Shown here: piece by piece, positions 1-64,000 of the stretch
How positions within the stretch are numbered: position 1 is the first letter of the stretch
How the letters are laid out: every line of letters begins with the position of its first letter
Source: Phycisphaerales bacterium PN19_bin_20
GTDB lineage: Bacteria > Planctomycetota > Phycisphaerae > Phycisphaerales > UBA1924
Reading direction: 5' to 3'
Length of the DNA: 64,000 nucleotides
Assembly: GCA_021173225.1 (NCBI GenBank)
Contig: JAJOLK010000006.1
Location: 1 to 64,000, forward strand
Notes under the pieces: model-generated
Database searches by the model: none
Told to the model about the DNA's origin: nothing
The model's input: only the letters and a program-made list of their open reading frames with translations
Position numbers and translations under genes: made by a program

Positions 1-355
1 CTCCCTTCCCCGCGACGAACACGCCGCGTTCGTGCTTCTTGAAGCGGGCGGCGGTGCCCTTGGCGGCGATCTCACGGATGATGGCGGCGTAGAGCGTGGC
101 CTCGGGCGTCTTGCCGCCGGGGCTGGTCCAGAGTTTCTTGGCCTCCATCGCGGCGATCATCTCCTTGGCCCGCATCGGCACCTCGCTGGCGGCGAGCACC
201 TGTGCGGCGGCGTCGAGGGCGCTGAGGCGTTTCATCGGCGCGGGCGTCGCCTCCTTGGCGGGCGGCGCGGCCTTCGCCGCCTTTCGGGACTTCCGTGCAT
301 CGCTCATCTCGCGATGCACCTTGCCCATGTTCTTAATCGTGCCTTTGCGTGCCAT
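1..355 (-). CDS. HARE-HTH domain-like protein, runs off the left edge
   Basis: Reverse-strand translation from ATG at 355: [118 protein letters not shown]. Resembles the HARE-HTH winged helix (LDAA..VL......M...E...A....LW...GKTP..TL.A.I..EI...G...RF). No stop before position 1. Not in the supplied ORF list because it is truncated. Confidence 0.65.
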
Positions 356-414
356 GTAGGACTCCTTCTGTCGGGTGCGGAACCCCGTCGCACATTGCGG
401 CGGGGAAACGTGGC

Positions 415-434
415 CGTCGCGGTTCCCCGCGACG
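415..434 (-). terminator. Perfect hairpin downstream of the 446-700 gene
   Basis: CGTCGCGG (415-422) TTCC CCGCGACG (427-434): 8-bp perfect stem, 4-nt loop, about 12 nt past the stop of the minus-strand gene. No clear U-tract. Confidence 0.5.
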
Positions 435-445
435 CCGCGTGGCGA

Positions 446-700
446 TCACTCGGCGTCGGCAAGAAAGGCTTCGACGTGCTCGGGGTCCATGTTGCTCATG
501 AACCCGGCGAGGTTGATCAGGTCCTCACGGACCTTCCCGAGGTCGCCCGCGTGGCCCCAGTTCCGCGGGTCGGCCTTCTGCTCCGTGTCGTGCTTGTCGA
601 GTTCCATCTGCAGCACGTCGAGCAGGCGGGCGATGTCGTTGCGGCGGGCGGCGTAGGTCTCGGCGGCGGTCGGTTCGGGCTTGGTCGTGCGCTTCGTCAT
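446..700 (-). CDS. Small hypothetical protein (84 aa)
   Basis: Complete ORF MTKRTTKPEPTAAETYAARRNDIARLLDVLQMELDKHDTEQKADPRNW...; AAGGAG Shine-Dalgarno-like sequence just upstream of the ATG on the minus strand. Confidence 0.65.
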   Translation of the reverse strand: MTKRTTKPEPTAAETYAARRNDIARLLDVLQMELDKHDTEQKADPRNWGHAGDLGKVREDLINLAGFMSNMDPEHVEAFLADAE

Positions 701-739
701 GGTCGTGCTCCTTGGGGTTGGGGTTCTCTGGTAAACAGC

Positions 740-762
740 GAAGCCCGCATCACGCGGGCTTC
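740..762 (-). terminator. Perfect hairpin at the 3' end of the 761-1108 gene
   Basis: GAAGCCCGC (740-748) ATCAC GCGGGCTTC (754-762): 9-bp perfect stem, 5-nt loop, overlapping the stop region of the upstream minus-strand gene. Confidence 0.55.
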
Positions 763-1108
763 AGGTCGTCGGGTCGGTTGTGCGAGTCGTGCTCGGCCGG
801 GGCTTGGGTTGCCCGACCGCGTTCAGGTAGTCGATCAGGTCGCCCGCGTCCCAGGTGTCGTAATCCACCGGGTCGTGCTCGGTCGGTGCATCGTCGTGAT
901 CGCGGTCGATCTCGAACAGGCGGAACCCGCCCGGCGCTCCGGCCATCGGCCCCCAGTGCCCGTCGGCGTGGCGGCCGCGTCCGGCTGGGATCGTGTCGAT
1001 CGACCAGCAGCGGCCGTCGGGCGTCTGGACCTCGACGCTCCGCACCGCGAACCCGCGGCGTCCCAGCATCGTGGTCATCTCGATCGTGCTCTTCGTGGTG
1101 GCGTTCAT
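761..1108 (-). CDS. Small hypothetical protein
   Basis: Within ORF 761..1237. Start placed at MNATTKSTIEMTTMLGRRGFAVRSVEVQTPDGRCWSIDTIPAGRGRH... because GGAG lies a suitable distance upstream. The composition of ...DPVDYDTWDAGDLIDYLNAV looks like real coding. Confidence 0.5.
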   Translation of the reverse strand: MNATTKSTIEMTTMLGRRGFAVRSVEVQTPDGRCWSIDTIPAGRGRHADGHWGPMAGAPGGFRLFEIDRDHDDAPTEHDPVDYDTWDAGDLIDYLNAVGQPKPRPSTTRTTDPTT

Positions 1109-1123
1109 GTTCGTGTTCTCCAT

Positions 1124-1142
1124 CGCGGGGTTTCGCCCCGCG
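1124..1142. repeat. Hairpin abutting the ribosome-binding region of the 761-1108 gene
   Basis: CGCGGGG (1124-1130) TTTCG CCCCGCG (1136-1142): perfect 7-bp stem. Confidence 0.6.
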
Positions 1143-1369
1143 TTGTGACACATGAAGCCATGACATCCGGGAACAGGCAAGGCAAACCGGAGCGATTTCG
1201 CCGTCATTCCGCGACATGTGAGCAAGTTCGGCCCCATGTGGGCAAACGGGCGGATTCAGCCGAAAAGCACCCATCTCCGCGCGAAACAAACTCTGTTTAC
1301 CCGCGCGGCTGTTCCCGTAGGCGTGTCGGGACCGGTCCCCCCCGGCGGAGTACCTACGCGGCCCATAGG

Positions 1370-1433
1370 GCGTCTACGTCTACAGAATCCCCGCCCACGG
1401 CGGCATCGTCGCGGATTCTGTATGCGTAGACGC
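1370..1433. repeat. Long inverted repeat in a non-coding gap
   Basis: Arm GCGTCTACGTCTACAGAATCC (1370-1390) and arm GGATTCTGTATGCGTAGACGC (1413-1433) pair at 19 of 21 positions; the 22-nt loop itself contains CCGCC-CAC-GGCGG. A further CGTAGACG copy follows directly. Confidence 0.8.
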
Positions 1434-1572
1434 GTAGACGCCGCCCGCGCCGCGGATTCCGGCAGGTACGCCCACGTCCCGCCACGTTGCCCCGACGTGC
1501 GGCCATTGGGCGAAGCCTGGGTCTCGGGCCGCCGACCGTTCGGATTCGCTCGGTCGAGTGACTCTTGCACGG

Positions 1573-2454
1573 CTACCGAGTCTTGCTCATGCGCCCTTTG
1601 ATCCCCCAGCGCCCGAACGTGTGTTGAGCTCGCCGATGGGGTTGTACCAGGAGCGACTGAATGAACTTGGAAGTTGGAACATCTTCCTCGCTCTCGACTC
1701 GCCACGCCGTTCTGCAGAAGTGATTGTGGTAGTCCCGCATCCACACGAACTTTCGGCGTGCCCGCTCGTTGCGGGCGCTGTCCACCAACCCCTTCTGGAT
1801 CGCGTCCCTGTGCTTCTCCAGGACGGTCCAGTTGGTTCCCCCATCTTCCTCATTGGTCCATTCGAGGTAGTTGATGAACACAGCACCATCTCTCTTTGCG
1901 CGCCAGAAGTACGCCGTATGAGGGCAAAGGTCGGGCTTGGCGTAGTAGCGGACGTGTCGCGCGGCGTCGGATAGCACCTCATCTGAGACGACGATGCGCG
2001 GGTAAATCGCCCGCTTCGTTTCGAGTTCGTAGGCTTCGATCGCGCTCGGGCCGAACACCAGCCGCTCGCTAATATGCAAGTCGCCGAACGTCAATCCACC
2101 ACGAATCGGGAACCCGGCCAGCACGAGGCGAAGCTGGGCGTAGGCAATGTCCATCACCGGGAAGCCAAGATCGGCGTCGTCACCCCGATCGTCGGTAGGA
2201 GCACCAAGGAAGAGTCCATCAGAAATGAACTGGTACGACTGTGCGTTCTCGGCACTGTTGAACTGTTCCCCAAGGTCGTCCGAAACACCCTCGAAGAGGC
2301 CGTGAATCTGCTTGCACAGCGCGACCGTTGCCGCCTTGGTCTTGCAGGCTTGAATACGGTGGCGCAAGCCCAACAGGTCTGCGTAAACGCAGTACGAGGG
2401 GAGCACGAGGGGTTCGCCGGAACCGCTCATGTAGTGTTGTGGTGAGGTTGCCAT
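1573..2454 (-). CDS. Nucleotidyl-cyclase-fold-like (class III cyclase homology-like) protein
   Basis: 293 aa. Motifs YCVYADLLGL (first putative metal Asp), YQFISDGLFLGAP (second Asp), LAGFPIRGGLTFGDLHISERLVFGPSAIEAYELETKRAIYPRIVVS, matching the pattern of stand-alone divergent cyclase-like proteins (..D.LG.., SDS/SDG, RGG...G, VFGPA...AY.LE..A.YPRI.I). Confidence 0.55.
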   Translation of the reverse strand: MATSPQHYMSGSGEPLVLPSYCVYADLLGLRHRIQACKTKAATVALCKQIHGLFEGVSDDLGEQFNSAENAQSYQFISDGLFLGAPTDDRGDDADLGFPVMDIAYAQLRLVLAGFPIRGGLTFGDLHISERLVFGPSAIEAYELETKRAIYPRIVVSDEVLSDAARHVRYYAKPDLCPHTAYFWRAKRDGAVFINYLEWTNEEDGGTNWTVLEKHRDAIQKGLVDSARNERARRKFVWMRDYHNHFCRTAWRVESEEDVPTSKFIQSLLVQPHRRAQHTFGRWGIKGRMSKTR

Positions 2455-2593
2455 CGCTCCAGTTTAGGGACAACAGGGCACCGCCTCGCCAATCCTCCGG
2501 ATGAAGGTGTCGTGGACGAAGGGCCCCCGGCCGCCCTCGGTGTAACGTGGCGGGGCTGGCGCGGAAGCGGGATTCCCGTACATTCGCACCCTT

Positions 2594-2617
2594 GTGCAAG
2601 CACGTGTGCAAGCGGTC
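2594..2617. repeat. Two copies of the 12-bp unit also found at 2877-2996
   Basis: GTGCAAGCACGT GTGCAAGCGGTC. Confidence 0.7.
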
Positions 2618-2673
2618 GCGGCGCGCGTTGAAAGCGGCCAGATTCACGGGAGATTTGATCGCGATCCCGGCCG

Positions 2674-2715
2674 TTCCCAAGCTGAATGTCGCCAGTTCGA
2701 TCCTGGTCGCCCGCT
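2674..2715 (+). other. 3' half of a tRNA-Gly(CCC)-like gene, putative integration (att) remnant
   Basis: TTCCCAA anticodon loop (2674-2680), GCTGA 3' anticodon strand, GTC, T-arm GCCAG-TTCGATC-CTGGT (2691-2707), acceptor strand CGCCCGC (2708-2714) plus T. Upstream GGCCG does not pair with GCTGA, and no 5' half (GCGGGCG...) was seen, so homology starts at the anticodon loop. Confidence 0.65.
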
Positions 2716-2876
2716 TTCTAGTTTGATACTGGGCCGCCGATGTCACACGATGACACCGGCGGCTTTTCGTTGACAAACCCCGTTAAAATCGCGAGTTCTG
2801 GCGACGCGGCGGTGGCGGGCGGATTGATTCCAACAGCCGGACGATGACAGGGAATGACCTGGCTGGACGCTGGCCT

Positions 2877-2996
2877 GTGCGAGCGCGTGTGCAAGCGGGT
2901 ATGCAAGCGCAGGTGCGAGCGCGGGAGCAAGCGGGTGTGCAAGCGCAGGTGCGAGCGCGTGTGCAAGCGCGTGTGCAAGCGGGTGTGCAAGGTGTC
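2877..2996. repeat. Imperfect 12-bp tandem repeat array (about 9-10 units)
   Basis: Units GTGCGAGCGCGT / GTGCAAGCGGGT / ATGCAAGCGCAG / GTGCGAGCGCGG / GAGCAAGCGGGT / GTGCAAGCGCAG / GTGCGAGCGCGT / GTGCAAGCGCGT / GTGCAAGCGGGT / GTGCAAGGTGTC. Confidence 0.9.
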
Positions 2997-3186
2997 GCGG
3001 GATCGCGGTGCCGATCAGAGGGCGGCCAAACCCCGATCACCGCGTCCTCAATGCCACTCCTAGCGGCGAGTAGAATGATCCTGACGTCAATCGTCGGTCC
3101 AAGACACCGGCCGCCCTGGCGAACAATCACTCAGCGGGATCAATTGAGCCATCAATTTGGGACCCTAGACGCTATGGAGGCAATCT

Positions 3187-5085
3187 GTGAAGCGATTCGA
3201 TCTGTTCAACGTCCCCGTCGAGCTTCGTGACGTGCTCGACTCGTGCCAAGGCTACACCGTAGCAACCACTATCGACGAGCTGCTCAATCTGTCGACGCGT
3301 GATGCGGACGCGACGGGGTGGCAAGAGATCGCCTTCGATGTGCCCGGCAAGGGCCGCGTCATTGAGGCACGTGCCTGCAGGGTGAGCAACGGGATCGCGG
3401 CCAACTACCTTGAGGTCTACATGCGTCGCCGCGACCCGGATTGCATGATCATTGGCGACACCAAGCCGACGAACAAACCGACGTACCGGGATCGCTATAA
3501 GGTCGACTTTGCCGAGGCGCGCCAGCAAACGTTCGCGTGGCTCAAGACGCAGAGGCTTGCGGTGTTTCCATTTGTTGCCGGCGGGTTTGAGAAGGGGATC
3601 GACGCGGTGGTCGTCGCGCCGGACAACTGCGGATTCTTTGCGCTCGGGCTAGCGCTACTGCAGGGAATCCGCGACCACACCAAGCTCGATCGTGAGTTCA
3701 ACCCAAAGGCCGTCGTGTACGTCGCGCCGCCGTTCCGGCACACCCACTTCGACGGCAAGCAGGTCGTTGTTCACAACCGACTAGATAATCTGCACGAGCT
3801 GTTCAGCTACAACCTCTATCCCGGTCCGAGTGCAAAGAAGGGCATCTACGGCGTGCTGCTGACGGCCGGAGAGAAGGAGCATTGGGTGACCGCACACTGC
3901 TCGACGGTCCGCGTCGTGACGCCCTATGGCAACCGCATCACCATTATGCACGAGGGCGCGTCTGGCGGCGGAAAGTCCGAGATGCTGGAGCACTCGCACC
4001 GCGAGCGCGATGGCCGATTGCTCTTGGGTACGCATGTCATCAGCAGTGATCAGAGATACATGACCCTGCCGCGCACGTGCGACCTCCATCCGGTCACCGA
4101 CGACATGGCGTTGTGCCATCCGAGCTTCCAGAAAGGTGATGGCCGGCTTCAGCTGCGCGATGCGGAAGAAGCGTGGTTCGTCCGCGTCAATCACATCGAG
4201 CGTTACGGCGTGGCCCCGCACCTGGAAGAAGTGACGATTCACCCGAAGGAGCCGCTCTTATTCCTGAACATAAAGGCAGCGCCCGGGGCGACGGCGCTGA
4301 TCTGGGAGCACATCGAAGACTCGCCCGGGAAGCGGTGCCCGAACCCGCGCGTGGTCATCCCCCGCAACAATGTCCCCAACATCGTCCACGGAGCGGTCAG
4401 CATCGATATCCGCAGCTTTGGCGTTCGCACGCCACCTTGCACGAAGGAAAACCCCAGCTACGGCATCATCGGAATGTTCCATGTCCTCCCACCGGCGCTG
4501 GCGTGGATCTGGCGGCTGGTCGCCCCGCGCGGGCACGCCAATCCGTCCATCGTCGCATCGGAAGGAATGTCCAGCGAAGGAGTGGGGAGCTATTGGCCGT
4601 TCGCGACGGGCCGACGCGTGGATCAGGCGAATCTGCTTCTGCGCCAGATCGTTGACACGCCGCGCGTACGTTACATCCTGTGCCCGAACCAGCACGTGGG
4701 CAGTTGGAATGTTGGATTTATGCCACAGTGGCTTGCCCGCGAATATCTTGCCCGGCGAGGTGGCGCGAAGTTCGGCCCCGCGGACCTGACCCCGGCGCGC
4801 TGTCATTTGCTGGGCTTTGCACTCCAGCAGTTGATCATCGAAGGGCAGCGCGTGCCGCTCTCGATGCTGCAGGTGGACAAATCGGCGGCGGTAGGCGAAG
4901 TCGCCTATGACGCTGGGGCGGCCGAGCTCGAGGCGTTTTTTCGGCAGCATCTGAGAGAGTTCATCGTGGAAGATCTTGACCCGCTGGGCAAGAAAGTGAT
5001 CGACTGCACCCTGAGCAGGGGCACAATGGCTGACTACGAATCGCTCATCAAGGGCGAGTCAGTGGTCGCGGCGCACGACGACTGA
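3187..5085 (+). CDS. DUF4914 family-like protein with a P-loop
   Basis: 632 aa; Walker A-like HEGASGGGKSE; blocks DSPGKRCPNPRVVIPRNNVPNIVHGAVSIDIRSFGVRTPPCTKENPSYGIIGMFHVLPPALAWIWRLVAPRGHANPSI recalled as DUF4914-type. Confidence 0.7.
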   Translation: MKRFDLFNVPVELRDVLDSCQGYTVATTIDELLNLSTRDADATGWQEIAFDVPGKGRVIEARACRVSNGIAANYLEVYMRRRDPDCMIIGDTKPTNKPTYRDRYKVDFAEARQQTFAWLKTQRLAVFPFVAGGFEKGIDAVVVAPDNCGFFALGLALLQGIRDHTKLDREFNPKAVVYVAPPFRHTHFDGKQVVVHNRLDNLHELFSYNLYPGPSAKKGIYGVLLTAGEKEHWVTAHCSTVRVVTPYGNRITIMHEGASGGGKSEMLEHSHRERDGRLLLGTHVISSDQRYMTLPRTCDLHPVTDDMALCHPSFQKGDGRLQLRDAEEAWFVRVNHIERYGVAPHLEEVTIHPKEPLLFLNIKAAPGATALIWEHIEDSPGKRCPNPRVVIPRNNVPNIVHGAVSIDIRSFGVRTPPCTKENPSYGIIGMFHVLPPALAWIWRLVAPRGHANPSIVASEGMSSEGVGSYWPFATGRRVDQANLLLRQIVDTPRVRYILCPNQHVGSWNVGFMPQWLAREYLARRGGAKFGPADLTPARCHLLGFALQQLIIEGQRVPLSMLQVDKSAAVGEVAYDAGAAELEAFFRQHLREFIVEDLDPLGKKVIDCTLSRGTMADYESLIKGESVVAAHDD

Positions 5086-5436
5086 TCAGGAGCGGGCGGC
5101 GATCAGCGCGAGCCGTTCGACCTTGCCCAACGGCAGGTCCGGCAGGCTCGCCACCGCCCCGGCCACGTCGAGGAGTTTCGGGTCGGTGTAGACGTTGGCC
5201 GTGAGGCTCGGGTCGCTGTGCCGCATCGCGGCCTGCGCCGTCCGGAGCGGCACGCCAGCCTTCGAGAGGTGCGTCCCGAAGGTATGCCGAAGGGCATGAA
5301 CGTCGATTGTGCGGCCACGCTCGTCGGTCTTGACGACGACCTCCTTGCCGCCGCGTTTCTCTATGCGGGCCAGACCGGCGAAGACCAGGTCGCGATCGAA
5401 GATGCGGATGAGCCCCTCGGGCACCTCGAAGAGCGG
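5086..5436 (-). pseudogene. C-terminal fragment of a tyrosine recombinase/phage integrase
   Basis: ...VDVHALRHTFGTHLSKAGVPLRTAQAAMRHSDPSLTANVYTDPKLLDVAGAVASLPDLPLGK: HxxR, RH and catalytic Tyr boxes present; the N-terminal half including the first Arg box is missing. Part of ORF 5086..5670. Confidence 0.7.
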
Positions 5437-5561
5437 CTGATCGCTTCCGAGCGTCGCGGGGATCGGCTCGTCCGCCTGCGTGGCAGCGTTGGCAGCATTG
5501 CGCGCGGCCTGCTGCGGCGTGGGGGTGAGGGTGGGAGCGGGCTTGCGATTCGGCTCGTGCC

Positions 5562-5960
5562 AGCCCTGCGTGTTCGCGGGTTCGCCGCACTCAGCGGTTA
5601 CGGCCGCAACGGCGTCAGCAAACTCAATGCGCTCAAAGCCCTGCATCTCGATGCCGTGCGAGCGGTTCACTGTGTGTGTGGGGGGAGGGGCGGGGGCGGA
5701 AGCGGTGCTTCTCGAAATGCGGCTTGAGCGCCTCGAAGCGTCGCGTCAGGAAGTCATCGAACACGATATTGTGCCGCCCCACAATCGCGTTGTCCGCCCG
5801 GTTCTCGGCGAAGACTTACTTGCGAAACTATAGGGGGGCGGCCATCTTGAACTCGCACTACAGCAGGTAGACGGTGCTGAAGCCGAGGTAGTGCAAGAGG
5901 CGGAGTGCCGGGGGTGCGAGCACGACCGAGCGATAGACGGTGATGCCCACCCGCGCGCGT
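5562..5960 (-). pseudogene. Degraded gene remnant, possibly glycosyltransferase/DUF115-like
   Basis: Reverse-strand reading GITVYRSVVLAPPALRLLHYLGFSTVYLL*CEFKMAAPL*FRK*VFAENRADNAIVGRHNIVFDDFLTRRFEALKPHFEKHRF with in-frame stops, followed by FERIEFADAVAAVTAECGEPANTQGW in ORF 5086..5670. Confidence 0.35.
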
Positions 5961-6789
5961 GTTCGCAACCTTAGGGTCGTTGCCCAAATGCGGCATGTAA
6001 ATTGCAAGCGTTTCCAACGAGAATGGTTTCGCTTCGATGAAGCAGTACCTATTTCTTTGCTTTAGGCCTGCAACTACCTTTTGCCCCCGCCGTTACACCC
6101 GGAGTCGGCTCATAGCCGGTCCAGCATCTCTTGGACTTGGCCTTGCCAACTCCTGCCTTTTTTGTTTTCTTTTTCGTAGCCATACCCGCGAGAATAGCGA
6201 TGAGCGGTCGGCTGAGAGCCGAATTTCTTGAAAAGCCGTGCGTAAGCAGGCTGAATTGACTTATTCTAAGATCTTGTTCCCGAGCAAATATGCTTTATAC
6301 TTACGGTTCGAATGCTCACCAATGCCTCGGTCGGACTATGCCGACCCACCAAAGGTACCGGGGGGGGGTTTCGGACAGCCGTGGGCACCGAAGGTCCTGA
6401 GCAGCTCACGGTCGGCTGCGGCAAACCGGCTTCCTTGGCCTCTCGGGTGACACTGCAGTAGTGAGCGGCTAGCTAGAAGTAGTAAAGATGATGGTGGTTC
6501 AGTGAGCGTGGCACGCTAAAGTTCGGCGGATCGTGGGCAGATAGTGCCTTTGGTCAACCAAGGCTATCGGCGACGGTCTGGCGAGGGCCTTTGGACTATG
6601 AACCGACGTGAACTCTCGCACACGTTGCACGTCGCTTCACCTGACCGCGGCGGGTAGGCCGCCGTGCTAACGGCGGGACCAAGGTATTACTTGGCGGAGC
6701 CAACGGAAAGTGCGTGATCGAGCGGCGTTGGTCGATGCCGGTCGCGGGGGTGATCGCGACGGTCCATACGTTTTCAAGGAGTGGGTAGC

Positions 6790-9399
6790 ATGAGCAGTGC
6801 GCTCGTTGGGATAACAGGCCCGTCACACGCGGGTGCAGCCGCCGGAGGGCCTAGCGGGATGCATAAGGATTTTCTCGACAGACTCAACGCGATTGCTCGA
6901 TCTCCGCTGCTGCTAGTGGCCTCTGACTATGACGGGACTTTGGCGGAGATTGTCCTCGACCCCGCGGTTGCCTTGCCGAACGCGGACGCGCTCAAGGGCC
7001 TGCTGGCGATTGGTGAAGTGCCTTGGACGAGCACCGCGATTGTTTCAGGTCGATCGGCCGTCGATCTTGCCAGGTTTCTCGGTCCGTTTCGCCCTGATTA
7101 CACCGTCGGCTCGCACGGGGCGGAGTGGCAGGATGCCGGCGTGACACTCAACACCGACGAGCGGGATCGGCTGGTTCAAGTCACCTGCAAGATCGCCGCG
7201 GTCGTCAAGCGCTGGCCCGGGCTGAGGTATGAGCTCAAGCCCGCCGGTGTTGCGTTGCACGTCCGCGCGGCCGACCCCGCGGTGGCGACACAGGCGATCG
7301 AATCGGCGATGGAACTCTGCGGATCGATGCCGAGTGTCCACATCCGTCACGGCAGCCAAGTCGTCGAGTTTATGGTCGTCGCCGCGAACAAGGGTGACGC
7401 CGTCCGTCGTGCTCGGCACGCTTCCGGCGCGACGGGCGTGATCTTCATCGGCGATGACCTGACCGACGAGGATGTGTTCAAAGGTTTGATGGCCGAGGAC
7501 CTTGGGATCAAGGTTGGAGAGGGCGAGACCGCGGCGCGGCATCGTGTCAGCGGCGTTCCCGACGTGGCGGAGATCCTGCAGCTGGTCGCGTCAATCCGGG
7601 ATGATTGGGCAAAGTCGCGATGGCTGGTACGGCTCGACTCGTGCGCGGTGCTGTCCGATCAGCGGACGGCCGCGGTCGTCTCGCCAGGGGCGCGCATCTC
7701 GTGGCTGTGTCTGCCTCGATTGGACTCCGCCGCCTTGTTCGCTGAGCTTGTGGGCGATTCGACGGCGGGCATGTTTGAGATCGCCCCTGCCGAGGGCGGC
7801 GCGCCGAGTCGCTGCGGGTATGACGGTGATTCGTTCGTCCTCGTGACCGAGTGGCCGGGGCTGCGTGTGACGGACTATTTGGATGGCTCTGCCGGGAGAG
7901 CATTTCAGAAGGCGGGGAGGGCCGATCTGATCCGCGTGATCGAAGGCACGACACCCGCTCGCATCCGCTTTGCGCCACGGCTGGATTACGGCCGCATCGC
8001 GACGCAACTGCGAGCCCGAGAGGATGGGCTGGAAATCGAAGGATCCAACGATCCGGTCGTCCTTCGCTCCAGCGGCGTTACGTGGACTATTTCGAGCGAG
8101 GGCGTTCACCATACTGCCGAGGCGGTCATCCAGCCCGCGTTGGGAGCGGTGGTTCTCGAACTTCGATACGGCACCGCGAATCTCGCTGCGAATATCGAGG
8201 GCGAACCGGAGCGTCGCGACCAGAACCGACGGTTCTGGTCAGGCTGGGCGAGCTCTCTTAAGCTGCCGTCGAGATGCCCAGAGCTGGTCAAGCGCAGCGC
8301 CTTGGTGCTCAAGGCGCTTTGTTACGGGCCGACGGGCGTGATCGCCGCCGCCGCGACGACCAGTCTTCCCGAGCTGATCGGAGGTACTCGCAACTGGGAC
8401 TATCGATACTGCTGGCCGCGGGATGCGGCCAAGGCCGCGGCCTCGCTGGTTCGGTTGGGCAACACCGGGCACGCTATGAAGTTCCTCGACTGGATGCTCG
8501 AAGTCGTGGATGGCTGCGAGACTCCTGAGCGGCTCCACCCGATCTACACGCTCTCGGGCAGCCACTTGCCGCCAGAAGCCGAGCTGGGACACCTAAGCGG
8601 ATTCGGGCTGAGCCGACCCGTGCGGATTGGAAACGCGGCGGCGAACCAGGTGCAGCTCGATGTCTTCGGACCGATCGTACAACTGGTTGCGCTCCTGGCA
8701 GGGCGTGGTGCTCCGATAGCACCTGACCACTGGCGGCTGACGCGCGCCATGGTGCGAGCGGTTGCGGCCCGGTGGTCCGAGCCCGACCACGGCATTTGGG
8801 AGATGCGACTGGAACGACGGCATCACGTCCATTCCAAGGTCATGTGCTGGCACACCGTGGATCAGGCCCTTGTTGTAGAACAAGCGGTGTGTGGCACACA
8901 GAATGCTGACTGGATAGCACTTCGCGACACTATCCGAGAGGATGTCCTTGCTCACGGATGGAACTCGGCCGAGAGCGCATTCACCGGCGCCTATGGACAG
9001 TCTTATCCCGACGCGGCTGTGCTCAGCATTGGGCTTAGCGGGTTGCTGCACCCCAGTGATCCGCGATGGGCTTTGACCGTCGAGTTCATCGCCAAGCGAC
9101 TACGCGACGGGCCGACGGTGCGGCGCTATGACGTCGACGACGGTCTCGGTGGCGGCGAGGGCGGCATGCACATCTGTACGGGCTGGCTCATCGAGTCGTT
9201 CCTTACACTGGGACGCGTGGATGAGGCGGTTCAACTCTTCGACGACTTCGCTAGCCTGTTTCGAGGTCCCGGCATTCTCACCGAACAGTTTGACCCGCAG
9301 ACTGGACTCGCGGTCGGGAACCTCGCGCAGGCGTATTCCCACTTGGCCTTCATCGATGCGGCGGTCGCCCTTGATCGAGCCCGTTCGCAAACACCGTAG
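6790..9399 (+). CDS. Trehalose-phosphatase fused to a GH15 (glucoamylase/trehalase-like) domain
   Basis: HAD motif SDYDGTLAEI and GDDLTDEDVF (OtsB-like) at the N-terminus; then GH15 features SLPELIGGTRNWDYRYCWPRDAAKAAASLVRLGNTGHAMKFLDWML, GFGLSRPVRIGNAAANQVQLD, HGIWEMR, HSKVMCWHTVDQAL. ATG at 6790 preceded by AAGGAG. Confidence 0.88.
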   Translation: MSSALVGITGPSHAGAAAGGPSGMHKDFLDRLNAIARSPLLLVASDYDGTLAEIVLDPAVALPNADALKGLLAIGEVPWTSTAIVSGRSAVDLARFLGPFRPDYTVGSHGAEWQDAGVTLNTDERDRLVQVTCKIAAVVKRWPGLRYELKPAGVALHVRAADPAVATQAIESAMELCGSMPSVHIRHGSQVVEFMVVAANKGDAVRRARHASGATGVIFIGDDLTDEDVFKGLMAEDLGIKVGEGETAARHRVSGVPDVAEILQLVASIRDDWAKSRWLVRLDSCAVLSDQRTAAVVSPGARISWLCLPRLDSAALFAELVGDSTAGMFEIAPAEGGAPSRCGYDGDSFVLVTEWPGLRVTDYLDGSAGRAFQKAGRADLIRVIEGTTPARIRFAPRLDYGRIATQLRAREDGLEIEGSNDPVVLRSSGVTWTISSEGVHHTAEAVIQPALGAVVLELRYGTANLAANIEGEPERRDQNRRFWSGWASSLKLPSRCPELVKRSALVLKALCYGPTGVIAAAATTSLPELIGGTRNWDYRYCWPRDAAKAAASLVRLGNTGHAMKFLDWMLEVVDGCETPERLHPIYTLSGSHLPPEAELGHLSGFGLSRPVRIGNAAANQVQLDVFGPIVQLVALLAGRGAPIAPDHWRLTRAMVRAVAARWSEPDHGIWEMRLERRHHVHSKVMCWHTVDQALVVEQAVCGTQNADWIALRDTIREDVLAHGWNSAESAFTGAYGQSYPDAAVLSIGLSGLLHPSDPRWALTVEFIAKRLRDGPTVRRYDVDDGLGGGEGGMHICTGWLIESFLTLGRVDEAVQLFDDFASLFRGPGILTEQFDPQTGLAVGNLAQAYSHLAFIDAAVALDRARSQTP

Positions 9400-9408
9400 A
9401 AGGAAAAC

Positions 9409-11730
9409 ATGTCACAAAAACAGCACCCATTCTCGTCTAGGTCGCTCCGCTTCGGCGTGCTCATCGCCATGCTTTCCTGCATCGCCACTGGGCTGATCTT
9501 CTGGTTTCAGGTCAACGGCGAGCACAGGCAGGGTCTCGACGACTTGACCCGTCGGGCGCAGCTTCTTGGGCACCGCATCGCTCCAATGGCGCGACAGGCG
9601 CTCGAACGGGACGATACCAAGGTCGCCGAGGTTATCAGTGATCGGTTCGACGGGCACTCACGCTTGCTCGGGATGGCGCTTTACCGCGCGGACGGAACCA
9701 AGATCGCAAGCGGACAAGGACTCTCCGAGTCCGCTGAATCAGTTGAAGGGTCCGTGAAGCAGGGGCTCGCCAACAAGGCCGAATTTAGCGAACTGCGCCG
9801 TGACCGAAGCGGCAGCACGCACGTGCTCGTCCAGCCGATCGCCGACGAGAAAGGTGATCTGAAAGGGGCGGTCGTGGTGCTCCACGACGCGCTTTATCTT
9901 GAAGAGCGGATGACCCGTGGCATCCTCCGCGGCCTGCTCTGGTCACTAAGCATCGCGGCGGCCATGTTCTTCATCACTACCGGCATCGCGTGGACTTTCT
10001 TTGAACGACCTCTGCACCTACTTGCGGCGTGGATGCGGCGGCTGCGGTTCGGGAACACGCCCGAGTTGCCGCCGCGCGGCTTGCCCGTTGCCAAGCTAAC
10101 AGACGAAACCGTGCATCTGGCGGCGTCGTTCCGAGCCGCCCGCAGTAAAGAACGCGACGAGGCGCAGGAGATCGTTCGCTCTGACAAGGCCTGGACTCGA
10201 GATCGACTCCGCGCACACGCGATCGATGCGCTCGGCGGCGAGTCACTGGTTGTGGTCAGCAATCGCGAGCCGTACATGCACCAGCTTCGGGATGGCAAGC
10301 CAACACTGGTGCGTCCCGCCAGTGGCCTGGTGACCGGCTTGGACCCGGTACTTCGTGCGACCGGCGGGCTCTGGGTGGCTCACGGCGCGGGCGATGCCGA
10401 TCGGCAGACCGCCGACGCTTCGGGTTGCATCCCGGTCCCGCCCGAGGATGCTCGCTACACACTCAAGCGCGTCTGGATCACCAAGGAAGAAGAGCAGGGT
10501 TACTATTACGGCTTCTCGAACGAAGGACTGTGGCCGCTCTGCCACCTCACGCACGAGCGGCCCACCTTCCGGACCGGTGACTGGGAGAAATATGTTCGAG
10601 CCAACCAGCGGTTCGCCGATGCCGTTCTCGAGGAGATCGGGAGCGAGAAGGCCGTTATCATGGTCCAGGACTACCAGCTTGCTCTCGTTCCCGGCATGCT
10701 CAAGGCCAAGCGGCCCGACCTGCGCGTGGGCCTCTTCTGGCACATCCCGTGGCCTAACGCCGAAGCCTTCCGCATCTGCCCTTACCGCGTGGAACTCCTG
10801 CAGGGCATGCTCGGCGCTGACCTCCTTGGCTTCCACCTCCAGCAGCACTGTAATAATTTCCTCGAGACTGTCGACCGCATGGTCGAGGCCAAGCTCAACT
10901 GGGACCACTTCTCAGCGGAACGTAAGGGGCACACGTGCCTCGTTCGTCCATTCCCCATCAGCGTGCAACCTTGGTCCGAGCGCGGCGTCGCTGCGCCGGC
11001 CGATCTCGAGTCACAGATCGCGCTGCTCCGCCAGCAGCATCAGCTCAACGGCTGCATGGTCGGTGTCGGCGTTGATCGAATCGACTACACCAAAGGCATC
11101 GCCGAGCGTTTCCGCGCGATCGAGCGGCTCTTCGAGAAGCATCCTGAGCTCAAGGGCAAGTTCACGTTCGTTCAGCTCGGCGCCCCCAGCCGCGTTCACA
11201 TTCCTCGGTACCGCGACCTCGTCACAGACCTCGAGCAGTTGGCCGACTCGATCAATTGGAAGCTTCAAGCAGACGGGTGGAAGCCGATCCACTTCCTGGT
11301 GGATCACCACGAAGGACCGGCGGTCTACGCCTTTCTCAAGATGGCCTCAGTCTGTATCGTCAGCTCGCTTCACGATGGAATGAACCTGGTCGCCAAGGAG
11401 TTCGTCGCGGCCAAGTCTGAGGCGGCGAACGAGGGCGTAGACGCCCACGGCATTCCCGAGGGCGTACTGGTCCTCTCGGAGTTCGCCGGCGCGGCCCGCG
11501 ATCTACCCGAGGCGCTCATCATCAACCCCTACGACACTGAAGAGTTCGCGGCAGCGATCCATCAAGCCATCACGATGGAGGCCAAGGAACGCGTCCAACG
11601 TATGACGCGAATGCGCCTGCGTATCGAGGAGTTCAATATTTACCGATGGGCAGCGGACTTCCTTACGTCGCTCACGCAGTCCAAGGGACCAGTGGAAGAG
11701 GTGAAGACCAGCGCCACCGCTGCACCGTAA
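9409..11730 (+). CDS. otsA: Trehalose-6-phosphate synthase (GT20) with an N-terminal two-TM sensor-like region
   Basis: SLVVVSNREPYMHQ, MVQDYQLALVPGMLKAKRPDLRVGLFWHIPWPNAEAFRI, VGVDRIDYTKGIAERFRAIERLFE, SSLHDGMNLVAKEFVA. The N-terminal ~245 aa has two hydrophobic segments (LRFGVLIAMLSCIATGLIFWF; LLWSLSIAAAMFFITTGIAWTFF). Confidence 0.9.
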   Translation: MSQKQHPFSSRSLRFGVLIAMLSCIATGLIFWFQVNGEHRQGLDDLTRRAQLLGHRIAPMARQALERDDTKVAEVISDRFDGHSRLLGMALYRADGTKIASGQGLSESAESVEGSVKQGLANKAEFSELRRDRSGSTHVLVQPIADEKGDLKGAVVVLHDALYLEERMTRGILRGLLWSLSIAAAMFFITTGIAWTFFERPLHLLAAWMRRLRFGNTPELPPRGLPVAKLTDETVHLAASFRAARSKERDEAQEIVRSDKAWTRDRLRAHAIDALGGESLVVVSNREPYMHQLRDGKPTLVRPASGLVTGLDPVLRATGGLWVAHGAGDADRQTADASGCIPVPPEDARYTLKRVWITKEEEQGYYYGFSNEGLWPLCHLTHERPTFRTGDWEKYVRANQRFADAVLEEIGSEKAVIMVQDYQLALVPGMLKAKRPDLRVGLFWHIPWPNAEAFRICPYRVELLQGMLGADLLGFHLQQHCNNFLETVDRMVEAKLNWDHFSAERKGHTCLVRPFPISVQPWSERGVAAPADLESQIALLRQQHQLNGCMVGVGVDRIDYTKGIAERFRAIERLFEKHPELKGKFTFVQLGAPSRVHIPRYRDLVTDLEQLADSINWKLQADGWKPIHFLVDHHEGPAVYAFLKMASVCIVSSLHDGMNLVAKEFVAAKSEAANEGVDAHGIPEGVLVLSEFAGAARDLPEALIINPYDTEEFAAAIHQAITMEAKERVQRMTRMRLRIEEFNIYRWAADFLTSLTQSKGPVEEVKTSATAAP

Positions 11731-12202
11731 CTCGTCCTAATGAAGCGATTCGCGCCGAGGCGACACCCGCCCACGCCTATCGAGGCATGGTAAAGTTCGT
11801 ACAGACATCGAGGCAAAGGACAACGTCAGCGGCGCTCCGCGGCCCCAAGCGTTCCGAGACGGCCGGACGCGCGTCCGTAAGCTCTGCTCACTGCAACGCC
11901 CCGATGATCGCAAGCAGGCCTGAGATGCAAGCCGGTCTATGCGCGCTTCGCCGATGACCTCCGACCCTCGAAGCGACTTGGGCGGCGCGAAATCGTTCGT
12001 TTCCCGGCCGTCCCACCTTTCAACCGTCCCGTTGAAGACCGAGTGCGCACCGTCGACGACCTTATTCCACCCTTCGACCGAGGGCACCGCGAGGTCAACG
12101 CGGGCGGTCAGAGCGCCGCATGCTCCGAAACGAGAGCAAGCGTGCATGCTCGATAACGGCTACAAGCTTAAAGATGGACCTGATCAAAGCGATGTTCGTG
12201 TT

Positions 12203-12238
12203 CTGATAGCAGATAAAGCGTCCTTCATCTGCTATTAG
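12203..12238. repeat. Stem-loop inverted repeat upstream of the DUF3494 gene
   Basis: CTGATAGCAGAT (12203-12214) / ATCTGCTATTAG (12227-12238), 11 of 12 pairs; the loop AAAGCGTCCTTC can pair further. Confidence 0.75.
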
Positions 12239-12371
12239 TAACGCACTTAGGGCAACCGCTGCCGATCGCGATCAGGCAAATTCGCCGCGTTTGAGCGACT
12301 GCCGTCCGCAGTTGTGCGTGTCAGGGCAGATAGTCGGTAACTTGTATAGGAGAGAGTCAGAAGAGACGTTT

Positions 12372-13118
12372 ATGAAGTGCAATACCCGTGCCGTTCTTCT
12401 ATCAGCCTTTGCCGCGGCGTTGAGCTGCCAATCACAGGCAGCCATTCTCGGCAGCGCCCAAAGCTTTGCGGTGCTGGGAGGCTCAACTGTCACGAACACC
12501 GGGCCGACGATCAGCAACGGTAGTCTGGGCGTCTGGCCTGGTGCTGCGGTCACCGGATTCCCGCCGGGAGTTGTCAATGGGACGATCCACTCCGGTGATG
12601 CTGTCGCGCAGCAGGCGCAACGTGACGCGGTCACGGCGTACAACATGCTCGCTGGCCTGGTTCCGACACAGAACCTGACCGGCACCAACCTCGGAGGTTT
12701 GACACTCACACCCGGCGTTTATTTCTTCTCATCCTCAGCGTTCCTTACGGGAACTTTGACCCTCGATGCGATGGGCGATCCGGGTGCCCGCTTTGTGTTC
12801 CAGACCGGCAGCACCCTCATCACCGCCACCAATGCGTCCGTCGTGATGATCAACGGAGCGAATGCATGCGATGTCTACTGGCAGGTGGGCAGTGCGGCCA
12901 CGCTTGGCACCAACACCTCGTTCCAAGGGAACATTCTGGCAATGACGAGCATCACGCTGAACACTGGTGCCTCCATCGTTGAGGGCCGCGCACTCGCTCA
13001 AAGCGGCGCGGTCACCATGGACTCAAATGTCATCACGGCGGCCTGCATTCCAACACCGGGTGCCTCGTTGCTGATCGGCGTCGCGGTAATTGGATTAGCC
13101 TGCCGCAGACGTCGTTGA
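12372..13118 (+). CDS. Ice-binding-like (DUF3494) secreted protein with a C-terminal sorting-type tail
   Basis: Signal peptide MKCNTRAVLLSAFAAALSCQSQA; AQSFAVLGGSTVTNTGPTISNGSLGVWPGAAVTGFPPG...TLTPGVYFFSSSAFLTGTLTLDAMGDPGARFVFQTGSTLITATNASVVMINGANACDVYWQVGSAATLGTNTSFQGNILA; tail PTPGASLLIGVAVIGLACRRRR. Confidence 0.85.
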   Translation: MKCNTRAVLLSAFAAALSCQSQAAILGSAQSFAVLGGSTVTNTGPTISNGSLGVWPGAAVTGFPPGVVNGTIHSGDAVAQQAQRDAVTAYNMLAGLVPTQNLTGTNLGGLTLTPGVYFFSSSAFLTGTLTLDAMGDPGARFVFQTGSTLITATNASVVMINGANACDVYWQVGSAATLGTNTSFQGNILAMTSITLNTGASIVEGRALAQSGAVTMDSNVITAACIPTPGASLLIGVAVIGLACRRRR

Positions 13119-13465
13119 GTCGCAGTGTGTGTCAGGGACGGGACATAGCGCGTTCATCGCCAGCGCCGAGCTCCGTGTGCCTCGATGATCGTGGTTGCAG
13201 AGGCCGTCTTGATCGCATTGCGATTTGCGTCCTCTCATACATGTCGGTTTCGCATCGGCGGCCATAGGTTCGTGTCCGCTGGCGGACTACTCTCTGCTTG
13301 TTTCAGGCCGTCCACAGTTTTCGCTAAGTCCGAAGCCTTGTCGCACGATTATTGGCTTAAGCCCGCAACCCCAATCGGGCCAAGTCGCAGAGTCACGCAC
13401 CAATCGCACGCCATCGTTCACACGGACCCACTTCGCCGCCAAGCCGTGCGTCGGTCAGAGTGTGC

Positions 13466-14155
13466 TCACACCTTCGCCCCGAAGATCGCTCCGACGCCCG
13501 CCGTCAGGCCCATGGCTAGAGCGCCCCAGAAGGTGACCCGGGCGGTGGCTTTGAGCACTGGTGAGCCGCCGGCGCGGGCCGCGATCGCGCCAAGCGCCGC
13601 CAAGAACACCAGCGAAGCGCCGCTCACGCCCCACACAAGATACCCCTGGGGCAAAGTGAGCACCAGCAAGAGCGGCAGTGCGGCACCGACAGTGAACGTC
13701 GCCGCCGAGGCAAACGCCGCTTGTACCGGTCGGGCCGCGAGCTCTTCGGTGATGCCCAGTTCGTCGCGCGCGTGCGCGGTCAGGGCGTCCTTAGCCATCA
13801 GCTGCGAGGCGACCTCGCCCGCGAGCTTTTCGTCTAGGCCGCGCGTGACGTAGATCGCCGCCAGCTCAGCGTGCTCGCTCTCGGGCTGCGTAGCGAGTTC
13901 ACTTCGTTCGCGGGCCAAATCGGCAGACTCGGTATCGGCCTGCGAACTCACTGACACGTACTCGCCTGCGGCCATCGACATCGCGCCGGCCACAAGACCG
14001 GCAAGCCCAGCAACCAGGATGCCGCTGCGCGCCGTGTCGGCCGCGGCGACGCCGACAATAAGGCTCGCGGTCGAGACAATACCGTCGTTGGCTCCCAGCA
14101 CCGCGGCTCGGAGCCAGCCGATGCGATGAGAACGGTGAGATTCGGTGTGACGCAC
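13466..14155 (-). CDS. VIT1/CCC1 family transporter
   Basis: WLRAAVLGANDGIVSTASLIVGVAAA...LVAGAMSMAAGEYVSVSSQ, multiple hydrophobic segments. Confidence 0.9.
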   Translation of the reverse strand: MRHTESHRSHRIGWLRAAVLGANDGIVSTASLIVGVAAADTARSGILVAGLAGLVAGAMSMAAGEYVSVSSQADTESADLARERSELATQPESEHAELAAIYVTRGLDEKLAGEVASQLMAKDALTAHARDELGITEELAARPVQAAFASAATFTVGAALPLLLVLTLPQGYLVWGVSGASLVFLAALGAIAARAGGSPVLKATARVTFWGALAMGLTAGVGAIFGAKV

Positions 14156-14340
14156 GGGCGGGCCCCTCTCAGTCTACTTTGGAGCCGGAACACTCTGTGA
14201 GCGTAGGGGCCGCGTGAATAGCCTGCGTTCACCGCGAACCGCACGCGGTTGTGGTATCGTCGCGCCGGGCGTGGCCTATTTGACGCGCGGGTGCGGCGAA
14301 GGCGGGGCACTCGGCGTCAGTGACGGCGCCGGGTTGTTAG

Positions 14341-14823
14341 GTGTCGGCCGTACGTAGAGCGGAGGCTCAGGTGACCGGAAAACGTAATGTACTCAAGGTG
14401 CTGTTCTTGTGTACGGGTAACTCATGCCGGAGCCAGATGGCCGAGGGTTGGGCCCGCGCACTGAAGGCCGGTGAGATCACGGCGTACTCGGCCGGGACCG
14501 ATCCGCAAGGGCTGAACGCGTTGGCGGTGCGGGCCATGCGTGAGGTGGGGGTCGACATCTCGGGGCACACGTCCAAGCGGCCAGCGGACCTTGAGGTGAC
14601 GTTCGATGTTGTCGTGACCGTCTGCGACGCCGCGCACGAGTCGTGCCCTGTGCTGCCGGGCGCACGCGTGATGCACGTTGGGTTTGACGACCCGCCGCGT
14701 TTGGCACGCGGATCCGCCAGCGATGAGGAGGCGATGCCACATTACCGGCGTGTGCGCGACGAGATCAAAGCGTTCGTACTTTCGCTGCCCGGTTCACTGA
14801 GCGCGGCGGGCCAGCCAAGGTGA
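14341..14823 (+). CDS. arsC: Arsenate reductase, low-MW protein tyrosine phosphatase type
   Basis: VLFLCTGNSCRSQMAEGWARAL...YSAGTDPQGLNALAVRAMREVGVDISGHTSK...VVVTVCDAAHESCP. Confidence 0.85.
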   Translation: MSAVRRAEAQVTGKRNVLKVLFLCTGNSCRSQMAEGWARALKAGEITAYSAGTDPQGLNALAVRAMREVGVDISGHTSKRPADLEVTFDVVVTVCDAAHESCPVLPGARVMHVGFDDPPRLARGSASDEEAMPHYRRVRDEIKAFVLSLPGSLSAAGQPR

Positions 14824-14995
14824 GTCGCGACTACCCGAGTTTAAAGAGCATTAGTCGCAATCGCTAGCGGCGCTGGTCTTCTGACCCGCGCAGGGCGTGC
14901 TCTGCCCAGGGGCGTGTCTGTTCCATGGCTCCCGGCGAGCATCGTCCTGCCCGCCACACGGCCTGCCCGCCCTGCGCACCTATGCTCGGCCCGGC

Positions 14996-16057
14996 ATGAC
15001 CCCTTCGACCCCAACATCATCGCCCTCGGCTCCCTCGACCTTCACCACGCCCACGACCAGCACGACCAAGGAGACGGCCTTGCCCAAGTCGATCAAGCGC
15101 GTCCTCGTCACCGGCGGCGCGGGGTTTCTCGGCTCGCACCTCTGTGAGCGGCTGGTCATGGCCGGGCAAGACGTGATCTGCCTGGACAACTTCTTTACCA
15201 GCCAAAAGAGCAACGTGGCCCACCTGCTGGCCCGGCCAAACTTCGAGCTCATCCGCCACGACATCACGCGCGACATCTGGCTGGAGGTGGACGAGGTCTA
15301 CAACCTCGCGTGCCCGGCCGCCCCGGGGCACTACCAGTACAACCCGATCAAGACGATGAAGACCAGCGTGCTGGGCGCGATCCATGTGCTCGGCATGGCC
15401 AAGCGCTGCCGAGCCAAGGTGCTACAGGCCAGCACCAGTGAGGTCTACGGCGACCCTGAGATCCACCCGCAACCAGAGAGCTACGTCGGGCACGTCAACC
15501 CCATCGGCCCGCGCGCGTGCTATGACGAGGGTAAGCGCGCCGCCGAGACGCTGTTCTTTGACTACCACCGCCACAACAAAGTCAACATCCGCGTGGTGCG
15601 GATCTTCAACACCTACGGCCCGCGGATGCACCCCTTCGACGGTCGCGTGGTCTCAAACTTCATCCGCCAGGCCCTGCGCGGAGAGGACATCACGCTCTTT
15701 GGTGACGGCTCGGCGACTCGCAGCTTCTGCTACGTTGACGATCTCATCGAGGCGATGGTCCGCATGATGAACGGCCCCGACTCGTTCATCGGCCCGGTCA
15801 ACATCGGCAACCCGGCTGAGTTCACGATGCGCCAGCTTGCTGAGCTGGTGCTGGAGCTGACGGGCGGCAACAGCAAGATCGTGGTCAAGCCCCCGGTGCC
15901 GGACGATCCGCGGAAGCGGCAGCCGGACATTCGGCTTGCGCGTGAGAAGCTGGGCTGGGAGCCGAAGGTCGGCTTGCGTCAGGGCCTTGAGCGGACCATC
16001 GCGTATTTCAAGAGCATCGATATGGAGAGCTTCAGGGCGCCGACGCCGAACTACTGA
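14996..16057 (+). CDS. UDP-glucuronate decarboxylase-type NAD-dependent epimerase
   Basis: [71 protein letters not shown]. The longer ORF N-terminus (14897) was trimmed to the internal ATG. Confidence 0.88.
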
Positions 16058-16232
16058 GGCGTCACTCCGGCTGCGGTCGGGGGCGGCTGGTGGTAGCTCA
16101 GGCGGTGGGGGGCGCAGTGTCTGAAAGTCGGGAGCGACGGGGACTCCAGCGGGCGGCCTGTGGTGGCTGCCGGAAGATCTCTCAAGGCGCGGGGGTTCGA
16201 GCGTCGATCTGCCCAGTATCGATCGAGGGCGA

Positions 16233-16248
16233 GCCTCGATATCGAGGC
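16233..16248. promoter_or_regulatory. Perfect 16-bp palindrome just upstream of the GH20-anmK pair
   Basis: GCCTCGAT|ATCGAGGC, ending 9 nt before the GH20 ATG at 16257. Confidence 0.5.
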
Positions 16249-16256
16249 GGAACCTC

Positions 16257-18113
16257 ATGGCCGACGCGGATACCGACCTGCTGCTGCTGCCACAACCCCG
16301 GCGCGTGACGCGCCTGGGGCAAAGCGTCATGCTGCCCGAGCGGCTGAGCGTTGATGGCCTTGATCCGCGTGTTGCGAGCCTGGCGAGCGGGCACGCCTTT
16401 GCAGGGCCAACCGGCGATGTGCCATCGTGCGTTCGGGTCACCGTTGACACGCCGGCCGACGCGCCGCGCCTCTCATGCGGCGAGCAGCGCTACGCGATCC
16501 GGGTAGCTCCGATGGAGGTCCCCGGCAACTGGCCGGTGCGGATCACTGCGGCGAGCGTCACTGCCGCCCGGCACGCGATGGCGACGCTCGGTCAACTCCT
16601 CACGCGGTTCGGGCGCACGCTGCCGTCGATACTTATCGAGGACGAACCGTCGCTGGCTACGCGCGGGGTCATGCTTGACATCTCGCGCTCCCGCGTGCCG
16701 ACGATGCAGCACATGCTGGACGTAGCGGCGACGCTCGCGCGGCTAAAGATCAACCACCTGCAGCTTTATACCGAGCACACCTTCGCGTACTCGGGTCACG
16801 ATGACGTCTGGGGCGGGTGCTCGCCGATGACCAGCAGCGAGATCGGCCGGCTGGACGAGCGTTGCCGCGAGCTGGGCATCGAGCTGTCGGCGAACCAGAA
16901 CTGCTTTGGGCACTTGCACCGGTGGCTCAAGTTGCCGGCATACACGCACCTGGCCGAGACGCACGGCGACTGGATGTTCGACACCTCGCCGCGCTCGGGA
17001 CCATTTAGCCTGTGCCCGACGGACCCGCGGAGCCTTGAGTTTATCGCCGGGTTGCTTGATGAGCTGCTGCCGTGCTTTCACTCGGGGCTTGTCAACATCG
17101 GCTGTGATGAGACGTACGACATCGCGTACGGGCGGAGTAAAGAGGCAGTCGAGCAGCACGGGCGTGCGGCGGTCTACCTTCAGTTTGTCCGCGCCGTCGC
17201 CGGCCTTTGCAAGGTACGCGGCAAGCGCGCCATGTTCTGGGCCGACATCGCGCTGCACCAGCCCGAAAGTCTGCCCGCGGTGCCTAAGGACATGCTGGCG
17301 TTGTGCTGGGGCTACGAGCCCGACGCGCCATTTGCGCAGTGGCTCAACCAGACCCGCAGCGCGGGGCTGGAGGCATGGGTCTGTCCGGGCACCAGCTCTT
17401 GGCGGACGTTCTTTGGCCGGCCCAGTGAGCGCAGCGCCAACATCGCGGCGGCCATGAGCGCGGCGACCGAGCAGGGGGCCAGCGGCCTGCTCGCGTGCGA
17501 CTGGGGTGACGAGGGGCACCGCCAAGCGTGGCCGATCTCGGCGATCGGGCTCGGGCACGCCGCGGGCGCCGCGTGGAACCCGCACAACGCGATCAGGCCC
17601 AACCTGCGGGCGATCAGCCTGCACGCCCTGAAAGACCCGAGCCTGAAGGCCGCGGAGTTTTGCGAGCAGGCCGGCGAGGCTGACGTGGTGGTTCGGCGCG
17701 TGGGTGCGGGGTACGCGCACAGCGGCAAGACCGGCCCGCTGCGAAACGCGAGCGCGACCTTTGCCGACCTTTCGCACGGGCTGTTCAGCGCCGCTGAGGT
17801 TGGCGCGCCGAGCACATGGCGGACGGTCGCGGACACGCTCTCAACTCTGCGCGTTCCGGTCGGGCTGCCAGCACTGCTCGCAGACGAGCTTCAGCACGCC
17901 CTTGATGGCTCGCGCCTCGCGGCCGCCCGCGCTGTGGCGCGGCGGTACAAGGGCGGCCTGAGCGCTGAGAACCGCGCTCAGCTCGCGATACTGGCCGACC
18001 ACGTTCTGAACGATCACAAGCGGCTGTGGATGATCCGCAGCCGTCCGGGCGGGCTTGATGAGTCCGCGGCACACTACCGGCGAGTCATCGACGAGCTGCG
18101 GGGGCACGCGTGA
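16257..18113 (+). CDS. Glycoside hydrolase family 20-like (beta-N-acetylhexosaminidase)
   Basis: LATRGVMLDISRSRVPTMQHMLDVAATLARLKINHLQLYTEHTFAY, catalytic-type GCDET, CPGTSSWRTFFGR. Confidence 0.8.
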   Translation: MADADTDLLLLPQPRRVTRLGQSVMLPERLSVDGLDPRVASLASGHAFAGPTGDVPSCVRVTVDTPADAPRLSCGEQRYAIRVAPMEVPGNWPVRITAASVTAARHAMATLGQLLTRFGRTLPSILIEDEPSLATRGVMLDISRSRVPTMQHMLDVAATLARLKINHLQLYTEHTFAYSGHDDVWGGCSPMTSSEIGRLDERCRELGIELSANQNCFGHLHRWLKLPAYTHLAETHGDWMFDTSPRSGPFSLCPTDPRSLEFIAGLLDELLPCFHSGLVNIGCDETYDIAYGRSKEAVEQHGRAAVYLQFVRAVAGLCKVRGKRAMFWADIALHQPESLPAVPKDMLALCWGYEPDAPFAQWLNQTRSAGLEAWVCPGTSSWRTFFGRPSERSANIAAAMSAATEQGASGLLACDWGDEGHRQAWPISAIGLGHAAGAAWNPHNAIRPNLRAISLHALKDPSLKAAEFCEQAGEADVVVRRVGAGYAHSGKTGPLRNASATFADLSHGLFSAAEVGAPSTWRTVADTLSTLRVPVGLPALLADELQHALDGSRLAAARAVARRYKGGLSAENRAQLAILADHVLNDHKRLWMIRSRPGGLDESAAHYRRVIDELRGHA

Positions 18114-19390
18114 GCCGGGGCGAGGGCGAGATCCAACCTCAGCCGCTGCGCCATGACCCTCGCCCGCGCCTGGCAGTCGGGTGCATGACGGGTACCTCAA
18201 TTGATGCGCTCGACTGCACCCTCGTGGAGGTCGCGGGGCGCGGCCTGGGCCTTTGTGCGCGGCATCTCTCCAGCCACAGTGTCGAGCTCGGCAATCTCCG
18301 CTCCGCGCTCAAAGACCTGGCCGAGCAGCGGGCGATGACGGCTGCGCAGATCGCAACGCTGAGCCATGACTTTGCGCTCTTGCACGCGCGGGCCGTCAAA
18401 GAGTTGCTCGATCGCGCGGGCGTGAGCGCGCGCGAGCTTGCGCTGGTTTGCCCGCACGGGCAGACGGTCTATCACAAGCCGCCGGTGAGCTGGCAGTTGC
18501 TGAACCTCCCGGTGCTCGCTGCAGAGCTGGGCGTGACGGTCGTCGGCGATGTCCGGGCGGCGGACCTGGCCCTGGGCGGTCAAGGCGCGCCCGTCACCCC
18601 AATTACAGACTGGCTCACACTGCGCGACCACCGCAGGCCCAATGACGGCGGCGAGCTCCGCGTCGTGGTCAACCTCGGCGGCTTTTGTAACGCCACAATG
18701 CTCGCGCCCGGCGAAGTTACGCCCCAGCGTGTCAGGGGCTTTGACCTCTGCGCGTGCAATCTCCTGCTTGATGCCGTGGCGTGGCGCGTGATGGGCGTAC
18801 GTTTTGACGACGGTGGCAGCGCGGCCCTCAGTGCCGAGCCTGATCAGGAAGCTCTCGACGATCTGCTGGGCGTGCTGGCGAGTCAGGTCGGACCTTCGGG
18901 CCGCTCGCTTGGCACCGGCGATGAAGCCACGGCGTGGATCGGGCGGCACTGGCGCGGCGGGGCTGGTTGCTCAGGTGCCACACTGGCTGCCACCGCGTGC
19001 GAGGCGATCGGCCAGACGCTCGCCGCCCGCCTGATCGCTGAGCTGTCACTCGCTGATCCTGCTGGCTCCGAGTCGCTGCCACGCGTGCTGCTCGCTGGCG
19101 GCGGGGTTCACAACGCGGCGCTGGTTCACGCAATCGCGTCGGCGTGCACCGCGCGCGTTGACCGCACCGACGCACTCGGCGTCCCGGCCGGAGCTCGTGA
19201 AGCGATGGCGTTTGCGATCCTCGGCCTGCTGTGCGCTGATGGGGTGCCTATCACGCTGCCCGTGGTAACGGGCGTGCGGATGACGGACGGGCGGGCCCCA
19301 ATCTCAGGCGTTTGGGCCTACCCGCATGGAGGCCCTGGCCTAGTGCCTTGGGGCCACGGCCTTGTGCCCGCGTCCGGCCCGCGCGCTTAG
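18110..19390 (+). CDS. anmK: Anhydro-N-acetylmuramic acid kinase
   Basis: GCMTGTSIDALDCTLVE, CPHGQTVYHKPP, SWQLLNLPVLAAELGVTVVGDVRAADLALGGQGAPVTPITDW; 4-nt overlap with the GH20 gene. Confidence 0.92.
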   Translation: MSRGEGEIQPQPLRHDPRPRLAVGCMTGTSIDALDCTLVEVAGRGLGLCARHLSSHSVELGNLRSALKDLAEQRAMTAAQIATLSHDFALLHARAVKELLDRAGVSARELALVCPHGQTVYHKPPVSWQLLNLPVLAAELGVTVVGDVRAADLALGGQGAPVTPITDWLTLRDHRRPNDGGELRVVVNLGGFCNATMLAPGEVTPQRVRGFDLCACNLLLDAVAWRVMGVRFDDGGSAALSAEPDQEALDDLLGVLASQVGPSGRSLGTGDEATAWIGRHWRGGAGCSGATLAATACEAIGQTLAARLIAELSLADPAGSESLPRVLLAGGGVHNAALVHAIASACTARVDRTDALGVPAGAREAMAFAILGLLCADGVPITLPVVTGVRMTDGRAPISGVWAYPHGGPGLVPWGHGLVPASGPRA

Positions 19391-19399
19391 GCTTCGCTC

Positions 19400-21622
19400 A
19401 TGAAGACTCGCCTGACGATTGGTTGCACGCTGGTGGCCGCCATGATCACAAGCTCTGTTCAGGCCGCCGGTGCCCCGCCCAAGACCGAGGTTCGCCCAGC
19501 GACCGAAACGCTCCACGGCGTCACACTCACTGACAACTACCGCTGGCTTGAGGGCGACAACTCAGACCCCAAAACCATGGGCAAGGTCAATGACGAAGTT
19601 TCAGCGTGGACCGACGCGCAGAACGCTCACACCCGCTCGGTGCTCGACAACCTCCCCGGTCGCAAGGCCGTCGAAGACAAGTTCCGCCCGCTGATGCAGA
19701 TCGGCAGCGTCTCGGCCCCGGCCATGGCCGGCGATCGCTACTTCTATACCAAGCGTGAGGGCACAGAGAACCAGCCCCGCGTGCTGATGCGCGTGAAGGC
19801 CGCGGACGGGACCGTCAGCGAGCCGCGCGTGATCCTGGACCCGGCGAAGATCGACCCCTCGGGCCTGACCGCCCTGGGCGGGTTGCTGCCGAGCCAGGAC
19901 GGCAAGCTGCTGGCCTTCAGCCTCTACCGCCGCGGCGACGAGAACACAACGATCTACTTCATGGACGTAGACAGCGGCCGCTGGCTGCCCGACACGCTTG
20001 ACAGCAAGGCCTATCCAGTGCAGTGGCTGCCCGACAACTCTGGGCTGTTCTACAGGCGTCTCGCCGACGTGAACGACCCCTACTCGGCGCGGATCATGTT
20101 CCACACTCTCGGCCAGCACCCGCGCTTCAACCCCGTGCTCTTCAAGCAGTTCACCAAAGAGGAAAACGAGAAGCTCGCGACGACCTGGGGCCCCGGCGCG
20201 ACCGTCAGCCGTGACGGCAAGTGGCTGGTGCTTAGCTACTGGACGGGCACCAGCAGCAACGACCTCTGGGCGGTTGACCTGCGTAAGTGGTGGAAGGGTG
20301 GCGTCGTCGGGCAGGTCGCCGAGGGTGCCAAGATCGAACTCGCCGAAATCAAGGTCGGCTCGCCCAACACGTTTTTCGGCAGCATTGAGGGCGACACGCT
20401 TTACATGCTCACCGACTACAAGGCCCCCAACAAGCAGGTCTTCGCGGTCGATCTAAACAACCCGGCGGAGGCGAACTGGAAGAGCATCATCCCCGGGCGC
20501 GGCGACGCCGTGCTTACCGGCTTTGGCGTTGCCAAAGGTCTGCTTGCCGCAGACTACGAAGAGAAAGCCACCAGCCGTATCCGCCTGTTCAGCATGGACG
20601 GCAAGCCCTACGGCGACCTGGCCGGCGACCTGAACCTCCCGGGCATCGGCAGCGCGGGCCTGAGCGTCGAGCACGACCGCACCGAGGCATACCTCAGCTT
20701 CACTAGCTTCAACTACCCCAGCACGATCTTCAAGGTTGACCTCGCCAAGGCCAGCGCCGAGCCCGCGGTTTGGGAGCGTCCGCAGGTCCCGGTTGATCCG
20801 ACGACCGTCGAGGTCAAGCAGGTCAGCTTCAGCAGCAAGGACGGCACGCCCGTGACCATGTTCATCGTCCACAAGAAGGGCCTCGCCCTGGACGGGAACA
20901 ACCCAACGATCCTCAACGGTTACGGCGGTTTCAACATCTCTGAGACGCCCTTCTTCTCGCCCACGCTCTTCCCGTGTTTCGAGGCTGGTGGAGTCTTCGC
21001 GCTGCCCAACCTGCGCGGCGGCGGCGAATACGGCAAGCCCTGGCACGAGGGCGGGATGCTCGCCAATAAGCAGAACACGTTTGACGACATGATCGCCGCG
21101 GCGCAGTGGCTCATCGACAACAAGTACACCAGTCCCGCCAAGCTCGGCGCCTCGGGTGGCAGCAACGGCGGGCTGCTGATGGGCGCACTGATGACCCAGC
21201 GCCCCGAGCTGTTTAGGGCCATCATTTGTGCGGTGCCACTGCTAGACATGCTCCGCTACCAACAGTTCCTCATGGCCCGGTACTGGGTGCCCGAGTACGG
21301 CGACCCCGCCAACCCCGAGCACTTCGCATTCCTCCGGCAGTACTCGCCCTACCAGAACATCAAGCCCGGCACTCAGTATCCGGCCGTCTTCTTCACCGCC
21401 GGCGAGAACGACACGCGCGTCCACGCTCTGCACGCCCGCAAGATGGCGGCGGCCATGCAGGCCGCAACTACTAGCAACCCGCAGGACAAGCCCGTCCTGC
21501 TGTGGGTTGATCGCGACGCCGGGCACGGCGCGGGCAAGCCGCTGAACCTACGGATCCGCGACGCCGTGGACACGCGCATGTTCTTCATGTGGCAGCTCGG
21601 ATTGTTACCGCAGGCCCAATGA
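19400..21622 (+). CDS. Prolyl oligopeptidase family serine peptidase (S9A)
   Basis: Signal peptide; DNYRWLEGDN, LRGGGEYGKPWHEGGMLANKQNTFDDMIAAAQWLI, LGASGGSNGGLLMGA, DTRVHALHARKM, AGHGAGKP. Confidence 0.93.
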   Translation: MKTRLTIGCTLVAAMITSSVQAAGAPPKTEVRPATETLHGVTLTDNYRWLEGDNSDPKTMGKVNDEVSAWTDAQNAHTRSVLDNLPGRKAVEDKFRPLMQIGSVSAPAMAGDRYFYTKREGTENQPRVLMRVKAADGTVSEPRVILDPAKIDPSGLTALGGLLPSQDGKLLAFSLYRRGDENTTIYFMDVDSGRWLPDTLDSKAYPVQWLPDNSGLFYRRLADVNDPYSARIMFHTLGQHPRFNPVLFKQFTKEENEKLATTWGPGATVSRDGKWLVLSYWTGTSSNDLWAVDLRKWWKGGVVGQVAEGAKIELAEIKVGSPNTFFGSIEGDTLYMLTDYKAPNKQVFAVDLNNPAEANWKSIIPGRGDAVLTGFGVAKGLLAADYEEKATSRIRLFSMDGKPYGDLAGDLNLPGIGSAGLSVEHDRTEAYLSFTSFNYPSTIFKVDLAKASAEPAVWERPQVPVDPTTVEVKQVSFSSKDGTPVTMFIVHKKGLALDGNNPTILNGYGGFNISETPFFSPTLFPCFEAGGVFALPNLRGGGEYGKPWHEGGMLANKQNTFDDMIAAAQWLIDNKYTSPAKLGASGGSNGGLLMGALMTQRPELFRAIICAVPLLDMLRYQQFLMARYWVPEYGDPANPEHFAFLRQYSPYQNIKPGTQYPAVFFTAGENDTRVHALHARKMAAAMQAATTSNPQDKPVLLWVDRDAGHGAGKPLNLRIRDAVDTRMFFMWQLGLLPQAQ

Positions 21623-21877
21623 GTAAAGGATCGCGGGGGCCAGGATTTCATCCTACCTCTTTGCCTTTCGGAGGGCCAGATTCCTACCGGCCATCGCGCT
21701 GAGAAAGGGGCGGCCGAGGGCCCGCCATGCGACGCTCTCCGCTACCCCCGCCAACTTCGTGGGTGGGCAGTTCATCGAGCGCAAACGTCCACCCGCCCAG
21801 CTTGACCTACGCTCGAACTCACGGGCCTTCGCCCGCATCCGCCGTGCAAAAACCGACCAACCCCCCTGCCATAAAAG

Positions 21878-24800
21878 ATGCCCCCCAACAACACCGGTCA
21901 CGCAGGCAGCTTCCCCAACTCGCACTGGAGTGCAGCGCGGGTGCGCAGCGCGTTCATCGAGTTCTTCGTGTCTCGCGGGCACGAGTTTGTGCCCAGCTCG
22001 CCGAGTGTGCCGGTTGACGACCCGACCCTGCTGTTCACCAACGCGGGCATGAACCAGTTCAAACCCTTGTTCCTCGGGCAGGCCGACCCGGGCACCTCGA
22101 TGGGCCGGCTCAAGCGGGCCGTCAACAGCCAAAAGTGCATCCGCGCCGGCGGCAAGCACAACGACCTCGAGGACGTCGGCAAAGACACCTACCACCACAC
22201 CTTCTTTGAGATGCTCGGCAACTGGAGCTTCGGTGACTACTTCAAGCAAGAGGCCGTCGAGTGGTCGTGGGAGCTGCTGACCAAGGTCTACGGCATCCCG
22301 CCCGACCGCCTCTACGCCACGTACTTTGGCGGGAACCCCGCCACCGGGCTCAAGCCCGACGATGAGACACGCGAGCTGTGGCTCAAGCACCTTCCGCCCG
22401 CGCGCGTGCTGCCCGGGAACATGAAGGACAACTTCTGGGAGATGGGCGACACCGGCCCCTGCGGCCCGTGCACCGAGATCCACATCGACCGCGTCGGCGG
22501 GCGTGACGCCGCCAAGCTCGTCAACGCCTCAGACCCCAGCGTCATCGAGGTCTGGAACAACGTCTTTATCCAGTTCAACCGCGAGGCCGACGGCTCGCTC
22601 CGCCCGCTGCCGGCCCGCCACGTCGACACCGGCATGGGCTTTGAACGCCTTGTCAGCGTGCTCAAAAACGTCCCGAGCAACTACGACACCGACGTATTCA
22701 TGCCGCTGTTCGCCGCCATCGAGCGCATCACCGGCGCGACGGCCTACACCGGTCGGCTCGGGACCGCCGACGTCGGCCACAAAGACATGGCCTATCGCGT
22801 CATCGCCGACCACGCGCGGACGCTGACAATTGCCATCACCGACGGCGCCGTGCCCAGCAACGAGGGCCGCGGCTACGTGCTGCGCCGAATCCTGCGCCGC
22901 GCCGTCCGCTACGGCCGCCAAACCCTCGGCGCCAAGACCGGCTTCTTCGCCCAGCTCGTCCCGGTGGTCTGCGATCAGATGGCCCCGGCATTCCCTGAGC
23001 TTGCGCGTGACCCCGCCCGCGTCGCCGCGATGGTCCGCGACGAAGAAGAGAGCTTCGCCCGCACGCTTGACCGCGGCATCGTGCTCTTTGACGAGGCCTG
23101 CGGACGCGCGCTGGCCAAGAGCCGCCTCGCACCGCACCACCAGATGGCCGGGCACACCGCCAGCGTCGCCAAGGACGAGCACGGCCTGGGCGTCTCTATT
23201 GTCGACAAGGCCGGCAAGCCCGTCGCGCACACGCGACTCGCGGGCATGACCCCCGCATGGGCAGACGCGCACTTCGCGCCCGCCGGGATGAACGGCGCCC
23301 GCGGCATCGCCGCCGAGGACGCCTTCAAGCTCTACGACACCTTCGGCTTCCCGATCGACCTGACAGACCTCATGGCCGCCGAGCGCGGCATGACCGTTGA
23401 CATGACCGGCTTCACCCGCCTGATGGAAGAAGCCAAAGACCGCGCCCGCGCCGGCGGCAAGTTCGCCGCGCACGCCGCAGACCTGGCCCTGACCGGCGAC
23501 GCGATCGCCAAGCTCCGCGCCATGGGCGTGCACGCTACTGAGGACAGCGACAAGTTCCACGGGCGCGAGGTCCGCGCCACCGTCAAGGCGATCTGGAACG
23601 GCGCAAGCTTTGACCAGGTCGCCCGCTGTGGCGAGGCCAGCCTTACCCCCGTTGCCGTCGTGCTTGATCGCACATGTCTTTACGCCGAGATGGGCGGCCA
23701 GAGCGCCGACCACGGCGAGATCGACGTGATGGGCCGCTCAGGCTCGGCCGGGGCCGATGCGCCAACCACCGGCGGCGTCGAGGCCCGCGTTGAAGACACC
23801 CGCGCCTACGGCGGGTTCGTCGCCCACGTCTGCCGCGTGGTCAAGGGCGAGCTGCACGTGGGTGACAGCGTGCTGGTCAAGCTTGACCAGTCGCGCCGCG
23901 CGATGATCGCCTCCAACCACACCGGCACGCACCTGCTCAACCTGGCCCTGCGTGAAGCGCTGGGCGCCGGCGTAGAGCAAAAGGGCTCGCTGGTTGCCCC
24001 CGACCGCCTGCGGTTTGACTTCAGCCACGCAAAGCCCGTCAGCCTTGAAGAACTGCTCAAGATCGAGCAGATTGTTGAGGGCGAGATCCAGGCCCAGCAC
24101 GAGGTCTACACCTCGTTGCTGCCGCTCGCACAGGCCAAGACCATCGCCGGCATCCGCGCCGTCTTTGGTGAGGCCTACCCCGACCCCGTCCGCGTGGTCA
24201 GCGTCGGACGGCCTATTGAAGAGCTTACTAACCCCGCCGGCGCCAGCAAGGTCTCTGCCGAATTCTGCGGCGGGACGCACGTCGCCAACACGCGCAGCAT
24301 CGGCAGCTTTGCCCTGATGGGTGAAGAGGCCGTCGCCAAGGGCATCCGGCGTCTAGTCGCCGTCACCGGCGTTGCCGCCAAAGCCGCCGACGAAGCCGCC
24401 CACGGGCTGCGTAACCGCATCGATGCGGCCAGCGCTCTGCCCGCGAGCCCCGAGCTCGCCGAAGAGGTCAAGGCGATCTCGGGTCAGCTTGACTCCATGC
24501 CGCTGCCGCTGATCGCCCGCAACAAGCTGCGAACAACCCTCACCGAGCTTCAAGAGAAGCTCAAGGCCGCCAGCAAGGCCGCCTCGGGCGTTCGTGCGGC
24601 AGAGGTCGCGTCGCTCGCGCGCTCTATGGCCGCCAGCAGCGAGTGGGAATTGATGCCCTTTATCGCCACGACCATCGACGCCGGCAGCGATAAAGACGCG
24701 CTGGCCGCGGCCATCAACGCCTCGCGTGAGGCCCGCCCTAGGCACGCCGTGCTGCTCATCAGCGCCGATGCCGAGGGCGGCAAGCTCTCGATCGTCGCCG

Positions 24801-24988
24801 CCGTGCCCGACGCGCTGGTCAAGCGCGGGCTCAAGGCCGGTGACTGGGTCCGTGACACCGCCGCGGCATGCGGCGGCAAGGGCGGCGGCAAGCCCGACAT
24901 GGCCCAGGGCGGCGGAACTGACCTGACCAAGGTCAAAGACGCGCTCAACGCCGCGCGGGCCCACGCCCTCAGGGCCATCGGGGCCTGA
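21878..24988 (+). CDS. alaS: Alanine--tRNA ligase
   Basis: VRSAFIEFFVSRGHEFVPSSPSVPVDDPTLLFTNAGMNQFKPLFLG...; C-terminal editing CGGTHV and GGGKPDMAQGGG. Confidence 0.97.
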   Translation: MPPNNTGHAGSFPNSHWSAARVRSAFIEFFVSRGHEFVPSSPSVPVDDPTLLFTNAGMNQFKPLFLGQADPGTSMGRLKRAVNSQKCIRAGGKHNDLEDVGKDTYHHTFFEMLGNWSFGDYFKQEAVEWSWELLTKVYGIPPDRLYATYFGGNPATGLKPDDETRELWLKHLPPARVLPGNMKDNFWEMGDTGPCGPCTEIHIDRVGGRDAAKLVNASDPSVIEVWNNVFIQFNREADGSLRPLPARHVDTGMGFERLVSVLKNVPSNYDTDVFMPLFAAIERITGATAYTGRLGTADVGHKDMAYRVIADHARTLTIAITDGAVPSNEGRGYVLRRILRRAVRYGRQTLGAKTGFFAQLVPVVCDQMAPAFPELARDPARVAAMVRDEEESFARTLDRGIVLFDEACGRALAKSRLAPHHQMAGHTASVAKDEHGLGVSIVDKAGKPVAHTRLAGMTPAWADAHFAPAGMNGARGIAAEDAFKLYDTFGFPIDLTDLMAAERGMTVDMTGFTRLMEEAKDRARAGGKFAAHAADLALTGDAIAKLRAMGVHATEDSDKFHGREVRATVKAIWNGASFDQVARCGEASLTPVAVVLDRTCLYAEMGGQSADHGEIDVMGRSGSAGADAPTTGGVEARVEDTRAYGGFVAHVCRVVKGELHVGDSVLVKLDQSRRAMIASNHTGTHLLNLALREALGAGVEQKGSLVAPDRLRFDFSHAKPVSLEELLKIEQIVEGEIQAQHEVYTSLLPLAQAKTIAGIRAVFGEAYPDPVRVVSVGRPIEELTNPAGASKVSAEFCGGTHVANTRSIGSFALMGEEAVAKGIRRLVAVTGVAAKAADEAAHGLRNRIDAASALPASPELAEEVKAISGQLDSMPLPLIARNKLRTTLTELQEKLKAASKAASGVRAAEVASLARSMAASSEWELMPFIATTIDAGSDKDALAAAINASREARPRHAVLLISADAEGGKLSIVAAVPDALVKRGLKAGDWVRDTAAACGGKGGGKPDMAQGGGTDLTKVKDALNAARAHALRAIGA

Positions 24989-25056
24989 GCAAGCCGCCGC
25001 CGGCCTCCCTCGTCGCGAGCCCCGCCGCAGCCGCTACCACGTGCGAACAATCCGCC

Positions 25057-25845
25057 ATGGCCGAGTTGCACCCGCGCGACACCAACACGCCCGCAGATGC
25101 TCTCGCACACCCGGGCCCGCCCGAGATCTCTCGCGCCTCGCAGGTTTACTTATGGCTCACTGCCACCAGCGTCATGTGCCTGCTCATCGCCGACATCCTG
25201 GGCGTCAAGCTCTTCCAGTTCCACCTGCCAGTCTCGCTGCCGTTCTTCGGCACGACCATCGAGCACACCGCCGGGATGCTCACCTTCCCGATCACCTTCC
25301 TGATCACCGACTGGCTCAACGACTACTACGGCAAGCGCGCCGCCCGGCGCGCCGTGCTCGTCAGCTTCACAATGGCCCTGCTGGCGTTCATCGTCATCCA
25401 GGCCGCCCGCGCGCTGCCCTATTGGACCGCGCCGTTCAACGTCACCCCGCAAGCCTTCGAGGCGATCTTCGGCAGCGCCAGCGTCATGTACCTCGCCTCC
25501 ATCACCGCCTATCTGGTCAACAACTTTCTGGACATCTTCCTCTTCGGCGTCTTCAAACGCGCCACCGGCGGACGCATGATCTGGCTCCGCGCCACCGGCT
25601 CGACGCTCATCAGCCAGCTGGTTGACTCCTTGGTCGTCACCTTCCTGGCCCTCTATATTGGCCGCAAGCTCATCGCTGGCTCGGGCGAGCCGATGAGCCT
25701 GCACGAGGTCCTTAAGACCGCTATGACCGGCTACACACTCAAGTTCGTCCTGGCCCTCGTCGCCACCTCGGTGCTCTACCTCGGCCACGGCCTGATCCAC
25801 CGCGTCACCGGCCTGCGACCACTCCCCAGCGACCGCCAGCAGTGA
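25057..25845 (+). CDS. Queuosine precursor transporter (VUT/YhhQ family)
   Basis: LTATSVMCLLIADILGVKLFQF, HTAGMLTFPITFLITDWLNDYYGKRAARRAV, YLVNNFLDIFLFGVFKRATGGRMIWLRATGSTLISQLVDSLVVTF. Confidence 0.88.
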   Translation: MAELHPRDTNTPADALAHPGPPEISRASQVYLWLTATSVMCLLIADILGVKLFQFHLPVSLPFFGTTIEHTAGMLTFPITFLITDWLNDYYGKRAARRAVLVSFTMALLAFIVIQAARALPYWTAPFNVTPQAFEAIFGSASVMYLASITAYLVNNFLDIFLFGVFKRATGGRMIWLRATGSTLISQLVDSLVVTFLALYIGRKLIAGSGEPMSLHEVLKTAMTGYTLKFVLALVATSVLYLGHGLIHRVTGLRPLPSDRQQ

Positions 25846-25922
25846 AGGCCGCGGCGAATACCGGGCCGTCTCTCGCGCTCGAGTTGACGCGCCCAACCCA
25901 CTTCGGCAGTGTGCAACGCCGC

Positions 25923-26369
25923 CTAGCGCCGGGGCTGATTCAAGATCCAAGGCAAAGCGGCCCACGTCCCTTGGACGTTGCCGGGGCCGATGAGCGTCTT
26001 AACGCGGTCGCCGACGCCGTTGGTCAGATTGGCCGCCAGGCGGCTGCGCGTCAGCAGGTCGCCGGTCACGGTGAGGGCCTTGATGGTGCTGGCGCCGAAG
26101 GTGAAGCTAGCAAGCCCGATAGAAAAGTCTGTTGGAAAACGCGGATCCTCGAAGATTCCCGTCTCACCCACCATCACATGCAGCAGCCCACCTGTATCGG
26201 TCGTCGCCGTCCCGCGCAAACCGCCCCGGCCACACGCCACCAAGATACTGGTCACCCCACCACACGCGCGCACAGAAACACTCACGGGAGCCTCCCCGAC
26301 CCTTTCGGCTCGAATATCACGCACTAAAACCCAGTCACACCCACTGGAACCCGCGGAGGTGGAACACAC
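25923..26369 (-). CDS. Hypothetical, possibly the remnant of a larger protein
   Basis: GGLLHVMVGETGIFEDPRFPTDFSIGLASFTFGASTIKALTVTGDLLTRSRLAANLTNGVGDRVKTLIGPGNVQGTWAALPWILNQPRR looks coding; the N-terminal part does not. Confidence 0.3.
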   Translation of the reverse strand: MCSTSAGSSGCDWVLVRDIRAERVGEAPVSVSVRACGGVTSILVACGRGGLRGTATTDTGGLLHVMVGETGIFEDPRFPTDFSIGLASFTFGASTIKALTVTGDLLTRSRLAANLTNGVGDRVKTLIGPGNVQGTWAALPWILNQPRR

Positions 26370-26495
26370 CTTGACCCGCAGACAACGCCACTTCCACGCA
26401 CGACAACCCGCGCGGCACGCACATGAGCCCGCGCGCCAGCGACCCGCACCAGCCCGCTACGCCGGCCCGCCACAACACGCAGCTGTCACCTTCGA

Positions 26496-27545
26496 TCACG
26501 GCACCGAGTACGGCTCGGTCCCGCCGAAGTCCACGCCCTTGAGGCCAAAGAGCGTCGCAAGGATCCGCACCGGTACCTGCGTGCCGTTGGCGTGGTAGCT
26601 GCCGCGCCACACCGGGTCCTCCTGCGCGATGTACCGCCCGTACGCGTAGGTGTCCCGCTCGATCTGCCCATTCAAAAGCACGTATCCACCGGGGTTGATC
26701 GCCGTGGTCGCAACATGACGCACCGCGCCGTCGGCGGTCACCAGCAGATTGTCCGCCTCAGGGTGGTTGAAGTACACCGGGTAACGCTGGTGACGAGCGA
26801 TCCGCTCGTAGAACATCACCTTCTGCGCCGGGAACATGATCTCATCAAACCGCCGGCGGCCAAGGTCAGCGTTCCCGCCGATGTTCAGCAGCGTGCTGTT
26901 GGTAAACCGAACGTTCGTCCCCCCCGCGCCGTCGCGGTCACGGCTCCAGAACGGCGCCGGGAACTGGTAGCTCGACCGCGCGAACATCACGCTGTCGCTC
27001 CCGGCATTGCCCGGCAGCCCCTGCGCATACTCGGGCATGCTCAGGTAGCCGGTCCGGTTCTCGAGCGCATCGCGCTGCGCACGGAGCTGGCGAAGGTCCT
27101 CCGGGCACGCGGCGATCGGCTCCGGCAGCCGCCCGGTCAAATAGTCCACCAGCACCGCCGCAGAGAGGTTGATGTACGGGATCAAGCTCAGCGGCCGCTG
27201 CGCCGTAGTGAGGTTCGTCACCGGCGAGCTGGCCCGAATGATGCTGATCAACTGGTGCGTTGCCGCCCCGTAGTCGGTCGTGGCCACGCCCGTCTGGCTC
27301 CCGTCGGCATAGCGGTACGTCCGGTTGCGGACCCAGCTAAACGTCGCGATCCGGTCCTTGTAGTCCGTCCCGTACTGGATGAACGGGCGCGTGTAGTTGT
27401 TCATCTGCGCCTGGCACTTGGTCTCGCGCGCGGCCTTGCGCGCCCCGGCCAGCGCAGGCAGCAACAGAGCCACCAGGATCGCGATAATCGCGATGACCAC
27501 CAGCAGTTCGATGAGCGTAAAGCCAAGCCGCGCCACGCTGGTCAT
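26496..27545 (-). CDS. Prepilin-type N-terminal cleavage/methylation domain protein (copy B)
   Basis: [38 protein letters not shown]...[12 protein letters not shown]. Confidence 0.9.
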
Positions 27546-27584
27546 CGCGTACCCTTCTTCAGCAGCCCGGGGTTCGCCGGCATC

Positions 27585-28601
27585 TCAGCGGATCGGCTCA
27601 GAACCGCCGAAGTCCACGCCCTTGAGCCCGTACAGCGTCGACAGCCACTGCAGCGGGATCGCGCCACCGGTGCTGTAATAAGTTCCGCGCCAGCGCGGCA
27701 CGTCCTGAGCGGGGATCTCGGCGTAGTTGATCGTCGCGCGGTTGATCGCGCCGTTGATCTCGATGTATCCGCCGCGGTTTAGAGATCGCCCCAGCATCTT
27801 CCGCACAGAGCCGTCCGCCGCCGTGAACAGGTTGTCAGACTCCGGGTGCAGGTGGTACTGCGGGAACGTCGCGTGCCTCGAGATCTGCTCGTAGAACAGC
27901 ACCTTGTTGGCCGGGAAGACGATGTCCACCACCTTGCGACGGCCGAGGTCGGGCGTGCCGGTGATGATCAGAGAGCCGTTAGTCTGATAGCGGATCGCCC
28001 CGCTGTTGGTGATCCTGTCGACCGCCCAGAACGCGTAGGGCACCTGGTAGCTCGACCGCATGAACATCACTCGGTTGATGCCCGTGTACCGCGGATCGCT
28101 CATGTACGCCGGACCGAGCCGCCGCGCGTCTTCCTGCGCGGTCTGGAACCTAAAGTCGTCCGGGCAGACCGCCACCGGCTCGGGCAGCTTCTGGCTGAGG
28201 TACTCGGTAAAGATCCCGGCCGAGGCGTTCACATAAGGCACAAAGTTGAGCTGGAAGTCAAAGTTCGGCACCGGCGAGAACTGCCGAGTGATGCTGATCA
28301 TCTGCCGAGTCGCGGCCTCGCTGTCCTGCGCCTGCTGGCCAGACCAGCCCCCGTCGGCGTAGCGGAACGTGCGCCCTCGGATCCAGCTATACGTTGCGAA
28401 GCGGTCCCTATTGTCCGCCGCGTACTGCGAGACCACCTTGGCGTACTGCGACTGCTGCGTCTGGCACTTGGTCTCCCGCGCGGCCTTGCGGGCCTTTGCC
28501 AGCGCGGGGAGCAGAATGCCCACCAGCAGCGCGATGATCGCGATGACCACCAGCAACTCGATCAGCGTAAAGCCGTTAACGCGAAGCACAGAACGCTTCA
28601 T
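27585..28601 (-). CDS. Prepilin-type N-terminal cleavage/methylation domain protein (copy A)
   Basis: [38 protein letters not shown]...[12 protein letters not shown]; paralogue of the adjacent gene. Confidence 0.9.
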
Positions 28602-28996
28602 GCGACTCCCCTTCTAGACAAAGTTCCTTTGAACGCCCAAGCCCAGGGCAAAGCCTCAGAACGAGGCCGCTGAGTAGAGTATAACGGAGAGTTGGCCAAA
28701 GTGCAACGACTTTTTGATCGCTTTGAGCCCATGGTCATTGCCGACCCCCTGCCCGCTCAGCCCCACCCCTCCAAGAGTCTCGACGCCCGGAGGGCCCGAC
28801 TCGATATACTCGGCCAGCACGCGTCACGCCTCACGCCTCTCACCCACGCCCCAAGCGGGAAATCGGCCAGCCCCGCAGGCGTAAGGGCCTCAAGGGTTAC
28901 GGGTGCCGTCTCATAGACCCCCCCCCTAAGGTTCGGATTCTGGTCCCTTAGGACCCTACGTCTCAGATGCCAGGCCCCCCCAAACCCGCAGAACAC

Positions 28997-29941
28997 ATGG
29001 CCACCGATCCCCCCAACCGCGCGAGACTCGACACCGAGCTCGACAACCCCCGCTCAAGGGCCCTGCACCAATTGGATGTCGGCGCGTGCGTCGAGCTACT
29101 TCAGACCGAAGACCAGGCCGCCTTTGACGCCGCCGTCCAAGCCCGCGCGGCACTCGTCGCGTTCATCCAGGCCGTTGCCAGCCGTTTCGGCCCCTGCGAT
29201 TCCCCATCGCCCGGCCGCCTGATCTACATCGGCGCTGGCACCTCAGGGCGGCTGGGCGTGCTCGACGCCAGCGAAGCGCCGCCAACCTTTTGCGTGCCGC
29301 CGGGGCTGATTGTCGGGATCATCGCCGGGGGCGAGGGGGCCCTGCGCCGCTCCAGCGAGGGTCGAGAAGATGAGCCCGACGGCGCCCGCACTGATCTTGA
29401 AGCCCTGGCGTTGACTAGCCGCGACACGGTGCTGGGCATTGCCGCTGGCGGCACCACGCCGTACGTCTTGGGCGGGCTGCAACTGGCCAAGGCCCTTGCC
29501 CCCGGCTGCCTGACGGGGCTGCTGACGTGCGCGCGAGTACCCAAGCCGCCCGCGTGCGACCACTTGATCCTGCTGGCGACCGGGCCCGAGGTGCTCACCG
29601 GCAGTACGCGCCTCAAGGCTGGCACCGCCACCAAGCTGGCCCTCAACACCATCAGCACCACGCTGATGGTCCAGTCCGGCCGGGTCTACGGCAACCTGAT
29701 GGTCGACGTCCGCGCCACCAACGACAAGCTGCGCGACCGGGCCGCCCGGGTGGTCTCAACGCTCACAGGCCTTGACCGCGCCGCCGCGCTCGCGCTGCTC
29801 GACCGCGCCGACGGGCACGCCAAGGTCGCCGTCGTCATGGCCCGGCTCACCATCGACGCGGCAACCGCGCGGGCCAAGCTGGCTGAAGTGGGGGTGGGGG
29901 GCCGTCTCAGCGCGGTCATCGATCAGCACCCGGCGGCGTAA
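28997..29941 (+). CDS. murQ: N-acetylmuramic acid 6-phosphate etherase
   Basis: RLIYIGAGTSGRLGVLDASEAPPTFCVPPGLIVGIIAGGEGALRRSSEG.ED, GIAAGGTTPYV, KAGTATKLALNTIST..M...G.VYGNLMVDVRATNDKL. Confidence 0.95.
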   Translation: MATDPPNRARLDTELDNPRSRALHQLDVGACVELLQTEDQAAFDAAVQARAALVAFIQAVASRFGPCDSPSPGRLIYIGAGTSGRLGVLDASEAPPTFCVPPGLIVGIIAGGEGALRRSSEGREDEPDGARTDLEALALTSRDTVLGIAAGGTTPYVLGGLQLAKALAPGCLTGLLTCARVPKPPACDHLILLATGPEVLTGSTRLKAGTATKLALNTISTTLMVQSGRVYGNLMVDVRATNDKLRDRAARVVSTLTGLDRAAALALLDRADGHAKVAVVMARLTIDAATARAKLAEVGVGGRLSAVIDQHPAA

Positions 29942-29972
29942 CTCGCGATGAAGATCGGCAACGCTCGAAGGT

Positions 29973-30404
29973 TTATATGCCCTTGCCGGCGCGGCTCTGG
30001 GCCATGCGCAGCTTCAGTCGGGCCCGGTCGCGGTCGCGCGTCAACTTGACTGACTGCTCGACGCTCGAAGCCTTCTGGCCCTCGGCAGCTGCCAGCTCTT
30101 TGCTTGCCGCGCCTTGCTCAAGCTCCTCGGCGGGGATGGCCCGTGAGGTCAGAACCGTGAGCTTGTTGTTGACCATCTGGGCGAAGCCGTCTTCAACCAA
30201 GTAGCTGCGTGTACCGCCGCCGCCTTTGGCGGTAGTCGGGAACGAGACGGTCATTGGGCCCAGGCCCAGCTTGAGCACAATCGGCGCGCGCCCGGGTGCG
30301 AAGCCCATCTGCCCGTCGTGGGCGGGGATGCTCGCGTAGGTCGCCGGCTCGTCAAGGAGCTTGCCCTGCGGGGTGACAAGGCGGATCAGGAAGCTGGTGG
30401 CCAA
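29973..30404 (-). CDS. atpC: F0F1 ATP synthase epsilon subunit-like
   Basis: FLIRLVTPQGKLLDEPATYASIPAHDGQMGFAPGRAPIVLKLGLGPMTV...YLVEDGFAQMVNNKLTVLTSRAIPAEEL; no other atp gene adjacent. Confidence 0.8.
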   Translation of the reverse strand: MATSFLIRLVTPQGKLLDEPATYASIPAHDGQMGFAPGRAPIVLKLGLGPMTVSFPTTAKGGGGTRSYLVEDGFAQMVNNKLTVLTSRAIPAEELEQGAASKELAAAEGQKASSVEQSVKLTRDRDRARLKLRMAQSRAGKGI

Positions 30405-30560
30405 GGGGAGTGTCTCCGTGCAAGCCGCGCGCTCAACTGCCCGCGGCGAGGGCGAGTTTAGGCCTGCGGCGGGCGATCAACCGCCGACCACGAGGGCCCG
30501 CGTGACACCCGCGCGACACCCGCGCCCCACCCGCGCCACACCCACCCCTATCCTAATCTC

Positions 30561-31682
30561 GTGCTGCAGATCGGCCCGGTCAAACTCGCCACCAACTTGC
30601 TCTTGGCACCGATTGCCGGGTATTGCGACCTGGCCTTTCGTCTAATTTGTCGCCACGCCAGCTTCATGCCAGAGGCTGACCCCCGCTCAACCTTCACACC
30701 CACCGGCGGCGTCGGGCTCGCGTGCACAGACCTGCTCAGCCCGCAGGGCCTGCTCCGCGGCAGCGCCAGCAGCCTAGACCTTGCACGCACCAGCGACGAG
30801 GACAAGCCCGTGGGTATGCAGCTCTACGGCAGCGACCCTGACATCATGGCCGAGGGCGCGCTGTGGGCCGTTCGGCACGGCGCGACCGTCGTTGACATCA
30901 ACATGGGCTGCCCGGTTGACAAGGTGACCAAGAAGGACGGCGGCTCGCGGCTCTTGTGCATCCCGGACACCGCCGTAGAGATCGCGCGCCGCTGCGCCCG
31001 CGTGCTCGAGCCCCACGGCGTGCCGCTAACGTGCAAGATGCGGCTGGGGTGGTTTGATGACGCGCCGGTGGCGCTCTGGCTGGCCCCGCGATTGATCGAT
31101 GCCGGCGCGCAGGCGATCACGGTGCACGGGCGCACGACACAGCAGAAGTTCATGGGCGTGGTCAGTCACGAGGGCATCGCGCGCGTCGTTGAGGCTGTCG
31201 GGCGGGCCAGCCAGCGCACGCCGGCGATCCCGGTAATCGGCAACGGCGACGTCCGCGATGCGCACGATGTGGTGGCGATGATCGCCAAGACTGGGTGCGC
31301 GGGCGTAATGATCGGGCGCGGCGCGCTGAGTACGCCGTGGCTCTTCCGCGACGCGTGGACGCTGCAGACGAAGGGCTTTGTTCCAAGCGAGCCAACCACG
31401 CGCCAGAAGCTCGACTTGATCCGCATGTATCTGGATTGGATGATCGAATTCCGCGGCGAGCACTACGCGATGGTGCAGATGCGACGGCGGATCAGCTGGT
31501 TTGGCAAACGCCTGGGGCGTGAGCTTGACTATCGCGGCACCCCCACGGGTTGCAAACCGCTGCGCGAAGCGATGCGCGGCACAGCAACCCCCGATGACTG
31601 CCGTGTGCTGCTGGACCGCTTCGAGGCCGGAGAGCTGCGCGGCGGAGGCTACGACGCGCCGGTGGAAGAGGCGGCGGTATAG
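30561..31682 (+). CDS. tRNA-dihydrouridine synthase
   Basis: LLLAPIAGYCDLAFRLICR, GVGLACTDLLSPQ, VDINMGCPVDKVTKKDGGSRLL, ITVHGRTTQQKFMG, IPVIGNGDV, GVMIGRGALSTPWLF. Confidence 0.92.
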   Translation: MLQIGPVKLATNLLLAPIAGYCDLAFRLICRHASFMPEADPRSTFTPTGGVGLACTDLLSPQGLLRGSASSLDLARTSDEDKPVGMQLYGSDPDIMAEGALWAVRHGATVVDINMGCPVDKVTKKDGGSRLLCIPDTAVEIARRCARVLEPHGVPLTCKMRLGWFDDAPVALWLAPRLIDAGAQAITVHGRTTQQKFMGVVSHEGIARVVEAVGRASQRTPAIPVIGNGDVRDAHDVVAMIAKTGCAGVMIGRGALSTPWLFRDAWTLQTKGFVPSEPTTRQKLDLIRMYLDWMIEFRGEHYAMVQMRRRISWFGKRLGRELDYRGTPTGCKPLREAMRGTATPDDCRVLLDRFEAGELRGGGYDAPVEEAAV

Positions 31683-31689
31683 CGGCGGT

Positions 31690-32556
31690 TTAACGACGCT
31701 TCGGGGCCGCGGTCTTGCGAGCGTCGCTCGCGCCCGTTTGGCCAATGACAGTTGAGCTCTTGCGTCCAGCATCCTCGCTCATACGTGCGCTTTTGGCAGA
31801 CACCCGCAACTCGCAGCGCTGGCCAAGCTCGGCGCAGATCGGGTGCTGCCCGCACGCGACGCCACGGGCCTTGCAGGCGTACCGCCCGTGGAAGATCAGC
31901 CTGTGCGAGAGGTCGCACCAGCTCTCGCGCGGGAAGCTGGCCATCAGGGCCCGCTCGGTCTGCTGGACGTTCGCGCCGAGCTTCACGAGCCCGAGCCGCT
32001 GGCTCAGGCGGTGCACATGCGTGTCCACCACCACGTTCATGTTGATGCCAAAGGCGTTGCCCAGAACGACGCCGGCGGTCTTGCGAGCCACCCCGCGCAG
32101 AGTCAGCAGCTCGTCCATCGTCGGTGGCACCTGCCCGCCGAATCGCTCGACCACGTCACGCATCGCCGATTGGACCGCCTTGGCCTTTGACCGGAACAGC
32201 CCGATTGACTTGATGTACGGCTCGATGGCCTCGGGCGTGCTGGCCGCGAAGTCCGTCGGCGTCTTGAAGGCCGCGAACAGCGCGGGCGTCGCTTTGTTCA
32301 CGCTCACGTCGGTCGCCTGCGCCGAGAGGATCGTCGCCACCAGCAGCTCGTGCGGGCGGCTGTGGACCAGCTCGCAGTGCGCGTGCGGGTAGTGCGTAGC
32401 CAGCAACGCCAATGCCCGCGTGGCACGGTCGCGCTGGGCCCGCGTGGCGCGCGGCAGCGTGACGCCGACAGCAGGCAACGCCGGGTTAGGCTTGGCTGCG
32501 TCCGCGTCGATTCGCTCGCGCGTGCCGCCTTCAGCCTTTGCCGCCGGCTTGCTCAT
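31690..32556 (-). CDS. nth: Endonuclease III
   Basis: LVATILSAQATDVSVNKATPALF, LLTLRGVARKTAGVVLGNAFG...VVDTHVHRLSQRLGLV, C-terminal Fe-S cysteines CKARGVACGQHPIC. Confidence 0.92.
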   Translation of the reverse strand: MSKPAAKAEGGTRERIDADAAKPNPALPAVGVTLPRATRAQRDRATRALALLATHYPHAHCELVHSRPHELLVATILSAQATDVSVNKATPALFAAFKTPTDFAASTPEAIEPYIKSIGLFRSKAKAVQSAMRDVVERFGGQVPPTMDELLTLRGVARKTAGVVLGNAFGINMNVVVDTHVHRLSQRLGLVKLGANVQQTERALMASFPRESWCDLSHRLIFHGRYACKARGVACGQHPICAELGQRCELRVSAKSARMSEDAGRKSSTVIGQTGASDARKTAAPKRR

Positions 32557-32612
32557 GGCACGGGCAGCATATGAGCTGAGAAACCCGCTGGCCCCGCGCC
32601 CGCCGACGGCGA

Positions 32613-33206
32613 ATGATCAGTGCCCACCCGCGGAGCCGCCGAGCGCCGGCCACCGTGCACCTCAACCCGCCCCCGGCACCGCCGACGGGGCGATCAAAGC
32701 GCCCACGGTGTCCCGCTCCCGCGTTGATTTTGGCCGCGATCTATCCCGTGATTGTCTGGTTCCTGATCTACCGCCTTCGGCGGACCTGGCCCGGCTTTGT
32801 GCTGGCCATCGTCGCCGGTTCGGTGGTCTGGGCGCTGGCGCCAACGATTAAGAGCTTTGTGCCCAAGGGTGGCGAGGTCATCAGCGTGCTGATCTACGCC
32901 GAAGCCGCGCTTGTCTCGATCATCGGCCTGTGGATCGCCACGCTCCGCCGTCCGCCCAACCTCCACGTCTATTGCCCGAGCTGCCACTATGACCTTGAAG
33001 GGCTCACCCCCGAGGCGATGGGCACCCGCTGCCCGGAGTGTGGCGAGCTGCTCCCGCCTCGCGAACGCCCAAAGGTTTTGGCCAACTGCCCCACTTGTGA
33101 TCAAGCCTTGACCGCGGCCGACCTGCGCGGGCGCGGCCCGCGCTGCCCGACGTGCGCCACGGTGTTGCCCACTGAGCCCGCCGCGCGCTTCAAGCCCACA
33201 CGCTGA
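32613..33206 (+). CDS. Membrane protein with zinc-ribbon-like cysteine motifs
   Basis: Hydrophobic segments followed by CPSCHYDLEGL...CPECGELLPP...CPTCDQAL...CPTCATVL. Confidence 0.65.
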   Translation: MISAHPRSRRAPATVHLNPPPAPPTGRSKRPRCPAPALILAAIYPVIVWFLIYRLRRTWPGFVLAIVAGSVVWALAPTIKSFVPKGGEVISVLIYAEAALVSIIGLWIATLRRPPNLHVYCPSCHYDLEGLTPEAMGTRCPECGELLPPRERPKVLANCPTCDQALTAADLRGRGPRCPTCATVLPTEPAARFKPTR

Positions 33207-33215
33207 CTGCCGGCT

Positions 33216-34604
33216 TTACCGCGAGACCGGAAGTGGGTCTTTGGCGCGGCCCTCGGCCCACGCCTTAAAACGCGGCCAGACCACCTCGCGCAGCACGATC
33301 TTCAGGCACGCCGCCACGGGGATCGCCAGCAGCAACCCGTAAAAGCCGGCCAAGATGCCGCCCGCCACGCTCGCGAACAAGATGCTCGGCGTGCCCATCC
33401 CCGTGCGATCGCCCTGGATGCGCGGCGTCAGTATGTAGTCGTCCACCACCTGCGCAAGCCCGTGCACAATTAGAGGGCCCACCACCGCCCACCACATCGC
33501 CGCCCGAATCCCTTCCTCGGGCGGGCTCAGCAACATCAGCGCGATGGCGATGGGCATCCCGATGGCCGCCACATATGGCAGCAGCGCCAGCACCCCGATG
33601 ATCGGCCCGAGCACCAGCGGCGCGGGCACGCCCACGAGCCAGTACCCCAGCGTGTAGTGCACCACCAGCACCGCGCAAATCGTCAGCCGACCGCGGACGA
33701 AGCCGGCGATCACGAAGTCCATCTTCGACAGCAGGTCAATCACCCAGCCCTTGCGCCGCTCGGGGATCAGGCTCTCCCAGAAGCCCATGACACGCCCCCA
33801 GCCCGTGCAAAAGAAGTAGAAAAAGAACGCCGTAAGGAACGCGCCAAAGCCCACGGCCGTGAGCGAGCCCGCGACACTGGTGAGCGCCCCGAGCACGCCC
33901 GCGCCCGTCGAGAGCGCCCGTCCGCCCACGTCCTGCGCGTTCTCACGAAGCCAGACAATCGACCTCTGCCCAACGTTGTACATCGCGGCCGCGAGCCGAT
34001 CGGGCTGATCGCGGAGCGTTGCCTCCGGCCCCGCCGGCACGCTCCCCGGTGGCGGCGTCAGCGGGATCTCGCCGCGGTCCATTGCCGCGACACGCTCGTG
34101 CTCAACCTGCAGCGCCACCAGCCGCGTGCGGATCTTGTTCCACGCCGGGCCCAGCGCATCGACCTTGCCGGCCAGCTCTGCGTCCTGCGGCTTCTCGATG
34201 CTCGTCAGCAGCGCGCCGACTTTGCGGCTGAGGTTCTGCGCGTACGACGCGGCCTGAACGCCGCCGACGCTCAGGCCGACGCTCGCTGGCACCACAATCA
34301 CCAGCAGCGCACCGAAGATGAGCCCCAGCGCCGCGCCGGGACGCCCCACGATCCGCCACTTCGTCAGCCACTTTACAAACGGCTCTACCAAGTACGCCAG
34401 CAGCATCGCCAGCAGGATCGGCACCGTCACCACGCTGAGCCGATACCCCAGCCACAGCACCCCGAACACTGACATGATCAGCAGCACGTCGCGCAGCGGC
34501 TGAATCTGCCACAGGTGCAGGCTTGACCACGCGCCCTGCGCGGGCACGGGGGGTGCGGTCGGCGACTGCGTTTCGCCGTCGTTTTGAGAGGTGTTTGGGG
34601 CCAC
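33216..34604 (-). CDS. AI-2E family transporter
   Basis: Multi-TM; TICAVLVVHYTLGYWLVGVPAPLVLGPIIGVLALLPYVAAIGMPIAI...DDYILTPRIQGDRTGM. Confidence 0.85.
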   Translation of the reverse strand: MAPNTSQNDGETQSPTAPPVPAQGAWSSLHLWQIQPLRDVLLIMSVFGVLWLGYRLSVVTVPILLAMLLAYLVEPFVKWLTKWRIVGRPGAALGLIFGALLVIVVPASVGLSVGGVQAASYAQNLSRKVGALLTSIEKPQDAELAGKVDALGPAWNKIRTRLVALQVEHERVAAMDRGEIPLTPPPGSVPAGPEATLRDQPDRLAAAMYNVGQRSIVWLRENAQDVGGRALSTGAGVLGALTSVAGSLTAVGFGAFLTAFFFYFFCTGWGRVMGFWESLIPERRKGWVIDLLSKMDFVIAGFVRGRLTICAVLVVHYTLGYWLVGVPAPLVLGPIIGVLALLPYVAAIGMPIAIALMLLSPPEEGIRAAMWWAVVGPLIVHGLAQVVDDYILTPRIQGDRTGMGTPSILFASVAGGILAGFYGLLLAIPVAACLKIVLREVVWPRFKAWAEGRAKDPLPVSR

Positions 34605-34802
34605 AGCGTCTTATCGGTACCGCGGCCCGCACGGCGTGAGACGTCGAGCCCCCGCCAACTGACGCACGTTGAAAGAGACGCGGGGCTCAATCGCGTGCAA
34701 GCTTGATGCTCAGCGCCGGACACACCCCGGCACACAAGCCGCTGCCCCCTAAAGCTGCAACCACACTTCGCTCGGCCCTCGCTTCGCCCGGTGCGCGAAT
34801 CG

Positions 34803-35228
34803 CTAAGCCCGCGCGCCCTCAGCGCCCAACGCAAAGACCTCGTCAAAGTCATAGACCCCCACAAAGTCTTCGAAGCGATCGTCATCGCTGCGGCGCATGT
34901 CGCCCCGGTCGATCATCGCGTAGACGATCGCGCCAAAGTCCGCCGTGCCGCGCAGGCCCCAGTGCCGCAGCACCGTCCCGGCCATCATCCCGTACCGGGT
35001 TTGGGCCAAGACCTTCAGCGCTACCGAGAGCTGCTGGCCCGTGACGTGCCGGGATTCTTCGATCACAAAGCCGCGCTGCTCGGAGACATCACCGCCGCGG
35101 GCCCGAGCCTTGTAGACCTGCTCAACCGCGAACCGCAGCCCCTCGACCACGAACGCGAACGCCCCGGGCGAGAGCGCCGCCGCCCGCGCCCGAATCATGG
35201 TCCAGTCTGGCTCGCGTTCAAAAGACAT
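34803..35228 (-). CDS. Minf_1886 family-like protein
   Basis: AFAFVVEGLRFAVEQVYKARA...RHVTGQQLSVALKVLAQTRYGMMAGTVLRHWGLRGTADFGAIVYAMID. Confidence 0.8.
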   Translation of the reverse strand: MSFEREPDWTMIRARAAALSPGAFAFVVEGLRFAVEQVYKARARGGDVSEQRGFVIEESRHVTGQQLSVALKVLAQTRYGMMAGTVLRHWGLRGTADFGAIVYAMIDRGDMRRSDDDRFEDFVGVYDFDEVFALGAEGARA

Positions 35229-35237
35229 ATTCCTACT

Positions 35238-35930
35238 CTACGCGGGCTTCACAGGCATTGCACGGGGTCCGCTTACCCAAGACGATGCGCCGTCAAAGTA
35301 CCGCAGCTTGCGCTCCAGCCAAGGGCTGGGCGTATTGCCAAGGCCAACCCGCGCGGAAGTCGCCACCTTCACGCGCGAAACCTCCCCCGGCAAGCCCAAC
35401 CAGAGAACCTGACCCACGGTCAGATCCAGACCATCAAGGCCGCGGTCCATTTCTAGGTGCTTGCACAGCCGGCCCGGCCCGCGGCACAAATCGCGGAACT
35501 TAGACCTGTTTTCGGCGTCGATGAGCACGCTGTCAACCACAATCGGCTCAACTGCCCGAATCAGTACCGCCATGCCGATCCCGCCGCCCCCCGGATTGGT
35601 CACCGTCGCTGGCCCGCACACCACATTGAGCATGTGGTGCATCCCATAGGTGAAGTAGATGTAGCCCGTGCCAGCCTGCTTCCACATGCTCGCAACCCGC
35701 GGCGTGCGCCGGCCCCCAAAGGTGTGACACCCCGCGTCCCTAGGCCCCAGATACGCCTCGGTCTCGACGACACGCCCCGCAAACCGCCGCCCGTCGGGCC
35801 AGGCCCGGACAAGCATCGTCCCGATCAACCCCTGGGCCACTGCCCGTGCCTCGCGCGCGAACCAAGCCCGCGGCAGTGGAGCAGAAAGTGGGGGGGCGGG
35901 AGGCGGTCGATCTTGAACTCGCGTCCGCAT
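35238..35930 (-). CDS. DNA-3-methyladenine glycosylase (AAG/MPG family)
   Basis: GRVVETEAYLGPRDAGCHTFGGRRTPRVASMWKQAGTGYIYFTYGMHHMLNVVCG, CRGPGRLCKHLEM. Confidence 0.92.
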   Translation of the reverse strand: MRTRVQDRPPPAPPLSAPLPRAWFAREARAVAQGLIGTMLVRAWPDGRRFAGRVVETEAYLGPRDAGCHTFGGRRTPRVASMWKQAGTGYIYFTYGMHHMLNVVCGPATVTNPGGGGIGMAVLIRAVEPIVVDSVLIDAENRSKFRDLCRGPGRLCKHLEMDRGLDGLDLTVGQVLWLGLPGEVSRVKVATSARVGLGNTPSPWLERKLRYFDGASSWVSGPRAMPVKPA

Positions 35931-36037
35931 AGGCCCAACTATTGGCCCGAGAACCAGCCGCCCCGGCGGTCGCTTAGTCCCGCTAAACCGCCTTTGCGAT
36001 TTGCAACCCCTGTACGGTTTGGGTTGTACACTTGTGC

Positions 36038-36640
36038 ATGCTCAGCGCCCGGGAAGAACGCGCCTTGATCCGCCGCGTGGTCGCGGGCGATCGTGACGCC
36101 GCCGAGGCGTTGGTGCGGGCTTATCAGGGGCCGCTGTTCAGCTACATGCTGCGGATGACCGGGCGGCCGGAGGTCGCCGAAGACGTCACGCAGGAGGCCT
36201 TTGTCCGGGCCCTCACCCACCTGGCCCGCTACGACGAGCAGTACCGCTTCAGCACTTGGCTGTTCACCATCGCCAAGCGCCTGCACGTCAACGCCCGCGC
36301 CAAGCTCGCGCCCACGTTCGACTCCGGCGTAGTCGGCGCGGCTTCAAGCACAGGGCACATTGGGTCGTCGCCGAGTCCGTCTGATGAAGGCACGCCCGCC
36401 GAGTTGATCGACGGCGCCTCTGGCGCGCTGCAGCGGGCCCTCGGACGGCTCAGCGCCGAGCAGCGCGAGGTCATCGTGCTCTTCTATCAGCTCCGCTGGC
36501 CCGTCGAGCAGATCGGCCAGTACATGGACCTGCCGGTAGGCACGGTCAAGAGCCACCTATTCCGCGCGCGGGCTCGCCTGCGCAGCGCGCTGGCCGAAGA
36601 CGTCAGCATCGTCGCCTGGCTGGCGGAGGTGCCCGCGTGA
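36038..36640 (+). CDS. ECF-type RNA polymerase sigma factor
   Basis: YMLRMTGRPEVAEDVTQEAFVRALTHL, RFSTWLFTIAKR, LSAEQREVIVLFYQLRWPVEQIGQYMDLPVGTVKSHLFRARARLRSAL. Confidence 0.92.
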   Translation: MLSAREERALIRRVVAGDRDAAEALVRAYQGPLFSYMLRMTGRPEVAEDVTQEAFVRALTHLARYDEQYRFSTWLFTIAKRLHVNARAKLAPTFDSGVVGAASSTGHIGSSPSPSDEGTPAELIDGASGALQRALGRLSAEQREVIVLFYQLRWPVEQIGQYMDLPVGTVKSHLFRARARLRSALAEDVSIVAWLAEVPA

Positions 36641-37446
36641 GCACGCCCGATCATGAGTCCGCCAGTCTCGGCTTTCGCCCTTCTGAGCCCTCTGATGGCC
36701 TGCCGCTTTTCGATAGCGCCGGGCAGCCCACGCCTGAAGAGCAGCTTCGCTCGCTGGGCCAGGCGTTATCGCCCGACTTTTCAGCCGCGATACTCTCGCG
36801 CGTCAACCGCGCCACGCCGTTTGCTGATGCGCATCGCCGCCGGACGCGCCGGTGGGCAAGGCTCGTTGGCGGCGCGGCGCTGGTCGGCATGAGCACCGCT
36901 GTGGCCATCGGCGCGATGTGGGCCCCTGAGGCAATGCCCTGGGCAAACCCCGGCGCACGGCCCCTCTCGCGCGCCTTCAGCGAGACCTCAAGCCGCGCGG
37001 CAATGACACTCCGCGCCATCGAACGCACGCCGCAGGCCTTTGAGGCCGCCGTGCTTCTGGGCAGTCCCGGTGGTGACGCCGACGCCTTCATCGATTCACG
37101 CGCCCCGCTGGCCCGCTGGGCCGGGCCGATGCTGCCGATGGCCACAAGCCTTCGTGTTGTGCCCAGTCTCGGCTGGCAAACGCGCGGCTCCCTGATCAAC
37201 GACGACGCAATGTTTGAGCAGGGCGTCGCTGAGCAGACCGTCCGCGTGATCGTGCGCCGGGCCCGCAGCTTGGCTGAGCCGGTCGGTGCCGCCGTCGGCT
37301 CTCGCGTCGGTTCACGTGGTGGACCGCTTGGCGGCTTCGAGCCCGTCGCCTCGCCTGACGCCCATTGCCTGCAGGGTGGCGGGTGCCCGCTGCTTGATGA
37401 GCTGACCGGCGGGGTGCTGGGCGCGCCGCTGAGCGGGCCTCGGTGA
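36637..37446 (+). CDS. Single-TM protein in a sigma-factor operon, possible anti-sigma factor
   Basis: 4-nt overlap with the ECF gene; TM RWARLVGGAALVGMSTAVAIGAMW. Confidence 0.55.
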   Translation: MSTPDHESASLGFRPSEPSDGLPLFDSAGQPTPEEQLRSLGQALSPDFSAAILSRVNRATPFADAHRRRTRRWARLVGGAALVGMSTAVAIGAMWAPEAMPWANPGARPLSRAFSETSSRAAMTLRAIERTPQAFEAAVLLGSPGGDADAFIDSRAPLARWAGPMLPMATSLRVVPSLGWQTRGSLINDDAMFEQGVAEQTVRVIVRRARSLAEPVGAAVGSRVGSRGGPLGGFEPVASPDAHCLQGGGCPLLDELTGGVLGAPLSGPR

Positions 37447-39503
37447 TCATCACCGGGTGCGTGCGTCCCCTACAAAACTTTCGCGCCTGCGCTGGCCCGC
37501 GGCTGACGGCGCGGCCGATGTCGCTCGCACTACCCCGTTGGCCCACTCTGGCCGCGTGGTTCACGCTCGCGGCGTCGCTGATCCTCGCAGGCCCCGCCGT
37601 GGCAGCGGCCACCGCCCACCAGCCCGCACCCGCAGAGAGCGGGCCCACGATCATGTCACTGGCCGAGGGCCTGAGCCTTGACGCCGAGGGCGGCGCGGAG
37701 GTCGAGATCTTGCTGGTAAGTGCCGACCCACTTGCGCTGCGCGCCCAGCTGATCGGCAGTGAGCCCTCGCGCGTGCTGGTCCGCTCCGGATTATTGCGGA
37801 CGTTGGACGCGCCTTGGCAAGACCTGTGCACGGCCATGGGCCGCACGAGCGATGAGCTGCTTGATGAGCTTTTCGCCGGTGGCCTCTGCGTCGTGGGCGT
37901 TCGCGCGACCGCGGCTGAGTCAGCCGGTGAGCGCTGGTGGTGCGCGGTGACGCTGGTCTCGAAAGCCACGGTTGATCGCCTGACCGCGCGCCTTGAGGCT
38001 GCGCCGCGCGGCGTCATTGAGGGCGTCGCAGGCGCGCAGGCCGTGCTCAGCATCGACCGCGGCTCGATGGCCCTGATGGTCCGCCGGCTCGAGCGACCCG
38101 CCGGTGAGCCCGCTGCTGTTGACGGCGGCGACGCCCCGCGCGCAACCCAGCGCAATCACGCGGCGGTGCTTATGTCGGCTCAGACGCCGCCAGCGATCAT
38201 GGCCAAGCTCACCGGCCTGCTAAGCAACCGACCTGCTCAACCATCGCTCCGCCATTCTCCCCCCGTCCTCGTCGGCGCAGATGCGCCTGCCCCGCCCGCC
38301 CCGCCCGCCACTCTTCGCCCAGCAGGATCACTCGGCGCGCTGGCACTCTGGCAGCGGGCCAGGGCGTGGAACGGTCTGGCTGGCCCGCATGGCCGCGTGC
38401 ACGGCTGGTTCAGGGGCGGTCAGCCCGACCACTCGCTGGCGGGTGGGCTGATGGTTCAGGGCGACCGATGGACGCTCCGGAGCATTTCGAGCCACACTTC
38501 TGGGCCGGCAGAGCTCGCGGCCGTCGCGCGCGGGGGTGAGCCGGCCCGCAAACTCTTAGACCCCGGGCTGATCAATCGGCTGATGCCCGAGACGCAACAG
38601 CTCTTCGCGCAGCCAGCTGGCGGCGGCGTGCTGCTGGCCGCTCACGCCGCGTGGCAAGAGCTGCTCTGGCTTGACGCCGGTCGCCGCGAGCTGACGCTCG
38701 GCCCAGTCCCAAGCCGGCCAGTTCCAGGCGGCCCAATCGCTGGCAAAGCGGTCGCTGCTGGCGCGTCGCAGGCCCCGCTTGTGGGCCCGGTGGTCGCGGT
38801 CGTTCGTGCGCCGGCCAGCGGCGGGCACATGAGCGTGCAGCTCGCGGTCCGGTGCGATCAATCGCAGAGCGCCGGCACGCTCGACGCCGTCGGTCTTGCG
38901 CTGCTAAAGGTGCTGCGTGATCGCGCCACGCCTCCGAGCGCTGAGCTGCTCGCGCTCGCCGGCAGTAACGGGCGGCGGGCGGTCCGCGCGCAGCTTCCAC
39001 CGGGCACGACGGGCTTCCCGTGGGTCGGTGATGGGGCCGAGCTGGCCTGGTGGGGCTGGACGGAAGCTGCGGCCCAGGCGGACATTCCACCTGGCGTGCA
39101 ATCGAGCAATGCCTGGTGCGTCTGGCAGGCCACACCCGCGCAGCCGCGAGAGGCACCAGACGGCGGCGGCGTTTGGCCGGGGCCCGAGACGGCCGAAGCC
39201 GCGCTGCGCGGCGCGATCATGCCCGATCCGGCGGGGCTGGCAAACGTGGGGGCAAACGTGGGGGCAAACGTGGGGGCAGAAGTGGGGGCAGAAGTGGGGG
39301 CGGATGTTGCCACCGCGCGGCGATACACCGTTCGGGTGCGCTCAAGCCCGCGCGGGCTGCTCGCGCAGCTACCCCCGGCGCTGGCGCTGATCGGCGCGCA
39401 GGTCTCATCGCTGCACCGGCTCGATCTTGATGCGTGGCTGACTGAAGCTGGGCCCGAGCAGATCCTGCAGCACGTCGAGGTCCGCGTGCTATGGGGCCCA
39501 TAG
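37443..39503 (+). CDS. Secreted or anchored hypothetical protein with an in-frame VGAN/VGAE repeat
   Basis: Overlaps the preceding gene by 4 nt; hydrophobic N-terminus LAAWFTLAASLILAGPAVAAA; repeat NVGANVGANVGAEVGAEVGADV near the C-terminus. Confidence 0.7.
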   Translation: MIITGCVRPLQNFRACAGPRLTARPMSLALPRWPTLAAWFTLAASLILAGPAVAAATAHQPAPAESGPTIMSLAEGLSLDAEGGAEVEILLVSADPLALRAQLIGSEPSRVLVRSGLLRTLDAPWQDLCTAMGRTSDELLDELFAGGLCVVGVRATAAESAGERWWCAVTLVSKATVDRLTARLEAAPRGVIEGVAGAQAVLSIDRGSMALMVRRLERPAGEPAAVDGGDAPRATQRNHAAVLMSAQTPPAIMAKLTGLLSNRPAQPSLRHSPPVLVGADAPAPPAPPATLRPAGSLGALALWQRARAWNGLAGPHGRVHGWFRGGQPDHSLAGGLMVQGDRWTLRSISSHTSGPAELAAVARGGEPARKLLDPGLINRLMPETQQLFAQPAGGGVLLAAHAAWQELLWLDAGRRELTLGPVPSRPVPGGPIAGKAVAAGASQAPLVGPVVAVVRAPASGGHMSVQLAVRCDQSQSAGTLDAVGLALLKVLRDRATPPSAELLALAGSNGRRAVRAQLPPGTTGFPWVGDGAELAWWGWTEAAAQADIPPGVQSSNAWCVWQATPAQPREAPDGGGVWPGPETAEAALRGAIMPDPAGLANVGANVGANVGAEVGAEVGADVATARRYTVRVRSSPRGLLAQLPPALALIGAQVSSLHRLDLDAWLTEAGPEQILQHVEVRVLWGP
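39240..39311 (+). repeat. 12-bp in-frame tandem repeat with G5 runs (G-quadruplex motif)
   Basis: (GCAAACGTGGGG)x3 (GCAGAAGTGGGG)x2 GCGGATGTTGCC; five GGGGG runs separated by 7 nt. Confidence 0.92.
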
Positions 39504-39782
39504 CCGCGGCGGTGGTGGCCCGCGGCCCCTGTTTGGGCCGGCTAAGCACCACAGAACCCCTTGCTTTGCACGCGGAAGCGACAATCGCGCCGTGCGACCC
39601 TAACCTTGGCGTCCTTACGGCGGTCAGGGGCGTGCGTTGAGCCCCCGCGCCGAAGGAGCGGGCCCGGGTTGCCTGCGCACGATGGGGCCGTGAGCCCCGG
39701 TGCGTGGGTTCCAGTCGGGCGGTCTGAGCGTTGATTGCACATTGCGTGCGCGCCCCCGGGGCGGGCACGATCGGGGCCAAGA

Positions 39783-41705
39783 ATGCCGAGTTTTCCTCCA
39801 GAGCGGATCCGCAACGTCGCCATCATCGCCCACGTTGACCACGGCAAAACCAGCCTTGTCGACAAGCTGCTGTTTCAGAGCGGGCAGTTCCGCTCAGGCG
39901 AGCTCGAGAAGCTCCAGGGCGGCCAGCACGGGCTGATCATGGACTCCAACCCCCTCGAGCGCGAGCGCGGGATCACGATCTTCTCCAAGAACTGCGCGGT
40001 CCAGTACGTCCCCGACGGGCAGACCGAGCCGATGCTCATCAACATCATCGACACCCCGGGCCACGCCGACTTCGGCGGCGAGGTTGAGCGCGTTCTCCGC
40101 ATGGCCGACGGCTGCCTGCTGGTGGTTGACGCCTTCGACGGGCCGATGCCGCAGACGCGCTTCGTGCTGGGCAAGGCCCTCGCCGCAGGCCTGCGCCCGG
40201 TGGTGGTGGTCAACAAGTGCGACCGCCAGGGCGCGCGCCCCTCGGCGGTACAAAACGAGGTCTTTGACTTGATGGTCGAGCTGGGTGCCGAAGAGCTGGC
40301 GATGGACTTCCCGATCATCTACGCATCCGCCCGCGAGGGCTGGGCTTACGAAACCGCCGAGCACGCCCTTGAGGCCGCCGACGGGACCCGCAAGGACGGC
40401 GACCTTCGCCCCGTGTTCGAGGCCATCTGCAAGCAGGTACCCGCGCCGCAGGACGACCCCAACAAGCCGCTGGCCATGCTCATTACCACGCTTGACTACT
40501 CCGAGTACGTCGGGCGCATCGGCATCGGGCGCGTCTACTCGGGCAGCATCCGCACCGGCCAGCAGGTCACCAGCGTCAAGCGCGATACCGGCAGCGGGAA
40601 CAAGCAGGTCAACAACCGCGTCGGCAAGCTCTACCGCTTCCAAGGCCTCGGCCGCGTCGAGGCAGACGAGGTCCACGCCGGCGACCTCTGCGCCGTCGTC
40701 GGGCTCGATAGCTGCGACATCGGCGACACCGTGTGCCACCCCGAGCACCCCTCGGCGCTCCCGCCGGTCACCATCGACGAGCCGACCATCACCATGGTCT
40801 TCCGCGTCAACGACTCGCCCTTTGGCGGTCAAGACGGCGACAAAGTCACCAGCCGCCAGATCCGCGAGCGGATCTACCGCGAGGCCGAGACCAACGTCGC
40901 CATGCGCATCGCCCCGGGCCGCTCGGGCGATGAGTTTGCCGTCAGCGGGCGCGGGCTGCTGCACCTGGGCATCCTGCTTGAGACCATGCGCCGCGAGGGC
41001 TTTGAGCTCTCCGTCGGTAAGCCCGAAGTCATCATCAAGGAGATCGACGGCGTCCCGCACGAGCCCATCGAGCAGCTCGTCATCGACGTGCCCCCGCACG
41101 CCGTCGGCTCGGTCATGGAGCTCATCGGCGCGCGACGGGGCGAGCTGAAGAACATGGACAACCGCACCGACACGCTCACGCACCTGTCGTTTGAGATCCC
41201 AGCCAAAGGCATGATCGGCCTGCGCAGCAAGGTCCTGACCGCCACGCAGGGCGAGGGCATCATGCACAGCTCGTTCCTCCGCTTTGCCCCCGCCACGGGC
41301 GAGACGCCCCACCGTCTCCAGGGCGTGCTCATCGCTACCGATCCCGGCGAGGTCACCGGCTACGCGTGCGAACTTGCCTCAGAACGCGGCGTGCTCTTTG
41401 TCGCGCCGGGTGAGAAGGTTTACGTTGGGATGATCGTCGGCGAGCACAACCGCGACAACGACCTGCCCTTCCACATCACGCGCCTCAAGCAGCTTACCAA
41501 CTTTCGTGTCTCGGCCAAGGAAGCCACCGTCGTGCTCAAGGGCCACCGAAAGCTCAGCCTCGAGGCCGCCCTTGAGTACATCGAGGACGATGAGCTCGTC
41601 GAGATCACGCCCAAGACCGTCCGCCTCCGCAAGCGCATCCTTGACGAGAGCATGCGAAAGCGCACCGAGCGGCAAGGGCGCGACAAGGCTACCGCCGGCG
41701 CTTGA
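39783..41705 (+). CDS. typA: Translational GTPase TypA/BipA
   Basis: IRNVAIIAHVDHGKTSLVDKLLFQSG, MDSNPLERERGITIFSKN, INIIDTPGHADFGGEVERVL. Confidence 0.97.
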   Translation: MPSFPPERIRNVAIIAHVDHGKTSLVDKLLFQSGQFRSGELEKLQGGQHGLIMDSNPLERERGITIFSKNCAVQYVPDGQTEPMLINIIDTPGHADFGGEVERVLRMADGCLLVVDAFDGPMPQTRFVLGKALAAGLRPVVVVNKCDRQGARPSAVQNEVFDLMVELGAEELAMDFPIIYASAREGWAYETAEHALEAADGTRKDGDLRPVFEAICKQVPAPQDDPNKPLAMLITTLDYSEYVGRIGIGRVYSGSIRTGQQVTSVKRDTGSGNKQVNNRVGKLYRFQGLGRVEADEVHAGDLCAVVGLDSCDIGDTVCHPEHPSALPPVTIDEPTITMVFRVNDSPFGGQDGDKVTSRQIRERIYREAETNVAMRIAPGRSGDEFAVSGRGLLHLGILLETMRREGFELSVGKPEVIIKEIDGVPHEPIEQLVIDVPPHAVGSVMELIGARRGELKNMDNRTDTLTHLSFEIPAKGMIGLRSKVLTATQGEGIMHSSFLRFAPATGETPHRLQGVLIATDPGEVTGYACELASERGVLFVAPGEKVYVGMIVGEHNRDNDLPFHITRLKQLTNFRVSAKEATVVLKGHRKLSLEAALEYIEDDELVEITPKTVRLRKRILDESMRKRTERQGRDKATAGA

Positions 41706-41776
41706 GCGCCAGGCGCGCGGTTTTGGCCCCCCGGCTTGGCCGCCATCTGTTTCAAGGGAGCTGAAAACCCCAACGC

Positions 41777-42214
41777 TTACGCGCCGCTCGGTCCGGCCTT
41801 TGCGGCACGCGCACTCGGCACGGCCGCTTCGCGCGTAGTCGTCTCTCGCTTGGCCGCAGCACTGCCAGCGGAAGCAGCGGTAGCCGCTTCGCTCGAAGTC
41901 TTGGCCTCTGCCGATCCAGCCTTAGGCTGCGCCCCACCGCCCCACAACCGCGCCAGCCCTTGGGTCAGGCGTGGCCCCAGCAGCGGCAGCGCAATCGGCA
42001 AGAAGCGCGCCAGCACCGCTACCGACGCCAACATCCCAACCCCACCACCTCGGGGACGCCGCAGCAACCCGCCAGCGACCACACCCGCGCCTATCGCGCC
42101 CAGCGGCGCCCAGCGCCGCCACTTGCGCCGCGCCTCGCTCGCCGCTTGCTCTCGCTGAGCGTCCTGCTCAACGGCCCAGACCAGCAGGTTGGCCTTCGCT
42201 TGCTCGACATTCAT
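41777..42214 (-). CDS. Small membrane-associated hypothetical (YqjK-like position)
   Basis: MNVEQAKANLLVWAVEQDAQREQAASEARRKWRRWAPLGAIGAGVVAGGLLRRPRGG; overlaps the stop of the next upstream gene. Confidence 0.6.
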   Translation of the reverse strand: MNVEQAKANLLVWAVEQDAQREQAASEARRKWRRWAPLGAIGAGVVAGGLLRRPRGGGVGMLASVAVLARFLPIALPLLGPRLTQGLARLWGGGAQPKAGSAEAKTSSEAATAASAGSAAAKRETTTREAAVPSARAAKAGPSGA

Positions 42215-42522
42215 CGCCCAAGCCTTTCATAAAACCGCCAGAGCGCCACGGCTGCCAGCGCCAGCAGCGCAAACCCGAGCAGGCCCGAGGCCGCCGTCGC
42301 GCCCCAAGCCCCTTGGATCACCCTGAATGCGCCGACGCCCGCGAGGCCCAGCCCGCCAAGCATCAGCACGACGGCCCCAAACAGCAGAAACGCCGCCACC
42401 CCTAGTTTTGCCAACCCCCTCTGTGCCGAGGCGGCCTCCTCGCGAACTACTCCGCGCAGAGACCGCCCCTCAGCCTCGGCCAAGTTCGCCGCATGTACCA
42501 TCAGCTCCGCAATGCGCTTCAA
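42211..42522 (-). CDS. Phage-holin-like/YqjE superfamily membrane protein
   Basis: LVHAANLAEAEGRSLRGVVREEAASAQRGLAKLGVAAFLLFGAVVLMLGGLGLAGVGAFRVIQGAWGATAASGLLGFALLALAAVALW. Confidence 0.6.
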   Translation of the reverse strand: MKRIAELMVHAANLAEAEGRSLRGVVREEAASAQRGLAKLGVAAFLLFGAVVLMLGGLGLAGVGAFRVIQGAWGATAASGLLGFALLALAAVALWRFYERLGR

Positions 42523-42538
42523 GATTCAACTCCTAACC

Positions 42539-42862
42539 TCAGCTCCGACGACGGAAGATCAGCAGACCAACCAGCAGGCCCACGCCCGCGGCAACCCCAA
42601 GGCTGACCATCGGATTGTCACTGACCTTCTTCGAGACCGCGCTCATGGCCTCCTGCCCCTGACGCTTGGCCGAATCCATTGACCGGCAAGCCGCCTGCTG
42701 CGCCGCAGTCAAACCGCTGCGGGCTGCGTTCGCCGCATCTTGCCCGGCCGCGCTCAGATGCTCCTTGAAATGGTCAACGTGCTCGCCCAAACGAGAGGGC
42801 TCGTCCGCCGACTGCTGGCCGTCATTCCACGTGCCCGCCACGGGGCTTTTGCTCTGCGACAT
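42539..42862 (-). CDS. DUF883 (ElaB/YqjD)-like protein
   Basis: HVDHFKEHLSAAGQDAANAARSGLTAAQQAA...VSKKVSDNPMVSLGVAAGVGLLVGLLIFRRRS. Confidence 0.75.
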   Translation of the reverse strand: MSQSKSPVAGTWNDGQQSADEPSRLGEHVDHFKEHLSAAGQDAANAARSGLTAAQQAACRSMDSAKRQGQEAMSAVSKKVSDNPMVSLGVAAGVGLLVGLLIFRRRS

Positions 42863-42977
42863 TCTAAACTCCTGCTTGTCAGAAGGGTGTTGACTTCGTC
42901 CGCAGCAGGGCCCTTCAAGCACCCGCCGCCGACCCGATACATCCCGTCTCAATCCCGATCCGATCGCTTGCTGCGCT

Positions 42978-43346
42978 TCAGCTCACGGGCTTTACGCGAA
43001 CCTCTACCATGTCGCTCTGCACCTCGCGCCCGTCGATCGAGAGCGCGGCTTTGACGCTGTACGTCCCTGGCTCGTTGAACCGAACCCGAGCGACCCGCCC
43101 GTCCTGCTCAGTTGTCAAGCTGCCAGCGGATGAAGTCCACCGCACCGTCGGGCTGCGCCCGTAGGTGTCACGCGTCCGCGCCGTGAGTGTAACCGTTTCG
43201 CCCGAGACAATGTCGCGTGAGGAGGCCTCGATCCGCACCGAGGCCGGGTTGCGCTGCTCAGCGTCCGTTGACAGTCCGCTGCAACCCGCCAAGAGGCCCA
43301 TCGAGCCGAACCAAACAAACGTCTTAATAGCAATGTTCATCTTCAC
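42978..43346 (-). CDS. Small lipoprotein with an Ig-like/PKD-type domain
   Basis: Lipobox GLLAGC; VSGETVTLTARTRDTYGRSPTVRWTSSAGSL...VRFNEPGTYSVKAALSIDG. Confidence 0.65.
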   Translation of the reverse strand: MKMNIAIKTFVWFGSMGLLAGCSGLSTDAEQRNPASVRIEASSRDIVSGETVTLTARTRDTYGRSPTVRWTSSAGSLTTEQDGRVARVRFNEPGTYSVKAALSIDGREVQSDMVEVRVKPVS

Positions 43347-43445
43347 ACCCTCCTTTTAGACCGCCGTTGATCTTCCACGGCGTGGAGGCGGTGGACCCGG
43401 CCACCGCCACACCACGGTTTGCTTCTCACTCAACCCGGACCGCTC

Positions 43446-43928
43446 TTACTTGTTGTCGCGGTTCTTCTGGCCGGCAGTGTTGGCGGCGTCGGACTCGCGA
43501 GCCTTGTTCCCCGAGCTGTGATCAGCGTTGCCCTGATGCGCGTTGGGCTTGTTCATCCCGGACTGCGACCCGGACGACCCGTAGCCGGAGTTCCCGCTGC
43601 TTGACGAGCCCGACATGCCCGAGTCAGACATGCCCGAGTTCGACTTGCTGGACCCCGAAGTGCTAGAGCCCGTGGCCGCTGCCGACCCGATCCCGGCCTT
43701 GTCAGAGTCGCCGTTTGCCTCGCTGGCGCGGTAGCCAGCGTCGCTCACCGCTGAGCAGGCCTTCGCGCACAGCGCGTCGTCCTTGCAGTGAATCTCGGCC
43801 GAACCGACCTTCACCGAGTCGACGGTCACGCCCGCGACGCCAGCAAGCGCGCCGCGAACCTTCTGCACACACGCCTCGCCCTTCATGCCCTCGACCTGGA
43901 TGTGATGCGCGGTTGTCATTGAGCTCAT
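43446..43928 (-). CDS. Heavy-metal-associated-like domain protein with a Ser/Gly-rich tail
   Basis: IQVEGMKGEACVQKVRGALAGVAGVTVDSVKVGSAEIHCKDDALCAKACSAVSDAGYRA (HMA-like beta-alpha-beta pattern), then SSTSGSSKSNSGMSDSGMSGSSSSGNSGYGSSG. Confidence 0.65.
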   Translation of the reverse strand: MSSMTTAHHIQVEGMKGEACVQKVRGALAGVAGVTVDSVKVGSAEIHCKDDALCAKACSAVSDAGYRASEANGDSDKAGIGSAAATGSSTSGSSKSNSGMSDSGMSGSSSSGNSGYGSSGSQSGMNKPNAHQGNADHSSGNKARESDAANTAGQKNRDNK

Positions 43929-44830
43929 GGTCTATTCCTTCGTGTTGCTTTGCCCTGCCGCGGCCTTGATGCCACGGAACATGATGACGATACGACGGAC
44001 GGGAGCTATGTCCACCGGCCGACCATCGCCCGCGGGTTTTTCGCGGAACGGTCCCTACGTTCAGGCTTCAAATTATCCTCGTGGATGTGCCGTCTCTTGG
44101 GTGTTGGGGTATTCGATCAGGCGTCCGTGCGTTTGGAAAGCCAGTTTCTAACTGAACTCTTCCCGCTTCCGACTCCATGCGCGCCCTCGCCGCGCCTCAC
44201 CTTCGCCCGTCTTGAAGTCGATCCCCTCGCAATTTCGAAGCTGCCGCTCCAGCGCGGCGCGTTCATCCGGGCCCACCGTCCATGACCGTCGAGGACCTTG
44301 GCGGTGCTCTGCCGCCAGTAGTCTTCCTCGACCTTCACCGTGCACTCGCCCGTCACTGCAGCGCTGCAGCGCACCGACAGCCCCAAATCAGCACGCCGGA
44401 TCCACTATGCAAGCTCCGCCGTTGACCGCGCGTAATAGAACAGCGACGCCTTGCTCGTGCCCAAAGAGAACTCAGGATCGCGCCGAACCACCTGCTCGCC
44501 CGTCTCGTTCACGCGTCGGCTCGGGCTCCGGTCGGGCCGACCCCCCGACTCTTCCAAGCTCGTGAGCGCAGTCAATTCCGCACCGGTCGAGGGGGGGCTC
44601 AACCCCGCACTGGGTCGAACGCCATCCGCCCTGAGCGTCAAGTCCAGGCCCGATCAGCGCCTCGACAGCGCGACCATTGCCCCCCAGCACACCCTATCCA
44701 ATGAGCCAAAGACCCCAATCCCTTCCACTCGCGGCAAACCGAGCGCATTCTTCCTCAATTCACTGGCATTTGCCCCGGACCATCGGCACAATGTTCCTGT
44801 GGCGGACTGTCCAAAGCTGGCCAGCCTAGA

Positions 44831-45556
44831 TTGATCCGCCCGAGCAATCGCGCCGCCCACCTGGCGTTGTTCCGTAACCCGGCACGCACGAACCCAAGGA
44901 TCAAACGCTTGAAGAACGCCACCAGAGCCATTCGCTACGCCTTGCCCGCGCAAACTCCCGACCGAACGCCACCCGGAGCCGTGCTCTCGGCTCTTCTGCT
45001 CGCCGGGCTGGTTGTTACCAGCGCCCACGCCGGCGTCGTCTACAACGAGCCGGTCAACGGCGACGTCTCCGATAACCGTCTCGCGCCCACCGCCATCGCT
45101 CTTGCCCTGGGCAATAACTCCTTCTTCGGCGTCATCAGCGGCATCCGACTCGACGACACCATCGACCGCGACTACTTCACCATCACCATCCCCGCAGGCC
45201 AACGCCTCGAGTCCATCACCCTTGACAATTACATCTCCTCCGATCAGGCCGCCTTCATCGGCGTCGCCCCCGGGTCCACTTTCCCCTTCGCCCCCGATGA
45301 CGTCGGCCCCGAAGACCTTCTCGGCTTTGCGCTCTTCGGCGGAGACCTCGTCGGGCAGGACCTCCTGGCCGTCATAGGCATCAACGGCACGGGCTTCACC
45401 GGCGGCCTCGGCGCAGGCACCTATACCTTCTGGGTCCAGCAAATTGGCCCTCCCACTGAGTATTCCCTAAACTTCACGGTCGTTCCCACGCCCGCCGCCG
45501 CCGGATTGCTCGCCCTCGGCGCAATCACCTCGATGAGCCGCCGCCGCCGCCGCTGA
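44831..45556 (+). CDS. Secreted protein with a C-terminal sorting-type tail
   Basis: Signal-like GAVLSALLLAGLVVTSAHAG; tail VPTPAAAGLLALGAITSMSRRRRR. TTG start uncertain. Confidence 0.75.
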   Translation: MIRPSNRAAHLALFRNPARTNPRIKRLKNATRAIRYALPAQTPDRTPPGAVLSALLLAGLVVTSAHAGVVYNEPVNGDVSDNRLAPTAIALALGNNSFFGVISGIRLDDTIDRDYFTITIPAGQRLESITLDNYISSDQAAFIGVAPGSTFPFAPDDVGPEDLLGFALFGGDLVGQDLLAVIGINGTGFTGGLGAGTYTFWVQQIGPPTEYSLNFTVVPTPAAAGLLALGAITSMSRRRRR

Positions 45557-45927
45557 TGAGCGCTCAACCGGCCCCGACGGCGTTTGGCCAAGAATCAGTC
45601 AACACTGCGCAAGGACTTAACCAAGACGGTTCGCCCACTTCGGGCGCGCCGTCGTTCGCGTTCCGCCGCGGGCTAATCGTTCTGTGAAGATGGGCGAGAT
45701 GAGGGTCCGAAGATCTGCAAAAACCTCTCGATCAAGCCCGATTTTTCATCAGATTTCTTGAAACATGGGGTCTAATGACTCATGCTCACGCCTGTGTGGG
45801 GGGTGGGTCCATTCGACCGCTCCGATCACCGGCTCGATCCCTTAGGGGTCAGTCGTCGGGCAGTCCGCGTGGGGCCGCCCGGATCGGTGAGATCGTCGAA
45901 TAACAGCCTTGTTGAAGGAGTGTTTCA

Positions 45928-46683
45928 ATGCGTATCGCTCTAACTACCGTCCTCGTGATCGCTGCCGCCGCGGCCCCGGCCATGGCCAGCAACCGCATCT
46001 TCAACTTCACCCGTGGGATGGCCGGCGACTACGGCATCAACGATGGTGGCGGCCGCGTCGACACCTTCACCAACACCTACAACACGGCGACCAGGCAGTT
46101 CAGCTTCTCGGTCACCTACCAGAACCAGATCACCGAAGGGTTCTGGCTGGCCGTCAGCCCCGGGCCGAACCCCAAGGGCCACTCCGGCGAGCTCGCCATG
46201 ATCTACTTCAACGCTTCCAACCCCGCCAACATCACCGCCAGCATCTACGCCTACAACGGCCTCAACGGCCCTAGCAGCTGGCAGGACGGCACCGCCCGCG
46301 CCGGCGTCCAGACCCCCGACTTCATCGGCGCTCTGGTCAACGGCGTCAACGCCAACATGGCCCGCACCGACGCCGCCGGCAGGCGCACCCTGAGCGTCTC
46401 CTTCAACGCCTCCAGCATCCAAAGCCACCTGCCCCTCGATCCCATCGATCGCGCCCGGAACGAGTGGACCGGCGTCTCCTTCAACACCAGCTACGGCATC
46501 TGGTTCCACAGCGTTGCTGGCCTCCAGAGCACCACCGACGGCTCGGGCCGCCTCACCAGCTGGTCCTTCAACAAGGAAGGCTGGATCGACGGCCAGAACT
46601 TCACCACCATCCCCACCCCCGGCGCTGCCGCGCTGCTGGGCCTGGGCGCTCTCGCCGCCGGGCGTCGTCGCCGCGCTGCCTGA
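45928..46683 (+). CDS. Secreted protein with a C-terminal sorting-type tail
   Basis: MRIALTTVLVIAAAAAPAMAS signal; tail IPTPGAAALLGLGALAAGRRRRAA; GGAG upstream. Confidence 0.85.
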   Translation: MRIALTTVLVIAAAAAPAMASNRIFNFTRGMAGDYGINDGGGRVDTFTNTYNTATRQFSFSVTYQNQITEGFWLAVSPGPNPKGHSGELAMIYFNASNPANITASIYAYNGLNGPSSWQDGTARAGVQTPDFIGALVNGVNANMARTDAAGRRTLSVSFNASSIQSHLPLDPIDRARNEWTGVSFNTSYGIWFHSVAGLQSTTDGSGRLTSWSFNKEGWIDGQNFTTIPTPGAAALLGLGALAAGRRRRAA

Positions 46684-46927
46684 GACTGACCTGACTTCCG
46701 CCGGAGCGGGCCCTTCGCCGCACCGGTCTTGATCCATCGCGACCGCCCGTCGGCTCACCCCGGCGGGCGGTTGTCGTTTTGTCCCTTTGCACTCGCGCGT
46801 GTGGGGCAGGAATTGATCCTGCCATCAGTTCAACGCCCCAGCCCTCATCGCTTGTCTCTCATCGCTCCTCGCCCATCTCCGCCCCCTCCAATCTCGCCCT
46901 AAACCAACTCCGCCACTAAACTCGCCC

Positions 46928-48034
46928 ATGCACCACGCGCACTCGACCAACGGCACCCACGCCAGCACGCCCACCGTGCCCCCTTTCGTTGACCTCCGCT
47001 CCGACACCGTTACGCGCCCAACCCCCGCCATGCGTCAGGCCATCGCCACCGCCGAGGTCGGCGATGATGTCCTGGGCGACGACCCCACCGTCATCGCCCT
47101 TCAGCAGCGCATCGCCCACCTGCTGGGCAAGCCCGCGGCGTGCTTTGTGCCCAGCGGCACCATGGCCAACCAGACCGCCATCCGCGCGCAGACCGAGCCC
47201 GGCGACGAGATCATCTGCCACAAAGACTCGCACATCATCCACTACGAAACCGGCTCGCCCGCTGCACTCTCAGGCGTCATGATCGCCCCGCTCGACACAC
47301 CCCCAGGCGTCGAGCCGGGCCAATTCACGCCTGAGCAGATCGCCCCGCTGGTCCGCGCCCGCTCACACCACTTCGCCAACTCAAAGATGCTCCTGATCGA
47401 GAACACCCACAACCGCGGCGGCGGCTCTGTCTGGCCACTAGACCGCCTCGCCGCTTGCGCAAACGAAGCGCGCGGCAACGGGCTCATCGTCCACATCGAC
47501 GGCGCACGCCTCTGGAACGCCTGCGCTGCCAGCGGCCTCGCGCCCAGCGACTTCGCCCAGCACGCCGACACCATCAGCATCTGCTTTAGCAAGGGCCTTG
47601 GCGCGCCGGCGGGCTCCGCTGTAGTCGGCAGTGAGAAGACCATCGCCCGCGTCCACCGCTTCCGCAAAATGTTCGGCGGCAACATGCGCCAGGCCGGCAT
47701 CCTCGCCGCCGCCGCCATGCACGCGATGGATCACCACGTCACGCGCCTTACTGACGACCACGACCACGCACGCCAGCTCGGCGCGGCCCTCGCCGCCATC
47801 CCCGGCGTCACGCTCGCCTTCCCCGTCTACACCAACATGGTCTTCATCGATCTAGCAGCGAGCCTCGGAACCGCCGCCGCGCTGTGCGAGCGCCTTCGCG
47901 TCCACGGCGTGATCACCATGCCCGGCGGCCCGCAGCGCATGCGCCTGGTCTGCCACCTCGATGTCACCCCACAACGCCTCGCGCACGCCATCGAGGCCTT
48001 CCGCGCCTGCCTGATGCAGCCCGCGCGTGCGTGA
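46928..48034 (+). CDS. Low-specificity threonine aldolase-like (beta-eliminating lyase family)
   Basis: VDLRSDTVTRPTPAMRQAIATAEVGDDVLGDDPTVIALQ, FVPSGTMANQTAIRAQTEPGDEII, HIDGARLWNA, CFSKGLGAPAGSAVVGS, FGGNMRQAGILAAAAMHAMD. Confidence 0.93.
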   Translation: MHHAHSTNGTHASTPTVPPFVDLRSDTVTRPTPAMRQAIATAEVGDDVLGDDPTVIALQQRIAHLLGKPAACFVPSGTMANQTAIRAQTEPGDEIICHKDSHIIHYETGSPAALSGVMIAPLDTPPGVEPGQFTPEQIAPLVRARSHHFANSKMLLIENTHNRGGGSVWPLDRLAACANEARGNGLIVHIDGARLWNACAASGLAPSDFAQHADTISICFSKGLGAPAGSAVVGSEKTIARVHRFRKMFGGNMRQAGILAAAAMHAMDHHVTRLTDDHDHARQLGAALAAIPGVTLAFPVYTNMVFIDLAASLGTAAALCERLRVHGVITMPGGPQRMRLVCHLDVTPQRLAHAIEAFRACLMQPARA

Positions 48035-48123
48035 TGCCCACGTCTGGAATCTCCGACCTTCCGCGTAAGTCTGAGGTCCCTTGCCTCTATCGCGCTTCGC
48101 GCACGCGCTCAGGAAAAACCGCC

Positions 48124-49869
48124 TCAGCGTTCACCGGCCTCGCGCAGCTTGACCACGCGCCGATAGTGCTCGCGAAACGCCAGCGTGTACGCCACCTTGG
48201 CCCGCGCGCCCTTGACCGGGTCGCGCCAGCGCCCAGTCGCATCGCTGAGCCGCTTGTAGTTCGCCTCGGTCATCGCCAGCCGCTCTGTCTGGCCCGTGGG
48301 CTTGCCCGATTGGTCAAGCACCTCGACCTCAGTTTCTGGCAGCGCGTAGAACAGCGCCTCCATCTCGTCTAAGGCCGTGGTGCCAAACTTGCCGGCACTC
48401 GCCATGGCCCGCGCCTCGACAAGCGCGTCCCACGCCGCCCGCTGCTGATGGCGGTTGTCGATCGCAAAGGCGCCCATCAGCGGGCCCAGCAGGTCGCGCC
48501 ACCCGCGCACCTTGGTGTCCATCGCGATGGCGAACGGGTCGGTCTTGTCAGCGAAGTGGGGGAGATACGCCGCGTAGAAACTCCGCTTGACCGGCATCCG
48601 GCGCAGGCGATATTCCAGCGGCCCGAGCACCACTTCCTGCGCGTTGCCCGCGTGGTCTTTGACCCTCACCGTCGGGTTCGCCCCGCCTGACGCCCCAGCT
48701 ATTACCCCGCCCTTCACTTGCTCGCGCGGCGCAAACTGCCAGAGCGCCTGCGCCTCATCGCTCAGGCAAAACTCCACAAACCTCCGCGCAAGCTCGGGGC
48801 TCCGCGCGCCGTTGACGATCGAGACCGGGTCCGCGTCGATATACGTCGCGCCGGGCGGATCAACGTAGCCAACCCGCCCCGTGCTTGGGTCTTGCCCCAC
48901 CAGCACCACGGCCTGCGCCTGACCGCGACCGTAAAAATCAATCGCCACGCCCGCCGCCGCCTCACCCTGGCTCACGTCCATCGGCGGCTGCGTGCTGCTG
49001 GCGGTGAAGTACCGCGCATTAGCGCTCATCTCTTGCAGCACGCGCCACCCGCGGATCCAGCCCTGGTTGTTCAGGATCGAGTCGTACAGCGTCGCCACAC
49101 TCCCGCTCTGACGGGGGTCAGAGAGCGCCAGCCGACCGGCCAGCTTAGGGTTGCCCAGCTCGGCAAAGCTCGTCGGCTCAGGCAGGCCAAGCTCTTGAAG
49201 CTGATCGCGATTGAAGACGATTCCGAAGCCCGAGAGCGCCGTCCCGAGCCAGAACTGATCCGGGTCGTACAGCCGCTCGATCCCCACTTTGTTCTCGCCG
49301 AAAGTTGTGTCCAAAAACGCTTGGCTAAAGCCCTCGCTGTTCGGCGTGTCACCCACCGGCGGGGCCGTCAGCCGAACGCGAACGTCCGTCGGCGTGCCAT
49401 TGACGCTCACGCGCATCACCAGCCCGCTCCGCACGGCGTTGTGCTCAAAGCTGCCCCCGCCCATGAACACATCAGGCAAGTCGGCACGCTTGGGGTCGAT
49501 GACCGCCTCAATGAGCGGGGCGGTCTCACCGCGCGCCGGGGCCTTGAGCTTCCGCGCCTCGCGCAAAGAGAACGCCCCCGCTGAGACCGCCGCCGACGCC
49601 TGGCTCTCAAGCTGCTTGCGGATGTCGCTGGTCCCGCCCGGGCTCCGCCAGTCGATCCGCGCAGCCGTGCCTTGCGTCCGCATGTGCCAGGCCTCGAATG
49701 CCCGCCCAAACTCAAAGCGGATCTGCTCGATGTGCGGGGTGATGACCACCAGCGTGGGCGTGCCGTCGGCGATCGCGGCCCGCTCGCGCCCGGCCTTCAG
49801 GCGCGCGCCAATCGGCACCGCCAACAGCACCAGCATGCACAACCCAAGCACGATCGGCGCAACACGCAT
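48124..49869 (-). CDS. Extracellular solute-binding protein (ABC transporter type)
   Basis: N-terminal TM; LVVITPHIEQIRFEFGRAFEAWH, DLPDVFMGGGSFEHN, GIVFNRDQLQELGLPEPTSFAELGNPKLAGRLALSDPRQSGSVATLYDSILNNQGW. Confidence 0.8.
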   Translation of the reverse strand: MRVAPIVLGLCMLVLLAVPIGARLKAGRERAAIADGTPTLVVITPHIEQIRFEFGRAFEAWHMRTQGTAARIDWRSPGGTSDIRKQLESQASAAVSAGAFSLREARKLKAPARGETAPLIEAVIDPKRADLPDVFMGGGSFEHNAVRSGLVMRVSVNGTPTDVRVRLTAPPVGDTPNSEGFSQAFLDTTFGENKVGIERLYDPDQFWLGTALSGFGIVFNRDQLQELGLPEPTSFAELGNPKLAGRLALSDPRQSGSVATLYDSILNNQGWIRGWRVLQEMSANARYFTASSTQPPMDVSQGEAAAGVAIDFYGRGQAQAVVLVGQDPSTGRVGYVDPPGATYIDADPVSIVNGARSPELARRFVEFCLSDEAQALWQFAPREQVKGGVIAGASGGANPTVRVKDHAGNAQEVVLGPLEYRLRRMPVKRSFYAAYLPHFADKTDPFAIAMDTKVRGWRDLLGPLMGAFAIDNRHQQRAAWDALVEARAMASAGKFGTTALDEMEALFYALPETEVEVLDQSGKPTGQTERLAMTEANYKRLSDATGRWRDPVKGARAKVAYTLAFREHYRRVVKLREAGER

Positions 49870-50040
49870 AAGGGAATCGTACAGGCCCTGCAGCGTAAAG
49901 ACTCATGCCAACCAAACTCATCCGCAAGTGTGCCCGAACCCCGTCCCGGCGCACGTCCCGACGCACGTCCAGTCGCCGTCCAACGCCCGATCTCGCCCCG
50001 CAACCCTGCGACCCAACGCCCCGCGCTAAGCTCCCCGCCT

Positions 50041-51951
50041 ATGCCCAGCGCCACCTTCGCCAAGCCTCACACCGGCACCGTCACCCTCTGGTCCGGCACG
50101 CTCATCCCGACCGCCCGCGAGGCCCCTAGCGATGCCGAGAGCCCCTCGCACATCCTGCTCTCGCGCGCCGGTTACATCCGCAAGCTCGGCGCAGGCATCT
50201 ATGACTACCTGCCCCTGGGCTGGCGCGTCCTCCGCAAAGTCAGCCAGATCGTCCGCGAGGAAATGGACGCCGCCGGTGCCACCGAGCTGCTCCTGCCCGC
50301 CCTGATCCCCACCGAGCTCTACGCCGGCACACGCCGTGACGTTGACTATGGCGACCTGCTCTTCAAGCTGACCGACCGCAAGGGCGGCACCTACGCCCTG
50401 GGCCCCACCCACGAAGAGCCCATCACCGAGCTGGTCAAGGGCTCGGTCACCAGCTACAAGCAGCTTCCCATCAACCTTTACCAGATCCAGACCAAGTACC
50501 GTGACGAAGCCCGCCCGCGCTCAGGCCTGCTCCGCGGACGCGAGTTCATCATGAAGGACGCCTACTCCTTCCACACCGCCGTTGACGGGCCCGGCGGCCT
50601 GGGCGAAACCTACGACAAAATGCACCAGGCCTACTCCAACGTCTTCAAACGCTGCGGGCTCGACTTCACCCCCGTCGAAGCCGAGGCCGGGCCCATCGGC
50701 GGCTCAGCGTCGCACGAGTTCATGGTCAACGCCGAATCCGGCGAAGACACCATCCTAAAGTGCCCCGCCACCGGCTACGCCGCCAACGTTGAAAAATGCG
50801 AGATCGGCCCACGCAACGCCCCCAGCAAGGGCTACTTCGCGGGCGACCCATCCGGCGCGCTCGATGAAGTCCACACCCCCGGCTGCCCGGGCATTGAAGA
50901 CGTCGCCAAGTTCACCAAGGTCAAGCCGCAGAACATGCTCAAGAGCGTGCTCTTCCACGTCAAGAGCACACCCGAGCAGCTCGAGAAGTTCGGCGAGGAG
51001 TACATCCTTGCCGTCGTCCGTGGCGACCATGACGTCAACGAAGGCAAGGTCCGCGACGCCGCAGGAGTGGGGGGCATAGAGCTGGCCGACCCCGCCAAGG
51101 CCGCCGCCGTCGGCTTCGCCATCGGATTCATCTCGCCCCGCGCCGCACGCAACGCCGATGGCTCCGCCAAGAAGGGCGTCCTGCTCCTGGTTGATCGTGA
51201 CGTCGCCCTCAGCTACGACGACGCCGCCAACAAGCCACGCTTCTGGATGACCGGCGGCAACAAAAAAGACTATCATGTCAAGCACTTCAACTGGCAGCGC
51301 GACCTCGGCACAGACCCGCTCAACGCCACGCCCCACAAGCCCGACACACACCCCGCCGCCGGCCTTCGCAGCACAGATAACTTCATCATCGTCGCTGACG
51401 TTCGCAACGCCCTCGCCGGCGACCCCTCGCCCCGCGCCGCAGGCACGGCCCTCGTCACCGGCCGCGGCATCGAGGTCGGCCACATCTTCAAGCTCGGCAC
51501 CAAATACTCCGACGCCATGGGCTTCAAGATTCTCAACGCACAGCAGCAGAGTCAGAGCGTGATCATGGGCTGCTACGGCATCGGCGTCTCACGCGCCATG
51601 GCCGCCAGTGTTGAACAGAACCACGACGCCGACGGCATCATCTGGCCCGTGGGCATCGCGCCCTACCACGTCATCATCCAAACCCTCAAGCCCGAGCACA
51701 TCCCCACCGCCAAAGACCTCGCCGCCCGCCTCGGCGCCGCAGGAATCGACGTGCTCATCGACGATCGCGACGAGCGCCCCGGCGTGAAGTTCAAAGACGC
51801 CGACCTCCTTGGCATCCCCGTCCGCCTGGTGCTCGGCGACAAGGCCCTGGCTGAGAACGCCGTGGAGTTCAAGGCCCGTAACAGCAAGGACAAACCAGTC
51901 AACATCCCGACCGAGCAGATCGTCGACCACGTCGTCACCGCCCTGACGTGA
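50041..51951 (+). CDS. proS: Proline--tRNA ligase
   Basis: HILLSRAGYIRKLGAGIYDYLPLGWRVLRKVSQIVREEMDAAGATELLLPAL, LGPTHEEPITELV, YQIQTKYRDEARPRSGLLRGREFIMKDAYSFH. ORF extension upstream of 50041 rejected. Confidence 0.96.
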   Translation: MPSATFAKPHTGTVTLWSGTLIPTAREAPSDAESPSHILLSRAGYIRKLGAGIYDYLPLGWRVLRKVSQIVREEMDAAGATELLLPALIPTELYAGTRRDVDYGDLLFKLTDRKGGTYALGPTHEEPITELVKGSVTSYKQLPINLYQIQTKYRDEARPRSGLLRGREFIMKDAYSFHTAVDGPGGLGETYDKMHQAYSNVFKRCGLDFTPVEAEAGPIGGSASHEFMVNAESGEDTILKCPATGYAANVEKCEIGPRNAPSKGYFAGDPSGALDEVHTPGCPGIEDVAKFTKVKPQNMLKSVLFHVKSTPEQLEKFGEEYILAVVRGDHDVNEGKVRDAAGVGGIELADPAKAAAVGFAIGFISPRAARNADGSAKKGVLLLVDRDVALSYDDAANKPRFWMTGGNKKDYHVKHFNWQRDLGTDPLNATPHKPDTHPAAGLRSTDNFIIVADVRNALAGDPSPRAAGTALVTGRGIEVGHIFKLGTKYSDAMGFKILNAQQQSQSVIMGCYGIGVSRAMAASVEQNHDADGIIWPVGIAPYHVIIQTLKPEHIPTAKDLAARLGAAGIDVLIDDRDERPGVKFKDADLLGIPVRLVLGDKALAENAVEFKARNSKDKPVNIPTEQIVDHVVTALT

Positions 51952-52046
51952 CCCTTCGCCTGCGTCTAACGGGGGGCGGGTTTTAAACCCACCGTACCTC
52001 TTAATCCCTTGCTCGCTCAATCCCTGGCTCCCCGCATCCTTCCCAT

Positions 52047-52568
52047 TTGTCCCCTCCCGGTTATGTAATCTTGGACGCCACCGCGCCACCGCTCATTGAG
52101 TCGGCCCGCGCGCTCTTCATTGAATACGCGATGAGCATCGCCCACCTCGCCTCGGGCTCGCTCGACCAGCAGCGCTTCACGCACGAGCTCGCCAACCTCC
52201 CCGGCTATTACGCACCGCCCCGTGGCATCATCCTCATCGCCGCTCACATCCCTGGCCCACCTCACCCCTTCGCCTGCGCCGCGCTCCGCCCGCTTGACGC
52301 CGTCGATCGCAACGCGCCGCCAACCGTCGCCGAGGTTAAGCGGATGTACGTTCGCCCGGGCCACCGTGGCCGCGGCATCGGCGCCTCGCTGCTCTCGATC
52401 TTGACGTACCACGCCCGCACCGCCGGCTACAGCACCCTCAAGCTCAATACCTCAGCGGAGATGACCCAGGCCATCAAGCTCTACCGCGCCGCCGGCTTCA
52501 CCCCCTGCGACCGCTACAACCAAGACCCAGACCCAACCACGCTCTACTTCGAACGCTCACTGACCTGA
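52047..52568 (+). CDS. GNAT family N-acetyltransferase
   Basis: AEVKRMYVRPGHRGRGIGASLLSILTYHARTAGYSTLKLNTSAEMTQAIKLYRAAGFTPC. Confidence 0.9.
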   Translation: MSPPGYVILDATAPPLIESARALFIEYAMSIAHLASGSLDQQRFTHELANLPGYYAPPRGIILIAAHIPGPPHPFACAALRPLDAVDRNAPPTVAEVKRMYVRPGHRGRGIGASLLSILTYHARTAGYSTLKLNTSAEMTQAIKLYRAAGFTPCDRYNQDPDPTTLYFERSLT

Positions 52569-52849
52569 CCGCCTCTGACTCGCGTGAGGCCGGTTTTCAT
52601 CCTGCCATCGGGCCGCAGGCCAAACCCTCATCACCCTTGACTTCGCGCTCCTCACCCCTCTCCGACACTCTGATTTACATAACGTTGATTATAGGACCTT
52701 TCGCAGCGCGCCCAATCACACCATAATTCAACCTCAAACCACCGTCCCACCAACACCAACTCGCCCCCCTCCCACATCGGCCAGACCGCTCGCCGCGCTC
52801 CATCAGCATCGCGCGCCAGCACGCCTCCAACCGGCAACACTTCCCGACT

Positions 52850-54523
52850 ATGCCCAGCCGCCGTAACAGCTCCGCATCCCGCGCAACCGTCAAACCTTTA
52901 AAGCCCTCGACCGCCCACCCCGTCACGCTCGGGCCAGACCTCGCGCTGACCACCCAGGAGGTCGCCCTCGTCGCCCGCAGCGCCCAGCGCGTCCGCCTCT
53001 CCTCAACCGCTGGCCCCGCCATGCGAGCCTCCAGACGCGTCGTGGATGCCTGCCTGACCGACGGCAAGCCGCACTACGGCATCAACACCGGCTTCGGAAG
53101 CCTCGCCAAAAAACGCATCAACCTCAGCGACCTCGCCACCCTGCAGCGCAATCTCATCCGCTCGCACGCCGCCGGCATTGGCGAGCCGCTCCCCACCGAC
53201 GTCACCCGCGCCATGATGCTCTGCCTCGCCGGCTCGCTCTCCCGCGGGCTCTCGGGCGTGCGTCCCGCCGTAGTTGATCTGCTCGTCGCCATGCTCAACG
53301 CGGGCATCACCCCCGTGGTCCCGTCTCTCGGCTCCGTCGGCGCATCAGGTGACCTTGCGCCCCTCGCCCACGTCGCGCTGGCGATAATCGGCGAGGGCGA
53401 GTCCCGCGACAAGTCCGGCCGCGTTATGTCAAGCTCGCGCGCCCTCGGCGCCGCTGGCCTGCTCCCGCTCACCCTCGCCGCCAAAGAGGGTCTGGCCCTC
53501 ATCAACGGCACGCACCTGATGTGCGGGCACGGCGCGCTGCTTGTCGAAGACTCCCATCAACTCCTCGACGCCGCCACACTCGCGCTGGCCATGAGCATCG
53601 ACGCTTGCCGCGCCACCAGCGCGTTTCTTGACCCGCGCCTCTACCTCGCGCGCCGCCACCTCATGGCCGGCATGGTCGCCGCACGAACCACCGAGCTGCT
53701 CGACCGCAGCACGATCCTTACCAGCCACGTCGAGAACGACCCCCGCGTGCAGGACCCCTACTCACTCCGCGCCGCGCCCACCATCCTCGGCGCAGTCGCC
53801 TCGCTGATGACCGACGTCGAGATGGCCCTCGGCTACGAGCTTGGCGCCGTCACCGACAACCCGCTGGTCATCCCCGACGCTCGCCACCTCCCCGGCCCAT
53901 TCGCCGACGCGCCCAGCACGCCGCACACACTCGCCGACGGCGACACTTTCCTCACCGGCACCGTCAGCCAGGGCGCCGCCATCCTCTCCGGTGCCAACTT
54001 CCACGGCATGCCCCTGGCCATCCCGCTTGACTGCCTGGCCATTGGCCTCGCTCACCTCGCGGGCGTCAGCGAGCGCCGCAGCTATTTGATGACCGGCGCT
54101 TTCGAGCCTGAGAGCCACCTCAAGCCCTTCCTCGCGCCGCAGCCGGGCCTGCAGAGCGGGCTGATGATCGCCCAGTACACCGCCGCCGCGTGCGTCAACG
54201 AGCTCATCGGCCTGGCCAACCCCGCCAGCGTCGCCAACGTCCCGACCTGCGCGGGCGTTGAAGATTACAACAGCTTCGGCCCACGAAGCGCCGCCAAGGC
54301 CGCCCGCGGCATAGAGCTCGCCACCAACGTCGTCGCCATCGAGCTGCTCATCGCCGCCGCCGGTATCGACACCCACCGCCCGCTCCGCAGCGGCCGCGGG
54401 GTCGAGGCCGCACACGCGATCATCCGCGGGCGCGTAAAGCCCGTTGGTGATGACCGCCCGCTGACCGCTGACATCCACGCGATCGCCGAGCTGATCACCT
54501 CGGGTGCGCTTCGAGGGCTCTGA
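52850..54523 (+). CDS. hutH: Histidine ammonia-lyase
   Basis: YGINTGFGSLAKKRI, GSVGASGDLAPLAHVAL (MIO-forming ASG), GNFHG-type GANFHGMPLAI, VEDYNSFGPRSAAKA. Confidence 0.95.
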   Translation: MPSRRNSSASRATVKPLKPSTAHPVTLGPDLALTTQEVALVARSAQRVRLSSTAGPAMRASRRVVDACLTDGKPHYGINTGFGSLAKKRINLSDLATLQRNLIRSHAAGIGEPLPTDVTRAMMLCLAGSLSRGLSGVRPAVVDLLVAMLNAGITPVVPSLGSVGASGDLAPLAHVALAIIGEGESRDKSGRVMSSSRALGAAGLLPLTLAAKEGLALINGTHLMCGHGALLVEDSHQLLDAATLALAMSIDACRATSAFLDPRLYLARRHLMAGMVAARTTELLDRSTILTSHVENDPRVQDPYSLRAAPTILGAVASLMTDVEMALGYELGAVTDNPLVIPDARHLPGPFADAPSTPHTLADGDTFLTGTVSQGAAILSGANFHGMPLAIPLDCLAIGLAHLAGVSERRSYLMTGAFEPESHLKPFLAPQPGLQSGLMIAQYTAAACVNELIGLANPASVANVPTCAGVEDYNSFGPRSAAKAARGIELATNVVAIELLIAAAGIDTHRPLRSGRGVEAAHAIIRGRVKPVGDDRPLTADIHAIAELITSGALRGL

Positions 54524-54591
54524 ACACCGCGCCCCTGCGCTGCGGCCCGAAGTTACGGCGAACTGGGTCGCCAATGTTCCACGTGGAACAT

Positions 54592-55251
54592 TCAGGCCGC
54601 CTCGTGCGCCAGCGCGTCGGTCTGACGCTCGCGCAGGCCCGCGGGCGGCGGCAGCACGGGCCACGGGCAGTCGCAGCGCGGGCAGCGCCGCGGGCCGACA
54701 TCAACCCCGCCGATCAGCTCGGCCCGCACCGCGGGTGCCTGACCCTCAAGGCGCATGCCGCAGTCGGGGCAGAGGCGCGCGTCGAGCGCTTCATCAAGGC
54801 TGGTTGAGCCGCGCAGCCCGCGCAAGATCGACCGCAGTAGCAGCCAGCCAGAGGGCAGCGCTAGCGGCGCAGTGAGCATCGCCGTCGGCCACCAGCGCAG
54901 GGGCGCAAGGCGGTCATCGGCACCAACCGCCGCCACCAGCGCCAGCGGGCCGATAAAGCCCACGGCGGCGATAAACACGCCCAGCGCCGGCGGGTGGTCC
55001 TCACCAGTCCGGCGGGTTGACCAGTGGCGGATGCGTTTGACGTAGTCCTCGGCCAGCTCTTGAAGCTGGGCCTGCACGAACGGGTCTGCCGCGCCACGGT
55101 CTTCGAGCGATCTGGCGGCGCGCTCGTAGCGTTCGCATCGCGCGCTGGCGCGTATGGCCGCGGCGGCGGACGATTGCCCGCGCACGGTCGCGTGCAGTTC
55201 GTCATAGACCAGATCAAGCCGGTCCCAGGATGACAGGTGCGGTTGGGCCAT
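54592..55251 (-). CDS. Hypothetical membrane protein with a zinc-ribbon-like C-terminus
   Basis: TM stretch ALGVFIAAVGFIGPLALVAAVG, then LCPDCGMRLEGQ...CPRCDCPWP. Confidence 0.6.
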   Translation of the reverse strand: MAQPHLSSWDRLDLVYDELHATVRGQSSAAAAIRASARCERYERAARSLEDRGAADPFVQAQLQELAEDYVKRIRHWSTRRTGEDHPPALGVFIAAVGFIGPLALVAAVGADDRLAPLRWWPTAMLTAPLALPSGWLLLRSILRGLRGSTSLDEALDARLCPDCGMRLEGQAPAVRAELIGGVDVGPRRCPRCDCPWPVLPPPAGLRERQTDALAHEAA

Positions 55252-55329
55252 AGCCACGAGCCTTGATCGCTGGCGGGCACGGACGCCGCGCGTCCGCCGG
55301 GAACCCGACAATGAATCTACACTGCAAAC

Positions 55330-56268
55330 ATGACCGATGCACGCCCGGCGCTGGCAAGCCCTGACGCCCAGGCATGGACGACACGAAGGTTATTGGCCTG
55401 GACGGGCCAAGCGCTGGCCGCAAAGGGCGTCCAAGAAGCCCGGCTGGCCAGCGAGATCCTACTGACGCACGTGATCGGCGGCAAGCGGCTCGACCTGTTT
55501 ACCGACCCGGACCGGCCCGCCTCCGCGAGCGAGCTGGCGACGCTGCGCGGGCTGATGGCCCGGGCGCTCAAGCACGAGCCGGTGCAGTACCTCACGGCCC
55601 AGGCGTTCTTCTTTGGCCTGACGCTGCGGTGCGACAAGCGCGCGCTGATCCCGCGGCCCTGCACCGAGCTGATTGTCGAGCGCGTGCTGCAGCACGCCCG
55701 GGCCCGGCGGCGCGCGCTGGCCGAGGCAGGGCCGACGCAGCAAGCGGGCGCGGTGGTGGTTGACCTGTGCACCGGCAGCGGGTGTGTGGCCCTGGCGCTG
55801 GCCAAGCACCTGCCCGGGGCGGCGGTGCACGCAACGGACATTTCACGGGACGCGCTGGCGCTGGCAGGTGAGAACGCTTTGGCACTGGGCCTCGCCGACC
55901 GCGTGAGCTTGCACGCGGGCGACTTGCTAAGCGCGTTGCCGGAAGGTTTACGCGGGGGCGTTGACTATTTGGTGGCGAACCCGCCGTACATTCCGGACCA
56001 TGAGTGGGAGGCGGTGCCGACGAACGTGCGTGAGCATGAGCCATCGCTGGCGCTGCGCGGCGGCGTTGACGGGCTAGCGCTGGTTGGGCCGATCGTGCGT
56101 GAAGCCCCCCACTATCTCGGGCCCGGCGGGTTGCTGCTGGTCGAGATCGCGGCATGTACCAGCGCGGCGGTGCTCAAACTTGCCCGGTCGACGCAGGGGC
56201 TTGCGGAGGCCGCGGTGGTCAAGGACCTTGATGGGCTTGACCGCGTGCTGGTAGCGCATCGCGCGTGA
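55330..56268 (+). CDS. prmC: Peptide chain release factor N(5)-glutamine methyltransferase
   Basis: VVDLCTGSGCVALALAKHLPGAAVHATDIS, YLVANPPYIPDHEW, LALRGGVDGL. Confidence 0.93.
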   Translation: MTDARPALASPDAQAWTTRRLLAWTGQALAAKGVQEARLASEILLTHVIGGKRLDLFTDPDRPASASELATLRGLMARALKHEPVQYLTAQAFFFGLTLRCDKRALIPRPCTELIVERVLQHARARRRALAEAGPTQQAGAVVVDLCTGSGCVALALAKHLPGAAVHATDISRDALALAGENALALGLADRVSLHAGDLLSALPEGLRGGVDYLVANPPYIPDHEWEAVPTNVREHEPSLALRGGVDGLALVGPIVREAPHYLGPGGLLLVEIAACTSAAVLKLARSTQGLAEAAVVKDLDGLDRVLVAHRA

Positions 56269-56379
56269 AGGCGGATGAGCTGAGGAGCAACCCCGAGGGC
56301 GCGAAGTGGGGTGAAGCGAGACAGTCAGGAAGGAGGCGGGTTGGAAAACTCGCCCTCTGCAAGGACTAGGCGAGGCCAG

Positions 56380-58176
<1,797 letters not shown>

Positions 58177-58302
58177 GGCCGGATGTTACGGTGCGTGGAC
58201 GGGTAATGGGCGGTGCTGTGCGCGTCCGGAAGCAAGATCAAGGGTGCGTGTGGGGCGTCTATTCGGGTGGCACGTTGGCGGGCCTGTGATAGACTGGAGT
58301 TC

Positions 58303-58902
58303 ATGGCCGGTGATGACAGGCCCATGCTGAACTCGGATGTGACGCAGATGCTCGACGCGGCGGCAGCTGGTGACCTGCGCGCCACCGAGCGGCTGTTCCC
58401 GCTGGTTTATGACGAGCTGCGCCGCCTCGCAGGTGGGCTGATGGCCCGTGAGCAGCCCGGGCAGACGCTGCAGCCCACGGCCCTGGTAAACGAGGCGTAT
58501 TTGCGGCTGGTTGGGCCCGGGCAGGTCAGGTGGCAGAACCGAGCCCATTTCTTTGGCGCGGCGGCGACGGCGATGCGGCGGATCTTGATCGACCGGGCCA
58601 GGCAGGTGCAGGCGCGGCGCAAACGCGAGGCTGAAGTCGCCAGCGAGCTGCCATCGATGGACTCGCGGACGGCCTGCTCAACGCCCGAGGACCTGCTCGA
58701 GCTGGACGGGGCGCTCGACGAGCTGGCTCAACGCGACAAGCGGCAGCATGATGTCGTCATGCTCAGGTTCTTTGCGGGGCTGACGGTTGAGCAGACCGGT
58801 GAGGTGCTGGACGTGTCGCCCGCGACAATCAAGAACGACTGGGCGTTTGCGCGCGCGTGGCTGACAAGCGAGGTGCGGCGGCGGACCGCGGCCCGCGCGT
58901 GA
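58303..58902 (+). CDS. ECF-type sigma factor (planctomycete type)
   Basis: VTQMLDAAAAGDLRATERLFPLVYDELRRLAGGLMAREQPGQTLQPTALVNEAYLRL, FFGAAATAMRRILIDRAR, SPATIKNDWAFARAWL. Confidence 0.92.
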   Translation: MAGDDRPMLNSDVTQMLDAAAAGDLRATERLFPLVYDELRRLAGGLMAREQPGQTLQPTALVNEAYLRLVGPGQVRWQNRAHFFGAAATAMRRILIDRARQVQARRKREAEVASELPSMDSRTACSTPEDLLELDGALDELAQRDKRQHDVVMLRFFAGLTVEQTGEVLDVSPATIKNDWAFARAWLTSEVRRRTAARA

Positions 58903-58980
58903 CGTGGGCTGACGTGGCTCATATGGGCCGACATTGGCAGACATGGACTGACGTGGGGTGACGTGGGGTGACATGGGATT
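58900..58980. repeat. About 10-bp-period degenerate direct repeats (TGACGTGGGG-like)
   Basis: tgacgtgggc tgacgtggct catatgggcc gacattggca gacatggac tgacgtgggg tgacgtgggg tgacatggga. Confidence 0.75.
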
Positions 58981-59037
58981 GCGGCGTTGGTGGCGTGGAT
59001 GTTTGGCGGTGCGTGCGCCTGAGGCGTGGAGCGGGCC

Positions 59038-61545
59038 ATGAGCGTTGATCGGCACAGCAAGCTGAAGCAGTTCTACGAGGAGGCGATGCCGCTGGACGGA
59101 GCGGGGCGCAGTGCCGTGGTGCGCGAGGTGTACCGGCACGATGAGTCGCTCGGTGATGAGCTGTCGGCGCTGTTGGCGGTCAGCGAGCCGGGGCACGTAG
59201 AGCTGCTCGATGCGCCGCTTGGCGAGGTGGCCTCGCGGCTGGGCGTGCCCGCTGGCGGCGATGGTGCTGAGGCGGAGCCTGCGCTGGCACTACCGGCAAC
59301 GCTGGGGCGGTACACGCTCACGGGCGTGCTTGGGCGCGGCGGGCAGGGCGTGGTCTATCGCGCGCAGCAGGCGACCCCGCGGCGCGAGGTGGCGGTGAAG
59401 GTGCTGGGATCGGGGGTGGTCACGCCGGGGCTTGCGCGGCGGTTTGCGCACGAGGCCGAGGCGCTTGGCATGCTGACGCACCCGGGTATTGCGCAGGTCT
59501 TTGACGCGGGGACCGAGAAGCTCTTGGGGGTCGCGTGCCCGTACATCGCGATGGAACTTGTCGAGGGCCAGCGGCTGGACCGGTTCGTGCAGGAGCAGCG
59601 CCCTTCTATGCGGCGCGTGCTGGAGCTGGTGGCGGAGATTGCGCGAACGGTGGACTACGCGCACAAGCGCGGGGTGATTCATCGTGACCTCAAGCCCGGG
59701 AACATCATCGTGAGCCGTGAGGGACAAGCGAAGGTGCTGGACTTTGGCGTTGCGCGGCTGGTGCGGTTTGGGGCTGGCGGCGCTGGCGTTAGCGCCACGT
59801 TGAGCGCTACAGGGCACCAGATCGTCGGGACGCTGGCGTATATGAGCCCCGAGCAGGCCGGCGGGAACCCCGCGATGGTCGATGTCCGCAGCGATGTGTT
59901 CGCGCTGGGCGCTATCGGCTTTGAGCTGCTATGCGGGCGCCCGCCGCGGCAGACCGACAGCATGAGCCTTCCGGCGGCGCTGCGGTCGATCGCGGAGACC
60001 GACGCGCCGACGCCGCGCACGGTGGTGCGTGACTTGCCGGTGGAGGTCGAGGCGATCGTGGTCAAGGCTCTGGCGCGCCGGCCTGAGGACCGTTACGAGC
60101 ACGCGTCGGCGCTGGCGGATGACATCGAGCGTTACCTGGCGGGCGAGCCGGTGACCGCGCGGCGCTACACGCGCGTTGAGCGGCTGCGCAGAGTGGTGCG
60201 GCGCAACCGCCTGCCGGTGGCGGCCGGCGCGGTGCTGGTGCTGGCGCTCGCGGGCGGGACCGTCGCGACAAGCTGGCAGGCGGCGGTGGCGCGGCGAGAG
60301 CGTCAGGCAGCACAGCAAGAGGCCTTTAGCGCTCGGGCGGCGACGGACATGATGCGGCGGATTCTGACGGCGGCGAGCCCGGCGGAAACGCGCGGGCAGG
60401 ACATCACGGTGCGTCAGATGCTCTCGGCGGCGGAGGCCGAGCTCTCGCCGGATGCAAAGCAGCTGGGCGACGCGGGCAAGGACGCGTACGGGCTGGCGAC
60501 GACGCTGGCGACGATCGCCGAAACCCGGCTGGCCTTGGGCGACTACGCGCTGGCCGAGAAGCACGCGCGGCGGGCGATGGACCTGCTGGACTCAACCCCG
60601 CGCGGCGCAAGCGTGGCGGCGATCGAGAACCGCTGCACGCTCGTGCGGGCGCAGATCGCGATGGGGCAGGCCGGGGCGGCGCAGGCCATGGCCCGGCAGA
60701 CGTTGGAGCTGGCGGGCCAACTTGGCGCCCAGAGCCCTGCGCATTTCAATGCGCGGCTGGCGACAATCGCGGCGGGCAAGCCGGGGGTGGTGCTCGCGAG
60801 CAAGGAGCATCGGGTCGCGGCGGTGGAGGGCTATCGCGCGCTGCTGGCGGACATGCGTCCGGCGCTGCCCGAGAACGACCCGCGGATCGACTTGGTCCGG
60901 TCTGAACTGGCAGTAGATCTTGAAGAGCTTGGCGAGCGCAAGGAAGCCTTTCGCATCATCTGCGAGATCTACGTCTCGCGTAAGAACCGCTTGGGCGACG
61001 ACCACCCCGACACCCTGCTGACTCTGCACAACATTGCCACGTACACAGGCGAGCTGGGCCGCCTGCCACCGGCGATTGTGAGTATGACGCAGGTGATTGA
61101 GCGGCGCGGCAGGGTGCTGGGCCTCACGCATCCCAGCACGCTGTTCTCGATCGCCATGCGCGCGAAGTTTCTGATGCGCATGAGCAGCTTCGATCAGGCA
61201 TTGCCCGACATCAAGGCCGTGCTCGACGCGCGGACGCAGCGCTTTGGGCCCGAGCATCGCGAGACGCTCACAGCCCTGGGCCTGTACGGGACGTGTCTGC
61301 TTCAGCTCAAGCGGCTTGACGAAGCGGGGGTGGCGATCGAGACGCTGGTGACGCGGGCCCGGGCGGTCTATGGCCCGAGAGACCCCGCAACGCTGCTGGC
61401 GCTCACGCTCGCATGGAACCTTGCCGAGGCCAAGGGTGACCAGCCCGAGATGATCGCGATAGCCCGAGACCTGGTTGGTTCCGAGCACGAGGCGCCGGTG
61501 CGGGCCCAGATGGTGACCAAGGGCTTGAACTTCGACAAGCCGTGA
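59038..61545 (+). CDS. Serine/threonine protein kinase with TM and TPR-like C-terminal region
   Basis: LGRGGQGVVYRAQQ...VAVKVL, GVIHRDLKPGNIIVSREGQAKVLDFGVARL, GTLAYMSPEQAGG, TM LPVAAGAVLVLALAGGTVATSW, then tetratricopeptide-like helices. Confidence 0.93.
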   Translation: MSVDRHSKLKQFYEEAMPLDGAGRSAVVREVYRHDESLGDELSALLAVSEPGHVELLDAPLGEVASRLGVPAGGDGAEAEPALALPATLGRYTLTGVLGRGGQGVVYRAQQATPRREVAVKVLGSGVVTPGLARRFAHEAEALGMLTHPGIAQVFDAGTEKLLGVACPYIAMELVEGQRLDRFVQEQRPSMRRVLELVAEIARTVDYAHKRGVIHRDLKPGNIIVSREGQAKVLDFGVARLVRFGAGGAGVSATLSATGHQIVGTLAYMSPEQAGGNPAMVDVRSDVFALGAIGFELLCGRPPRQTDSMSLPAALRSIAETDAPTPRTVVRDLPVEVEAIVVKALARRPEDRYEHASALADDIERYLAGEPVTARRYTRVERLRRVVRRNRLPVAAGAVLVLALAGGTVATSWQAAVARRERQAAQQEAFSARAATDMMRRILTAASPAETRGQDITVRQMLSAAEAELSPDAKQLGDAGKDAYGLATTLATIAETRLALGDYALAEKHARRAMDLLDSTPRGASVAAIENRCTLVRAQIAMGQAGAAQAMARQTLELAGQLGAQSPAHFNARLATIAAGKPGVVLASKEHRVAAVEGYRALLADMRPALPENDPRIDLVRSELAVDLEELGERKEAFRIICEIYVSRKNRLGDDHPDTLLTLHNIATYTGELGRLPPAIVSMTQVIERRGRVLGLTHPSTLFSIAMRAKFLMRMSSFDQALPDIKAVLDARTQRFGPEHRETLTALGLYGTCLLQLKRLDEAGVAIETLVTRARAVYGPRDPATLLALTLAWNLAEAKGDQPEMIAIARDLVGSEHEAPVRAQMVTKGLNFDKP

Positions 61546-61682
61546 GCGTGCTGCTCGGAACTTGCGTGGCGTACGGCTCAACATGCGCAATGAAAAGCGG
61601 GGGCGGGCCAGACGCGTGCGTCTTGACCCACCCCCGACTCACCGTGCGTGCTTTAGCTGTGGCGGGCGAGGTGCCCCGCGGC

Positions 61683-63626
61683 TTAGCAACCCTGGAAGAA
61701 GCTGTTGATGAAGAAGATGATGTCGTCGGCAGTGAACTCGCCGTCAGGACCGGCGACCGGGCCTGAGCTGGCGACGTCGGCGCGCTCGTCGCGGGTGGTG
61801 AACCAGCGGATGAACAGGATGATGTCGTCTGAGGTCAGCTCGCCGTCGGGGTCGGTGATAACACCGGCGCTGGCGATGTCAGCAACACAGTCGGGGACGG
61901 AGGGGAAGTCCTCGGGGTTGGGGCCGATCTCATCGTCGGGCCCGTCGAGCGCGATGTCGTAGTTGTCGGCGTTGCTGCTGAAGCTAATGATGCCGACGCT
62001 CGGGCGGCCGTCGAAGGGGTTGGTCGGGTCGGCGGCCCAGCGGCCGTTGGCGTCGGGCTTCATGGCGCGGAGCTGGAAGCTGGGCGTGCCGACGATCGGC
62101 CGGTTGTAGACCATGCCCGCCTCATGGAAGTTGAAGTCCTGGAGGGTGTCGGTGCCGGGGAGGTCGATGATCGGCCCGGCGGTGAAGCTGCCGCCGACGG
62201 CCGCGGGCGGGATGATCCGCTTGATCGAGCCATCACCGACGCGTGCGAGGTACCAGTGCCCGGGCTGGGGGCCCGGCTTGATCTTCAGTGCGCCGTTGCC
62301 GGGGACGCTGGGGTAGAACCCGCCGCCGAGCGGCACAAGGTTTTTGGTGAAGCGCTGAACCCGTGGCCCGGCCGCGCCAGCGGGGATGAACGCCACGACC
62401 TCGTCGGTGCGGGGGTCAACTCCGATGGCCTCGGGCGTAGTGCCCAGGTTGAAGCGGGCAAGCTCGACTGGAGGCAGCGGGGGCAGCGGGTTGCTGTCGA
62501 TGGCAACAAGGTTGCCGGTGTCAACCACGTACACCTGCCCGCGGCGGCCGATGGCCAGGTGCGTGGTGCTGACGTCGCCGAGAGTGCGGCGGGAGTTGTC
62601 ACCTGGGAAGACCTGCGTCACGGCCGAGGGGGTGCCCAGACGGTTGGGGTGGATCACCGCCAGCGAGGCAAGGTCCGAGAGGAGCGAGTGGTTAAGAACG
62701 GTGCCGCCGGTCGGGACCGAGGGCGGCGGCGTAAAGCTATTCGAGGGGAAGGAAAAGACGAAGTTGACGACGCTGCCGGTGGCCTGAATCGAAACGTGGG
62801 GGACGATGATGTAGAGCCCGTCGAGGGCGCGCTTGACCCCGTCGCTGGCGCCCGTGTTCATGCGCCAGAGGCTCTTGTTGGTGCCTTCATAGCGGGCGGT
62901 ATCTTTGGACAAGGTGAAGCTCGTGCCGCCGCCGATTGACTGCCTAGTCAGGCGGTTGGCAACGTTGCCCTCATCGGCGGCGGGGTCACGGTAGTGGAAG
63001 GTCGGGTTGTTAGCACACCAGTTTTCGAGTTGGAACAGGGTGACGCAGTGCCCGCCGTTGCGATTCCAGCCGGTGTTTCCGCCGACGAACGTGTATCGGC
63101 CGTAGCAGGGGGACAAATAGCCGCCGTAGACGACGCGGTAGATGAAGAAGTTGACGGGGTTGACTTGGGCCCCACCCAAGCGGTAGACGCTGAACTGTCC
63201 CGGCGCGAACAGCTGCGTCCACGCCACGAGCCCGTTGTAGCCGTTGGTCCCGGTGGTGCCGCCGGTGCCGCTGGTGTTCATGAAGGCGCCAAGGAGGTTG
63301 ATGTTGGCGGTGATCTGGTTGTAGTCTTCCTGGCCGTAGGTCTTGTCAACCCCGGGGAAGGCACCGGGAGCGCCGCGAGTGGCGAAGTAGCCCAGGACGT
63401 TGGCGTTGCTGGTGGGGACGCAGTGGTTGGAACCGTTGTTGGCCAGGCCTTGGCGGCGCTGGTCAAAGTCGGGCATACCGAACTGGTTGATGTTGCAGCC
63501 CGCGCCGCCGGCGAGCGCAACGCCTGTGGCAAAGGGCGAGGCGAGGGCGAGCCCGGCCAGGGTGGTCAGGGCCAGCGTGCGTGTGCTCGCGGTGAGAAGG
63601 AAAGGTCGATCGGAGGACAGATTCAT
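61683..63626 (-). CDS. Secreted protein with a GC-type dockerin-like C-terminus
   Basis: Signal TTLAGLALASPFATGVALAG; tail DCVADIASAGVITDPDGELTSDDIILFIRWFTTRDERADVASSGPVAGPDGEFTADDIIFFINSFFQGC (two paired repeats, terminal GC). Confidence 0.85.
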   Translation of the reverse strand: MNLSSDRPFLLTASTRTLALTTLAGLALASPFATGVALAGGAGCNINQFGMPDFDQRRQGLANNGSNHCVPTSNANVLGYFATRGAPGAFPGVDKTYGQEDYNQITANINLLGAFMNTSGTGGTTGTNGYNGLVAWTQLFAPGQFSVYRLGGAQVNPVNFFIYRVVYGGYLSPCYGRYTFVGGNTGWNRNGGHCVTLFQLENWCANNPTFHYRDPAADEGNVANRLTRQSIGGGTSFTLSKDTARYEGTNKSLWRMNTGASDGVKRALDGLYIIVPHVSIQATGSVVNFVFSFPSNSFTPPPSVPTGGTVLNHSLLSDLASLAVIHPNRLGTPSAVTQVFPGDNSRRTLGDVSTTHLAIGRRGQVYVVDTGNLVAIDSNPLPPLPPVELARFNLGTTPEAIGVDPRTDEVVAFIPAGAAGPRVQRFTKNLVPLGGGFYPSVPGNGALKIKPGPQPGHWYLARVGDGSIKRIIPPAAVGGSFTAGPIIDLPGTDTLQDFNFHEAGMVYNRPIVGTPSFQLRAMKPDANGRWAADPTNPFDGRPSVGIISFSSNADNYDIALDGPDDEIGPNPEDFPSVPDCVADIASAGVITDPDGELTSDDIILFIRWFTTRDERADVASSGPVAGPDGEFTADDIIFFINSFFQGC

Positions 63627-63704
63627 GATGAGGCTCCCGGGGTGGCTGGCCGTGATTGGCCTGCGACCCGTCAGAACCTCATGCGGAGCCGATCGATTGG
63701 GAAG

Positions 63705-63995
63705 CTAGGGAATCTCTGCCGGCTGTGCCGGCTGTGCGGGCTGTGCGGGCCGTGCCGGCTGGGCTTGGGGCTGCCACGGCGCGCGACCCGGGTTTGCGCC
63801 GTGCGGTGTTTGTAAGTTGTTTGGGGCGTCCTCCAAGAGCGCCGGGGCCGGCTCGGCCATCGCCACGCGCGGGGGCTTGGTCACCAGCAGCAGACGCGAC
63901 CATAGCAAGATGCCAAAGGCGCAGACCACCGCACCGAACATGGTGAAGCTCAGACGCCCGCCACAGAGGGTCCGCCCACATCGCTTAGAGGCCAT
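63705..63995 (-). CDS. Small single-TM protein with a Pro/Ala/Gln repeat tail
   Basis: LSFTMFGAVVCAFGILLWSRLLLVTKPP; tail QPARPAQPAQPAQPAEIP; close to the window edge. Confidence 0.5.
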   Translation of the reverse strand: MASKRCGRTLCGGRLSFTMFGAVVCAFGILLWSRLLLVTKPPRVAMAEPAPALLEDAPNNLQTPHGANPGRAPWQPQAQPARPAQPAQPAQPAEIP

Positions 63996-64000
63996 CGCAG

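Follow-up and report, generated by a model that had tools for sequence, protein, structure and literature searches.

A mobile family of predicted class III nucleotidyl-cyclase-fold proteins that keeps the metal-type Asp residues and largely lacks the canonical cyclisation residues

Background

In homodimers of class III nucleotidyl cyclases one protomer contributes the metal Asp residues and the other the base and transition-state residues, and Pycsar, which uses a cyclase of this type, requires a receptor. The PycC enzymes carry the two metal Asp of the class III fold, and their base-recognition residues differ among PycC clades (PMC11224242). Other bacterial class III-like families, for example DUF2652, have also exchanged the transition-state Asn for a hydrophobic residue (PMC4886424).

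The gene described here lies in the window, the whole stretch of 64,000 nucleotides with which contig C17 of a genome of 3.1 Mb in 59 contigs begins. The original prediction, made from the letters of the window, had proposed a stand-alone protein of divergent class III cyclase fold, encoded inside an integrated element with no effector beside it, which might be a signalling or defence cyclase comparable to PycC. The features of the locus are collected in Table 1.

Table 1. Features at the left end of the window, with positions in the window (residue numbers in the last line)
Feature	Position	Strand	Evidence and remarks
HARE-HTH domain protein, truncated by the contig start (118 aa visible)	2..355	(-)	Pfam PF05066, E 4e-8
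84-aa ORF, phage-type protein	446..700	(-)	phrog_14596, E 1.3e-6
Small ORF, 115 aa (158 aa with longer start, to 1237)	761..1108	(-)	element cargo, no recognised family
Stand-alone protein of predicted class III nucleotidyl-cyclase fold	1573..2454	(-)	ORF, profile match, AlphaFold2, Foldseek, conservation, GC
Right att repeat: 3' part of tRNA-Gly(CCC) and downstream terminator	2674..2761	(+)	88 bp, one mismatch, compared with L062
Key residues of the 293-aa protein	D26, D79 (metal-type Asp); R118; E145; K235

Results

The gene and the integrated element

The ORF check gave a frame of 293 aa with an ATG start, in which all the motifs that had been quoted for it are present: YADLLGL (D26), FISDGLFLG (D79), RGGLTFG (R118 to G124) and VFGPSAIEAYELE..AIYPRIVV. 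These motifs are not due to chance, since relatives are encoded in 45 plasmid records, 42 loci of species genomes and four viral contigs. The ORF has no sensor domain, as had been noted, and all full-length relatives measure 241-386 aa. The GC content of the gene (59.3%, against 66.2% for the window) is among the lowest 2.2% of the 882-bp stretches.

The att site that had been suspected near the gene proved to be real. It is a duplication of part of a tRNA-Gly(CCC), identical at 87 of 88 bp to the intact tRNA-Gly(CCC) region of the same genome (G000:C49:221964-222035), whose contig terminates 46 bp past the tRNA gene. The two copies are oriented alike, in keeping with the left and right ends of a tRNA-integrated element. 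The gene does lie inside such an element, and no other gene is recognised between it and the right att repeat, from which its start is about 220 bp away. As the window starts where the contig starts, the element extends beyond the left end of the contig. For an empty-site comparison within the genus, genome G003 has the tRNA-Gly, in surroundings that are not syntenic with the element site. The first 12 kb of the window gave no Rfam match.

The two small neighbours of the gene were considered as partners and rejected: the co-occurrence that had been suggested for the 84-aa and 116-aa neighbours was not borne out, as no homologue of either protein (446-700 and 761-1108) was found at the locus of any relative.

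Some further observations concern the surroundings. Beyond the att repeat there is the C-terminal piece of a tyrosine recombinase (194 aa, 5086-5670, minus strand), probably the relic of a separate integration. A short array of a degenerate 12-bp repeat (about GTGCAAGCGCGT) occupies 2861-3020, between the att repeat and a DUF4914 gene, and one more, incomplete copy lies on the other side of the att repeat, inside the element (2593-2615). Moreover, an 872-aa ORF (6781-9399, plus strand) can be read by eye as the fusion of a trehalose-phosphatase-type part with a glycoside-hydrolase-15-type part.

Fold

Single-chain AlphaFold2 predictions were obtained for the window protein (pLDDT 83.4, pTM 0.83) and for a relative from Paenibacillus (pLDDT 92.9, pTM 0.90), and the cyclase palm fold is predicted in both. 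When these models were compared with the PDB by Foldseek, the best 50 matches of each were class III cyclases or class III-like proteins, including the ATP-binding class III cyclase-like protein 6yii, and no GGDEF or Cas10 structure was among them. With modest TM-scores, 0.68 at best by target length, the relation to class III cyclases is clear but distant. In addition, the profile of the family matches the catalytic domain of mycobacterial Rv1625c (1yk9) with an E-value of 6e-5, and an HMM-HMM alignment of it with class III cyclases from the host phylum has an E-value of 1e-5. On the models and profiles together the family almost certainly has the class III nucleotidyl-cyclase fold, in agreement with the divergent class III layout first recognised in the motifs. 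No canonical class III cyclase was found in the host genome.

Active site

Conservation was counted in 59 non-redundant members (<70% identity), and the transition-state positions were placed by alignment to class III cyclases (profile match and HMM-HMM). The two metal-type Asp, which align with those of class III cyclases, are conserved throughout (D26 in 58/58, D79 in 59/59), so the alignment of homologues showed no loss of these residues. Conserved as well are R118 (59/59), G135 (58/59), E145 (55/59), P152 (54/59), K235 (53/59) and R153 (50/59). The alignment of base-recognition residues turned out against a canonical cyclase: the base Lys (position 75) is Lys in only 8/59 members and position 132, that of the base Asp/Thr, is mostly I, P, V or A. 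Moreover, the transition-state Asn (position 139) is found in none of the 59 members and the transition-state Arg (position 143) in four.

As the metal Asp are kept and the residues of the other protomer are gone, the family retains the metal half of the site and has lost the other half. This half-site is compatible either with an altered chemistry that relies on invariant residues of the family itself or with a protein that binds an NTP and does not cyclise it, but not with a canonical homodimeric cyclase.

Distribution of the family

Members were found in at least seven phyla, namely Pseudomonadota, Bacillota, Bacteroidota, Actinomycetota, Thermodesulfobacteriota, Nitrospinota and Ca. Auribacterota together with the host phylum. 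In the latter 16 of 294 genomes carry one (a prevalence of about 5%), and the three further genomes sampled from the host genus lack the family. The maximum-likelihood tree places the window protein in a supported set of 12 members that includes Bacillota plasmids, Lysobacter, Ensifer, Cupriavidus, a Desulfobacterales MAG and a prophage. On this tree the label of the host phylum has to change three times or more, which shows that cross-phylum transfer is common.

The window protein has no match in Pfam, NCBIfam or PADLOC. PADLOC 2.0.0, which presumably contains the Pycsar models, gave 0 families for it at E<=1, and 46 members compared with its models gave a best E-value of 0.007 and no consistent match. 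The PHROG family phrog_23933 matches the protein (E 2e-16, residues 22-249) and phrog_21097 does so weakly, while a tblastn search with three members against 50,697 phage records gave no match. No published description of the family, of the half-site or of the lone-cassette lifestyle was found in the open-access literature, the search having covered few subscription papers. The fold is known; the family, as had been supposed, the half-site and the lone-cassette lifestyle appear to be new within that literature.

Mobility of the single gene

Loci in Sulfuritalea (L038:376-1493) and Thiobacillus (L042:7690-8807) have a segment of 1118 bp in common, 97.9% identical between unrelated flanks, which contains only the family gene with 14 bp before and 63 bp after it. 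It starts with GTTAGGC and ends with ...GAACG, the stop codon overlaps GCCT(A/G)AC, and the homology ends exactly at the G expected for a G^TTRRRY boundary. When circularised, the end of the segment folds to an attC-like hairpin of 72 nt (-47 kcal/mol), with perfect R''/R' pairing in the Thiobacillus locus, where a second attC (78 bp, -31 kcal/mol) lies directly upstream. Judged by these sequence features the segment is an integron gene cassette, and its near-identity at the two loci points to recent transfer between bacterial families. The cassette claim is limited to these two loci and is set by the exact ends of the homology, since a general attC scan of all loci did not tell real from shuffled DNA, hits being equally numerous in both. 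Integron cassettes have reportedly been treated, in work of 2024-2025, as libraries of phage defence, and this cassette therefore offers itself as a test case.

Another pair of loci (L003 and L014) has exactly the family gene in common (841 bp, 79.7%), with nothing shared beyond it. As the unit moves alone, it must function alone or rely on something present in most hosts. The vehicles and sites observed are plasmid cargo, prophage morons, the gap between hsdM and hsdS, the vicinity of restriction-modification (RM) loci, the integron cassette and the tRNA-integrated element. That the family is a mobile accessory gene is practically beyond doubt.

Gene neighbourhoods

No partner or effector gene recurs across 73 loci and none lies in the window, PycTM and PycTIR effectors included; the original statements that no effector is adjacent and that the protein stands alone are supported. 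Neighbours recur only where replicons are related, as with repABC in Rhizobiales and a Dcm/Mza locus in Rhizobiaceae.

Among 126 neighbour proteins Pfam recognised three HsdM, three C5 methylases, three Mrr_cat, two AbiEii, two TIR and one DpnI, counts that are not all independent because three Rhizobiaceae loci (L030, L031 and L049) represent one related locus. For Mrr_cat, 54 occurrences in 59 genomes of the host phylum, the only source of the background, correspond to about 0.03 expected per 126 genes if about 4,000-4,500 genes per genome are assumed (an estimate). The family gene is placed between hsdM and hsdS of a type I RM system in L087 and adjoins type I RM operons in L027 and L044. 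In L031 (723-8705) it overlaps a Dcm methyltransferase gene that is divergent from MzaB, MzaC and MzaE, and L049 is syntenic with this locus (67% over 8 kb); the gene could possibly be an additional Mza component in Rhizobiaceae. Other neighbours are an N6_N4 methylase (L095), a Dcm-Vsr-HATPase set (L056), an MmeI-type enzyme with a SIR2-like protein (L093), Mrr (L084) and AbiEii (L010 and L046). Two members occupy moron positions, one between a Q-like antiterminator and an endolysin (L057) and one after tail genes (L055).

Many members adjoin ordinary genes (hisA, neuB, repABC, transport), and the link with defence is therefore a statistical one. On six Rhizobiales replicons (L023, L025, L028, L032, L037 and L011) the gene lies, almost constantly, just downstream of repABC; a role of these members in the competition or maintenance of replicons is possible. 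A close relative located in a prophage has a TIR-domain gene (L054:6149-6961) upstream of it, two genes away, which other members do not share.

Discussion

The reading that we prefer is that of a self-contained accessory protein that binds a metal-nucleotide complex, is probably enzymatic and takes part in the conflict of mobile elements with their hosts; to this reading we give a probability of about 0.45. From the computed features, which are the fold, the metal-type Asp, the lost cyclisation residues, the mobility as a single gene and the conflict-rich context, we infer a mechanism, a product and a direction of the conflict as follows. The protein would bind an NTP through Mg or Mn at D26 and D79, and the reaction would be aided by the candidate invariants R118, R153 and K235 in place of the canonical residues of a partner protomer. 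A nucleotide would then be made or consumed by this protein alone, without a co-inherited receptor, so that it might act as a self-contained effector in conflicts of the host with phages or plasmids. A role in conflict, be it defence or counter-defence, is likely, and given such a role defence seems the likelier direction of the two. The protein may well be a catalytically active nucleotidyl enzyme; against this, the class III cyclisation residues are absent and it could be catalytically dead. A more specific version, in which the family consists of single-protein anti-phage or anti-element enzymes that use the metal half-site and residues of their own to make or destroy a nucleotide, with no receptor, and that are spread as lone cassettes by integrons, plasmids, prophages and tRNA-integrated elements, is put forward tentatively and is doubtful as a whole.

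If the protein is dead as an enzyme it might still bind a metal-NTP complex without turnover, the binding serving to switch its contact with a methyltransferase or with a replication or transcription factor. The loss of the transition-state Asn and Arg and of the base Lys would be explained by such a pseudo-cyclase, as would the ATP-binding 6yii among the structural matches and the operon coupling to several methyltransferases. Nevertheless dead enzymes usually lose the metal Asp, and the invariance of both in 59 very divergent members argues for a retained metal/NTP chemistry; in addition the neighbourhoods offer no common binding partner, and we consider this explanation unlikely. The coupling to methyltransferases could also mean that the protein shields a plasmid, phage or integrated element from host defence, restriction for example, or from rivals, and the position next to repABC on rhizobial plasmids, the members on conjugative and mobilizable plasmids and the moron slots of prophages would all suit this role in counter-defence or element maintenance. 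However, members are also found within complete RM operons, in chromosomal defence islands and in an integron cassette, where an anti-restriction role makes little sense, and this account is quite unlikely.

The Pycsar comparison of the original prediction fares less well. A true Pycsar-like enzyme, or another cyclase of cyclic mononucleotides, might have its receptor encoded elsewhere in the genome; the class III fold with both metal Asp is that of PycC, and base-recognition residues already vary between PycC clades (PMC11224242). Nevertheless none of the 46 members has a convincing PADLOC match, no recurrent TM or TIR partner or other conserved partner exists among the loci, the gene is transferred precisely on its own and the Asn and Arg of the cyclisation step are missing, all of which makes a cyclase of this type improbable. 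The cyclase fold of the signalling or defence cyclase first proposed stands, while "signalling cyclase" becomes a possibility among others, as the base and cyclisation residues are missing. A housekeeping signalling cyclase of the host, which the ordinary genes beside some chromosomal relatives might suggest, is refuted by distribution and mobility: the gene is patchy (16/294, and not in the rest of the genus sampled), mobile, low in GC and inside an integrated element, and the relatives too are accessory and patchy. We regard it as extremely improbable.

The self-contained conflict protein is of interest because the family is abundant and mobile, yet nameless in Pfam, NCBIfam and PADLOC. Should the protein prove active, it would show that the class III fold can work with the metal half only, free of a receptor and outside the cAMP/cGMP/cUMP scheme. 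Moreover, the cassette defines the minimal unit as one gene, which can be cloned and directly tested for phage defence.

Comparison with known systems

The protein matches phrog_23933, a PHROG family of unknown function. The mCpol/Panoptes enzymes, miniature Cas10 palm proteins, are reportedly also palm-type nucleotide enzymes that stand alone in a defence context (PMC12657218, PMC12657230). The present family differs from them in that its predicted structure matches class III proteins and neither Cas10 nor GGDEF, no GG(D/E)D motif is found in its conserved columns and no effector is adjacent.

DUF2652 (PF10851) is closer, as it also consists of small cytosolic single-domain class III-like proteins in which Asn is replaced by a hydrophobic residue; it keeps, however, the Arg and the Lys-Glu base pair (PMC4886424), which the present family does not. 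No PF10851 match was obtained for the window protein (E<=1) or for 11 members (E<=0.1). PycC resembles the family in its stand-alone class III-type fold, its two metal Asp and its mobile and defence-rich context, whereas the family has no PycTM- or PycTIR-type partner and no PADLOC match and moves as a single gene.

Class III cyclases themselves (PF00211; Rv1625c 1yk9/4p2f, Ma1120, sGC) are alike in fold, in the order of the motifs and in the two metal Asp, and they also share with the family the R-x-G...G strand, the FG loop and the Glu of the ARLE helix. The family departs from them in that the transition-state Asn is always hydrophobic or another residue, the Arg is variable and the base Lys/Asp are not conserved. 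It lies below the detection of Pfam and has features of its own, namely the new invariants P152-R153 and a helical C-terminal part that carries K235.
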